From Patescibacteria group bacterium (GTDB lineage Bacteria; Patescibacteriota; Minisyncoccia; Minisyncoccales; JANBVM01), in assembly GCA_024238995.1 (NCBI GenBank), contig JANBVL010000005.1:1-43297 (forward strand): DNA of 43,297 nucleotides. The letters run 5' to 3'. Position 1 is the first letter of the stretch. Each line of letters starts with the position of its first letter. The translations under genes were made by a program, and so were the position numbers. Shown here one piece after another: positions 1 through 43,297 of this stretch. A model generated the notes under the pieces. That model worked only from the letters and a program-made list of their open reading frames with translations. It did no database searches and was not told the origin of the DNA.

Positions 1-115
1 AATATTGTTTTGAGAATTCATATATCTCAAAAGAAAAAGGGAGAATAAACAAAGGCATTAAAAATACCAATGAATAAACGCTGAACTTTATAATATTTTC
101 TAAAATCTTAACCAT
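1..115 (-). CDS. N-terminus of an O-antigen ligase-like membrane protein (partial)
   Basis: Reading leftwards from an ATG there are 38 open codons that leave the window. The peptide starts MVKILENIIKFSVYSLVF and continues MPLFILPFSFEIYEFSK. This is a basic N-terminus, a hydrophobic first helix with a Pro, and then a polar step. This pattern is what I know from the first transmembrane segment of Wzy/O-antigen-ligase-like polytopic proteins in CPR genomes, but 38 residues do not allow a firm family call. It is divergent from the truncated ligase/TPR gene to its right, with about 155 bases of very AT-rich DNA between them. The rest of the gene is outside the window. Confidence 0.5.
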   Translation of the reverse strand, partial: MVKILENIIKFSVYSLVFLMPLFILPFSFEIYEFSKQY

Positions 116-270
116 ATTTTTTAATTTTATTCAGTTTATTTAATTATTTTAACCTTTAATCTCAAAAAATGCAACGCAAAATGTATAAGTTTATCAGCAA
201 ATATTGATGTAATTTACATATATTTTGTTTTTTTTATTTTTTAAATAATCTCGGATATTCTTGGCTTTCT

Positions 271-1713
271 ATGTCAATAATCCTGCTTTTTATTTCAATT
301 ACATTTTTATTTGTAAATAACTTTAATCAATGGACAGGAATTTCATTGCCACAAGAACAAGTTTTAGGAAGCGCTATTAGCTGGAATACTTCTTTAAATA
401 CAGTAACAAGTAATTTTAAAAATGCTTTTCTAGGTTCAGGAACTGGAACTTGGCACTATGTTTTCTCTAAATTTAAGCCTATTGAGTTCAATAATAGTGT
501 TTTATGGCAGATTAGATTTGACAGGGCGGGTAATTATATTACAGAGCTTATTGCCACATCAGGGATTTTAGGATCTGCTTCTTATTTATTAATGATTGTA
601 ATGTTCTTTTTAGTATTCTGGGTTTTACGCAAGAAACTAAATACTTTACCTTTGATTATGACTTTTATTGCTTTGATAATATCTCAGTTTGTTTATTATC
701 AAAACAGTATTTTAGCTTTTACCTTTTGGTTTATTTTAGGATTAAGCGTTGTATCGTGGCAGGAAACAAATAAATCTTTTAAAATTATTCCTTTGAAAGA
801 TTTTCCTGAGTTAAGTTTGGTTTTTTCTACTGTTTTAGTTTTAATTTTATTAGTTGTTTCAGTTAGTTATTATTCTGCGATAAGGTTTTACTTAGCTGAT
901 ATAAATTACGCAAAATCCCAAACAGCTTCTAGCCTTGAAAAGAAAGTAGAGTTATTAGAAGAAGCTGTCCGTTTGAATCCTAAATCAACTACTTATCAAA
1001 CAATATTGGCCAGAGTTTATTTGGTTTCTTTCTTGAATGAATCAAAACAAGCTTCAGACGAACAGGCTGTTGAGAAAGTCCAAAATCTCATGTCAAAATC
1101 CATTGATTACGGAAGAAAAGCAAGCGAACTTTCTCCTAATATGGTTGTTGTTTGGGAAACCCTAGGAATGATCTACAGAGATATACAAGTTTTTGTCCAA
1201 GGTTCAACTGACTGGGCAATTGATTCTTTTAAAAAAGCAATTGAACTAGAAGGCAAGAATCCAATTCTCCATACTGAAATTGGTAAGTTGTATTTGGTTT
1301 TAGATGATGCTGAGAAAGCAAAACAAAGTTTTGCTAAAGCCAAAGAGTTAAAGCCGGATTATATTGACGCTTTGCTTCAAGAAATTTTACTTTATGAAAA
1401 AGAGGGAGACTTAGATGCAGCTATTCAAAAAACGGAAGAATTAGTTACAGTTTATTCATTTAATATTGAGGTACGTTTTCAATTGGGCAGACTTTACTTT
1501 AATAAAGGAGAAACAGATAAAGCAATTGTTCAATTTGAAACAGTGTTAAGCATTGTTCCAAATCATTCAAACTCTCTTTATTCTCTTGGAACGGCTTATG
1601 CTCTTAAAGGACAAAAAACAAAAGCGACTGATATTTTTGAAAAAGTTTTAGAATTAAACCCGGATAATCAAGATGTTATTAAGAAACTTAATGAATTAAG
1701 GGGAGAAGAATAA
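271..1713 (+). CDS. O-antigen ligase-type C-terminal membrane region fused to TPR repeats, apparently 5'-truncated
   Basis: The first ~200 residues are membrane-embedded: a helix at the start, a soluble loop of the kind seen in O-antigen ligase/Wzy proteins (GSGTGTWHY, then RAGNYITELIATSGILG), and about three further helices. From about residue 215 there are four to five tetratricopeptide repeats with the usual A..LNP/A.ELKPDY spacing, ending at the stop. Complete proteins of this build normally have many more helices before the loop. Here the frame is open only back to about position 208, with no upstream ATG, so the N-terminal half is missing. The ATG chosen is the first available. The protein may be a decayed paralogue of the divergent gene at the left edge. 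A role in surface polysaccharide polymerisation or ligation is inferred from the family; this copy may not be functional. Confidence 0.6.
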   Translation: MSIILLFISITFLFVNNFNQWTGISLPQEQVLGSAISWNTSLNTVTSNFKNAFLGSGTGTWHYVFSKFKPIEFNNSVLWQIRFDRAGNYITELIATSGILGSASYLLMIVMFFLVFWVLRKKLNTLPLIMTFIALIISQFVYYQNSILAFTFWFILGLSVVSWQETNKSFKIIPLKDFPELSLVFSTVLVLILLVVSVSYYSAIRFYLADINYAKSQTASSLEKKVELLEEAVRLNPKSTTYQTILARVYLVSFLNESKQASDEQAVEKVQNLMSKSIDYGRKASELSPNMVVVWETLGMIYRDIQVFVQGSTDWAIDSFKKAIELEGKNPILHTEIGKLYLVLDDAEKAKQSFAKAKELKPDYIDALLQEILLYEKEGDLDAAIQKTEELVTVYSFNIEVRFQLGRLYFNKGETDKAIVQFETVLSIVPNHSNSLYSLGTAYALKGQKTKATDIFEKVLELNPDNQDVIKKLNELRGEE

Positions 1714-1760
1714 CATTATTAAGCTTTTTCGTATAATTAAAATAATTAGGTTTTTACAAA

Positions 1761-1827
1761 TTTGGGCAAGTTAAGCTTGTCTTAGAAATTGACAGTATTA
1801 TCCGAAAGAATATAATGAAAATATATG
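1761..1827 (+). repeat. Promoter/operator repeat, copy 1 (upstream of toxin-antitoxin pair 1)
   Basis: 67 bases that recur before the second antitoxin gene with only 4 mismatches. The unit contains an imperfect inverted repeat (GGCAA GTTAAGC TTGTC), a consensus promoter and the antitoxin start codon. An inverted repeat beside the -35 box is a plausible autoregulatory operator for the antitoxin, as is usual in type II modules. Confidence 0.85.
1789..1816 (+). promoter_or_regulatory. Sigma-70 promoter of toxin-antitoxin pair 1, nearly leaderless
   Basis: A perfect TTGACA -35 box and TATAAT -10 box are separated by 16 bases. The -10 box ends 8 bases before the antitoxin ATG, so the transcript should start almost at the start codon. 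No Shine-Dalgarno sequence is present. Confidence 0.85.
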
Positions 1828-2031
1828 GTTAAAATTATTACTATTCCAAAAGAAATTGCAAAAAAAGGTGAATTAGTTTTAATACCTCGAAAAGAATATG
1901 AGGAGTTTTTAAGATTGCGAAAGCAAAGAGAGTGGGAAAAAAAGGACACCGATGAAGCAATTAGAATTTTTAAAGAAGAGAAAAAGAAAAAAAAGCTTCT
2001 TAAAATAAAATCATTAGCCGAGTTTAAATAA
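1825..2031 (+). CDS. Type II antitoxin (small, Lys-rich), pair 1
   Basis: A 68-residue protein with an N-terminal strand-rich part (VKIITIPKEIAKKGELVLIP) followed by a short helix (RKEYEEFLRLRKQ) and a charged Lys/Glu tail. This order, DNA-binding/dimerisation part first and toxin-binding tail last, is typical of AbrB- or Phd-like antitoxins, and similar short proteins precede RelE-type toxins in CPR genomes. It lies 9 bases before a RelE/ParE-like toxin gene. It probably represses its own promoter through the inverted repeat next to the -35 box. The exact antitoxin family is not certain from the sequence. Confidence 0.75.
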   Translation: MVKIITIPKEIAKKGELVLIPRKEYEEFLRLRKQREWEKKDTDEAIRIFKEEKKKKKLLKIKSLAEFK

Positions 2032-2040
2032 AGCCGTTTT

Positions 2041-2304
2041 ATGGACATTTTCCTTACTTCGAAATTTCGGAGGGCCTATAAGAAGTTGCCAAAACAAGTA
2101 AAACAAAAAGCAAAATTAAAAGAAAAGATATTTAGGAAAAACATTTTTACTCCTCATTTAGAGACCCATCCACTCGGCGGAAAATACAAAGGTTATTGGA
2201 CTTTTTCAATTGATTATTCTTATAGAATAATGTTTAAATTTTTAAATGCCACTAAAACAAAGGTGGCTTTTATTAATGTCGGCACTCATGAAATTTATAA
2301 ATAG
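2041..2304 (+). CDS. RelE/ParE-superfamily toxin, pair 1
   Basis: An 87-residue basic protein with the RelE/ParE/YafQ fold signature. It has an N-terminal helix pair rich in Lys (FRRAYKKLPKQVKQK), the central HPLGGKYKGYWTFSIDYSYRIMF segment corresponding to the L.G...G.wr..vg.yRi.y strands, and a C-terminal FINVGTHEIYK strand matching the usual iG.HdevY ending. Family members are mostly ribosome-dependent mRNA interferases; some target gyrase. Which activity this one has cannot be told. It is co-transcribed with the antitoxin just upstream and appears intact. Confidence 0.82.
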   Translation: MDIFLTSKFRRAYKKLPKQVKQKAKLKEKIFRKNIFTPHLETHPLGGKYKGYWTFSIDYSYRIMFKFLNATKTKVAFINVGTHEIYK

Positions 2305-2325
2305 GTTAGAGAAATCTATCGCAAG

Positions 2326-2392
2326 TTTGGACAAGTTAAGTTTGTCTTAGAAATTGACGGTATTATCCAAAAGAATATAATGAAAATATATG
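2326..2392 (+). repeat. Promoter/operator repeat, copy 2 (upstream of toxin-antitoxin pair 2)
   Basis: Second copy of the 67-base unit, 63 of 67 bases identical to copy 1. Here the inverted repeat is perfect (GACAA GTTAAGT TTGTC). A 13-base fragment of the same unit (TTTGTCTTAGAAT) occurs a third time at 2828-2840, just after the second toxin. Confidence 0.85.
2354..2381 (+). promoter_or_regulatory. Sigma-70 promoter of toxin-antitoxin pair 2, nearly leaderless
   Basis: TTGACG -35 and TATAAT -10 boxes with a 16-base spacer. The -10 box ends 8 bases before the antitoxin ATG, exactly as for pair 1. Confidence 0.82.
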
Positions 2393-2581
2393 ACTAAAAC
2401 AAAACAGAAAACAATTAAAATCTCCAAATCTGAGTATCAAAGATTAAAATTCCTTGATTTAGAATTTAGTAAGCTAATCCGCTATTTTAGATATCTTCAA
2501 AGTCTTGATGAAGCAAGAGAGCAAATCAAAGAAGGCAAAACCTTTTCCTTAAAGAACGTTTTGGAAGAATATAGAATCTAA
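2390..2581 (+). CDS. Type II antitoxin, pair 2
   Basis: A 63-residue protein (TKTKQKTIKISKSEYQRL...) with a short strand then two helices, ending KNVLEEYRI. It is not clearly homologous to the antitoxin of pair 1, although the promoters are near-identical. It overlaps the next gene by one base (TAATG), which suggests translational coupling to the frameshifted RelE-like toxin downstream. Proteins of this size and build before RelE toxins in CPR are usually taken as antitoxins. The call rests on position as much as on sequence. Confidence 0.7.
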   Translation: MTKTKQKTIKISKSEYQRLKFLDLEFSKLIRYFRYLQSLDEAREQIKEGKTFSLKNVLEEYRI

Positions 2582-2827
2582 TGAAGATAGAGTTTACTAA
2601 AAGAGCTAAAGAAGATTTAGAAGCTCTACCGAGAAATGTGGCAATACGGATTTTAAAGAAACTGATTTTTTATAGCAAACAGAAAAAAATCTTTAGTTTT
2701 CGCTAAAGCCTTAAAAGGAAATTACGGAGAGTATCGTTTTCGGATAGGAAAATATAGAGTGGTGTTTGATAAAATCAAAAACACAATATTTATTCTAAGA
2801 ATTGGTAAGCGTGACGAGATTTATTAA
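2581..2827 (+). pseudogene. RelE-family toxin, pair 2, interrupted by a frameshift
   Basis: The ATG overlaps the stop of the antitoxin. Frame 1 reads MKIEFTKRAKEDLEALPRN and on to YSKQKK, then stops early at FSFR. The +1 frame continues with SLVFAKALKGNYGEYRFRI, then GKYRVVFDK and RIGKRDEIY, the classical second half of RelE. The shift maps to a run of seven A at 2683-2689; removing one A restores an 81-residue toxin. The gene is either inactivated, expressed by slippage on the A-run, or a base-calling error. Loss of the toxin while keeping the antitoxin is a common decay path for such modules. Confidence 0.75.
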
Positions 2828-2860
2828 TTTGTCTTAGAATCGTGCTTTTCATAGTAAATA

Positions 2861-2889
2861 TTGACTTTTTTTTGCTGATACATTAGAAT
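2861..2889 (+). promoter_or_regulatory. Promoter of the rpoBC operon with a ~150-base leader
   Basis: TTGACT -35 and TAGAAT -10 boxes with a 17-base spacer. The leader to the rpoB ATG is about 150 bases, long for this window. Near its end it holds a GTGAGGGGGTG stretch followed by seven T. No strong hairpin is visible, so any attenuation is speculative. Confidence 0.6.
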
Positions 2890-3041
2890 AATAATCACAG
2901 TCTTTTGAATACTGTTTTTAATATTTTATTAATTTTATAATCAATTTTGATTCCCTTTAGCTAGAAAAATTTTTAACAAAGCGTTTATCCCATAACGTGA
3001 GGGGGTGTTTTTTTGCTGTTGGGTTTTGATTTCATATTTTT

Positions 3042-6000
3042 ATGACAGGTTTGAACATAAAAAGCTTTGCTAAATCAAAAACTTTTTTGCCTTTACCTTA
3101 TTTATTAGGTTTAACTAAAGAAAGCTGGGCTTTTTTTTGGCAAAAAGATTTAAAAGCATTGTTCGAAGAAATTTCTCCTATTCGAGACCATGCTAAAAAA
3201 GAGTTTGAACTCTGGTTTTTAGATTATAATCTTGATAAACCAAAATACAAATCCTATATTGAGGCAAAGCAAAATAATGACTCTTATGAAACTGCTTTAA
3301 GAGTGAGAACAAAGCTTGTTAATCTAAAAACTAAAGAAATAAAAGAACAAGAAATCTATCTTTGTGATATTCCTCTTCCTACAAAAAGAGGAACTTTTGT
3401 TGTTAATGGGGTAGAAAGGGTGGCTATATCACAATTAATTCGTTCACCAGGAGCTTTTTTCACAAGCAGAAAAGTTGGCGGTAGAAATCATTTTGGCGCA
3501 AAAATTATTCCTAACAGAGGTGCTTGGTTAGAATTTGAAACTGAATCTTCAGGGACAATAGGGGTAAAAATTGACAGACGCAGAAAAGTGGCAGCTACAA
3601 CATTGCTTCGTGCTTTTGGTTTTGTTGACGATAAAGATATCAAAGAAAAGTTTCAGGATGTTAATAAAGGAGAAAAGGATTATATAGAGGAAACTTTAAA
3701 AAGAGATGCTTCTCACAATCAGGCAGAAGCTTTGGTTGAAGTTTATCAAAGATTAAGGCCTGGTGATTTGGGCACTCCTGATACTGCCAGAGAATTAATA
3801 GAAAATATGTTTTTTAATTTTGAAAGGTATGATTTATCTAAGGTTGGAAGATGGCGTATGTGGCAGAGATTACCAGAGTTAAGAAAAAAACCAAAGGTTA
3901 AACCAAAGAAAAAAGATTTAGGAGAAGAAATTAAAATTGAAGACAGGGTTTTAAAACCAGAAGATGTTTTAATGGTTTTAAGAGAGATTATTAGGTTAAA
4001 TAACAACCCAAATGCAATTCCAGATCAGATTGATCACTTAGGGAACAGAAGAGTAAGACCTTTTACAGAACTATTAATCAACAGATTAAGGTTGGGTTTA
4101 ATGAGAATGGAAAGAACTGTAAAAGACAGGATGTCTACATTAGATAGCATTGCTTTAGCTCCAATACAGCTTATAAACCCTAAGCCTGTAATGGCTATTG
4201 TTAAAGAGTTTTTTACTTCTAGTCAGATGTGTCAGTTCATGGACAATGAGAATCCTTTGGCTGAGTTAGAACATAAAAGAAGATTAACAGCTACGGGTCC
4301 AGGGGGACTAACAAGAGAAAGAGCTGGTTTTGAAGTAAGAGATGTTCAGCCTTCTCATTATGGAAGAATTTGTCCGATTCAAACACCCGAAGGTCCAAAT
4401 ATTGGTTTAGTGGGACATCTTGCCTCTTATGCCAGGATTAATACTTATGGATTTTTAGAAACTCCTTATTCAAAAGTTGAAAAAGGAAAAGTAACTTCAA
4501 AGATTCAATACCTTTCTGCTTACGAAGGAGAAGAATACAATATTGCTTCAGGAGCAATACCTGTAGATAATAAGGGCAATATTATTCCTGAAGAAGTTGA
4601 AGCAAGGGTAAAAGGAAATCCAGATATGATTAATAAAAGTGAAGTTGACTTTATCGATGTTTCTCCTCAGCAACCATTCTCTATTGCTACATCTTTAATT
4701 CCATTTTTACAAAATGATGATGCCAACAGGGCTTTAATGGGTTCAAATATGCAAAGACAATCAGTGCCATTAATTTCTCCAGAGCCTCCTCTTGTTATGA
4801 CTGGTGTTGAAGAAAGAGTGGCAAAAGATTCTGGTCAGGTTATTGTCAGTGAAAATAATGGAACAGTTACTGAAGTTGATGCTAAGCATATTAAAGTGGG
4901 AAGTAAAAACTATGATTTAAATACTTTTGTCAGAACAAACCAATACACATGTTTCCATCAAAAGCCAATAGTTAAAAAAGGGCAGGAGATTAAAAAAGAT
5001 CAAATTTTAACAGACGGTGGAGCAATTGCAAAAGGTCATCTAGCATTAGGTCAAAATGTTTTAATTGCTCTTCTTCCTTGGCGCGGAGGAAATTTTGAAG
5101 ATGCCATACTTATTTCAGAAAGATTAGTGAAAGATGATGTTTATAGTTCTATTTATATTGATAGTTTTACTTGCGATGTAAGAGAAACTAAATTAGGTCC
5201 AGAGGTAACAACAGCTGACATTCCCAATGTTTCAGAGGAAAAATTAAAAGATTTAGATGAAGAAGGGGTTGTTAGAATTGGAGCTGAAGTAGGGCCAAGC
5301 GACATTTTAGTTGGAAAAATTTCTCCAAAAGGAGAAGCAGAATTAACTTCTGAAGAAAGATTGCTAAGGGCAATTTTTGGAGAAAAAGCTAAAGAAGTTA
5401 AGGATACATCGCTGAGGATGCAGCACGGAAAAAGGGGGAGAGTTATTGATGTTAAAATCTTTTCCAGAGAGTTGGGTCATAAACTTGACCCCGGAGTTAT
5501 TAAAAGAATTGAAGTAGAAATTGCCCAAATAAGAAAGGTTCGGGCAGGTGATAAATTAGCAGGCCGTCATGGAAACAAAGGCGTTATTTCCAAGGTTTTA
5601 CCAGTGGAAGAAATGCCTTTTATGGAAGATGGGACTCCTGTTGACATGATAATTAATCCTTTAACAGTTATTTCCCGTATGAATTTGGGTCAGGTTTTAG
5701 AAACTCACCTTGGCTGGGTAGCTAAAAAACTTGGATATCATGCTGTTACCCCTTCTTTTTCAGGCGCTACTGAAGAAGATATTAAACAAGAGCTTAAAAG
5801 TGCTGGCCTTGCTGAAAATGGGAAAACAACTCTTTATGATGGCAGAACCGGCAAGATGTTCCCCCAAAAAGTCACTGTTGGTTATATGTATATAATGAAG
5901 CTTATTCATATGGTTGAAGACAAAATCCACATGAGATCTATTGGCCCTTATTCTTTAATCACACAGCAGCCTTTGGGAGGAAAAGCTCAATTTGGAGGAC

Positions 6001-6245
6001 AACGTTTTGGAGAGATGGAAGTCTGGGCTTTGGAAGGTTATGGTGCAGCTCACAGTTTGCAAGAAATGTTAACTATAAAATCAGATGATGTTATTGGAAG
6101 AGCAAATACTTATGAATCTATTTTAAAAGGAGAAAAAATAAAAGAACCCAATCTTCCTGCTTCTTTTAACTTATTGGTTAATGAGTTAAAAGCAATAGGT
6201 TTAAATGTAGAAATTAAAGAGAAATCCAAAAAAGAAATAAAATAA
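3042..6245 (+). CDS. rpoB: DNA-directed RNA polymerase subunit beta
   Basis: The beta subunit of RNA polymerase, forming one pincer of the active-site cleft together with RpoC. At 1067 residues it is short compared with the 1342 of E. coli, consistent with lack of lineage-specific insertions. Clear family blocks are GTFVVNGVERVAISQLIRSP (residues ~112-131), the rifampicin-binding region around 393-422, GPGGLTRERAGFEVRD, QTPEGPNIGL, KISPKGEAELTSEERLLRAI, GDKLAGRHGNKGVISK and the C-terminal GGKAQFGGQRFGEMEVWALE. In the rifampicin pocket several positions differ from E. coli, including Thr416 at the place of Ser531 and Cys397 at Ser512. It is followed 4 bases later by rpoC, forming the usual operon; the ribosomal L10/L7-L12 genes are not upstream. 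Confidence 0.98.
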   Translation: MTGLNIKSFAKSKTFLPLPYLLGLTKESWAFFWQKDLKALFEEISPIRDHAKKEFELWFLDYNLDKPKYKSYIEAKQNNDSYETALRVRTKLVNLKTKEIKEQEIYLCDIPLPTKRGTFVVNGVERVAISQLIRSPGAFFTSRKVGGRNHFGAKIIPNRGAWLEFETESSGTIGVKIDRRRKVAATTLLRAFGFVDDKDIKEKFQDVNKGEKDYIEETLKRDASHNQAEALVEVYQRLRPGDLGTPDTARELIENMFFNFERYDLSKVGRWRMWQRLPELRKKPKVKPKKKDLGEEIKIEDRVLKPEDVLMVLREIIRLNNNPNAIPDQIDHLGNRRVRPFTELLINRLRLGLMRMERTVKDRMSTLDSIALAPIQLINPKPVMAIVKEFFTSSQMCQFMDNENPLAELEHKRRLTATGPGGLTRERAGFEVRDVQPSHYGRICPIQTPEGPNIGLVGHLASYARINTYGFLETPYSKVEKGKVTSKIQYLSAYEGEEYNIASGAIPVDNKGNIIPEEVEARVKGNPDMINKSEVDFIDVSPQQPFSIATSLIPFLQNDDANRALMGSNMQRQSVPLISPEPPLVMTGVEERVAKDSGQVIVSENNGTVTEVDAKHIKVGSKNYDLNTFVRTNQYTCFHQKPIVKKGQEIKKDQILTDGGAIAKGHLALGQNVLIALLPWRGGNFEDAILISERLVKDDVYSSIYIDSFTCDVRETKLGPEVTTADIPNVSEEKLKDLDEEGVVRIGAEVGPSDILVGKISPKGEAELTSEERLLRAIFGEKAKEVKDTSLRMQHGKRGRVIDVKIFSRELGHKLDPGVIKRIEVEIAQIRKVRAGDKLAGRHGNKGVISKVLPVEEMPFMEDGTPVDMIINPLTVISRMNLGQVLETHLGWVAKKLGYHAVTPSFSGATEEDIKQELKSAGLAENGKTTLYDGRTGKMFPQKVTVGYMYIMKLIHMVEDKIHMRSIGPYSLITQQPLGGKAQFGGQRFGEMEVWALEGYGAAHSLQEMLTIKSDDVIGRANTYESILKGEKIKEPNLPASFNLLVNELKAIGLNVEIKEKSKKEIK

Positions 6246-6249
6246 AGTT

Positions 6250-9200
6250 ATGAGAGTAGAAAATTTAGAGGCAATAAGGATAAAAATAGCCTCTCCAGAA
6301 GAAATTTTATCATGGAGTCATGGCGAGGTTACTAAACCAGAAACAATAAACTATAGGACCCAAAGAGCTGAAAAAGATGGGTTATTTTGCCAGAAGATTT
6401 TTGGACCAGAAAAAGATTATCAGTGTTATTGCGGGAAATACAAAAGAATCCGCTACAAAGGAATTGTTTGTGACAGGTGCGGGGTAGAAGTTACAAAGTC
6501 TTCTGTAAGAAGAGAAAGAATGGGACATATTAAATTAGCAGTGCCTGTTTCTCACATCTGGTTTTTAAAAGGAATTCCTTCAAGAATAGGAATGATTCTT
6601 GATATTTCTATGCAGGATTTAGAAAAAGTAGTTTATTTTGCTTCATATATTGTTACTGATGTTAATGAAAATGCTAAAAAAGAAGTGCTGGAGAATGTTG
6701 AAAAAGAGTACAAGATGAAAATAAAAAAAATAAAAGTTTCACTTCACGAGAATCCTGATTCTCGTTCTGCTCAAACTAAAAAATCAAAATCAAAAACAAC
6801 AGTTAAGAAAAGAGGAAGAAAGATTTCAAAGAAAACAATTAACTCGAAACTTCAAGAATTGAAGTCTGCCAGAAATCGAGCCAAGGAAGGAGTACTGTCA
6901 ATTTCTCTCTTAAAGGTTTTATCAGAAATTGAATATCGTGACTTTTCCTTTAAATATGGAGAAATTTTTGAAGCAGGAACAGGAGCAGAAACTTTAAGAA
7001 CAATTTGCCAAAACATTAATTTATCAAAAGAAACTAAAAAATTAAAAGGAGAGCTTGAAACTATCAGCGCTCAAAATAAGAAAAAGTTTTTAAGAAGATT
7101 AAAAATTTTTCAGGCAATGAAAAGAATGAACATTCGCCCTGAATGGATGTTTTTAACGGTTTTACCAGTCTTGCCTTCAGATTTAAGACCAATGGTTCAA
7201 TTAGATGGAGGAAGATATGCCTCTTCTGATTTAAATGATTTATATAGACGCGTTATTAACAGGAATAATAGATTAAAGTATCTACTGGATATCGGAGCGC
7301 CAGAAGTAATTGTTAGAAATGAAAAAAGAATGCTTCAGGAAGCAGTTGATTCTTTGGTTGATAACAGTATGAGGCGGGGAACAACTACAAAAGCAACAAC
7401 TGGCGGAAGAAGACTATTAAAATCTTTAGCTGATATTCTAAAAGGAAAACAAGGCAGGTTCAGACAAAACTTATTAGGAAAAAGAGTTGATTATTCAGGA
7501 AGGTCAGTAATAGTTGTTGGCCCTGATTTAAGAATAAACCAAGTTGGTCTGCCAAAGAGAATGGCTTTAGAGCTTTTCAAACCTTTTGTTATTAAAAGTT
7601 TGCTTAAAAAAGAATTAGCTTACAATGTCAGAGGAGCTTCCAAATTAATTGATGAAGAAATTGATGAAGTTTGGGCATGTCTGGAAGAAGAAGTAAAAGA
7701 CAAGTTGATTTTATTAAACAGAGCGCCAACTCTTCACAGATTAGGCATTCAAGCATTTTACCCGATATTAATTGAAGGAAAGGCTATTAGAATTCATCCA
7801 ATGGTTTGTAATGCTTTTAATGCTGACTTTGATGGAGATCAAATGGCTGTTCATGTACCCTTGTCTGAAGATTCCCAAAAAGAAGCTAGAGAAAGAATGT
7901 TAAGCAATTTAAACCTTTTAAAGCCAGCTACCGGACTTCCTGTTGTAACTTTATATCAAGATATTGTTTTGGGTTGTTATTGGCTAACTGATGTTTGGGA
8001 AGGATTAAAAGGAGAAGGTAAGGCATTTTTAACTGAAAAAGACGCTATTTTAGCTTATGATTTTGATGATATTGATTTAAAGGCAAAAATAAAATTAAAA
8101 ACTTCTAAAAAATCAAATGATTTTACAGAAACTTCGGTTGGCAGGATTATCCTTAATCAGGCTTTGCCAGCTAAGTATTCCTTTCAAAACAAATTAATTA
8201 CTATTAAGGATTTAAAAGAAATTATTGGGGAAATTATTGATAAATATTCAAATGAAGTTGTTGAAGAAACTTTGGATAAAATTAAAAAATTAGGCTTTGA
8301 ATATTCTACTTTATCTGGCATTACCTGGGGAATGGAGGATTTAGTTCTTCCAAAAGGAAAAAGCGAAATAATAGAAGCAGCGCACAAGCAGGAGCAAGAG
8401 GTTGAGAATTATTTTAAAAAAGGATTACTTGCTCCGGAAGAAAGATCTGGAAAAATAACAGGAATTTGGAGCAAGGCAAAATTAGACTTAGAGAAAGAAG
8501 TAAGAAATGCCTTGCCTCGCAAAAGTCCTGTCTTTCAAATGATAAATGCAGGCGCCAAGGGTTCTTGGTCTCAGATTGTTCAGATGTCTGGCATGAAAGG
8601 ATTGGTAATTAATCCAGTGGGTGAAATTATTGAACTGCCAATTAAAAGTTCATACAAAGAAGGATTTTCTGTGTTAGAGTATTTTATTGCTACTCATGGA
8701 GCAAGAAAAGGGACAGCTGATACAGCATTAAGAACCTCAACTGCAGGTTATTTAACAAGAAGACTTGTTGACGTTGCTCACGAGGTGATTGTTTCAGAAT
8801 CAGATTGTAAAGATAAAAATGGCATTGATATTTTTAAAGAAGATTCTAATCAAATTGGCCAAGATATTAAGTTCAAGGTCTTAGGAAGAGTTGTTCTGGA
8901 AAATATTAAAGGGGTTTGCAAAAAAGGAGAAATAATTGATAAAGAAAAATCAGAAAAATTTGCAAAATCTAAAACAGAAAAAATAAAAGTGCGTTCACCG
9001 CTGAGCTGTAAAAGCGTTAGGGGAATTTGCCAGAAATGCTATGGTTGGGATTTAGGCAAGAATCAATTAATTAAATTAGGTGAAGCAGTGGGAGTTGTTG
9101 CTGCTCAATCTGTTGGTGAGCCAGGCACACAGCTTACATTGAGAACATTTCATACTGGAGGAGTTGCTAGTGCAGTAGATATTACTTCCGGTCTTCCAAG

Positions 9201-9909
9201 AGTACAGGAGATTTTTGAAGCTCGTATTCCTTCAGGAAAAGCTGAAATTTCTTTAACTGACGGCAAGGTAATAGAAATTACAGATGACAAGATTATAAAA
9301 ATTAAGAATAAAAGTGAAAAACTAAAAAGCAAGAAAAAAGACGTTTTAGAGTATAAGATTGTTCCTCAATCAACTATTTTGGTTAAACCAGGACAAACAG
9401 TTAAAAAAGGTGACCAGCTTTGTGAGGGCAGTTTAGATATAAAGGATTTATTTAAATTAGCTGACAGAGAAAGAACCTGGAGATACATAGTAAAAGAAAT
9501 TCAGAAGATTTATTTTTCTCAAGGTGCTCAAATTCATGATAAGCATTTAGAAGTTATTATTAGTCAGATGTTTTCCAGGGTTAAAATTAAAGATTCAGGA
9601 GACAGTAATTTTACTGCTGGAGAGATAGTTGAAAAAACAATCTTTCTTGAAGAGAATATTAGGTTAAAAGAACTGAAAAAAGCTAAAAAAGTAAAAAATC
9701 TTCAATTTGCCAAAGCCAGCCCTGTTCTATTAGGAATTTCAAAAGTAGCATTAACCACTGATTCGTTCTTGTCTGCAGCATCATTTCAAGAAACTTCCCG
9801 TGTTTTGATAAAAGCAGCCATTGAAGGAAAGGAAGATAGATTAAGAGGCTTGAAAGAAAATGTCATTATTGGTAAATTGATACCAGTTGGGACCGGCTTT
9901 AAAAAGTAA
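6250..9909 (+). CDS. rpoC: DNA-directed RNA polymerase subunit beta'
   Basis: The beta-prime subunit, carrying the catalytic magnesium site. The N-terminal zinc ribbon is visible ([20 protein letters not shown]), the catalytic NADFDGD loop is at about residues 523-529, the second zinc site is the [13 protein letters not shown] segment plus an upstream Cys, and the bridge/trigger region contains [15 protein letters not shown]. The C-terminal part ends [20 protein letters not shown] as usual. Residues ~175-200 form a Lys/Ser/Thr-rich stretch that looks like a flexible insertion in the clamp. At 1219 residues the protein is shorter than in E. coli (1407). It is transcribed with rpoB. Confidence 0.98.
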   Translation: [1219 protein letters not shown]

Positions 9910-9926
9910 CTGAATGAATATATAAT
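9898..9926 (+). promoter_or_regulatory. Possible ftsK promoter
   Basis: A perfect TATAAT lies 40 bases before the ftsK ATG, with TTTAAA 17 bases upstream overlapping the end of rpoC. The -35 box is weak (4 of 6), so the call rests on the -10 box and position. Confidence 0.4.
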
Positions 9927-9966
9927 GGTTAAGATATTTAATTAAGTCGTTAATCTTACTTTATTA

Positions 9967-12138
9967 ATGGCAAGAAAAAGAAGAAAAAATAAAAAGAATA
10001 AGAAGTTTCTACCAGAGCTAGATTTTTCTTTGCCAGAAGAAACACAAAGACACATATTGGGCATAGTGTCTTTTGTTTTAGCTTTGCTTTTTATTCTTAG
10101 TTATTTCAGCAAAGCAGGCATAGCAGGACAGTTTCTTTTTACAAGCTTTAATTTCTTAATAGGAAAAACTGTTTTTATTCTTCCTTTGCTCTTTCTTTTA
10201 ATGGGACTGTCTTTTTTCTCTGCTGGCTATAAAGAGGTTTTAAGACCTTCGCTTTTAGCAATTATTGCACTTGTAGTAGGAGTTTCTGGCATGCTTGAAA
10301 GATTGAGCCCTGGAATAAGGGAAGGGGGCTGGTTGGGGCATATTTTAACCTGGCCCTTGCTTAAATTATTTGGCTTATGGGTAACTCAGATTCTTTTTTT
10401 TGCAGGCATTGTGGTTGGAGCAGTGATTTTTTGGAATTTACTTAAAAAAGAATCAGTTAAAGACGACGAAGAGGACGAAGAAGAAAAAAAACCCTCTTTC
10501 ATTAAAAAAATATTTGCGCCATCTTTTAGAATAAAAAGTATTGAACCAGTTATCAAAGAAGAAAAAGAAACAAAAAAAGAAGAGAAAGAGCAGTCTTTAG
10601 ATTTGAAATCTCAAAAACCTAAGATAATGCCAGCATCAAGTGGTTATGAAATACCTCCTTTGGATTTACTAGATTTAACAAAAGGCAAACCTTCTCCAGG
10701 TAATATTAAGGTTAATTCAGCAGTAATTAAAAAAACATTAGAAAGCTTTGACATACCAGTAGAAATGTCAGAAATTAATATTGGCCCCACTGTCACTCAA
10801 TACTCTTTTAAGCCTGCTGAAGGAATAAAGCTTTCAAAAATTACTTCTCTGTCAAATGATTTAGCTTTAGCCTTAGCTGTTCATCCAGTAAGGATTGAAG
10901 CTCCTATTCCTGGAAAAAGTTTAGTTGGCATTGAAGTGCCGAATGAAGTCAGGGCTTTTGTCCGTTTAAGAAATCTTATTGCAGATTCTAAATTTCAAGA
11001 CCATGATTCTAATCTAATGCTTTGTTTTGGAAAAAATGTTTCTGGCAATTCTATTTATGCCAATTTGGCAAAAATGCCTCATTTATTAGTAGCTGGTTCA
11101 ACAGGAACAGGTAAGACAATTTTTTTGAATAACTTGATTATTTCTTTGCTTTATAAAAATTCACCTGATACTTTAAGACTGGTTTTAATTGATCCAAAAA
11201 GAGTTGAGTTTATAATTTACAACGAGCTTCCTCATCTTTTATGTCCGGTTATTGTTGACCCTCAAAGAGCAACTAATGCTCTGAAATGGTTAACAGAAGA
11301 AATGGACAGACGATTTAAAACCTTGGCTCAAGTACGTTCAAAAAATATTGCCGGTTATAATGAAAAAGCAGCAGACAGCGAGTTAGAGCTTCTCCCATAC
11401 ATTGTTGTAGTAATTGATGAATTAGCTGACTTAATGGCTGCTAAGGGAAGGGAGGTGGAAAGCGCAATAGTAAGACTGGCTCAGATGGCAAGAGCAGTTG
11501 GGATTCATCTGATAGTTGCAACTCAAAGGCCATCAGTCGAGATTATTACAGGTTTAATAAAAGCGAATATAACATCACGCGTAACTTTTCAAGTTGCTTC
11601 ACAGATTGACTCTAGAACTGTTCTTGATACTAGCGGGGCTGAAAAATTACTTGGTTTAGGAGATATGCTTTTTATTTCTAATGAGAATATCAAACCAAAA
11701 AGAATTCAAGGCCCATATGTTTCAGAAAAAGAAGTAAAAAAAATAACAAAGTGGATAAGTTCTAAAATAGAAGAATATTTAACAGAGACAGCAGATTTAG
11801 AAATTGAAGAAGTTAAAGATAGTTTAACAAAAGCACTAGAGCAAACAGAAGTAGAATTAACAGAAGATTCAGAAAGCTCTGGTTTTGATGATTCTTTATA
11901 TGAAGATGCAAAAAGAATTGTTGTTGAAAATAAAAGAGCTTCTGCGTCACTTCTCCAGAGGAAACTAAGAGTAGGGTATGCAAGAGCTGCTCGGTTAATA
12001 GATATGTTAGAAGGAAATAAAATTGTAGGGCCAAGCAAAGGATCAAAACCCAGAGAAGTTTTTCTTGTAGAAGAAGCTAGGGAATATGACGATGACGATA
12101 TTGATAACAATGAAGAAGGAGAATGGGAGCAAGTATAA
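9967..12138 (+). CDS. ftsK: DNA translocase FtsK/SpoIIIE
   Basis: A hexameric ATP-driven DNA pump that clears the chromosome from the division septum. There are four hydrophobic segments in residues ~28-158, an acidic/Lys-rich linker (~160-220), then the alpha/beta motor domains. Walker A (GSTGTGKT) is at ~377-384, Walker B (VVVIDELADLM) at ~480-490, and the FtsK signature ATQRPSVEIITGLIKANI follows. The C-terminal gamma winged helix (LYEDAKRIVVENKRASASLL, then VGYARAARLIDMLE) recognises oriented chromosomal sequences and activates XerD in relatives. The length of 723 residues is typical for non-enterobacterial forms. It lies between rpoC and recA on the same strand. Confidence 0.96.
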   Translation: MARKRRKNKKNKKFLPELDFSLPEETQRHILGIVSFVLALLFILSYFSKAGIAGQFLFTSFNFLIGKTVFILPLLFLLMGLSFFSAGYKEVLRPSLLAIIALVVGVSGMLERLSPGIREGGWLGHILTWPLLKLFGLWVTQILFFAGIVVGAVIFWNLLKKESVKDDEEDEEEKKPSFIKKIFAPSFRIKSIEPVIKEEKETKKEEKEQSLDLKSQKPKIMPASSGYEIPPLDLLDLTKGKPSPGNIKVNSAVIKKTLESFDIPVEMSEINIGPTVTQYSFKPAEGIKLSKITSLSNDLALALAVHPVRIEAPIPGKSLVGIEVPNEVRAFVRLRNLIADSKFQDHDSNLMLCFGKNVSGNSIYANLAKMPHLLVAGSTGTGKTIFLNNLIISLLYKNSPDTLRLVLIDPKRVEFIIYNELPHLLCPVIVDPQRATNALKWLTEEMDRRFKTLAQVRSKNIAGYNEKAADSELELLPYIVVVIDELADLMAAKGREVESAIVRLAQMARAVGIHLIVATQRPSVEIITGLIKANITSRVTFQVASQIDSRTVLDTSGAEKLLGLGDMLFISNENIKPKRIQGPYVSEKEVKKITKWISSKIEEYLTETADLEIEEVKDSLTKALEQTEVELTEDSESSGFDDSLYEDAKRIVVENKRASASLLQRKLRVGYARAARLIDMLEGNKIVGPSKGSKPREVFLVEEAREYDDDDIDNNEEGEWEQV

Positions 12139-12221
12139 TTTCTATATAGTATAATAAAAAGAGAAGAGTATGCCGTCTTTATTCTTATTAATTTTAAAAA
12201 AGTAATGATTAAAAAATAAAT

Positions 12222-13226
12222 ATGGAAAAAAAGGAAAAAACAAAAAACGAAAAGAAAGATTTAAGTGATGCATTAAGCGAAATTCAGCAAAGGTTTGGAG
12301 AAGGCTCTATAATGAAGCTTAGCGAAGCTGCTGAATTTTCCAGTGTTGAAGTGATTCCAACAGGTTCTTTTTCGTTGGATTTAGCGCTTGGTGTAGGCGG
12401 GTTTCCAAAAGGCAGGGTAGTTGAGATTTATGGTTCTGAAATGACTGGAAAAACAACATTGGCGCTTCATGCTTTAGCCAGTGCTCAAAAACAAGGCGGA
12501 GTTGGAGCTTTTATTGATGCTGAGCATGCTTTAGATCCTGATTACGCAAAAAAAATTGGAATAAATATTGATGATTTGTTGATTTCCCAACCTGATTCTG
12601 GAGAACAAGCTCTTCAAATTGTTGAAACTTTAGTTAAATCAGGAGAAGTTGATGTAATAGTAGTGGATTCTGTTGCAGCATTAGTTCCTGAAGCTGAAAT
12701 TGCAGGGGAAATGGGACAATTCCAAATTGGTCTTCAGGCAAGATTAATGAGTCAGGCGCTAAGAAAACTTTCTGGGATAATTTCTAAATCAAAAGTAAGA
12801 ACAGTAGTTATTTTCTTAAACCAAACAAGAATGAAAATAGGAGTAATGTTTGGCAATCCTGAAACAACTCCAGGCGGTTTGGCTTTAAAATTTTATGCAT
12901 CTGTTAGAGTAAATTTAAGAAGAAGTGCTCAGATAAAGCATGGAGACAATATTATTGGGAATAGAGTAAAAGCAAAAATAGTTAAAAATAAAGTTGCTGC
13001 TCCATTTAAGGTTGCTGAATTTGACATTTATTACAACGAGGGAATCTCATATGTTTCAGATATTATAAATACTGGCGTTAAATATGAAGTTGTTAAAAGA
13101 TCAGGCGCTAGCCTTCAATACCAAGACATTAAACTTGGCAGAGGAATGGAAGCTAGCAAACGGTTTTTAAAAGAAAATCCAAAGATCTTAAAGCAGATTA
13201 AAAAAGCAATTATTGAACAGGTGTAA
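12222..13226 (+). CDS. recA: Recombinase RecA
   Basis: Forms ATP-dependent filaments on single-stranded DNA for homologous recombination and SOS induction. A Lys/Glu-rich N-terminal tail precedes the standard start ([20 protein letters not shown]). Walker A at 71-78 is GSEMTGKT, differing from the usual GPESSGKT at three positions but keeping the essential Gly-Lys-Thr. Other marks are [25 protein letters not shown], the L1/L2 DNA-binding region, and [20 protein letters not shown]. The acidic C-terminal tail of E. coli RecA is absent (334 versus 353 residues). Two TATAAT hexamers lie at 12134 and 12150 without convincing -35 boxes. No LexA box was seen. Confidence 0.97.
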
Positions 13227-13230
13227 AATA

Positions 13231-13258
13231 AAAACAGAACTTTTTTAAAGTCTGTTTT
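13231..13258. terminator. Bidirectional terminator between recA and rpsR
   Basis: AAAACAGA-ACTTT and AAAGT-CTGTTTT pair into a 12-bp stem with one bulged A and a three-base loop. On the minus strand it is followed by TTTTTATTTT, so it serves the rpsR operon well; on the plus strand the U-tract is within the stem. Confidence 0.7.
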
Positions 13259-13276
13259 GATCTCAAATAACCTGTT

Positions 13277-13474
13277 TTACTTAATTGTATATGCAAGTAA
13301 GCCTAAAAACCTTGCTCTTTTAATAGCCTGAGATAATCTTCTTTGATGAGAAGAACATGTTTCTGTTCTTTTTCTTGCTTTGATTTTTGCTAAACCAGAA
13401 ACAAACTTTGTTAAAAGTTTAGTGTTTTTGTAATCAATTTCTTTAATATTTCTCTGACAAAAATAACAAGGCAT
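13277..13474 (-). CDS. rpsR: 30S ribosomal protein S18
   Basis: A 65-residue basic protein, part of the platform of the small ribosomal subunit next to S6. It shows the conserved core DYKNTKLLTKFVSGLAKIKA and the RRLSQAIKRARFLGLLAYT ending. The N-terminus is short and holds a CxxC pair (MPCYFCQRN), plausibly part of a zinc site as in C-plus forms, although the third Cys is further along (ETCSSHQRR). It is the last gene of the rpsF-ssb-rpsR operon but is separated from ssb by an inserted HNH-type gene. It ends just before the terminator shared with recA. Confidence 0.95.
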   Translation of the reverse strand: MPCYFCQRNIKEIDYKNTKLLTKFVSGLAKIKARKRTETCSSHQRRLSQAIKRARFLGLLAYTIK

Positions 13475-13509
13475 AGTGTTTTTTCTTTTGCAAAATAAAT
13501 TTTTCTAGA

Positions 13510-14181
13510 TTAACTAATATAATGATTTCCCTTTTTAATATTTTCTATTTTTTCTAATGGTTGCAGATTTTTCAAATCCCAACATTGTTTAAATTCTAAA
13601 TCGTCTGGAGAGATATAATTGAACAAACTCTTTGGTTTCACATGATCAATTACCCAATAGCTTCCATAATTATCCCAATTCATTTTATTGTCAAATTGTC
13701 TTTCTAAACATTCTATTAATTCTTTTAAAGCAAAATCGACTAAAGTTTCCCATTTTCGTCCAGCCTTTTTATCTTTTAAAGAAACCCAAATAGCTGTACC
13801 TATATTTTCATTAAGACGATATTTTGGATCTGTCTTTCTTTTATATTTTTGCCACTTCCCTTTATATCGCAATATTTTTTCTTTATTTTCTCGGCTGTAC
13901 TTTCTCTGACGCCATTGTATCTTTTCTCTATTTTTCTGATAATATTTTTTACATTGTTGCAATCTTTTCTCTCTATTCCTTTGATACCACTCTTCATGAT
14001 ATCGCGTTCTCTTTTCTCTATTCTTTTGATAATATTCTTTGTGTTGTAGTCGTACTTTTTCTTTATTCTTTTGATACCATTTCTTACTATACAATTGCAT
14101 TCTTTTTTGTATCCTTTCTTTGTTCTTTTGATAATACTCTTTTTTGTTTTGCCGCTCTTTCTCGTTGTATTTATAGGCCAT
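13510..14181 (-). CDS. HNH-like endonuclease with N-terminal 15-residue tandem repeats
   Basis: A 223-residue protein when started at MAYKYNEKERQ; the longer frame start at 14220 is less likely because nothing in those residues fits. The first half is a highly charged run of repeats of the type YYQKNREK followed by seven variable residues, probably a long helix that binds nucleic acid. The C-terminal part has WVIDHVKPKSLF and later LKNLQPLEKIENIKKGN. This matches the HNH-type pattern of phage and algal-virus proteins in which the IDH pair and the NLQPL..N..KGN segment form the metal site. It sits between ssb and rpsR, where bacteria normally have no gene, so it is probably a free-standing homing-type endonuclease inserted into a ribosomal operon. 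Its target is unknown. Confidence 0.7.
   Translation of the reverse strand: MAYKYNEKERQNKKEYYQKNKERIQKRMQLYSKKWYQKNKEKVRLQHKEYYQKNREKRTRYHEEWYQRNREKRLQQCKKYYQKNREKIQWRQRKYSRENKEKILRYKGKWQKYKRKTDPKYRLNENIGTAIWVSLKDKKAGRKWETLVDFALKELIECLERQFDNKMNWDNYGSYWVIDHVKPKSLFNYISPDDLEFKQCWDLKNLQPLEKIENIKKGNHYIS
13855..14136 (-). repeat. Coding tandem repeat, unit 45 bp (15 residues), about 6 copies
   Basis: Units read Y/W-Y-Q-K-N-R/K-E-K plus seven variable residues. Four successive units are exactly 15 residues, the first is expanded to 19, and the last is degenerate (YSRENKEK). They give a helical, Lys/Arg/Gln-rich N-terminal arm to the HNH-like protein. Confidence 0.8.
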
Positions 14182-14293
14182 AATTCCTATAATTAATTTA
14201 CTTAAATAGTGAACACTCAAAAGATATGATAAATAAAAAAAAAGCTCATTTATCTATTACTTCATTATAGACTTTTTAAGAGTTTTTATCAAC

Positions 14294-14755
14294 TCAAAAG
14301 GGGATTTGAGATACATCAATTTCTCCTTCGTTTTCTTCAATAACTGGAATGTCTTCTGATTTTATATCTTTGGTGGCTTGTTTGGGTTGTTGACTGGGCT
14401 GCTGAGGTGCAGACGTTGCCTGGGATGCGCTTTTTGGCCCTAACTGCAAGCGTTCACCTATGATTTCAGTTCTATATTTTTTATTACCAGATGAATCTTC
14501 CCAGCTTCTGGTTTTAACCCTTCCTTCTAAAAAAGCTAAAGAGCCTTTTGTTAAATACTGGGAAGCAATTTCAGCTAATCTGCCGAATAAAACAATATTA
14601 TGAAACTCTGCCTGTTGTTGTTTTTGGCCTGATTTGTCAGTGTAAAAAATGTCAGTGGCAAGTCCGAAATTAGCAACTTGATTTCCTGAAGGAAGAGTCT
14701 TTAATTCTGGATCGCGAGTTAGTCTGCCTATTAAAAATATTTTATTTAAATTCAT
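14294..14755 (-). CDS. ssb: Single-stranded DNA-binding protein
   Basis: An OB-fold protein that coats single-stranded DNA in replication and repair. The OB domain spans residues 1-~105 with standard blocks NKIFLIGRLTRDPELK, the FHNIVLFGRLAEIASQYL region and KGSLAFLEGRVKTRSWED. The tail is Gln/Pro/Ser-rich and disordered, and ends in the acidic tip EIDVSQIPF that recruits partner proteins in other bacteria. It lies 14 bases after rpsF; the usual next gene, rpsR, is displaced by the HNH-like gene. Confidence 0.96.
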   Translation of the reverse strand: MNLNKIFLIGRLTRDPELKTLPSGNQVANFGLATDIFYTDKSGQKQQQAEFHNIVLFGRLAEIASQYLTKGSLAFLEGRVKTRSWEDSSGNKKYRTEIIGERLQLGPKSASQATSAPQQPSQQPKQATKDIKSEDIPVIEENEGEIDVSQIPF

Positions 14756-14769
14756 AACGATTAGAGATC

Positions 14770-15189
14770 TTATTGATCGCCTAATATCTCTTCTAATTTT
14801 TTTTCAATTTCTTTTAATTCGACCTTTTGTTTTGGTTTAAGCTCAACGCCTTTAACTTCTTTTAAGGGTTTGGTCGTCCTTTTTCGTACGGGCTTAGTTC
14901 TTACAATAATTTTCTTAAACATTAAATGCCTTATAATGTTTTTTTCTGATGTTAGTTCATCTTTAATAATTTTTAATTTTTCTGGTTCTAAATTAAAACT
15001 TAAACCGGTTAAAAATGCTTCAGTGGAATTTTTAATTTCATAAGCTAAAACCTGTCTATTTAAAATCTCTGTTTTTTTAATAAAACCGCCTTCTTTTTTC
15101 ACTAAAGACTTTATTTTCTCTCCTATGTTCTTAGCATCTTGCTCTGAAAGTTGGGGAGAAATCAAATAATCAAGTTGATATAATTGCAT
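14770..15189 (-). CDS. rpsF: 30S ribosomal protein S6
   Basis: Binds S18 and the central domain of 16S rRNA. The ferredoxin-like fold is recognisable in MQLYQLDYLISPQLSEQDAK, then ILNRQVLAYEIKNSTEAFLT and IRHLMFKKIIV. A Lys-rich C-terminal extension follows (about 35 residues, ending KKLEEILGDQ), longer than in E. coli but common in related genomes. First gene of rpsF-ssb-(HNH)-rpsR. The start follows an A-rich leader without a Shine-Dalgarno sequence. Confidence 0.93.
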   Translation of the reverse strand: MQLYQLDYLISPQLSEQDAKNIGEKIKSLVKKEGGFIKKTEILNRQVLAYEIKNSTEAFLTGLSFNLEPEKLKIIKDELTSEKNIIRHLMFKKIIVRTKPVRKRTTKPLKEVKGVELKPKQKVELKEIEKKLEEILGDQ

Positions 15190-15232
15190 ATTTTTTTATG
15201 ATTTATTCGCGTTAATTTGTAATTATTCGTGG

Positions 15233-16255
15233 CTATATTTTAAATTCAATAATATCACCATTACTGATAATATGGTCCTTGCCAACTATTTTTATTAATC
15301 CTTTTTCTCTTGCTTTTTGCCAGGAGCCAATAGAAACAAGTTCATTCCAGTCAATTAATTCTGCCCTAATAAATTTATTTTCAAAATCTGAATGAACCAC
15401 TCCTCCAGCTTCTGGGATTTTTGAATTTTTAACTATTGTCCAGGCTTTTACTTCTTTCCCGCCAGCTACTGTAAAAAAAGTAATCAGACTCAAAATATCA
15501 TAGCAAGCCAGGATTAATTTATCAAGCTGGGATTCTAAATTAAGTTCTTTTTTTTCTTTTTTTGATAATTCCAAAATACCTTCTTCGTCTTTTAAATTTA
15601 TCATTAGATGCCTGTCTTGTATATGTTCAAAATTGGTTTTGTCATCAGTGTTTAGAATATAGAAAACTGGTTTATTTGTCAGCATCCTGTAATCTTTTAT
15701 TATAGCTTTTTCTTCTTCTATTAGTTCAATTTCTGAAATAAGCTTTCCTTTATCAGCCTGCTCTTTTATTTTTTTTAAAATTTTAATTTTTTTAACTTCT
15801 TGTCTTTTTTTCTCAAGTTTTGAGATTGAGCTTTCTAAGGTTTCTAAATCTTTCATCAGTAGTTCAATATTTACAACTTCAATTTCTTTTAAAGGATCAA
15901 TTTGTCCTAGAACATTTTCAACTTCAGGATTTTCAAAAGCCCTTACTACTTGTAAAATCGCATCGCACTCCCTTATTTGTGCTAAAAATTGATTTCCCAA
16001 ACCCTGGCCCTTGTGCGCTTCTTTTACAAGCCCTGCAATATCAACAAACTCAATTGTGGTAGGAGTGGTTTTTTCTGGCTTAATAATCTCACTTATCTGA
16101 ATCAGTCTATTATCTGGAACAGAAACTTTTCCTAGGTTTGGTTCAATTGTAGTGAATGGTCTGGGAGCAATCTTTACTTCTTTTTTAGTTAATGCTTTAA
16201 AAAGAGTAGATTTACCAACATTTGGCAGCCCAATGATTCCTATTGAGAAGCTCAT
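15233..16255 (-). CDS. ychF: Ribosome-associated GTPase/ATPase YchF (Obg family)
   Basis: An OLA1/YchF-type P-loop NTPase that binds ribosomes and prefers ATP in studied cases. The start is placed at MSFSIGIIGLPNVGKSTLFK, because the 34 residues before it in the longer frame are unlike the family. G1 is GLPNVGKST, G3 is DIAGLVKEAHKGQGLGN, the NxxE-type motif region is around YILNTDDK, and the C-terminal TGS-like domain includes KAWTIV and ...EAGGVVHSDFENKFIRAELI. At 340 residues it is slightly short compared with 363. Its start lies inside the promoter region of the divergent phosphomannomutase gene, and a TATCAT 7 bases before the ATG suggests a nearly leaderless transcript. Confidence 0.95.
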   Translation of the reverse strand: MSFSIGIIGLPNVGKSTLFKALTKKEVKIAPRPFTTIEPNLGKVSVPDNRLIQISEIIKPEKTTPTTIEFVDIAGLVKEAHKGQGLGNQFLAQIRECDAILQVVRAFENPEVENVLGQIDPLKEIEVVNIELLMKDLETLESSISKLEKKRQEVKKIKILKKIKEQADKGKLISEIELIEEEKAIIKDYRMLTNKPVFYILNTDDKTNFEHIQDRHLMINLKDEEGILELSKKEKKELNLESQLDKLILACYDILSLITFFTVAGGKEVKAWTIVKNSKIPEAGGVVHSDFENKFIRAELIDWNELVSIGSWQKAREKGLIKIVGKDHIISNGDIIEFKI

Positions 16256-16271
16256 AGGCCAATGATATAAT
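16243..16271 (+). promoter_or_regulatory. Promoter of the phosphomannomutase/phosphoglucomutase gene
   Basis: TTGAGA and TATAAT with a 17-base spacer, 33 bases before the ATG at 16305. The -35 box lies inside the beginning of the divergent ychF gene, so the two promoters overlap head to head. Confidence 0.6.
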
Positions 16272-16304
16272 AAAATTGCTTCAAAATCAACATTTACTAT
16301 CAAT

Positions 16305-17678
16305 ATGATAAACGAAGAAATTTTCAGAGAATATGATATCAGAGGAGTGGTAGGCAAGGATTTAAACCCTAATATTATTAATTTGCTTGGAAAAGCTTTT
16401 GGAACTTATCTTTTAGAAAGAGGTGTTAAAGATGTTTTAGTAGGCAGAGATTCCAGAGCCACATCAGAAGAATATAAGAGGGCCATGATTCAAGGGCTAA
16501 TCTCTTGCGGTTGTAATGTTGTTGATATCGGCCTTATTGTTACATCATTTCTTTATTTTGCTCGTCAACACTACAAAATAGACGGAGGTGCTATGATCAC
16601 TGCAAGTCATAATCCAGCTGATTGGAATGGCTTAAAGCTTTGCCACGGTTTAAACGCAATAGTTGGAGATGAAATACAAAAAGTAAAGAATATCCTAATA
16701 TCAGAAAAATTTAAAACTGGCAAAGGCAGTATAAAATCTCTTGATGTTGTTCCTGCATATTTTGGAGAAGTTCAGAAAAGAGTAAAAATGAATAAAAAAT
16801 TAAAAATTGTTGTTGATTGTGGGAATGCAACTCCTCATGCACCTGATTTTTTAGAAAAACTAGGACATGAAGTTATTCCTTTTTCCTGTAAAATAGACTC
16901 AAGCTTTCCCAGAGGAGCAATGGATCCTGCCAAACTAGATCATTACAAAGATTTAATTGAACAAGTAAAAAAACAGCAGGCAGATATTGGAATCATATTT
17001 GATGGGGATGGAGATAGGGTGGGCTTTGTGGATGAGAAGGGCCAGATTTGGCTAGGGGACATGATTTTAACCCTTCTTGTAAGAAACATAATGCCAAAAC
17101 ATCTTGGCAGGAAAGTTATTATTGAATTAAAAGATTCAGAAATTGTTGCTGAAGAAACAAAGAGATTGGGAGGAATTCCTATTTTTTGGAAAACAGGCCA
17201 CGCCTTGTTAGATCATAAAGTTCATGAAGAGAATGCAATCCTTTGCGGAGAAATGAGTTGTCATTACTGGGTGGTTGATAATTGGTATGAGTTTGATGAT
17301 GCTTTTTATGCATTAGCCAGAGTATTAGAGATTGTTGCGAACTCAAATAAAAAACTGTCTCAATTAATGGAAGAGATACCAAAGTATCCCTCAACACCAG
17401 AGCATAGAATCCCTTGTCCAGAAGATAAGAAATTTACTCTTGTTAAAGAGCTAGTAGAATATTTTAGGCCGCAGTGTTATAAGGTCATAGATATAGATGG
17501 GATAAGAGGATATATTGAAGACGGCTGGTTTTTAATAAGAACTTCAAACACCCAACCTTTAATAACAATTAGAGCTGAAGCAAAAACTAAAGAGGGACTG
17601 GAAAAAATAAAAAAGATTGTAAAAACAAAAATAGATCAATATGATTACATGGACTTTGATTGGAGAAAGGATTTTTAA
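16305..17678 (+). CDS. Phosphomannomutase/phosphoglucomutase
   Basis: Interconverts hexose 1- and 6-phosphates and feeds nucleotide-sugar synthesis. Four alpha-D-phosphohexomutase domains can be recognised: the start FREYDIRGVVGKDLNP, the phosphoserine loop ITASHNPADWNGLK with Ser101 as catalytic residue, the metal loop DGDGDRVGF at ~232, the sugar-binding GEMSCHYWV (usual form GEMSGH), and the phosphate-binding RTSNTQPLITIRAEA near the end. In the sugar loop Cys replaces the usual Gly. Whether mannose or glucose phosphates are preferred cannot be decided. Its product would be the substrate for the nucleotidyltransferases at 21-23 kb. It overlaps the convergent trpS by 4 bases. Confidence 0.93.
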   Translation: MINEEIFREYDIRGVVGKDLNPNIINLLGKAFGTYLLERGVKDVLVGRDSRATSEEYKRAMIQGLISCGCNVVDIGLIVTSFLYFARQHYKIDGGAMITASHNPADWNGLKLCHGLNAIVGDEIQKVKNILISEKFKTGKGSIKSLDVVPAYFGEVQKRVKMNKKLKIVVDCGNATPHAPDFLEKLGHEVIPFSCKIDSSFPRGAMDPAKLDHYKDLIEQVKKQQADIGIIFDGDGDRVGFVDEKGQIWLGDMILTLLVRNIMPKHLGRKVIIELKDSEIVAEETKRLGGIPIFWKTGHALLDHKVHEENAILCGEMSCHYWVVDNWYEFDDAFYALARVLEIVANSNKKLSQLMEEIPKYPSTPEHRIPCPEDKKFTLVKELVEYFRPQCYKVIDIDGIRGYIEDGWFLIRTSNTQPLITIRAEAKTKEGLEKIKKIVKTKIDQYDYMDFDWRKDF

Positions 17679-18652
17679 ATTAACCCCATTTTCTTTTTAA
17701 TATCAGAGATATTTAAGCCAGCAATGTTCTGAGCTTTTTTTGTTCCTTGCTTGAGAATTTCCTTAACATACACCTTTCTTCTTGTGAGTTCTTTTCTTTT
17801 CTCTCTGAATGGTCTCAAAGAGTTTGTAAGTAAATTAACAAGGGATTTTTTAAATTCAGAATATCCTTTATTACTGAAATCTTTTTCCAATTTTTTAATT
17901 GGCTTGTCAGAAAACAAGGAATAAATAGTTAACAGATTAGAAATGCCTGGTTTTTTCTTGGGATCATATTTAATTTTTCTTCCTGTATCTGTTAATGCAG
18001 ACATGATTTTCTTTTTAATAACTGCTGGTTCGTCAAAAAGAGCAATGTAAGATGTTGGTCCTAGAGATTTTGACATTTTCTTCTTTGGATTGTTTAAGGA
18101 CATTATTTTAGCTCCTGTTTTTGGAATATAGGCCTTGGGTATTTTAAAGGTTTTTCCAAATTTTGCATTGAATTTCTTAGCAATTGTTGCAGCAAGCTCA
18201 ACGTGTTGTTTTTGATCTTTTCCAACTGGAACCATATCAGTTTGGTAAAGCAAGATATCAGCAGCCATAAGAACTGGATAGTTTATGAGGCCTGCCCCGG
18301 CTGAGCCCTTAAACTGCTTGGATTTATCTTTATATTGAGTCATGCGCTGCAATTCTCCCATAGGAGTTATTGTATTTAGGAGCCAGGCTAATTCGCTGTG
18401 TTCTTTAATTTTTGATTGAATAAATAAAATTGATTTTTCTGGATTAATTCCAGCTGCTAAATAAGATATTGCTACATCTAAAATATTATCCTGAAGTTTT
18501 TTTGGTTGGTAGGGAACAGTAATAGCGTGGAGATCAACAATACAAAAGATACATTCAGCTTTTTTTTGAAGCTCAACCCATTGCTTTAATGCTCCCAAAT
18601 AATTCCCAATATGCATTGTACCGCTTGGTTGGATTCCACTAAAAATCCTCAT
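17675..18652 (-). CDS. trpS: Tryptophanyl-tRNA synthetase
   Basis: Class I aminoacyl-tRNA synthetase that charges tRNA-Trp. The start is placed at MRIFSGIQPSG, the family's normal beginning; an ATG 15 bases upstream would overlap the end of rnj. The HIGH motif appears as HIGN (residues 14-17), KMSKS is at ~192-196, and GELQRMTQYKDKS and GLINYPVLMAADILLY form the Trp pocket region. About 325 residues, normal for the family. It follows the RNase J gene by 4 bases and probably shares its transcript. Confidence 0.95.
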   Translation of the reverse strand: MRIFSGIQPSGTMHIGNYLGALKQWVELQKKAECIFCIVDLHAITVPYQPKKLQDNILDVAISYLAAGINPEKSILFIQSKIKEHSELAWLLNTITPMGELQRMTQYKDKSKQFKGSAGAGLINYPVLMAADILLYQTDMVPVGKDQKQHVELAATIAKKFNAKFGKTFKIPKAYIPKTGAKIMSLNNPKKKMSKSLGPTSYIALFDEPAVIKKKIMSALTDTGRKIKYDPKKKPGISNLLTIYSLFSDKPIKKLEKDFSNKGYSEFKKSLVNLLTNSLRPFREKRKELTRRKVYVKEILKQGTKKAQNIAGLNISDIKKKMGLI

Positions 18653-18656
18653 AAAT

Positions 18657-20366
18657 TTATACTTCAATTATTACTGGCAATACCATCGGCCTTCTTTTTG
18701 TATGTGTGAAAAGAAACTGGCCTATTTTATTTCTAAGCTCATCTTTAACATATGTCCAGTTTACTGCTCCTCCAGAACCTGTTGTTTTGTTAATAATGCC
18801 GATTATCTTTCTTCTTGTTTCTTTGAGCAGCTGCTTGGATTCTCTTAGATATACAAACCCTCTTGATATTATATCAGGAGAACCTATGACTTTTCCAGTC
18901 TGTCTGTCAACAATAGCAATTAATACAAACATTCCATCTGTTGCCAGCATCTGTCTGTCTCTTAAAACAATTTCACCAACATCTCCAACACCCAAACCAT
19001 CAACCATTACATAATTAGAAGCAACTCGTTCTTTTTCAAGACTTATTGTGTTTGGAGTTAATTTAATAATTTGTCCATTTTCAGGCAAAACAATATTTTT
19101 TTCAAGCATGCCCATTTCTTTTGCTAGTTCAGCATGAGAGATTAACATTGAGTGTTGTCCATGAATGGGGAAAAGGAATTTTGGTTTTGTCATCTCAAGC
19201 ATTTCTTTTAGCTCTTGTTTTTTTCCATGACCTCCAGCATGAATATCCATCATCTTATAATGATATACTTTAGCGCCCTGCCTTAATATTTCATCTTTAA
19301 CAATTTGAACTGTTCTTTCATTTCCTGGGATAACTGAACTTGAAAACACAACTGTATCATTTTTTTTGATTTTTATATGACGATGTTCTTTGTTTGCAAT
19401 TCTCATCAGCGCTGCCCTTGCTTCTCCCTGAGCTCCAGTGCACAACACTGTAACTCTATTGTCAGGATAGTCTTTAATTTGTTTGGAACTAATAAATGTT
19501 CCTTTTTTCGCCCTAACATAACCAAGTTGTTTTGCAATTTCAATATTAGTTTTCATTGAATAGCCTTCAATAGCAACTTTTCTTTTATGTTTTTCCGAAA
19601 TAGCAATAATTTGCTGAATTCTGTTTATTAAAGAGGCAAAAGTTGCAGAAATTATTCTTCCTTTTGCAATTTCAAAAATCTCTTCTAAGTTTTCAGAGAT
19701 TTCTTTTTCTGATAAGGAATGACCTTCATCTTCAGCTCCTGTTGAGTCAGACATTAAAAGAAGCACATTTCTTTTGCCAAAGCTTTTTAATTTTTCAAAA
19801 TCAGTTGGCAGATCATTCATTGGATGAGGGTCAAATTTAAAATCAGAAGTATGTATAATGCTTCCAACTGGCGTTTCAATAAACAATCCTAAATTGTCAG
19901 GAATATTGTGGTTTTGCCTGAAAAACTCAACCTTAAAATCACCTAATCTAATTTTAAGTCCGTTTTTAGCCTCATCAATTTTAATCTTTGGGTGGCCCAC
20001 AAATTCTTCTTGCCTTTTTAGAATTATTCCTCTTGTTAGAGGACTGGCAAAGATTTTTAAATTCTTCCTATAAATATGTTCAATAATATATGGGAATGCG
20101 CCTATGTGGTCATAATGACCATGAGTAAATACAATGCCCACAATATCTTTCTTTCTTTTTTTAAGGTAATCAATATTGGGAATAATATAGTCAATCCCTG
20201 GCATGTCTTCCCCTGGAAATCTCAAACCAACATCAATTATTAGGATGTTTTTTTTATATTCTAAAAGCATCATATTTCTTCCTACTTCACCCATTCCTCC
20301 TAAAGGAATAATTCTTAAATCATTTTCAATTCTTCTTGTCACCATTTTTTTAGTTGTTTTTTGCAT
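18657..20366 (-). CDS. rnj: Ribonuclease J
   Basis: A metallo-beta-lactamase/beta-CASP ribonuclease with 5'-3' exo- and endonuclease activity in studied bacteria, replacing RNase E in RNA decay and rRNA maturation. Visible are the entry segment IIPLGGMGEVGRNMMLLEY, the zinc motif THGHYDHIGA (His82, His84, Asp86, His87), SDSTGAEDEGHSLSE, the beta-CASP part with VLCTGAQGE and FSSSVIPGNE, and the HxH-type MDIHAGGHG. At 569 residues it is full length. Upstream on the same strand is tRNA-Leu, so the two may share transcription. Confidence 0.95.
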   Translation of the reverse strand: MQKTTKKMVTRRIENDLRIIPLGGMGEVGRNMMLLEYKKNILIIDVGLRFPGEDMPGIDYIIPNIDYLKKRKKDIVGIVFTHGHYDHIGAFPYIIEHIYRKNLKIFASPLTRGIILKRQEEFVGHPKIKIDEAKNGLKIRLGDFKVEFFRQNHNIPDNLGLFIETPVGSIIHTSDFKFDPHPMNDLPTDFEKLKSFGKRNVLLLMSDSTGAEDEGHSLSEKEISENLEEIFEIAKGRIISATFASLINRIQQIIAISEKHKRKVAIEGYSMKTNIEIAKQLGYVRAKKGTFISSKQIKDYPDNRVTVLCTGAQGEARAALMRIANKEHRHIKIKKNDTVVFSSSVIPGNERTVQIVKDEILRQGAKVYHYKMMDIHAGGHGKKQELKEMLEMTKPKFLFPIHGQHSMLISHAELAKEMGMLEKNIVLPENGQIIKLTPNTISLEKERVASNYVMVDGLGVGDVGEIVLRDRQMLATDGMFVLIAIVDRQTGKVIGSPDIISRGFVYLRESKQLLKETRRKIIGIINKTTGSGGAVNWTYVKDELRNKIGQFLFTHTKRRPMVLPVIIEV

Positions 20367-20443
20367 AATTTTTTAAATTAATATCAAAACTCAAAATCAG
20401 AGTTTATTTTAGTTTTATTTATTTTAGTTTTAATAATAATTAG

Positions 20444-20526
20444 TGCCGAGGGTGGGATTTGAACCCACAAGCTCAAAGAGCACACGGTTCTGAACCGTAT
20501 ATGTTTTCCATTTTCATCACCCCGGC
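20444..20526 (-). tRNA. tRNA-Leu (CAG)
   Basis: 83 bases folding as a class II tRNA. The acceptor is GCCGGGG with CCTCGGC (one G-T pair). The anticodon stem TACGG/CCGTG carries the loop TTCAGAA, giving anticodon CAG. There is a long variable arm with TGCTC/GAGC pairing, and a T arm GTGGG-TTCAAAT-CCCAC. The discriminator is A; CCA is not encoded. The gene is intact and has no intron. Its first base follows directly after the TGA stop of the LAGLIDADG gene. Confidence 0.95.
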
Positions 20527-21156
20527 TCATCTCTTTAATAAATTTTTAATGATTTTATATTTTCTACTTAGGTGCGGTACTTTCGGATTCGGATAAATCT
20601 TTGGTAATAGTTTAAGAGAGTCTCGTTTGGCAAAAGTTAAGCGAAACTGTCTAGTTGTCCGTTCTATGAAGCCACGTATATTTAACAAAGAAGCTATTCT
20701 TTGTTGTAGCCATTTCAGGTGCACGAGACTTGCCGAGTGAAAAACAGTATAAAGTCTTTGGCTATTTGGGTAAACTGGATCCTGAAATCTACGGATATGC
20801 CCATCTCCATCTAAATGACCACGTAGGAAATTAAAGAAATATTTATTTGGAATCCTTAACGTCCCAATCCTTTTCGATTTGTTTGGCATTAAGCCTAGAT
20901 CAAGCAACCATTTATACAAAATAACATTTCCAAATTGTACACGGTAATAATCTTTTCTCCTCGCACACCCACTTCTTGTCAGACCAATTTTATTTTTTAA
21001 TCCCAAACATTTTCTAAAAGTTTCAATTTGAGAGAGGTCTTTCGAAACCAAAGATAAGATTTTGCCGTTGGACGATAAATTTCCATCTGTGGTTATTAGG
21101 CCGACGGCATAGGCAATTTTGTCACTCCATTTAACCGGTTTACCTTTAGGTTTCAT
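20527..21156 (-). CDS. LAGLIDADG endonuclease abutting the 5' end of tRNA-Leu
   Basis: A 209-residue protein with the two helices of a monomeric LAGLIDADG enzyme: AYAVGLITTDGN (residues 15-26) and FLRGHLDGDGH (110-120), each ending in the acidic metal-binding residue. Between and after them are basic beta-strand segments typical of the DNA-binding saddle. The stop codon ends exactly at the base before tRNA-Leu, so the tRNA 5' leader is the end of this coding sequence. The start ATG lies in a 35-base repeat that also covers the end of galU and the start of the neighbouring nucleotidyltransferase. It is probably a free-standing homing endonuclease, since the tRNA is complete and there is no intron. 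An alternative is a maturase-like role. Confidence 0.88.
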   Translation of the reverse strand: MKPKGKPVKWSDKIAYAVGLITTDGNLSSNGKILSLVSKDLSQIETFRKCLGLKNKIGLTRSGCARRKDYYRVQFGNVILYKWLLDLGLMPNKSKRIGTLRIPNKYFFNFLRGHLDGDGHIRRFQDPVYPNSQRLYTVFHSASLVHLKWLQQRIASLLNIRGFIERTTRQFRLTFAKRDSLKLLPKIYPNPKVPHLSRKYKIIKNLLKR

Positions 21157-21185
21157 AAATTAAGCGTTTTGAGATATTTTTTAAG
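21151..21185 (-). repeat. 35-bp direct repeat, copy 1 (before the LAGLIDADG gene)
   Basis: Identical over 35 bases to 21910-21944. On the minus strand it ends with the ATG AAA that starts the LAGLIDADG gene. No coding sequence of GalU precedes it here, so this copy is likely the derived one. Confidence 0.9.
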
Positions 21186-21207
21186 CTTTATTGTATTTGT
21201 TTTCATA

Positions 21208-21915
21208 TTATTCACTCCAATTTTTAATAGCTTCTTCCCAGCGCTTGAAAGTTCCTGTGTCATTCCATCTTCCTTCCCATTTATAGCCGGCAAGTTTATT
21301 CTGCTTAGCTAATTTTGGGAAAAGATCAATTTCACTCATAGAGAACTTTGCATTTTCAGGGAAATAATTTCTTACTTCAGGCTCCATTATATAGAGTCCG
21401 CAATTAACGTAATTAGAAGAGGGATTTTTGGACTTTTCAACAAATTCTATAATTTTATTATCCTTTATTTCTACTGCCCCATAGCTTTCTGGGTTTTTTA
21501 CTTTTACTAATGCAATAGTTGCTAAAACATTTTGTTTTTTATGCCAGTCAAACATTTCTTTAATGTTTACTTCTTTTAGTTCGTCACCATTTGATATCAC
21601 TATTGCTTCGTTAAACCAGTTAGGGTCTGTTTTTTTTACGAATGGCGTAAATGTGCCAGAAGGATAACTTTCAATAACAAATTCAATTTTTTCTTTTGGA
21701 AAATGAGTAATTTTCCATTTATAGAAATCTGCAATATGTTTTTCCTGAACATTAATTTTAATATCATCAATTCCATTTTTCAAATAAAGTTCAACTAAAT
21801 AACTGATAACTGGCCGCTTGCCAACAGGAATAAGAGGTTTTGGGATTTCAAGAGTTAAAGGATAAAGCCTTGTGCCCTCTCCTCCTCCTAAAATAAAACC
21901 TTTTTTAATTTTCAT
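21208..21915 (-). CDS. Sugar-1-phosphate nucleotidyltransferase
   Basis: Joins a nucleoside triphosphate and a sugar 1-phosphate to make an NDP-sugar. The Rossmann-like N-terminus GFILGGGEGTRLYPLTLEIP is the nucleotide-binding signature (GG.GTRL.PLT), PKPLIPVGKRPVISYLVE follows, ISNGDELKEVNI holds the metal-binding Asp, and CGLYIMEPEV and RWNDTGTFKRW are the late conserved blocks. At 235 residues it lacks a C-terminal acyltransferase-like domain and resembles mannose-1-phosphate guanylyltransferase or glucose-1-phosphate thymidylyltransferase. The specificity cannot be fixed. It overlaps galU by 4 bases (ATGA) and lies between two copies of a 35-bp repeat. Confidence 0.88.
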   Translation of the reverse strand: MKIKKGFILGGGEGTRLYPLTLEIPKPLIPVGKRPVISYLVELYLKNGIDDIKINVQEKHIADFYKWKITHFPKEKIEFVIESYPSGTFTPFVKKTDPNWFNEAIVISNGDELKEVNIKEMFDWHKKQNVLATIALVKVKNPESYGAVEIKDNKIIEFVEKSKNPSSNYVNCGLYIMEPEVRNYFPENAKFSMSEIDLFPKLAKQNKLAGYKWEGRWNDTGTFKRWEEAIKNWSE

Positions 21916-21944
21916 AAATTAAGCGTTTTGAGATATTTTTTAAG
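21910..21944 (-). repeat. 35-bp direct repeat, copy 2 (galU end / nucleotidyltransferase start)
   Basis: Here the repeat encodes the last residues of GalU (KKYLKTLNL and stop) and the overlapping start codon of the next gene, so this is likely the original copy. Confidence 0.9.
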
Positions 21945-22787
21945 GTCTTCAGAAAATTCACTTCTTTCAAGTGCAAATTCTATTACTGTTTTTAAATATT
22001 CAAGCTTATTGCCAGTATCATAGTACTTTCCATTTTCTATTTCGCAAGCATAAACAGGAACCCCTTTTTTATTTAATTCATTAATAGCTTCCGGTAGCCA
22101 GTATTCTTTTCCTTTGCCAGGTTTTAAGTTTTTAATTGTGTCAAAAATCTCTGGCGGCAGAATGTATGCTCCATGACTGGCCAAATTAGATGGCGCTTCT
22201 TCTGGCTTTGGTTTTTCAACAATTCTTTTTATTTTAAAAATATTTTCATCAACTTTTTCAACATCTGCTATCCCATAACGGGAAAGATCTTCCTTTTCTT
22301 TTATCCTTACAGCAGAAATCATTATTCCTTTATACTTTTCATAAGCTTTAAGCATTTGAGCCAGTCTGGGTGGTTTGGCTGCAATAAATTCATCGCCCCA
22401 CAAAACAACAAAAGGCTCATTTCCAATAACTGATTCGGCTGATAAAACAGGAATGGCATTTCCATACTTGTCTCCTTTTTGGCGGATATAGATAAAATTA
22501 GCCAGCTGAGCAATTTTTTGAATTTGACTTAACTTTTCATATTTATTTTGTTTTTGCAAATGCTGTTCTAATTCAAGCAGTCTGTCAAAGTGGTCTTCAA
22601 TCGCACGTTTATTGGCACCAGTAACAATGACTATATCTTCTATGCCAGAGTTTACTACTTCTTCAACAACATATTGTATTATTGGCCTATCAACTATTGG
22701 CAGCATTTCTTTTGGTATTGCTTTTGTTGCTGGCAAAAACCTTGTTCCCCAGCCAGCAGCTGGAATAACTGCTTTTTTGATTTTCAT
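21912..22787 (-). CDS. galU: UTP-glucose-1-phosphate uridylyltransferase
   Basis: Makes UDP-glucose. It has the GalU signature KAVIPAAGWGTRFLPATKAI followed by PKEMLPIVDRPIIQYVVEE, the catalytic-site segments VLWGDEFIAA and KIKRIVEKPKPEEAPSNLA (substrate Glu and Lys), and the ending GKYYDTGNKLEYLKTVIEFA. 291 residues, normal length. It starts 4 bases inside the end of the cupin isomerase gene, so the isomerase, galU and the next nucleotidyltransferase form one translationally coupled group. Together with the phosphomutase at 16.3 kb they cover fructose-6-phosphate to UDP-glucose. Confidence 0.95.
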   Translation of the reverse strand: MKIKKAVIPAAGWGTRFLPATKAIPKEMLPIVDRPIIQYVVEEVVNSGIEDIVIVTGANKRAIEDHFDRLLELEQHLQKQNKYEKLSQIQKIAQLANFIYIRQKGDKYGNAIPVLSAESVIGNEPFVVLWGDEFIAAKPPRLAQMLKAYEKYKGIMISAVRIKEKEDLSRYGIADVEKVDENIFKIKRIVEKPKPEEAPSNLASHGAYILPPEIFDTIKNLKPGKGKEYWLPEAINELNKKGVPVYACEIENGKYYDTGNKLEYLKTVIEFALERSEFSEDLKKYLKTLNL

Positions 22788-23383
22788 ATTCCGTATAAAA
22801 AGTTTAAGTTTTTTGGCATTAATTCTAGTGGCTCTTCAAATCGTAATTCAGGAACCTCTTTATAATTCTCATTTTTTATCCAGCCTGAATTTGTAAAATA
22901 ATAGCAACCGCCTTGTTTTTCTAAAATAGGTTCATAAATACCTTTGCATTGTTCTACTGACCAGTCAATGGTCACCAGCTTTTCTGAAGAATTGTTAATC
23001 ATAATATGACCGTAACCAGGAAGAACAGGAATATATTCTCCTTTTTCAGCTTCAACACAATAAACATCTTCAATAGTTCCATTATTCTTGCTTTGAAGTA
23101 AAAACAAGCCCTTTCCTTCTAAAACACGATATAATTCCCCATATTTTTTATCTGAATGATAATGCCCCTTTGTTTTAATATGTTCTTTACCTAGCATTCT
23201 AGGAGGGATAACAGTGATATGATTTACAAGATCATTTTCTTTTCTTACTTTACGGTACATATAGTAAAGCTCATCATTAGAGGCAGTGCTGAGCCATTCT
23301 TTATCGTAAATCACTTCTTTCATGTCAAGAAGATAACGAATATCAGGCTTTCTATTTTCAATTAGTTGTCTGTAATTTTCCAT
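22784..23383 (-). CDS. Cupin-type glucose-6-phosphate isomerase
   Basis: Interconverts glucose 6-phosphate and fructose 6-phosphate using a metal in a cupin barrel, the form first known from archaea and often found in CPR. Metal-binding pattern: TKGHYHSDKKYGELYRVLEG, with two His, a Glu and a later His in LPGYGHIMIN. The start is set at MENYRQLIENRKPD; an ATG 24 bases further upstream would add MVHKNKKS and overlap the previous gene more. About 199 residues, usual length for this family. It overlaps galU by 4 bases and the end of the peptide-binding protein gene by 22. Confidence 0.88.
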   Translation of the reverse strand: MENYRQLIENRKPDIRYLLDMKEVIYDKEWLSTASNDELYYMYRKVRKENDLVNHITVIPPRMLGKEHIKTKGHYHSDKKYGELYRVLEGKGLFLLQSKNNGTIEDVYCVEAEKGEYIPVLPGYGHIMINNSSEKLVTIDWSVEQCKGIYEPILEKQGGCYYFTNSGWIKNENYKEVPELRFEEPLELMPKNLNFLYGI

Positions 23384-25377
23384 GCTCTTCTTGTTTTTAT
23401 GAACCAATTTGCTGAATCAGTCAACCTTTTTGAAGGATCAACAATTATTTTTTCATTTATACCTTTGATTTTCCTAGGCACAAGATAAAGATAGTCTGGA
23501 TTGTATAAAAATAAAGCAGGTGAATCTTTCATCAAGATATTTTGAAATTCTTCAAGCTGGTTTTTTCTTTGTTCTTCATCCAGCAGCTGTCTGTTGGCTT
23601 CTAGGAATTTATCAGCATCATCATTTCCATAGTTTGCCAAATTTAGTCCAAGCTCTCCTTTTTGTGATGAATGCCAGAAAGGGAAAGGGTCAGCGATTAA
23701 TGATAAAACTTCTCCGAATAAAAGTGATTCAAACTCTCTTTTTCTTAAAATATCTTCTTCTAAAGCATTAAGGTCAAAAGTTTCAATATTAACTTTGATT
23801 CCTAATTCTTTCCATTGTTTTTTCAAGGCCCTGGCAATTTTTACCATTAGTGGCTGGTCAACAGTATAAAGAGAAAATTCTAAAGAAAGCTTTTCTTGTG
23901 GTTTTTCAAAGCAAACTTCATTTAATTTTTCCTTTGTTTTGCTTTTGACATCACCGGTTCCAGCAGTAAGTCCAAAAGGAGTTAATACATCTTGTTTATA
24001 TTTTTCCTGAAATCTAATAACAGCAGCTTTTGTCTGGCTTCCAAAATATCCTGTGATTTTTCCTTCTGGATATATTTCAGTATCTTTTGACAGGCATTTT
24101 TGGAGCTCTTTTACCTCAGCTCCTTGGGAACCAACAACAAGTGTGCTTTTAAAAATAAATGACGGTTGTTGCTGTATTGTTTTTTCCCTTATACCTTGTT
24201 CTGTCATTGAAAATCCAGCTTGCTCTAAAACATTTATTGCTTTTTCAAAATCAAATGCATAAATTTCTTTTGGCTCATCAAAGCCATAAATTTGAGGCAG
24301 AATAGGGGAATGAACTTCTTGCCCATAGCCCGAGAAAAAGGTTTCAATTAATTCTTTTTTATTTGTTCCATAGTTTAAAGCCATTCTTACATCATCATCA
24401 GATAAGGCCTCTGATCTTTTTTGATTGAAAAAAACAGCAAAATATCTCGGCAAGGTTAAAGAATAAAGAATTTTATTTTTGCATTTTAAAGGTGTTTGAT
24501 TAGATGAATTACTGCAGGAAATTGCATTCTCAAAACTAGCCACAGCCATTCCCTCAATCGCCCCTTTTTTATAGGCATTTACTAGATCTTCTCCTGGTTG
24601 AAAAAATTTAAAATAAATCTTTGATATATATGGTCCTTGATTATGATATAAGACATTTTTGATTAAATTCACTGAAGTTATTTTCCCTTCATTGTCTTGG
24701 GATAATTTTTGTAATTTATATGGCCCCGAGCCAATTGGATTTAAATTATTAGGACTAAATGAAAAGTTTTTTGCAGATACATTTTCCCAAACATGTTTTG
24801 GAATTATTTTTAAAGTACAATTTTCCAAGAAAATTGATGAACTATTTTTTAAAGTGAATCGTACTCCCAAATCAGATATTTTTTCTATTTTTACACCCAG
24901 CCAAATTGAGCGAAGGGGGCTTTTAATGTCTGGATTTTGAATAGTTTCAATTGTAAAAACTATGTCATCAGCAGTTAACTTGTGTCCGTCTTGCCAAAGC
25001 AAATCATTTTTTAAGTAGAATTCATAAATTCTTCCATTATCAATGACTTGATAGTCTTTCGCTAAATCCATGATTAAGCCTCCATTTTCATCATAAGTCA
25101 TTAGGCCTGAAAAAATTAGTTCTGTTAAATCTTTATCTGCATTTGATAATGAAGCGTAAACCGGGTTTATGAACCTAGGAAATCCAACAACTCCTTCTGT
25201 GTAAGAGCCTCCTAAAGCAGGAACAACTTTAGTGTTGGCAAGATAAAAAGTTGTTGATAAATATAGAAATGAAAAAACAAATAAAGAACTAAAAAAGATA
25301 AACACCTTTTTTTCTTTTCTATTTAAAGTTTTAAAAAATTGAAGCCACTGGTTTTTCGATGGCCATTTATAACTCAT
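23362..25377 (-). CDS. Membrane-anchored family-5 substrate-binding protein with an internal peptidoglycan-binding domain
   Basis: An extracytoplasmic solute-binding protein of the peptide/nickel (SBP_bac_5) family, starting at MSYKWPSKNQW (a GTG two codons upstream is also possible). A single membrane helix lies at ~27-48, with no lipobox Cys. The family signature is FPRFINPVYASLSNADKDLT, ELIFSGLMTYDENG, then LLWQDGHKLTADDIVFTI; the C-terminal lobe has DDDVRMALNYGTNKKELI. Residues ~412-489 contain an inserted module, VVGSQGAEVKELQKCL, GYFGSQTKAAVIRFQEKY and TKEKLNEVC, which is a PG_binding_1 domain. After it the binding-protein fold resumes. Permease and ATPase genes are not adjacent. It may bind peptides or muropeptides at the cell wall. 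Confidence 0.88.
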   Translation of the reverse strand: MSYKWPSKNQWLQFFKTLNRKEKKVFIFFSSLFVFSFLYLSTTFYLANTKVVPALGGSYTEGVVGFPRFINPVYASLSNADKDLTELIFSGLMTYDENGGLIMDLAKDYQVIDNGRIYEFYLKNDLLWQDGHKLTADDIVFTIETIQNPDIKSPLRSIWLGVKIEKISDLGVRFTLKNSSSIFLENCTLKIIPKHVWENVSAKNFSFSPNNLNPIGSGPYKLQKLSQDNEGKITSVNLIKNVLYHNQGPYISKIYFKFFQPGEDLVNAYKKGAIEGMAVASFENAISCSNSSNQTPLKCKNKILYSLTLPRYFAVFFNQKRSEALSDDDVRMALNYGTNKKELIETFFSGYGQEVHSPILPQIYGFDEPKEIYAFDFEKAINVLEQAGFSMTEQGIREKTIQQQPSFIFKSTLVVGSQGAEVKELQKCLSKDTEIYPEGKITGYFGSQTKAAVIRFQEKYKQDVLTPFGLTAGTGDVKSKTKEKLNEVCFEKPQEKLSLEFSLYTVDQPLMVKIARALKKQWKELGIKVNIETFDLNALEEDILRKREFESLLFGEVLSLIADPFPFWHSSQKGELGLNLANYGNDDADKFLEANRQLLDEEQRKNQLEEFQNILMKDSPALFLYNPDYLYLVPRKIKGINEKIIVDPSKRLTDSANWFIKTRRAWKITDN

Positions 25378-25414
25378 AGTCACTTATTTTTTTTAAAAGA
25401 CTCTGAGGATTTCA

Positions 25415-25633
25415 TTAGTTAATAATAAGATTTAGCAATGCTAAAACTACAAAGAGTATTGATAAGATTATTGTTACCCCAAAAAGTTTTTTTTCAGCAC
25501 CTCTTCTTGTACCGTGAAATTCTCCAGTTCCTCCAAAAGCAGAACCCAAAGAACTGCTTCTTTGTTGTAATAGTATTGAAATAATTAAAAATATAGATAC
25601 TACGCCTTGAGCAATTAATAAATATTGTTTCAT
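25415..25633 (-). CDS. secG: Preprotein translocase subunit SecG
   Basis: A small two-helix subunit of the SecYEG channel. The start is taken at MKQYLLIAQGVVSIF; the 11 residues before it in the longer frame overlap the upstream gene. Helix 1 is ~5-22, then the conserved LLQQRSSSLGSAFGGTGEF loop, then the RRGAEKKLF turn and helix 2 (VTIILSILFVVLALLNLII). 72 residues, typical. The ATG overlaps the stop of the upstream membrane gene (ATGA), so translation is likely coupled. Confidence 0.93.
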   Translation of the reverse strand: MKQYLLIAQGVVSIFLIISILLQQRSSSLGSAFGGTGEFHGTRRGAEKKLFGVTIILSILFVVLALLNLIIN

Positions 25634-26007
25634 TTTTTTAATCCTAAAAATAAACTTGTGGTCCAAACAATTACTGTTGTTAAAAATAATGATGAGAGAT
25701 TAGTAATTGTAAGTTCTAAAAACAAAATATCTAGAAACCAGATAACAACCATATTTAATATTATTGAAAAAAGTCCAAGTGTCAAGAATTTTAAAGGAAG
25801 GGTAAGCAGACCGAGAATGGGTTTAATAAAAAAATTAATTAAGCCTAAAATAGCTCCTACTACAATTAAAATATGCCAGTATTGAGTAAGATCGAATCCT
25901 AAAAAACTGCTTTCAGGTAAAATTTCTAATCCTACGCCAGTAATAAATCTTACTGCTAAAAATATTGCTAGAATTCCAGCAACAATGTGCCAAAACAGTT
26001 TTTCCAT
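25630..26007 (-). CDS. Four-helix membrane protein, phage holin family 4 / YvlD-like
   Basis: About 125 residues with four membrane helices: ~5-25, ~45-70 (HILIVVGAILGLINFFIKPI), ~72-95 and ~103-122. The pattern GLINFFIKPILGLLTLPL.FLTLGLF.iilN is the mark of the superfamily IV holin / YvlD proteins, which are chromosomal and of unclear function in most bacteria. The start is set at MEKLFWHIVAG. It is coupled to secG by a 4-base overlap. No lysis genes are nearby, so a phage origin is not implied. Confidence 0.85.
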   Translation of the reverse strand: MEKLFWHIVAGILAIFLAVRFITGVGLEILPESSFLGFDLTQYWHILIVVGAILGLINFFIKPILGLLTLPLKFLTLGLFSIILNMVVIWFLDILFLELTITNLSSLFLTTVIVWTTSLFLGLKK

Positions 26008-26084
26008 GTTTTTATTATTATACACCTTTACTTAGTCATGGCAAGTTTAATTTATGAATACTTTTTGCTTCCTATTTTGATATC

Positions 26085-26113
26085 TTGACAAGTAAAGGAT
26101 GCTTGATTAAGAT
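26085..26113 (+). promoter_or_regulatory. groESL promoter
   Basis: A perfect TTGACA and TAAGAT with a 17-base spacer. The predicted start is at about 26120, directly before the CIRCE-like operator. Confidence 0.75.
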
Positions 26114-26122
26114 AGAGAACAA

Positions 26123-26149
26123 TTAGCACTCAAAGGTCTAGCTTGCTAA
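26123..26149 (+). promoter_or_regulatory. CIRCE-like operator (HrcA site)
   Basis: TTAGCACTC, nine bases, GCTTGCTAA. The left arm is a perfect CIRCE half-site; the right arm differs from GAGTGCTAA at two positions. Its place at the transcription start of groES is canonical. It implies an HrcA repressor elsewhere in the genome. Confidence 0.85.
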
Positions 26150-26179
26150 AAGGATAATGAACATAATATTATAATAATC

Positions 26180-26479
26180 ATGAATATTAAACCATTAAGC
26201 GATTATATTTTAATCGAACCAATTAAAGAGCAAGAAAAAACTAAATCTGGCATTTTACTGCCAGATACAGTTGATAAAGAAAAGCCCGAGCAGGGCAAGG
26301 TTATTGCTGTTGGTCCTGGTAAAACAACTTCAGTTGATAAAATGATTCCTATGAATATAAAAGTTGGACAAAAAGTTTTGTTTAAAACCGATTATTCAAG
26401 CGGAATTAAAGAAATTAAAGTCGATGGAAAAGAATATCTTATTGCCAAGCAAGAAGATATTTTAGCTGTTATAGAATAA
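26180..26479 (+). CDS. groES: Co-chaperonin GroES
   Basis: The heptameric lid of the GroEL chamber. Standard blocks: the N-terminal IKPLSDYILIEPIKEQEKTK, the mobile loop KSGILLPDTVDKEKPEQGKV, AVGPGK, and the C-terminal YLIAKQEDILAVIE. 99 residues. First gene of groES-groEL under the CIRCE-type operator, so it should be heat-inducible through HrcA. Confidence 0.97.
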   Translation: MNIKPLSDYILIEPIKEQEKTKSGILLPDTVDKEKPEQGKVIAVGPGKTTSVDKMIPMNIKVGQKVLFKTDYSSGIKEIKVDGKEYLIAKQEDILAVIE

Positions 26480-26496
26480 TAAATTTTTAAAAAATT

Positions 26497-28191
26497 ATGG
26501 CAAAACAAATTATTTATCAAGAAAAAGCTCGTAAAAAGCTAAAGTCTGGTTTAGATCAGTTAGCAGATGCTGTTAAAGTAACATTAGGTCCTGGTGGAAG
26601 AAATGTTGTTTTAGATAAAGGCTTTGGAGCTCCTACTATTACCAATGATGGCGTTACTATTGCTAAAGAAGTTGAACTTAAAGATAAAACTGAGAATTTA
26701 GGAGCTGAAATCATAAAAGAAGTTTCTGAAAAAACTAATGATTTAGTTGGTGATGGAACTACAACTGCTGTTGTATTAGCTCAAGCAATGATTGCAGAAG
26801 GATTAAAGCTTGTTGAAGCAGGTTTTACTCCAGCTGATATTAACAAAGGGATTAAAGATAGAGTTAGTAAAATCGTTGAGTTTTTAAAGGAACGTTCAAT
26901 TAAGATACAAAATAAACAAGAAATTGCTCAGGTAGCAACAATCTCTGCTGAAAGCGGAGAAATTGGTAATTTGATTGCTGAAATTATGGATGAAGTTGGA
27001 AAGGATGGAGTAATTACAGTTGAAGAATCAAAAACTTTTGGTTTGGAAAAAGAAATTGTTAAAGGAATGCAGTTTGATAAAGGATATATTTCTCCTTATA
27101 TGATTACTGATGCAGACAGAATGGAGGCTATTTATGAAAATCCATATATTTTAGTAACTGATAAAAAAATCTCAAGCCTGCAAGAAATTGTTCCTATTTT
27201 AGAAAAAGTAAGTCAGGCAGGTAAAAAAGAATTAGTTATTATTTCTGAAGAAATTGAAGGTGATGCCTTAGCTACTTTAGTAGTTAACAAGCTTCGTGGA
27301 ATATTTAAAACCTTAGCTATTAAAGCCCCTGGTTATGGTGATAGGAAAAAAGAAATGCTCGCTGACATAGCAGCTTTAACAGGAGCCCAGGTTATTTCTG
27401 AGGAAGTTGGCTTAAAATTTGAAAGCATTGATATTTCAAGTTTAGGTTCAGCTAGAAAAGTTGTAGCAACAAAAGAAAAAACAACTATTATTGAGGGAAA
27501 AGGCAAGAAAGATGCTATTGAAGCAAGAATTAGTAATATTAAAAATGAAATTGAAATTACTGATTCTGAATTTGATAAAGAAAAGCTTCAAGAAAGATTA
27601 GCAAAATTAGCTGGTGGCGTTGCAGTTATTAAAGTTGGTGCAGCTACTGAAGTTGAGCAAAAAGCTAAGCAGCACAAAATAGAAGATGCTTTAAGTGCTG
27701 CTAAAGCAGCAGTTGAAGAAGGTGTTGTTCCTGGTGGAGGAGTGGCATTAGCAGTAGCAGCTGCTTTGACTGAATCTAGCGGGGATGGAAAACTTTCAGC
27801 TTTAGAGAAAGAAGGCTATATTGCTGGTCATGATATTGTTAGACGCGCATGTCAGTCACCGCTTAGACAAATAATTAAAAACACTGGCACTGATGAAGTT
27901 GTGTTATATAAGGTGCTGAAAGACATTGAAGACAGGAAAAAAGAAAAAACACAAACTGGCCAAATAGATTGGGTGTTAGGTTATAATGCTATAACCGGTA
28001 GATTAGTAAACATGGTTGAAGATGGCATTATTGATCCTACTAAAGTTGTGAGATTAGCTTTGGAAAACGCTAGTTCAGCAGCCTCAATGTTCTTAACGAC
28101 TGAAGTAGTTATTAGTGAAATGCCTGAAGAGAAAAAACAATCATTGCCTCAAATGCCAGGGGGCATGGGAGGCATGGGAGGAATGTACTAA
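26497..28191 (+). CDS. groEL: Chaperonin GroEL
   Basis: The 60-kDa chaperonin ring subunit. Family blocks: [30 protein letters not shown], the ATP-site segment [15 protein letters not shown], the [12 protein letters not shown]-like [15 protein letters not shown], and the C-terminal [12 protein letters not shown], ending in the [10 protein letters not shown] tail. A 564-residue protein, somewhat longer than E. coli GroEL because of an insertion around [14 protein letters not shown]. It follows groES by 17 bases and is closed by a strong terminator. Confidence 0.98.
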
Positions 28192-28201
28192 GATTCTTAT
28201 C

Positions 28202-28227
28202 AAAAACCCGGGTTCTCCCGGGTTTTT
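28202..28227 (+). terminator. Intrinsic terminator of groES-groEL
   Basis: AAAAACCCGGG and CCCGGGTTTTT form an 11-bp perfect stem with a TTCT loop, the GC-richest hairpin in the window. Confidence 0.93.
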
Positions 28228-28246
28228 GTGTATAACATTTAAAAAC

Positions 28247-28275
28247 TTTAGTTAAACCAAAAACTACGATATAAT
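28247..28275 (+). promoter_or_regulatory. Possible lemA-htpX promoter
   Basis: TATAAT 42 bases before the lemA ATG, with a weak TTTAGT 17 bases upstream. Confidence 0.4.
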
Positions 28276-28317
28276 TAATATCAGTCGAGCTAAATTTATT
28301 AAATGAATTAAAAAATT

Positions 28318-28869
28318 ATGATTTTTACAATTATATTGGCGATATTAGCTGTAATATTTGTTTTGGTGGTTGGCATATATAATAGTCTGGTTAAGTTTAA
28401 AAATAGAGCTCAGGAAGCATGGGCTGATATTGATATTCAGCTTAAAAGAAGATACAACTTAATTCCTAATTTAGTTGAAACAGTAAAAGGATATGCATCT
28501 CATGAAAAAGAGATTTTTACCAAAATAGCTGATGCAAGGGCAAAGGCAATGGGAGCTAAAGACATAAAAGAAAAAGGTCAAGCTGAAAACATGTTATCTG
28601 AGACACTAAAGAGTTTGTTTGCTGTTTCAGAGGATTATCCGGATTTAAAAGCATCTCAGAACTTTTTAGAACTTCAAAGGGAGCTTCGTGACACCGAAGA
28701 CAAGGTACAGGCATCAAGAAGATTTTATAATGGGAATGTCAGGGATTTGAATATTAAACTTGAAACTTTTCCTGCGAATCTAATTGTTGGCATTTTGGGG
28801 TTTAAAAAAATGGATCTTTTTGAATTAATAGAGCCAGAAAAAAGAGAAGCTCCGCAAGTTAAATTCTAA
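28318..28869 (+). CDS. lemA: LemA family protein
   Basis: A small membrane protein with one N-terminal helix (residues 1-20) and a helical-bundle domain outside or inside the membrane. The family core is clear: YNSLVKFKNRAQEAWADIDI, then QLKRRYNLIPNLVETVKGYA, HEKEIFTKIADARAKAMGA, and the later ELRDTEDKVQASRRFYNGNV and RDLNIKLETFPANLI. 183 residues, normal. The biochemical role is unknown; LemA genes commonly sit beside htpX, as here (8 bases apart), which suggests a link to membrane protein quality control. Confidence 0.93.
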   Translation: MIFTIILAILAVIFVLVVGIYNSLVKFKNRAQEAWADIDIQLKRRYNLIPNLVETVKGYASHEKEIFTKIADARAKAMGAKDIKEKGQAENMLSETLKSLFAVSEDYPDLKASQNFLELQRELRDTEDKVQASRRFYNGNVRDLNIKLETFPANLIVGILGFKKMDLFELIEPEKREAPQVKF

Positions 28870-28876
28870 TTAATAT

Positions 28877-29773
28877 ATGGCCACATTATATACTCATGCG
28901 GATTCTAATATTCGCAAGACTTGGATTTTATTGTTTTTGTTTTTAATTCTAATTATTGGATTAGGCTGGTTTTTTAGTTATTATTATGAGAATAATTTAT
29001 TTTTAATTATTGCGATTGTTTTAAGTTTAAGCCAAGGCGTAGCTAGTTTCTGGTTTTCAGATAAAATTGTGCTGTCTATGACTGGTGCAAAAGAAATTCA
29101 AAAAAAAGACAATCCAGAGCTTTACAGAATTGTTGAAAATTTAGCCATTACTGCAGGGCTTCCTATGCCAAAACTATATATTATTAATTCAGCCCAGCCC
29201 AATGCTTTTGCAACAGGAAGAGATTATGATCATGCTGTTGTTGCTGTGACTCGTGGACTGCTGGAAAAGCTAGAAAGAGCTGAACTTGAAGGAGTAATTG
29301 CTCATGAGTTAGCCCATATTGGGAATAAAGATATGTTATTGGGAACAGTGGTCGTTGTTTTGGTTGGAATTGTAGCACTATTATCAAGGATGTTTTTAAG
29401 AATTAGTTTTTATTCAGGAGGAAGTAGAAGGAAAAGAGGTAAGGATTCTTCCGCTGGAGTTATTATGGTTTTAGGAGTAATTGGAGCAATATTGGCGCCA
29501 ATTATTGCTATTTTGATTCAGTTGTCAATTTCAAGAAAAAGAGAGTTTTTAGCTGATGCGTCTGGAGCGCTTTTAACAAGATATCCTGAAGGATTGGCCA
29601 GAGCTTTGGAAAAGATATCTAGCGATAAAACACCTCTGAGAACTGCTGATAGTTCTACTGCTCACTTATATATTTCTAGTCCTTTTAAAGAAAAAAACTG
29701 GTTAACAGGCTTGTTTTCCACTCATCCTCCAGTTGAAAAGAGATTAAAAGCTTTAAGAGGAATGAAGGTTTGA
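28877..29773 (+). CDS. htpX: Membrane metalloprotease HtpX
   Basis: A zinc-dependent M48 protease that degrades damaged membrane proteins. Two N-terminal helices (~15-33 and ~40-58), then the zinc motif HELAH (residues 143-147), two further helices (~153-172 and ~195-217), and the third zinc ligand in REFLADASGALLT. It ends STHPPVEKRLKALRGM, a conserved block near the C-terminus of the family. 298 residues, full length. Likely in one operon with lemA. The first part of a tRNA-Ser-like sequence starts 34 bases after the stop. Confidence 0.95.
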   Translation: MATLYTHADSNIRKTWILLFLFLILIIGLGWFFSYYYENNLFLIIAIVLSLSQGVASFWFSDKIVLSMTGAKEIQKKDNPELYRIVENLAITAGLPMPKLYIINSAQPNAFATGRDYDHAVVAVTRGLLEKLERAELEGVIAHELAHIGNKDMLLGTVVVVLVGIVALLSRMFLRISFYSGGSRRKRGKDSSAGVIMVLGVIGAILAPIIAILIQLSISRKREFLADASGALLTRYPEGLARALEKISSDKTPLRTADSSTAHLYISSPFKEKNWLTGLFSTHPPVEKRLKALRGMKV

Positions 29774-29806
29774 AAAATTAAAAGAAAATGATAGGCTTCT
29801 AAATAG

Positions 29807-29830
29807 GGAGAGGTGCGCCGAACGAGCGAA
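29807..29830 (+). repeat. tRNA-Ser 5' fragment
   Basis: GGAGAGGTG is identical to the first nine bases of the tRNA-Ser gene at 30832, and the next ten bases match at six positions (15 of 19 overall), covering the acceptor 5' strand and part of the D arm. After that the similarity ends and no 3' half follows. It lies on the far side of the LAGLIDADG gene. Confidence 0.65.
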
Positions 29831-29880
29831 TTATCTAAAACAAGTTGATTGTTCTCATAAATAACAAATAAAATAGATAT

Positions 29881-30963
29881 ATGTTTCGGATTAGGTTTAA
29901 AAAACAATCACAATTTGATTTCCTTAACAATATTAGAAAGAGATTAGAATTCAATTGGTCCCAATTAGCAAAGTTTTTAGGTGTTCATCCACGCTCTTTA
30001 TCGGATTGGAAAGCGGGAAAATATACGTTACCCGAAGAAGTTTTTAAAAAATGTACCGAGATTGTAAAGGGAAAATCAGATATTCCTTCTTATGAAATTT
30101 TGCCGAACTTTTGGAATACAAAAGAAGCGGGGAGAAAGGGCGCTTCGGCGGTGAAAAATGCCCACAGGAACAAACGTTTAAATCTAAGAAAAGAAATTTT
30201 AAGAAAAAAAATATTCAAACCCAGAGAGACATATCAATTGGCAGAATTTTTCGGTATTCTTCTAGGAGATGGCGGGATTACTGACAATCAAGTGATCGTT
30301 TCATTAAACAGGAAACATAGCAAAGATTATTCCATGTTCATCAGTGAGATGACAAGAAAACTATTTAAAATTAAGGCCCCCGTCTATTATTACCACACTC
30401 GATCGCATAAAAATGATATTACGGTAACAATTTCCAGCAGAAACCTAATAGAATTTCTATTATTAAAAGGGCTTAAGAAAGGAAGTAAAGTTCGACAACA
30501 GATTGGAGTTCCCTTATGGATTCAAAACGACATTCAATTTTCGAAAGGTTGCCTCAAGGGATTAATTGATACTGATGGTGGAGTTTACTATCATCGACAC
30601 CAAGTCCAAGGACACAAATGCTTCAATATAGGTTTATGTTTCACGAACAAATCAGTGCCAATTTTGATATTCGTCCAAAGGACACTTGAGCAATTAGGAT
30701 TTACACCAAAACTGAATAAAAGAAGCGTTAATTTATATCGGGAGCAGGAAGTAGCTAAATATGCTAGAGAAATTGGATTTAGTAACGCTTATCATCTTGA
30801 TAGATTAAAGGAATTTTTCAAAATGAAGTATGGAGAGGTGAGTCGAATGGTAAGACACATGCCTGGAAAGCATGAGCCTCGCAAGGGGTTTGCAGGTTCG
30901 AGTCCTGTCCTCTCCGCATTATTAGTATTTTGTATGTTGTATTTAGTTAAAAAATATGGATGA
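29881..30963 (+). CDS. LAGLIDADG endonuclease with N-terminal helix-turn-helix, reading through tRNA-Ser
   Basis: A 360-residue frame. Residues ~26-48 (NWSQLAKFLGVHPRSLSDWK) look like an XRE-type helix-turn-helix. The two LAGLIDADG helices are LAEFFGILLGDGG (120-132) and CLKGLIDTDGG (224-234), each with an acidic end. The strands between them are rich in Lys, Tyr and Arg. From codon 318 on, the frame runs through the whole tRNA-Ser gene and ends inside the next gene, so the last ~43 residues are translated tRNA sequence; no stop precedes the tRNA. RNase P cleavage would cut the message there. It is likely a homing endonuclease of the same kind as the one beside tRNA-Leu, though only distantly related to it. 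Confidence 0.85.
   Translation: MFRIRFKKQSQFDFLNNIRKRLEFNWSQLAKFLGVHPRSLSDWKAGKYTLPEEVFKKCTEIVKGKSDIPSYEILPNFWNTKEAGRKGASAVKNAHRNKRLNLRKEILRKKIFKPRETYQLAEFFGILLGDGGITDNQVIVSLNRKHSKDYSMFISEMTRKLFKIKAPVYYYHTRSHKNDITVTISSRNLIEFLLLKGLKKGSKVRQQIGVPLWIQNDIQFSKGCLKGLIDTDGGVYYHRHQVQGHKCFNIGLCFTNKSVPILIFVQRTLEQLGFTPKLNKRSVNLYREQEVAKYAREIGFSNAYHLDRLKEFFKMKYGEVSRMVRHMPGKHEPRKGFAGSSPVLSALLVFCMLYLVKKYG
30832..30916 (+). tRNA. tRNA-Ser (GGA)
   Basis: 85 bases, class II. Acceptor GGAGAGG/CCTCTCC. The anticodon stem CATGC/GCATG holds CTGGAAA, anticodon GGA. The variable arm has CCTC-GCAA-GGGG and the T arm GCAGG-TTCGAGT-CCTGT. Discriminator G; CCA is not encoded. The gene is complete and without an intron, but all of it is also in frame with the upstream LAGLIDADG gene. 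Confidence 0.95.
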
Positions 30964-31534
30964 TAATAAAATTACTAATTTCTTTTTTGAAATCGCTACA
31001 TTAAGACGATTAACGCGTTCTCATCGTCAGATGATTCAAGAGGTGAGTGATAATATTTCTGACCATAGCTTTCGGGTTGCCATTATTGGTATGATTTTAG
31101 CTAATCTTGAGCAGTGTGATGAGAATAAAGTTTTAAAAATGTGTTTATTTCATGACGTTGCAGAAGCTAGAATAGGTGATGCGAATTTTATTAATCAGCA
31201 GTATATTGATGCACGGGAAGAGGAAGCATTTAAGGATCAAATGCAGGGATTGCCTATTTCTGAAAAAATGATAGGAATTATAAAAGAACGTGAAGAGCAG
31301 AAAACCAAAGAAGCTGTAGTTTCTAAAGATGCTGATTTGCTTGATCAAATGGTTCTACAGCAGGAATATTTTTATAAAGATGAAAAAAATCGTAAAATAT
31401 GGCAGAACCATTCAGAAAAAAGTTTAAAAACAGAATCAGCAAAAAAATTAGCTAAAAAAATTAGGCAATCAAACCCCTTTGAATGGCTTTATCAATTAGC
31501 TGACGATAAAAGAAATCAAATAATTAAGCGATAA
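30956..31534 (+). CDS. HD-domain hydrolase (YfbR/5'-nucleotidase-like)
   Basis: A 192-residue HD-superfamily phosphohydrolase. Metal ligands: His37 in SDHSFRVA, His66-Asp67 in CLFHDVAEARIGD, and the later Asp in VSKDADLLDQM. The segments LTRSHRQM and NISDHSFRVAII, and the HDVAEARIGD motif, match YfbR-like deoxynucleoside 5'-monophosphatases and related HD_3 proteins. A role in nucleotide salvage or pool cleaning is inferred from the family. The ATG overlaps the nominal end of the LAGLIDADG frame by 8 bases and lies 39 bases after tRNA-Ser. Confidence 0.85.
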   Translation: MDDNKITNFFFEIATLRRLTRSHRQMIQEVSDNISDHSFRVAIIGMILANLEQCDENKVLKMCLFHDVAEARIGDANFINQQYIDAREEEAFKDQMQGLPISEKMIGIIKEREEQKTKEAVVSKDADLLDQMVLQQEYFYKDEKNRKIWQNHSEKSLKTESAKKLAKKIRQSNPFEWLYQLADDKRNQIIKR

Positions 31535-31549
31535 ATAATTAAAAAAAAT

Positions 31550-32065
31550 ATGGAGATTCAAAACTTAACATCTTGGTTTTTAGCTCATGGAATAAAAATT
31601 GTTTTTATTTTAATTGCTGCGAATTTAATAAATCGTTTTTCAAGAACTATTATTAAAAAAACAATTGAAAAACAGATTCAAGACAACATTTCTGAGCAGG
31701 AAAAAAAAATGCGTATTGAAACTTTGATAACTGTTTTTCAAGGAACGCTTAAATTCATAATCTGGGTTGTAGCTCTATTGATGATTCTTCCTGAATTTGA
31801 ATTAGAAATTGCTCCTATTTTAGCTAGCGTTGGGGTAATGGGTTTAGCAGTTGGCATGGCAGCAAAAGATATAATCTCAGATTTTATCGCAGGATTGTTT
31901 ATCATATTAGAAAATCAGTATTATATTGGAGAAAAAATAAAAGTTGCTGGTGTTGAGGGCAAGGTTAAAGAAATTACTTTGCGAAAAACAGTTATTGAAT
32001 CTGAAGATGGTTCAATTCATTCAATTCCTAATAGTAAAGTTACAGTAGTTTCTAAAAAACAATAA
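31550..32065 (+). CDS. Small mechanosensitive channel, MscS family
   Basis: 171 residues: helices at ~8-27 and ~60-82, a pore helix with the Gly/Ala pattern ASVGVMGLAVGMAAKDIISD (~93-112), and a short MscS beta domain (LENQYYIGEKIKVAGVEGKV, EITLRKTVIESEDGSIHSI, PNSKV). The C-terminal alpha/beta vestibule of E. coli MscS is missing, so this is a minimal form; CPR channels of this length are common. Expected to release solutes at hypo-osmotic shock. It lies between the HD hydrolase and dnaG with very short gaps. Confidence 0.9.
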   Translation: MEIQNLTSWFLAHGIKIVFILIAANLINRFSRTIIKKTIEKQIQDNISEQEKKMRIETLITVFQGTLKFIIWVVALLMILPEFELEIAPILASVGVMGLAVGMAAKDIISDFIAGLFIILENQYYIGEKIKVAGVEGKVKEITLRKTVIESEDGSIHSIPNSKVTVVSKKQ

Positions 32066-32068
32066 TTT

Positions 32069-33793
32069 ATGTTTTCTTCCCCAATTGAAGAAATAAAATC
32101 TAAACTTGATATAAAGGAGGTTGTTGGCAGTTATATTAAACTGCAAAAAGCTGGCGTAAATTATAAAGCAGTCTGTCCTTTTCATGGTGAAAAAACACCG
32201 TCTTTATTTGTGTCTCCTGCCAGACAAATTTGGCATTGTTTTGGATGTAACGAGGGTCATAGTATTTTTGATTTTGTAATGAAAATAGAAGGAATTGAAT
32301 TTGGTGATGCATTAAAGATTTTAGCCCAAAAAGCAGGAGTTGAGTTAAAACCAATAAAACCAGAGTTAAGAACAAAAAGACACAGGCTTTATGAGATTTG
32401 TGAACTTGCTACTAAATTTTATCAAAAACAGCTTGAAAAAAGCTCAAATGGTAAAAAAGCAAATCAATATCTTTTAAACAGAAAAATAAATGAAGATTCA
32501 GTCAAGAAATGGAGGCTTGGTTGGGCTCCAGATGCTTGGCAGGGATTATTTGATTTTTTAGTTTCAAAAAATTATGCACCAGAAGAAATTGAAAAAGTTG
32601 GTTTGGCAATAAAAAGTGATAAAGGTAAATATTATGATAGATTCAGATCAAGAATAATGTTTCCCGTTTTTGATTTGAATTCTCAAGTAGTTGGTTTTGG
32701 AGGAAGGGTGTTAGAGAAAAAACAGGACGTTGCCAAGTATGTTAATACGCCAAATACCTTGCTTTATGATAAAAGTAAAATACTTTATGGGCTCGATAGG
32801 TCAAAGGTTCAAATCAGGAAAAATGATTTTTGCATTTTAACAGAAGGCTATGTTGACGTAGTTATTGGACATCAAAAAGGAATAGAGAACATGGTTGCTG
32901 TTTCTGGAACAAGCTTAACCCCTTATCAGTTGGCAATCTTGAAAAGATATTCAAATAATTTATCACTTGCTTTTGATATGGATTTCGCTGGAAATGCTGC
33001 TACTAAAAGGGGTATAGATTTAGCCCAATCAAGAGGTTTTAATATTAAGATTATTAAAATGCCAAAAGGAAAGGATCCTGCCGATATACTTTCCCAAAAT
33101 GATAAAGACTTTAAAAAAATGATTGATAATTCTGTTTCTATTTTAGATTTTCATTTTCAAAATGCACTTAGTCAGTTTGATGAGAGTAAGGCTGAAGGAA
33201 AAAGAGAGATATCCAACACTCTTTTACCTGTTATCAAAGGCATTGTTAATAAAATTGAGCAGTCTCATTGGATTCAGGAATTGGCAAAAAAATTGAATAC
33301 AAAAGAAAGATTTATTGAAGAAGAGCTTAAAAAAGTAAAAATTCAGAAAAAAGATTCAAATATTGAGATTTCTGAAGTTTCAAATTCTGTGATTGTTAAG
33401 AATAACAAACAGCTTTTAGAAGAAAGGTTGATAACTTTACTTTTTAAAAAACCTGAAAATTTAAATGTGGTTGGCAAGGAAACTTTCCCATATTTTTCAG
33501 AAGGCACAAAAAAGATTATAAATAATTTTGAAAATCCAAAAAAGATTTCTAAAGAATTTTCTGATTTATTTGCTGCCCTTTCCTTTAAAGCTGAATTAGA
33601 GCAAATGGAAGATGATGACATATTGCCTGAAATTGAGTTCTGCTTGAAGAAAATTAAATCAATTGAATTAAAGAAACAACTTGATCAGATATCTCTTCAG
33701 ATAAGACAGGCAGAGCAGGACAATGATTCAAAAAGAATTAATAATTTAACTGAAGAATTTAATAAATTAACAAAAAAAATCATTACTACTTAA
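32069..33793 (+). CDS. dnaG: DNA primase DnaG
   Basis: Makes RNA primers for DNA replication. The N-terminal CHC2 zinc domain has Cys36, His39, Cys57, Cys60 (CPFHGEKTPSLFV, then IWHCFGCNEGHSIFDFV). The catalytic core includes FGGRVLE and YVNTPNTLLYDKSKILYGLD, and the Toprim segments ILTEGYVDVV and LAFDMDFAGNAATKRG, where the DxD pair is kept (usual form DGDxAG). The C-terminal third is helical and probably binds the helicase. 574 residues, normal. It is 3 bases before rpoD, the dnaG-rpoD order of the classical macromolecular-synthesis operon. Confidence 0.96.
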   Translation: MFSSPIEEIKSKLDIKEVVGSYIKLQKAGVNYKAVCPFHGEKTPSLFVSPARQIWHCFGCNEGHSIFDFVMKIEGIEFGDALKILAQKAGVELKPIKPELRTKRHRLYEICELATKFYQKQLEKSSNGKKANQYLLNRKINEDSVKKWRLGWAPDAWQGLFDFLVSKNYAPEEIEKVGLAIKSDKGKYYDRFRSRIMFPVFDLNSQVVGFGGRVLEKKQDVAKYVNTPNTLLYDKSKILYGLDRSKVQIRKNDFCILTEGYVDVVIGHQKGIENMVAVSGTSLTPYQLAILKRYSNNLSLAFDMDFAGNAATKRGIDLAQSRGFNIKIIKMPKGKDPADILSQNDKDFKKMIDNSVSILDFHFQNALSQFDESKAEGKREISNTLLPVIKGIVNKIEQSHWIQELAKKLNTKERFIEEELKKVKIQKKDSNIEISEVSNSVIVKNNKQLLEERLITLLFKKPENLNVVGKETFPYFSEGTKKIINNFENPKKISKEFSDLFAALSFKAELEQMEDDDILPEIEFCLKKIKSIELKKQLDQISLQIRQAEQDNDSKRINNLTEEFNKLTKKIITT

Positions 33794-33796
33794 TCT

Positions 33797-35035
33797 ATGC
33801 CAAGAAAAAAAAGCAGAAAGGTTTCTTTTAAGAAGCCAGCAAGGAAAACAAGAAAAACAAAAAAGAGAAAAATTGTTAAAAAAACTAAACAAAAAGAGCC
33901 AGTAAAGAAAAAGAGAAAAAAAGTTTCTTTTAAAGAATCAGCAAGGAAAATAAGAAAGAAAAAAGTGATTTACAGGGGTAGTTCAAAAAAAATCTTTGTT
34001 CATGAAAAAATTGAGAAAATAATTGAAAAAGGAAAAGAAAGAGGCTTTGTCACTACTTCTGAGATTTTATATGCTTTCCCAGATTTCCAAAAAGATATTC
34101 GTGGCTTGGAAAGATTTTATGATGAACTTGAGGGCAATGGTATTGAGATAAAAGAAGTAAAAGAACTTTTAACATTAGAGAAAAGTAAACCAGATTCAAA
34201 AAGAAGAAAGATTGATCCTGTTCAAATGTATTTAAAAGAAATTGGTAGAGTTGATTTCTTGACAGCTGATCAAGAAAAAGAACTTGCAAAAAGAATTGAG
34301 AAAGAGGACATGGAAGCAAAAAAACATTTAGCAAGAGCTAATTTAAGACTAGTTGTTTCAATTGCAAAAAAATACATTGGAAGATCTCCTAATTTGACAA
34401 TTTTAGATTTGATTCAAGAAGGTAATTTAGGGCTTTTCAGAGCTGTTGAGAAGTTTGATTGGAGAAAAGGTTATAAGTTTTCAACTTATGCTACCTGGTG
34501 GATAAGGCAAGCAATTAGCCGTGCTTTAGCCGATCAATCAAGAACAATAAGAATTCCTGTTCACATGGTTGAAACTCTTTCTAAATTCAATAAAATAAGA
34601 AGAAGGCTTTTAAAAAGCCTGGGGAGAAATCCTTTGCCAGAGGAAGTTGCTGCTGAAATGGGGATTGAAGTTGCCAAAGTTCATCACTTAATGAAGATTT
34701 CTCAGAGAACTGTTTCTTTGGAAACTCCTGTTGGTGATGATGAAGACGATTCAATTTTAGCTGAGTTTATTAAAGATAAAAAAAGCATTCCACCATCTTT
34801 AGATGCAGCCAGAGCATTATTGAGAGAGAGATTGAAAGAGATTTTGGTTGATTTAACTGAAAGAGAACAAAAGATTCTTTCATTAAGATTTGGTTTAGAA
34901 AATGAAATTACTCATACTTTGGAAGAGGTTGGTCAGGAATTTGGGGTTACACGTGAAAGGATTCGTCAGATTGAAGCTAAAGCTCTTGAAAAGATTAGAG
35001 AACATCAAGGTTTAAAAAAATTAAAAGGATATTAA
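33797..35035 (+). CDS. rpoD: Primary RNA polymerase sigma factor
   Basis: A sigma-70 family housekeeping factor. The first ~65 residues are Lys/Arg-rich and contain two similar stretches ([13 protein letters not shown] and [13 protein letters not shown]). A region 1.1-like domain follows ([20 protein letters not shown]). Region 1.2 is [20 protein letters not shown], region 2 has [20 protein letters not shown] and [19 protein letters not shown], region 3 follows, and region 4 is [20 protein letters not shown]. The recognised promoter boxes in this window agree with a standard sigma-70. Next downstream is tRNA-Asn. Confidence 0.97.
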
Positions 35036-35081
35036 AAGGCTTCACAAATCCAACAATTTAGTTTATATTAATATATATCAT

Positions 35082-35153
35082 TCCGGCGTGGCGCAATGGT
35101 AGCGCGGGAACCTGTTAAGTTCTAGGTTGTAGGTTCGAGTCCTACCGCCGGAG
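35082..35153 (+). tRNA. tRNA-Asn (GTT)
   Basis: 72 bases plus an encoded CCA. Acceptor TCCGGCG/CGCCGGA, anticodon loop CTGTTAA with GTT, and T arm GTAGG-TTCGAGT-CCTAC. Unlike tRNA-Leu and tRNA-Ser here, the CCA end is encoded. A hairpin-T-run follows five bases later. Pieces resembling its 3' half recur at 35.78, 37.2, 38.0 and 39.58 kb. Confidence 0.96.
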
Positions 35154-35158
35154 CCACT

Positions 35159-35192
35159 AAAAATCGCCAAGGAGGCGGTTTTTTGGTAGAAT
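35159..35192 (+). promoter_or_regulatory. Terminator hairpin fused to an extended -10 promoter (element 1)
   Basis: AATCGCC-AAGGA-GGCGGTT hairpin with six T ends the tRNA-Asn transcript. Straight after the T-run comes TGGTAGAAT, an extended -10 box (TGnTATAAT type), 24 bases before the ferritin-like gene. The same design recurs at 37267 and 38019. Confidence 0.7.
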
Positions 35193-35215
35193 AATCTAAG
35201 AGTCATAATAAATAT

Positions 35216-35686
35216 ATGAAATTGAAAAACTATCAAATTGAAATATTAAAAGCATTAATAAAAAACGAAGAAAAATTAGCTGAACTTTATAAAATATATT
35301 CTGAGAAATTTTTAAATTATAAAGATTTCTGGTTGGATCTAATAAAAGATGAAATAGCTCATGCTACTTGGATACGTAGGTTTTGGGAAAAAACAGAACA
35401 AGATTCGTCACTTTATTTTGATGAAAATAGATTTAACCTTGAAGCAATTAATATATATTCCCAAGAAGTAAAAAAACAAATATCAGAAGCCAAGTTTTCT
35501 GAAATGACTATTATGAACGCTCTATCTACTGCCTACTATTTTGAAATCGCTCTTATAGAGAGAAAATTTTTTGAAGTGTTTGAAGGAGATTCAGTAGAAC
35601 TTAAGCACACTTTAAAAGATTTACATGCTGCCTGTATTAATCATAGTAATAAGGTTTCTAAGAAGTTAAAGGAATTGAAGAATTAA
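35216..35686 (+). CDS. Ferritin-like four-helix protein (rubrerythrin-like)
   Basis: A 156-residue all-helical protein. Helix A carries KNEEKLAELYKIYSEKF, helix B DLIKDEIAHATWIRRFWE with an ExxH diiron motif (EIAH), helix C AYYFEIALIERKFFEVF with two Glu, and helix D LHAACINHSNKVSKKL, in which the expected second ExxH lacks its Glu. The arrangement suggests a ferritin-like or rubrerythrin fold with an incomplete or altered metal site. There is no rubredoxin tail. Possible functions are peroxide or iron handling, but this is not certain. It is transcribed from the extended -10 promoter fused to the tRNA-Asn terminator. Confidence 0.6.
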   Translation: MKLKNYQIEILKALIKNEEKLAELYKIYSEKFLNYKDFWLDLIKDEIAHATWIRRFWEKTEQDSSLYFDENRFNLEAINIYSQEVKKQISEAKFSEMTIMNALSTAYYFEIALIERKFFEVFEGDSVELKHTLKDLHAACINHSNKVSKKLKELKN

Positions 35687-35776
35687 TGACAGGCTTGTAT
35701 TTCCAATAAAAACAAGGAAAAAAAACAGGTTATAGTGCCGTCCCATTATAGGCATTTTAACTCCGTAATTCTCTAA

Positions 35777-35808
35777 AAACCAAGTTCTAATATTGTACCA
35801 TCCCCGGA
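35777..35808 (+). repeat. 32-bp repeat, copy A (tRNA-3'-like)
   Basis: Identical over 32 bases to 39577-39608, exactly 3800 bases downstream. It shares AAGTTCTA, TTGTA and CCGGAGC in order with the 3' half of tRNA-Asn. It lies in the gap of about 445 bases between the ferritin-like gene and the secreted-protein gene. Confidence 0.85.
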
Positions 35809-35813
35809 GCATT

Positions 35814-35848
35814 AAGCCCTCCCTTGTTAGAGGGTTTTAATTTTTTTG
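35814..35848 (+). terminator. Terminator hairpin after repeat A
   Basis: CCCTC and GAGGG, extended by G-T and A-T pairs, with an eight-base loop, then TTTTAATTTTTTT. It would end transcripts coming from the ferritin-like gene. Confidence 0.75.
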
Positions 35849-35909
35849 TGGAGAGAGATTACTAGAGAGGGTTGGGGATATTGGATATTTCCCCGTGTAG
35901 AAAAACAAA

Positions 35910-35930
35910 TTTCTGCTGTTGAGGCAGAAA
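35910..35930 (+). other. Small hairpin in the gap before the secreted-protein gene
   Basis: TTTCTGC-TGTTGAG-GCAGAAA is a perfect 7-bp stem with a 7-base loop. It is not followed by a T-run. It could belong to a small RNA or untranslated region; no function is clear. Confidence 0.35.
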
Positions 35931-35962
35931 CCTTAGGAAAGGTGTGTGTTTTAGTTTTCCAC

Positions 35963-35990
35963 TTTACATACACAGTATGCACGTTATAAT
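35963..35990 (+). promoter_or_regulatory. Promoter of the secreted-protein gene
   Basis: TTTACA and TATAAT with a 16-base spacer, giving a leader of about 135 bases that contains the long hairpin. Confidence 0.6.
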
Positions 35991-36034
35991 TATTGTCATA
36001 GCACTTTAAAATAGTTTAAGGAAATAACCGAAAA

Positions 36035-36096
36035 TCTATGGGATAGCCGATCTGTTTACTAAAAATAATTAGTAAATAAATCAGCTATCCTATAGA
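36035..36096 (+). promoter_or_regulatory. Long leader hairpin with an alternative partner near the ribosome binding site
   Basis: Two 28-base arms pair with two mismatches and a few G-U pairs around the loop AAATAA. The outer part of the 3' arm (GCTATCC) can instead pair with GGGTAGC at 36104-36110, just before the AAGGAG site at 36118. The two pairings exclude each other. This could be a regulatory leader or a palindromic mobile-element relic. Confidence 0.55.
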
Positions 36097-36131
36097 CACA
36101 ATAGGGTAGCTAAAAATAAGGAGTCAATCAT

Positions 36132-36578
36132 TTGAAAAGACAAACAATATTGAAAACACTAATACCATTATTTATTGTGGTATTGATGAGTATGACAGTG
36201 ATGCCAGCTCAGGCAAAAACTTACTACACTACGCCTTCTGGGCATTCGGCAGTTCGTTACAACTCTTGGGATATTCCAAGTAGTCTACGGCCATACATTT
36301 CCCAAGTCGAGTATGACTTGGTTTATAGTCAAGGATATGGCTATGGCGTAAGGCTTTACTTAACTACTGCTGGTATGCAGGTAGGCCAAAGTTCTGGTTA
36401 TGCTGATTGGTTTGCTTGGTATATAAGAGTAAATCCAGAATGGGCGTCCGGCGGACGTTCAGAGAATTCAGTAGGCAATGAAATTCAATTTCATTGTCAG
36501 CTCGGAGTACAAGTAATGGCCATAGAATATTACTATAATGATCTGGGTTGGTACTACCAAATACTTTTCGGTCCTTAA
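36132..36578 (+). CDS. Secreted protein of unknown function (possibly DUF2599-like)
   Basis: A 148-residue protein with a clear Sec signal peptide: basic start KRQTILK, hydrophobic core TLIPLFIVVLMSMTVMP, and cleavage after AQA (about residue 28). The mature part is rich in Tyr, Trp, Ser and Gly and ends GRSENSVGNEIQFHCQ, then a tail rich in aromatic residues. The end resembles proteins of the DUF2599 type in Gram-positive bacteria, but I am not sure. The start codon is TTG, eight bases after a perfect AAGGAG; such a strong site is unusual beside the A-rich starts of neighbours, which hints at transfer, perhaps from Bacillota. There is only one Cys in the mature part. A terminator hairpin follows. 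Confidence 0.7.
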   Translation: MKRQTILKTLIPLFIVVLMSMTVMPAQAKTYYTTPSGHSAVRYNSWDIPSSLRPYISQVEYDLVYSQGYGYGVRLYLTTAGMQVGQSSGYADWFAWYIRVNPEWASGGRSENSVGNEIQFHCQLGVQVMAIEYYYNDLGWYYQILFGP

Positions 36579-36586
36579 ATAAATAA

Positions 36587-36619
36587 AAAGATTGGGAATT
36601 TCCCAATCTACTTTTTTTT
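36587..36619. terminator. Bidirectional terminator between the secreted and 4-TM protein genes
   Basis: AGATTGGGA-ATT-TCCCAATCT is a perfect 9-bp stem. Plus-strand T-run at 36612-36619; A-rich upstream flank gives a T-run on the minus strand. The minus-strand gene's stop lies in it. Confidence 0.85.
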
Positions 36620-37033
36620 ATATATAAACATTCTTACAAAACCTGTCAGAAAGAACCCAGATCCTGTTAAATAGATAAATAACGCACTAAGTAAAGCACC
36701 AAAATAAATTCCATATATGTCATTAGAACCGGAATTAGAAATATATAAGAAAATGAAATGGACCACGAGACCAATGCCTAATAGAACCGTAAAGTAATAA
36801 AGAGTCCTTGATAGATATTTTTGAATGAATCTTATTGGTACAAGTAAGCTTAAAAATATTCCTAAAAAGTAAAGGGAAAACACACCCAGTGGTAATTTAA
36901 GATAGCTAAAATCACGAGATACTGAATAGGCTTTCAGGTGGTCAGCCAAGGAAAGTATCAGCAATCCCAAGAAAGCGAAAGATAATAGAATAATTATAGA
37001 AAAAATTAGTTTATTAATTGTTTTTTCGTTCAT
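36608..37033 (-). CDS. Four-helix integral membrane protein, unknown
   Basis: A 141-residue protein that is nearly all membrane: helices at ~8-30, ~45-66, ~74-98 and ~107-133, with a short basic start (MNEKTINK) and a basic end (YKKK). No conserved motif that I can name. It is convergent with the secreted-protein gene and shares its terminator. It could be an immunity-like partner of the secreted protein by position, but nothing in the sequence shows this. Confidence 0.65.
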   Translation of the reverse strand: MNEKTINKLIFSIIILLSFAFLGLLILSLADHLKAYSVSRDFSYLKLPLGVFSLYFLGIFLSLLVPIRFIQKYLSRTLYYFTVLLGIGLVVHFIFLYISNSGSNDIYGIYFGALLSALFIYLTGSGFFLTGFVRMFIYKKK

Positions 37034-37194
37034 AATAGATAATTGTATTTTATAATAGTATCACTAGGCATGTATTTTGCCAATGTTGTTCTTGTACCTA
37101 TAGGGTGTCTCATTTGTTTCATTTTAGCTTAAAATAGCCCTGACCGAGAGGTATTGTGGGATAGCCTAGAAAACTCTTTAATTTTCACTTAGAA

Positions 37195-37300
37195 CCCAAG
37201 TTCTAGACCGACTAGGGGAGCCAAATTGGATAAAATTGCACATAATTGGATGTGATTGTATAAAAGAAAAATCGCCTTTGGGGCGGTTTTTTGATAAAAT
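37195..37300 (+). promoter_or_regulatory. tRNA-3'-like segment, hairpin and extended -10 promoter (element 2)
   Basis: Begins with CAAGTTCTAG...TAGGGGAGCC, resembling the tRNA-Asn 3' half in shortened form. It is followed by a hairpin at 37270-37288 (AATCGCC-TTTGG-GGCGGTT) with six T, and then TGATAAAAT, an extended -10 box ending 7 bases before the NYN gene ATG, so the transcript is nearly leaderless. Between the two parts lies a stretch with inverted CACAT/ATGTG. The remaining gap from 37034 holds nothing else I recognise. Confidence 0.55.
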
Positions 37301-37307
37301 AGAAAAT

Positions 37308-37826
37308 ATGAAAAAAGAGTTAAGCAATTATGCGTTTATTGATAGTCAAAACCTTAATTTAGGTATTCAAAGTTTAGGTTGGAAGTTAGATTACAAGCGA
37401 TTTAGAGTTTATTTGAAAGAGAAGTACAAAGTAGTTAAAGCTTATTTGTTTATTGGTTATATTCCAGCTAATCAAGATTTATATTCTTCATTACAAGAAG
37501 CTGGTTACGTTTTGGTTTTCAAGCCGACATTACCTGATAGGGACGGAAGGGTAAAGGGTAATGTGGATGCTGATTTAGTTTTACAGGTAATGATTGATTA
37601 TAAAAAATATAACAAAGCTATAATCGTGACAAGCGACGGAGACTTTTATTCTCTAGTTAAATATTTATACAAAAACAACAAGCTTAGATATGTAATAAGT
37701 CCGTATATTAAGACTTGTTCGGTTCTGTTAAAGAAAACAGCCAAAGAAAAAATTGTTTTTATGGGGAATTTACGCAAAAGACTTGAGTATAAAATGAAAA
37801 AGCACCGCGTAAGGACGAAACCTTAA
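37308..37826 (+). CDS. NYN-domain (PIN-like) ribonuclease
   Basis: About 172 residues starting at MKKELSNYAFIDSQNLN; the longer frame from 37236 would include the terminator hairpin and is rejected. The NYN/LabA-like pattern is clear: the acidic start FIDSQNLN (Asp then Asn), the central GNVDADLVLQVMIDY with two Asp, and IIVTSDGDFYSLVKYL with the TSDGDF motif. These Asp residues form the metal site of PIN-fold nucleases. RNA cleavage is inferred. The last third (KTCSVLLKKTAKEKIVFM and a Lys-rich tail) is likely an RNA-binding extension. The message starts from the extended -10 box just upstream and ends in a hairpin that overlaps its last codons. Confidence 0.85.
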   Translation: MKKELSNYAFIDSQNLNLGIQSLGWKLDYKRFRVYLKEKYKVVKAYLFIGYIPANQDLYSSLQEAGYVLVFKPTLPDRDGRVKGNVDADLVLQVMIDYKKYNKAIIVTSDGDFYSLVKYLYKNNKLRYVISPYIKTCSVLLKKTAKEKIVFMGNLRKRLEYKMKKHRVRTKP

Positions 37827-37838
37827 AAGGTGCTTTTT
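37797..37838 (+). terminator. Terminator overlapping the end of the NYN gene
   Basis: AAAAAGCACC and GGTGCTTTTT form a 10-bp outer stem, with AAGG/CCTT as an inner stem. The 5' arm lies inside the coding sequence. The following ~150 bases to 37985 hold nothing I recognise. Confidence 0.8.
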
Positions 37839-37987
37839 CGTATGTATTCTATTATTAGTATGGCAAACCATGAGTTATTGTCAAGAGATAAAAAGAGAAT
37901 CAGGGATGTTTAAAACTTTTTTGTTTAAATTTTACTAGGAGAAATCTTAAACTCTCTATTTCTTTCCTGATTTTATCCCAATTTATA

Positions 37988-38051
37988 GTTCTAAACGCGT
38001 CCTGTAGGGGAGCCGTTTAAAATCGCCCTAGAAGCGATTTTTTGGTAAAAT
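37988..38051 (+). promoter_or_regulatory. tRNA-3'-like segment, hairpin and extended -10 promoter (element 3)
   Basis: AGTTCTA, then GCGTCCTGTAGGGGAGCC and TTTAAAATCGCC, aligns with the tRNA-Asn end and its terminator at about 23 of 32 positions with one gap. A hairpin follows (AAAATCGC-CCTAGAA-GCGATTTT) with six T, then TGGTAAAAT, an extended -10 box. It is placed before the DEAD-box helicase gene, which also has a second promoter at 38065. Confidence 0.55.
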
Positions 38052-38064
38052 AAAGGCAAGAAAC

Positions 38065-38092
38065 TTGACAGAATATAGTTTTTTGGCATAAT
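38065..38092 (+). promoter_or_regulatory. Promoter of the DEAD-box helicase gene
   Basis: Perfect TTGACA and CATAAT with a 16-base spacer, about 90 bases before the start codon, leaving a structured leader. Confidence 0.65.
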
Positions 38093-38107
38093 AAGTTATT
38101 AATTTAT

Positions 38108-38129
38108 ACTTGGAGGGATTCCTCCAAGT
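38108..38129 (+). promoter_or_regulatory. Hairpin in the DEAD-box helicase leader
   Basis: ACTTGGAGG-GATT-CCTCCAAGT, a perfect 9-bp stem. No immediate T-run follows (CTTTTTG comes ten bases later), so it is more likely a stability or cold-response element than a terminator. Confidence 0.5.
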
Positions 38130-38188
38130 GACTCGACTCTTTTTGTGTCATTGTGACCCTGAAGGATATTGGGTTACATATTATTTTT

Positions 38189-39457
38189 ATGACACAATCA
38201 AAACAACTTATTGGTCGTTTTCACGATCTTGGAATAGAAGAAGAGTTTCTTGTGGTACTCACGGAAAAAGGATTCGATATTCCCACACCAATTCAGCATC
38301 AGGTTATTCCAGGTGCTTTGAGAGGAAAAGACGTCGTTGGTATTGCCCAAACCGGAACCGGAAAGACGTTGGCTTTTGGCATTCCAATGATTCAGCGTAT
38401 TTCACGTTATAAGGGACAAGGATTGATTCTCGTTCCAACACGTGAACTTGCGCTTCAGGTAGAGCGAGCATTGAAGAGTATCGGTGCTCCATTGGGACTA
38501 CGTTCTGCAGTAGTTATTGGAGGAATTCCTAAATATGCACAAATAAAGGCCTTAAAACGCAATCCTCATATTGTTATTGCTACTCCAGGACGTTTAATTG
38601 ATTTAATGAATCAAAAAGCTTATGCACTTGATCAAGTAAATGTCATTACTCTCGACGAAGCGGATCGCATGCTTGATATTGGTTTTTTGCCTCAAATTAA
38701 ACGAATTTTACAAACTGCACCAAAGGAGCGGCAAACAATGTTGTTTTCTGCAACTATGCCGAAATCCATTTCATTGCTTGCGAGCACTTTTATGAAATTG
38801 CCGCTTAGAATTGAAATTGCTCCGCAAGGAACATTAGCGGAAAATATAGAACAAGAATTGTTTGTCGTCACAAAAAATAATAAGATGCGCTTGCTTAGTT
38901 CTCTTTTACAACGGCATCAGAGCGACAAGACGCTTATTTTTTCACGAACCAAATATGGGGCAAAACGTATTGCGCGTGATATTCGCAACATGGGTCACAC
39001 GGCAACTGAAATTCATTCCAACCGTTCTCAAGCGCAACGAAAGACAGCACTTGAAGGATTTTCAGAAAAGAAGTTTCGTGTAATGGTTGCAACAGATATT
39101 GCTGCTCGTGGTATTGATGTGAAAGACATTTCATTAATTATTAATTTTGATCTTCCGAGTAATTCAGGAGATTATGTCCATCGTATTGGTAGAACCGGAC
39201 GGGCTGGTCGTTCTGGAAAAGCGATTTCTTTTGTTACGCCGTCTGAAAAAGCTAGTGTTAGAAAGATTGAACAGCTGATTCGTAAATCACTGCCTGTGCT
39301 ATCTCTTCCATCGTTTCCAGCGGAGAAAGAAAGAACTTCTCGTGTAGAACAGTCTCGTACTCCGGAACGAAAGCGATCTACTCAGCGAGGTCGTGGAAGT
39401 CAGAATAGGTATAGATCACGGTCGCGCGGTTATAGAGGCAGAGCATTTAGAAAATAA
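38189..39457 (+). CDS. DEAD-box ATP-dependent RNA helicase
   Basis: Unwinds RNA duplexes, typically in ribosome assembly and cold adaptation. The start is set at MTQSKQLIGRFHDLG; twelve residues upstream in the frame are unlike the family. Q motif GFDIPTPIQHQ, motif I AQTGTGKT (~54-60), Ia PTRELA, Ib TPGRL, DEAD at 156-159, SAT (FSATMP), then IIFSRTK-type LIFSRTKYGAKR, VATDIAARGID and HRIGRTGRAGRSG. The tail is Arg/Ser/Gly-rich (RSTQRGRGSQNRYRSRSRGY), an RNA-binding extension. GC content and Arg/Pro codon use look higher than in neighbouring genes, suggesting a different origin. A cold-shock protein gene follows, a sensible functional pairing. Confidence 0.96.
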   Translation: MTQSKQLIGRFHDLGIEEEFLVVLTEKGFDIPTPIQHQVIPGALRGKDVVGIAQTGTGKTLAFGIPMIQRISRYKGQGLILVPTRELALQVERALKSIGAPLGLRSAVVIGGIPKYAQIKALKRNPHIVIATPGRLIDLMNQKAYALDQVNVITLDEADRMLDIGFLPQIKRILQTAPKERQTMLFSATMPKSISLLASTFMKLPLRIEIAPQGTLAENIEQELFVVTKNNKMRLLSSLLQRHQSDKTLIFSRTKYGAKRIARDIRNMGHTATEIHSNRSQAQRKTALEGFSEKKFRVMVATDIAARGIDVKDISLIINFDLPSNSGDYVHRIGRTGRAGRSGKAISFVTPSEKASVRKIEQLIRKSLPVLSLPSFPAEKERTSRVEQSRTPERKRSTQRGRGSQNRYRSRSRGYRGRAFRK

Positions 39458-39576
39458 CGTTATTAAAATCACTGATAAAAGAGTTTGGATATTTTTAAAA
39501 CTTTTAGCGATTATTTTAATGTTTGTGGGTGCAATTTTAATAACCTAATCGGCTTGATGATGGGAAATCTTTCCCG

Positions 39577-39608
39577 AAACCAAGTTCTAATATTGTACCA
39601 TCCCCGGA
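39577..39608 (+). repeat. 32-bp repeat, copy D (tRNA-3'-like)
   Basis: Exact copy of 35777-35808. Here it is followed by ACCAAG, so the end reads CCCCGGAACCA, like a tRNA acceptor end plus CCA. Immediately downstream is the cold-shock gene promoter. Confidence 0.85.
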
Positions 39609-39616
39609 ACCAAGTA

Positions 39617-39645
39617 TTGACATAAAATTATACAGATGACATAAT
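39617..39645 (+). promoter_or_regulatory. Promoter of the cold-shock protein gene
   Basis: Perfect TTGACA and CATAAT with a 17-base spacer. The leader of about 88 bases is long, as in cold-shock genes generally. Confidence 0.75.
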
Positions 39646-39739
39646 GCTAAATCAAATAAGAACTGTAAGAGAAACGTAGTCGGGTTTTGTTTTGCGGTAT
39701 TCTATTTTTGAACATTATTTATTATTTATTATAAATTCT

Positions 39740-39940
39740 ATGGAAGAAGGAACAATTGCTCGACTTACTGACCGAGGATTTGGGTTCATTAAGCGCGAAG
39801 GAGAGGAAAAAGATCTCTTTTTTCACTCAAACGAGCTTAAGAACGTAGAGTTCAATGATCTCAAAGAAGGTGACAAAGTGACATTTGAAGTAACCGAGGG
39901 TGAAAAAGGACCTCAAGCTACAAACGTCAATCGAGCGTAA
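39740..39940 (+). CDS. Cold-shock domain protein
   Basis: A 66-residue OB-fold RNA chaperone. RNP1 is RGFGFIKRE and RNP2 is DLFFHSNEL, both intact, followed by LKEGDKVTFEVTEGEKGPQA. The start MEEGTIARLTDRGFG fits the family; the longer frame at 39692 is rejected. In other bacteria such proteins melt mRNA structure at low temperature. The neighbouring DEAD-box helicase would act on the same substrates. A clear terminator follows. Confidence 0.95.
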   Translation: MEEGTIARLTDRGFGFIKREGEEKDLFFHSNELKNVEFNDLKEGDKVTFEVTEGEKGPQATNVNRA

Positions 39941-39951
39941 CATTATAAAAT

Positions 39952-39980
39952 AAAAGCACTCTCATACTGAGAGCGCTTTT
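39952..39980 (+). terminator. Terminator of the cold-shock gene
   Basis: AAAAGC-A-CTCTC and GAGAG-C-GCTTTT pair around a four-base loop, with GTTTTTA following. Confidence 0.85.
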
Positions 39981-39988
39981 GTTTTTAA

Positions 39989-40120
39989 TCTAATCATCTC
40001 TTATTCTCCACAAAATTAGTTTTTATAATTTTTGTTATTCTTTTAGTCATCATTTGTTATTTCAAGCATAGGATTATTATTTATATTAGAAAAGTATTTA
40101 GATCTTTATTAGAAAAATAA
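39989..40120 (+). CDS. Candidate small membrane peptide without a clear start codon
   Basis: A frame of 43 codons reads SNHLLFSTKLVFIIFVILLV, then IICYFKHRIIIYIRKVFRSL and LEK before a TAA. It is one hydrophobic helix followed by a basic amphipathic tail, unusually protein-like for intergenic DNA, and ends 14 bases before the PspC-domain gene. There is no ATG, GTG or TTG start, so it may be a remnant or use a rare start. A second frame of the same kind, also without a start, ends at 39548 after the helicase (KRVWIFLKLLAIILMFVGAI). Confidence 0.25.
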   Translation, partial: SNHLLFSTKLVFIIFVILLVIICYFKHRIIIYIRKVFRSLLEK

Positions 40121-40134
40121 ATAATTAAAACATT

Positions 40135-40326
40135 ATGAAAAAATTATACAAAAGCAACAAAAATAAAATCTTTGCTGGAGTGATAGGTGGGGTTGGTGAG
40201 TACTTTGACATTGATCCCGTGATACTTAGAATTGTTTGGATTTTAGCAACAGTTTTTACTGGTTTTGTACCAGGAATTATTGCTTATTTTATAAGCATTT
40301 TGATTGTTCCAGTAAAAAACAAATAA
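40135..40326 (+). CDS. PspC-domain membrane protein
   Basis: A 63-residue PspC domain: KKLYKSNKNKIFAGVIGGVG, then EYFDIDPVILRIVWILATVF and a second half-helix GIIAYFISILIVPVKNK. In enterobacteria PspC senses envelope stress; small single-domain PspC proteins are widespread and their role elsewhere is mostly unknown. It is nearly leaderless-like, with an A-rich stretch before the ATG and no Shine-Dalgarno sequence. Confidence 0.9.
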   Translation: MKKLYKSNKNKIFAGVIGGVGEYFDIDPVILRIVWILATVFTGFVPGIIAYFISILIVPVKNK

Positions 40327-40371
40327 AGCTAATCTTTTATAAGGTTTATTAAGAATTAAAGCATTAATTCC

Positions 40372-40819
40372 ATGAAAAAAGAACTGTTTCCAATATTTTT
40401 TTAATTATTATAGTAACTTTTGTTTTGTTTTTTAAAAACTTTTTTGTAATGCCAAAAACTTTTCTTCAAGATTTAGAAATTAACTATCAATGGGGTCGTG
40501 CCACACTTCTTGGGGATGGAATATTTTGAAAATTAATACTGATGGTTTTGTATTGTTAGATATTGGTAAAGTTATTGAAACAGAAAAATCAGAAAACTAT
40601 TTTTTGACAAATGATCAATTGCTTGAAATTTACAAAACTGTAATTGTTAATATTTTTTTTTGGACTCAAAAAAATTATTCTAATCCAATAGCAGTAGATG
40701 GATTTTGTCAAAATTTAAAAATTATCGCAGAGGAAAAAGAGCATGAAATTTTTGTCGGCAATAAAAACATAAAACAGGTAAACAATATCACTGGCAAGAT
40801 TTTCGATAGTCTTAGCTAG
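40372..40819 (+). pseudogene. Membrane-anchored protein of unknown function with two frameshifts
   Basis: Starts MKKELFPIFF, then a stop after a seven-T run. With one extra T the frame goes on as LIIIVTFVLFFKNFFVMPKT and later QWGRATLLGDGIF. There a four-T run again needs one more T to connect with LKINTDGFVLLDIGKVIETE and the rest to the stop. The restored protein has about 149 residues: an N-terminal helix and a soluble domain. Both shifts are single-base losses in T-runs, so decay or base-calling errors are both possible. I do not recognise the family. Confidence 0.55.
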
Positions 40820-40868
40820 AGGATTTAAAATAACTACAGCATTAGTTTAGAGGATTCAAAATAACTAC
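40817..40868 (+). repeat. Two 21-bp direct repeats, 31 bases apart
   Basis: TAGAGGATTTAAAATAACTA and the same with one C replacing T, in tandem just after the broken gene. The first copy overlaps its stop codon, so the 3' end may have been duplicated. Confidence 0.7.
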
Positions 40869-40881
40869 TTTTAAAATTTAT

Positions 40882-40915
40882 TTGTCTGAAGGAAATAATT
40901 GCCACTTTCAGACAA
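40882..40915 (+). terminator. Inverted repeat, possible weak terminator
   Basis: TTGTCTGAA and TTCAGACAA form a perfect 9-bp stem around 16 bases, followed by TATTTTAC. An operator for the next gene is the alternative. Confidence 0.4.
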
Positions 40916-40954
40916 TATTTTACTTATCCACAGGCGTATTCTGCCTTATTCTTA

Positions 40955-40960
40955 TATAAT
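40955..40960 (+). promoter_or_regulatory. Possible -10 box of the large surface-protein gene
   Basis: A perfect TATAAT lies 38 bases before the ATG. No good -35 box is visible; a TTATCCACA (DnaA-box consensus) lies at 40924, just upstream of the -35 position. Confidence 0.35.
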
Positions 40961-40997
40961 AAATTAATCTGGCCATAAACGCGGCTAGAGCTTTGAT

Positions 40998-43297
40998 ATG
41001 GTTCAAAAAAGGAAAACAATTTTGGCAGAATTTAAGATGTGGTCTGTGGAAAAAGCAAGAGTGTTTTTAGTAGTGTTTCAAAGGTATTGCGTTAAGTATA
41101 AAAAACTCTTAAAAAAGAGACAAAAAGTGATTGCTAGAAAAGCATCATTAGAAGTAATTTCTCTAACTCAATTTATTAAGAAAAAAAAGAGAATAATTGA
41201 GCGAAAATATCAAAGACACGAAGCAAAGGTAAAAGATTCATATAGCTTATATAAAAAAGCGTTGAAATACTCATCCCAAGGAAAATACTTGGGAATTTCT
41301 TTTTTTAATAAGCAGAAAAAAGTTATCTTTTCTGAGTTCGAAACAAAGAAAAAAATACTTAAAGAACATTTATTTTTATATTTATTTTCATTTAAAAAAG
41401 AAAAAAATAAAATAAAAAATAAATTAAATAAACAAATTAAAAAATATTTAATAAAAAATAAAAAATTATTTGTTGAAATTTATAGTGATGAAAAACAGGT
41501 TTTTATCAACTTGTTTAATTCAATTGGAGATAACACGTTAGACTTTTTTAATTCTTTGGAAAAGTATCAAAAACAGATGCATAAATTATTTATTAAATCT
41601 GTTTTTAGAAAGATACCTCGCAGTGTCATTTTAGCTAGAAATAAAGCTAAAAAAGCACTTTTTAGTTTTATTCGTGAGTATAAAAAACTATCTAAAAAGT
41701 ATGCTTGTGATTGTCAAAAAATATTAAGAATTTCTAACAAATATTTGTTAAAACAAAAAGTTTTGACAGTGCGATTTATCAATAAAAAAACAAGAATTAT
41801 AAATCATGAATTTAATAAATACGAAAGAAAATTAATAAAAGAAAAAATAAAAATAGAAAAAGAAATAAAAAAACAAAATAAAAAAATATTTTTAAAACAA
41901 AAAAGAAAGGTTCTTAAAATTTATAGATCATTAACAGACAGAGTGCGTTATGGACGTGAGTTGTTGCTGTTTACTTTTAGAAATATAAGCTTAAAATTAT
42001 TTAAATTTAAAACAGATTTCAAGCTTTTTAAAATTAGATTTCAGCGAATAATCGTCTATGCCAGGAGAAGAACAAAAGAAAGAATTGCTTTAGTTTTTAA
42101 AGAATACTTTCAAACCTACAAATTTAGTTTTTCTAGTCTTATTAAGAAAAAGAACTTAATTTCAATTGAGCCTTTGCTTCTATTTTTGATGACTAGTGCC
42201 TTGTTGTTTGCAATTATTCCAATAAGCTTCTTGTTGGTAAAAAAGGAATTACCAGTCAGTAATCAGGCCTTAATAGCTAGCACTTCTAAACAAATTTTAA
42301 CTAATAATTCTTCTGAAGACTTAAAAGAAAAACCTGAAACAAATATCAGCGCTTCTGTTGGTGACTCAATGTTTTCTAACCTCGACCCAAAAGAAGAAAA
42401 AAATGCGGGGGTTGGCTATGGAGTTTTAGCCATTAATATAAATAAGTCAGTTTTCTTGCCAAATGATATAGTTTATTTTCAGATGGCAGTTTTAGATGAA
42501 CAGAGGTATGATACGGTTTGCGATGCTGATTTGATTTTAACTATTATTACTCCCAGTTCTAAAGTAATTTATCCAACAATAGAAAAATCAGGTGATTGCG
42601 GATTAAATAATGTAACTGATAAACCAGATTATTTTGCCCATTATCAAGTAAATGAGACTGGAATTTATCAAATAAGTCTTCGAAGCCTAGATAATAACTA
42701 TGAAATTACTGATTTTTTTGAAGTTAGAAATTGGGTAGCTTTTGATGTGGAAAGGGTTGGACCAACTAGAATTTATCCACCAGCTGATTATGAAGTGAGC
42801 TTAAAAATTAAGGCAAATCAAGATTTTAAAGGAAAAATCATTGAAAAAGTGCCTATTTCTTTTGATGTAAGACCACAAGATACAAATTATGAGGTACAAG
42901 AAACTGAAAGCGGAGAAAAAACATTAATTTGGCAGGATGTTGTTTTAAGGCAAAATGAAGAACTTACACTTAAATACATCTTTAATGCTCCAAATGTTAG
43001 TCCTTATCTTTATTCTTTAGGGCCACTTGTTTTTCAAGAATTCCGAGTTTTGAATTTCGGGTTTCAAGAAATTAGACAATGGCATATTATAGCTGATGCA
43101 ATAGGTCTTGAAAACACTGCAATAACAGTTGATTTTGATGCTCAAAACCCTACTATTGCATTAACTGTTACAAATGCTGACATGGTGGTTGTTCAAGTGA
43201 TGACTAAAGACGGAACAGTTGTGACTGATGTTTCAGATGTTACTGATGGTAGTTATGTCTTTGCTGGTTATTCTGGTGATTCTTCAGATCCTCCGCG
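40998..43297 (+). CDS. Large single-pass surface protein, partial (end outside window)
   Basis: An uninterrupted frame of 766 codons from an ATG to the right edge. Residues 1-~390 are extremely Lys-rich and helical (many KKY, KNK and KKIFLKQKRK stretches), probably a long cytoplasmic coiled or basic domain. One membrane helix lies at ~392-416 (EPLLLFLMTSALLFAIIPIS). After it comes a Ser/Thr/Asn-rich linker and then beta-rich, Ig-like extracellular segments (NKSVFLPNDIVYFQMAVLDE; WVAFDVERVGPTRIYPPADY). The two halves differ sharply in composition. I do not recognise the family. Large membrane-anchored surface proteins are common in CPR and may serve attachment to a host cell, but this is inference. 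Topology would place the basic domain inside. Confidence 0.75.
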   Translation, partial: MVQKRKTILAEFKMWSVEKARVFLVVFQRYCVKYKKLLKKRQKVIARKASLEVISLTQFIKKKKRIIERKYQRHEAKVKDSYSLYKKALKYSSQGKYLGISFFNKQKKVIFSEFETKKKILKEHLFLYLFSFKKEKNKIKNKLNKQIKKYLIKNKKLFVEIYSDEKQVFINLFNSIGDNTLDFFNSLEKYQKQMHKLFIKSVFRKIPRSVILARNKAKKALFSFIREYKKLSKKYACDCQKILRISNKYLLKQKVLTVRFINKKTRIINHEFNKYERKLIKEKIKIEKEIKKQNKKIFLKQKRKVLKIYRSLTDRVRYGRELLLFTFRNISLKLFKFKTDFKLFKIRFQRIIVYARRRTKERIALVFKEYFQTYKFSFSSLIKKKNLISIEPLLLFLMTSALLFAIIPISFLLVKKELPVSNQALIASTSKQILTNNSSEDLKEKPETNISASVGDSMFSNLDPKEEKNAGVGYGVLAININKSVFLPNDIVYFQMAVLDEQRYDTVCDADLILTIITPSSKVIYPTIEKSGDCGLNNVTDKPDYFAHYQVNETGIYQISLRSLDNNYEITDFFEVRNWVAFDVERVGPTRIYPPADYEVSLKIKANQDFKGKIIEKVPISFDVRPQDTNYEVQETESGEKTLIWQDVVLRQNEELTLKYIFNAPNVSPYLYSLGPLVFQEFRVLNFGFQEIRQWHIIADAIGLENTAITVDFDAQNPTIALTVTNADMVVVQVMTKDGTVVTDVSDVTDGSYVFAGYSGDSSDPP

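Follow-up and report, generated by a model that had tools for sequence, protein, structure and literature searches.

Homing endonuclease genes that appear to break tRNA-Ser genes and supply the replacement in Patescibacteria

Background

Homing endonuclease genes (HEGs) usually lie in introns or inteins, or between genes, and integrative elements, which use integrases, restore tRNA 3' ends. For a HEG set against a tRNA gene in the manner described below, the closest precedents appear, by analogy, to be the mobile ORFs of fungal mitochondria (PMC3630166) and the phage endonuclease SegB (PMC13096335). The former are known from atp6 of Allomyces and from atp6, atp9, cox2 and nad3 of Glomus, and their endonuclease has been shown biochemically to drive mobility, according to PMC3630166. 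SegB, a free-standing homing endonuclease of the GIY-YIG type, is described in PMC13096335 as cutting inside tRNA genes. The literature searched, drawn mostly from outside the subscription journals, yielded no description of the HEG-tRNA arrangement itself.

Here, I describe a LAGLIDADG gene and its family relatives, starting from a 43,297-nucleotide stretch of contig JANBVL010000005.1 of a Patescibacteria group bacterium (assembly GCA_024238995.1; hereafter, the window). Like the mobile ORFs (PMC3630166), the endonuclease ORF seems to have entered a gene while bringing a replacement end for that same gene, the native end being displaced to the far side and remaining nearer to close relatives than the replacement is; unlike them, found at the 3' ends of mitochondrial protein genes, it would have acted, judging from sequence, on a bacterial tRNA gene, either at its 5' end or over its full length. 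With SegB it shares a free-standing endonuclease gene near tRNA genes, yet SegB is a phage GIY-YIG enzyme encoded loosely, at 1 kb or less from tRNA clusters, whereas the present genes are of the LAGLIDADG type and hold a fixed place 5' of one isoacceptor; the replacement of a tRNA end, apparent here, is not found in the available part of PMC13096335. LAGLIDADG genes occur in RNA genes of the same bacterial group too, inside rRNA insertions (PMC11270868, where a term search returns no mention of tRNA), but the present locus has no intron and a complete tRNA downstream.

Results and discussion

The window locus and its endonuclease gene

A first-pass annotation of the window had proposed a LAGLIDADG gene between a tRNA-Ser 5' fragment and a full tRNA-Ser(GGA), the latter being recovered by both ARAGORN and Rfam (Table 1). 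The gene itself is confirmed by Pfam over a frame of 360 codons, 29881-30963 (LAGLIDADG_3, 3.5e-8; HTH_3, 1.4e-5); its supposed end, on the other hand, is a read-through stop, the conservation seen in alignments ceasing at about 30834. Pfam returns LAGLIDADG_3 and HTH only, the GIY-YIG nuclease domain being absent from the window HEG. The acidic residues D130 and D232, one per LAGLIDADG motif, are invariant in alignments of 12 and of 42 sequences. An AlphaFold model (mean pLDDT 93) has the LAGLIDADG fold with an N-terminal helix-turn-helix (HTH), and the best match among solved structures, by sequence (5.2e-7) and by fold (2.4e-10), is I-Tsp061I (PDB 2dch), an archaeal, intron-encoded enzyme whose match lacks the HTH part that the window HEG possesses. 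Judged by motifs and model, the window gene is a single-gene, free-standing LAGLIDADG homing endonuclease with predicted cleavage activity. Just 5' of its start lies a possible promoter element, and many relatives have TATAAT at the corresponding position.

Table 1. Features of the HEG locus in the window
Feature	Positions	Strand	Evidence
M48 peptidase gene, conserved left neighbour, used for locating empty sites	28877..29773	+	Pfam Peptidase_M48 1.9e-35
Old tRNA-Ser(GGA) 5' remnant, GGAGAGGTGCGCCGAA	29807..29822	+	16/16 against tRNA 5' ends of HEG-free G002, G003, G004
TAAAAT, possible -10 promoter element just 5' of HEG start	29869..29874	+	weak, by eye, sequence only
Conserved part of HEG, HTH and LAGLIDADG homing endonuclease, ~318 aa	29881..30834	+	Pfam, alignments, model, fold match
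N-terminal helix-turn-helix part of HEG	29920..30063	+	HTH_19/HTH_3, residues 14-61
LAGLIDADG motif 1 (LAEFFGILLGDG), acidic D130	30238..30273	+	G129 D130 G131 invariant
LAGLIDADG motif 2 (CLKGLIDTDGG), acidic D232	30550..30582	+	D230 T231 D232 G233 invariant
Read-through tail in the HEG frame, spanning the entire tRNA	30835..30963	+	ORF list, translation
Replacement tRNA-Ser(GGA), intact	30832..30917	+	ARAGORN, Rfam
Altered D-arm of replacement tRNA	30841..30857	+	14/18 aligned columns equal to empty site
HD-domain gene, right neighbour	30956..31534	+	Pfam HD_3 8.8e-24

On another contig (C4) of the same genome, a second HTH-LAGLIDADG gene (L004, 1460-2491), 42% identical to the window HEG, stands directly 5' of tRNA-Ser(GCT), which is followed by tRNA-Ser(TGA); a clear 5' remnant was not found there.

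The empty site behind M48

Along 70 M48 loci, the next tRNA gene on the same strand is tRNA-Ser(GGA) in most, no more than 50 bases away in some and past an ordinary gene in others; M48 with tRNA-Ser(GGA) behind it is the ancestral state for the taxonomic order of the host. Three genomes of the same family without a HEG at this place (G002, G003, G004) have a single tRNA-Ser(GGA) 7 to 32 bases past M48, and the 5' end of that tRNA is in all three identical, 16/16, to the window remnant, which has decayed past 29822. An empty site consisting of one tRNA-Ser with the upstream flank of the fragment is what the first-pass annotation had predicted. It had counted the likeness of the fragment to the intact tRNA of the window correctly (first 9 bases the same, 15/19 overall), but this imperfect match would be weak evidence if alone, the decisive one being that to the empty sites of the relatives. 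Allowing up to 4 mismatches, the remnant 16-mer has just two occurrences on the two strands of the window, one at 29807 (no mismatch) and one in the intact tRNA (2 mismatches); a search of the same genome found no second near-identical copy of the window tRNA-Ser(GGA).

Compared with the empty site, the intact tRNA of the window has AGTCGAA in place of CGCCGAA, together with further changes in the D-arm that preserve pairing, and is 55/60 identical to that of G002 outside the altered part. The same insertion is present in G001, of the same genus, with a slightly diverged remnant. Since the short stretches that separate M48 from the tRNA fail to align, the insertion junctions are not placeable to a single base. 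Empty sites and remnants together support what had been proposed from the window, namely an insertion into a tRNA gene, with an intact copy downstream and the old 5' end left stranded.

LAGLIDADG genes are frequent in introns, and the rRNA genes of CPR bacteria contain such insertions (PMC11270868), which would invite reading the window HEG as lying within a tRNA intron, with the remnant as 5' exon. Yet Rfam, at gathering thresholds, finds in the window three tRNAs only and no group I intron, the downstream tRNA is complete, and remnant and intact tRNA are different alleles; an intron is accordingly a very improbable explanation.

In many relatives a gene of about 176 aa separates M48 from tRNA-Ser; these genes are zinc-ribbon-like and ordinary, and are not HEGs. 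The HD gene was dropped as a right-hand anchor since it lies away from M48 in G003. Truncated HEG remnants, i.e. decaying copies, stand between M48 and tRNA-Ser(GGA) in L085 and L131, and in the HEG-free L077 the 3' end of M48 is repeated downstream of M48, before tRNA-Ser(GGA).

Two further insertions at the same locus

The displaced native end equals the empty allele of relatives at three loci, namely the window, L209 and, nearly, L134. In L209 (Nomurabacteria) the remnant, GGAGGGTTCGCATAGTGGTCTAGTG, is the tRNA-Ser(GGA) 5' end of the HEG-free L249, L258 and L265 at the same locus, and the intact tRNA of L209 itself (GGAAGGGTGTACCGAATGG...) is of another type throughout, T-arm and acceptor included, so that the entire tRNA, not only its 5' part, seems to be foreign. 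In L134 (Yanofskybacteria) the remnant is one base off the HEG-free L287 over 25 bases, near-equal to L286/L287, and the intact tRNA at this locus belongs to a different type. The replacement D-arm is unlike the native one in all three.

A fixed place 5' of tRNA-Ser

In a scan of 84,980 genomes, 387 relatives of the HEG were found among the 577 pattern matches listed, and the loci of the best 80 of the 387 were examined. Where downstream sequence was available (77 of these 80), the next gene downstream on the same strand is a tRNA-Ser in 76/77 and lies within 100 bases in 75/77, overlap of the HEG frame with the tRNA being frequent. The 76 isoacceptors are GCT (31), CGA (21), GGA (18), TGA (5) and ACT (1), and the hosts include Patescibacteria, Omnitrophota and others; a strong HEG match was present in 15/286 other genomes forming an even sample of the phylum. 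When the isoacceptor is mapped on the HEG tree, in which phyla are mixed in places, it changes 10 times, against 37.5 with shuffled labels (0/200 shuffles as low): to judge from this tree, HEG lineages are isoacceptor-specific. Remote LAGLIDADG relatives in viral contigs do not share the arrangement, none of the 25 checked (of 34 loci) preceding a tRNA likewise and two having tRNAs elsewhere in the locus.

tRNA 5' remnants across the family

A first attempt, in which upstream DNA was compared pairwise with the adjacent tRNA, gave a weak signal (4/74 at p<=0.01), because remnant and neighbouring tRNA are different alleles. It was replaced by a general 17-base profile of the tRNA-Ser 5' end, with HEG-free controls. 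Upstream of HEGs this profile scores 6.5 bits on average, against 0.7 in shuffles and -2.9 on the reverse strand, and its matches cluster close to the HEG, at distances up to about 100 bases; scores of at least 14 bits were reached upstream of 15/75 HEGs, against 1/74 HEG-free regions behind M48 (Mann-Whitney p 7e-10). At this strict threshold a remnant is kept at about one fifth of tRNA-Ser loci, being decayed or absent at many, and the better ones stop, by eye, near tRNA positions 16-26. The suggestion that LAGLIDADG genes with far-side tRNA 5' fragments might be sought in CPR genomes has thus proved fruitful, such genes being widespread there.

That the intact D-arm is selected to differ from the remnant did not hold as a general statistic: there is no significance against random tRNA-Ser (Wilcoxon p 0.72). 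Remnant D-arms are no nearer to their own intact tRNA than to HEG-free tRNAs. A Mantel test gave no clear signal of the tRNA 5' half alone co-travelling with the HEG. HEG distance correlates with the tRNA 3' part no less than with the 5' part, and carriage of the 5' part alone is therefore unsupported as a general rule.

It may be asked whether two adjacent tRNA-Ser genes had arisen by tandem duplication, the HEG hitting the first while the second stayed intact. Paired tRNA-Ser genes do occur in some relatives (GCT-TGA; GGA-CGA in L048), but empty sites (G002, G003, G004 and many others) have a single tRNA-Ser(GGA) behind M48, the remnants are no more like the neighbouring tRNA than like random ones, and the constant place 5' of four isoacceptors and of tRNA-Gln (see below) would be left unexplained, all of which makes a duplication decidedly unlikely.

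The first-pass annotation had regarded the locus as the mirror image of the strategy of integrative elements. As in these, a tRNA gene is the site of mobile DNA and the tRNA is left functional, and it is indeed the 5' end that is stranded; the parallel does not extend to the agent, for in place of an integrase and a restored 3' end there is a lone endonuclease gene. Could an integrase-type element nonetheless have restored the tRNA, the HEG being a later passenger? The tRNA 3' halves downstream in some HEG-free relatives (L256, L270) would fit, but between remnant and tRNA of the window there is no integrase, the HEG being the sole gene (ORFs, Pfam), every locus examined holds a one-gene unit, and a general 3' remnant past the intact tRNA was not found across 75 HEG loci, where the mean is at control level and a strong match occurs only in L202, with partial ones in L147 and L158. 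This is the least credible of the explanations considered.

Some 3' sequences deserve mention in their own right. Repeats resembling a tRNA 3' end (GTGACCGAATCC...), possibly attachment-site-like, lie 120-200 bases past the tRNA in L147, L158 and L200. In the HEG-free L270 (minus strand, about 1480 to 1250) an intact tRNA-Ser(GGA) is flanked by tRNA-Ser pieces, a 5' fragment on the upstream side and a 3' half downstream, an arrangement possibly left as a scar by an element, since lost, with a whole tRNA on board. In L256 a tRNA-Ser 3' half, from near the anticodon on, lies downstream of tRNA-Ser(GGA), its acceptor strand being that of the older tRNA type of the lineage.

A second probable tRNA target and a possible tRNA-derived start codon

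A separate, more distant HEG family lies directly 5' of tRNA-Gln(CTG) in 6/6 loci, five of which have a clear 5' remnant, e.g. TGCGGGGTCGTCTAATGGTAGG, reaching just past the D-loop. Another HEG relative (L344) stands directly 5' of tRNA-Tyr(GTA), where an obvious remnant was not found, and suggests that more tRNA targets exist.

One clade comprises 31 HEGs, most of them 5' of tRNA-Ser(GCT); its start region, GGAGATATGGCTGAGTTGTTTAAA, is similar to the usual tRNA-Ser start, GGAGAGGTGGCTGAGTGGTTTAAA, the start ATG corresponding to tRNA positions 7-9. Among 29 clade starts, 25 score above the 95th percentile of 379 other ATGs from the same loci (p 3e-13), although the top scores of two of the 29 (L198, L208) belong to another tRNA-like site farther upstream and are to be discounted. 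By this resemblance, the remnant seems to have turned into the start codon and first codons of the HEG, presumably by descent from the tRNA.

This clade, with its well-conserved tRNA-like sequence exactly at the start codon and right behind TATAAT, and the HTH of the enzyme are what would favour regarding the upstream sequence as a kept binding site of the HTH, either operator or decoy target, and not as a scar. However, at three loci (the window, L209 and L134) the remnant has the sequence of the tRNA 5' end native to the host lineage, an identity not expected of a donated operator, and a scar is compatible with a later regulatory role; a binding site in place of a scar is unlikely.

Proposed mechanism

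The preferred reading, to which a probability of about 0.83 is assigned, is that free-standing HEGs break tRNA genes within or close to the D-arm while supplying a substitute tRNA part, probably one that their own enzyme leaves uncut. Where a tRNA-Ser gene is still unoccupied, the HTH-LAGLIDADG enzyme would cleave it in this region, and repair, presumably gene conversion, would copy the HEG plus the tRNA part immediately downstream; the host would retain a working tRNA, with the front of the old one stranded beyond the HEG (in the window, 29807-29822, the replacement being 30832-30917). The altered D-arm of the new tRNA would probably shield it against the enzyme, and protection by this route is plausible. 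As far as the genomes compared can tell, the empty site, the remnant, the D-arm change, the family-wide place 5' of tRNA-Ser and the isoacceptor-specific lineages are all in evidence. As to whether a 5' part or a whole tRNA is carried, the window is compatible with either, and L209 points to apparent replacement of the whole at some loci.

Conclusions

To sum up, an essential RNA gene appears to be broken here by a homing gene that survives by supplying the replacement, which would mean that a selfish gene can rewrite tRNAs. The odds are about even that these HEGs form an old and large class of selfish genes living by tRNA gene breakage and replacement in small-genome bacteria, spreading enzyme-resistant tRNA alleles between lineages and repeatedly swapping the D-arm or the whole body of tRNA-Ser and tRNA-Gln, one clade having taken its start codon and first codons from a tRNA half. 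The family yields candidate endonucleases with predicted targets close by, as well as a case where a tRNA half seems to have turned into a protein start. It also suggests, in a form open to testing, why tRNA-Ser D-arms vary as they do in Patescibacteria: if the broader view is true, the unusual variety of tRNA-Ser in small-genome bacteria would be partly driven by selfish DNA.
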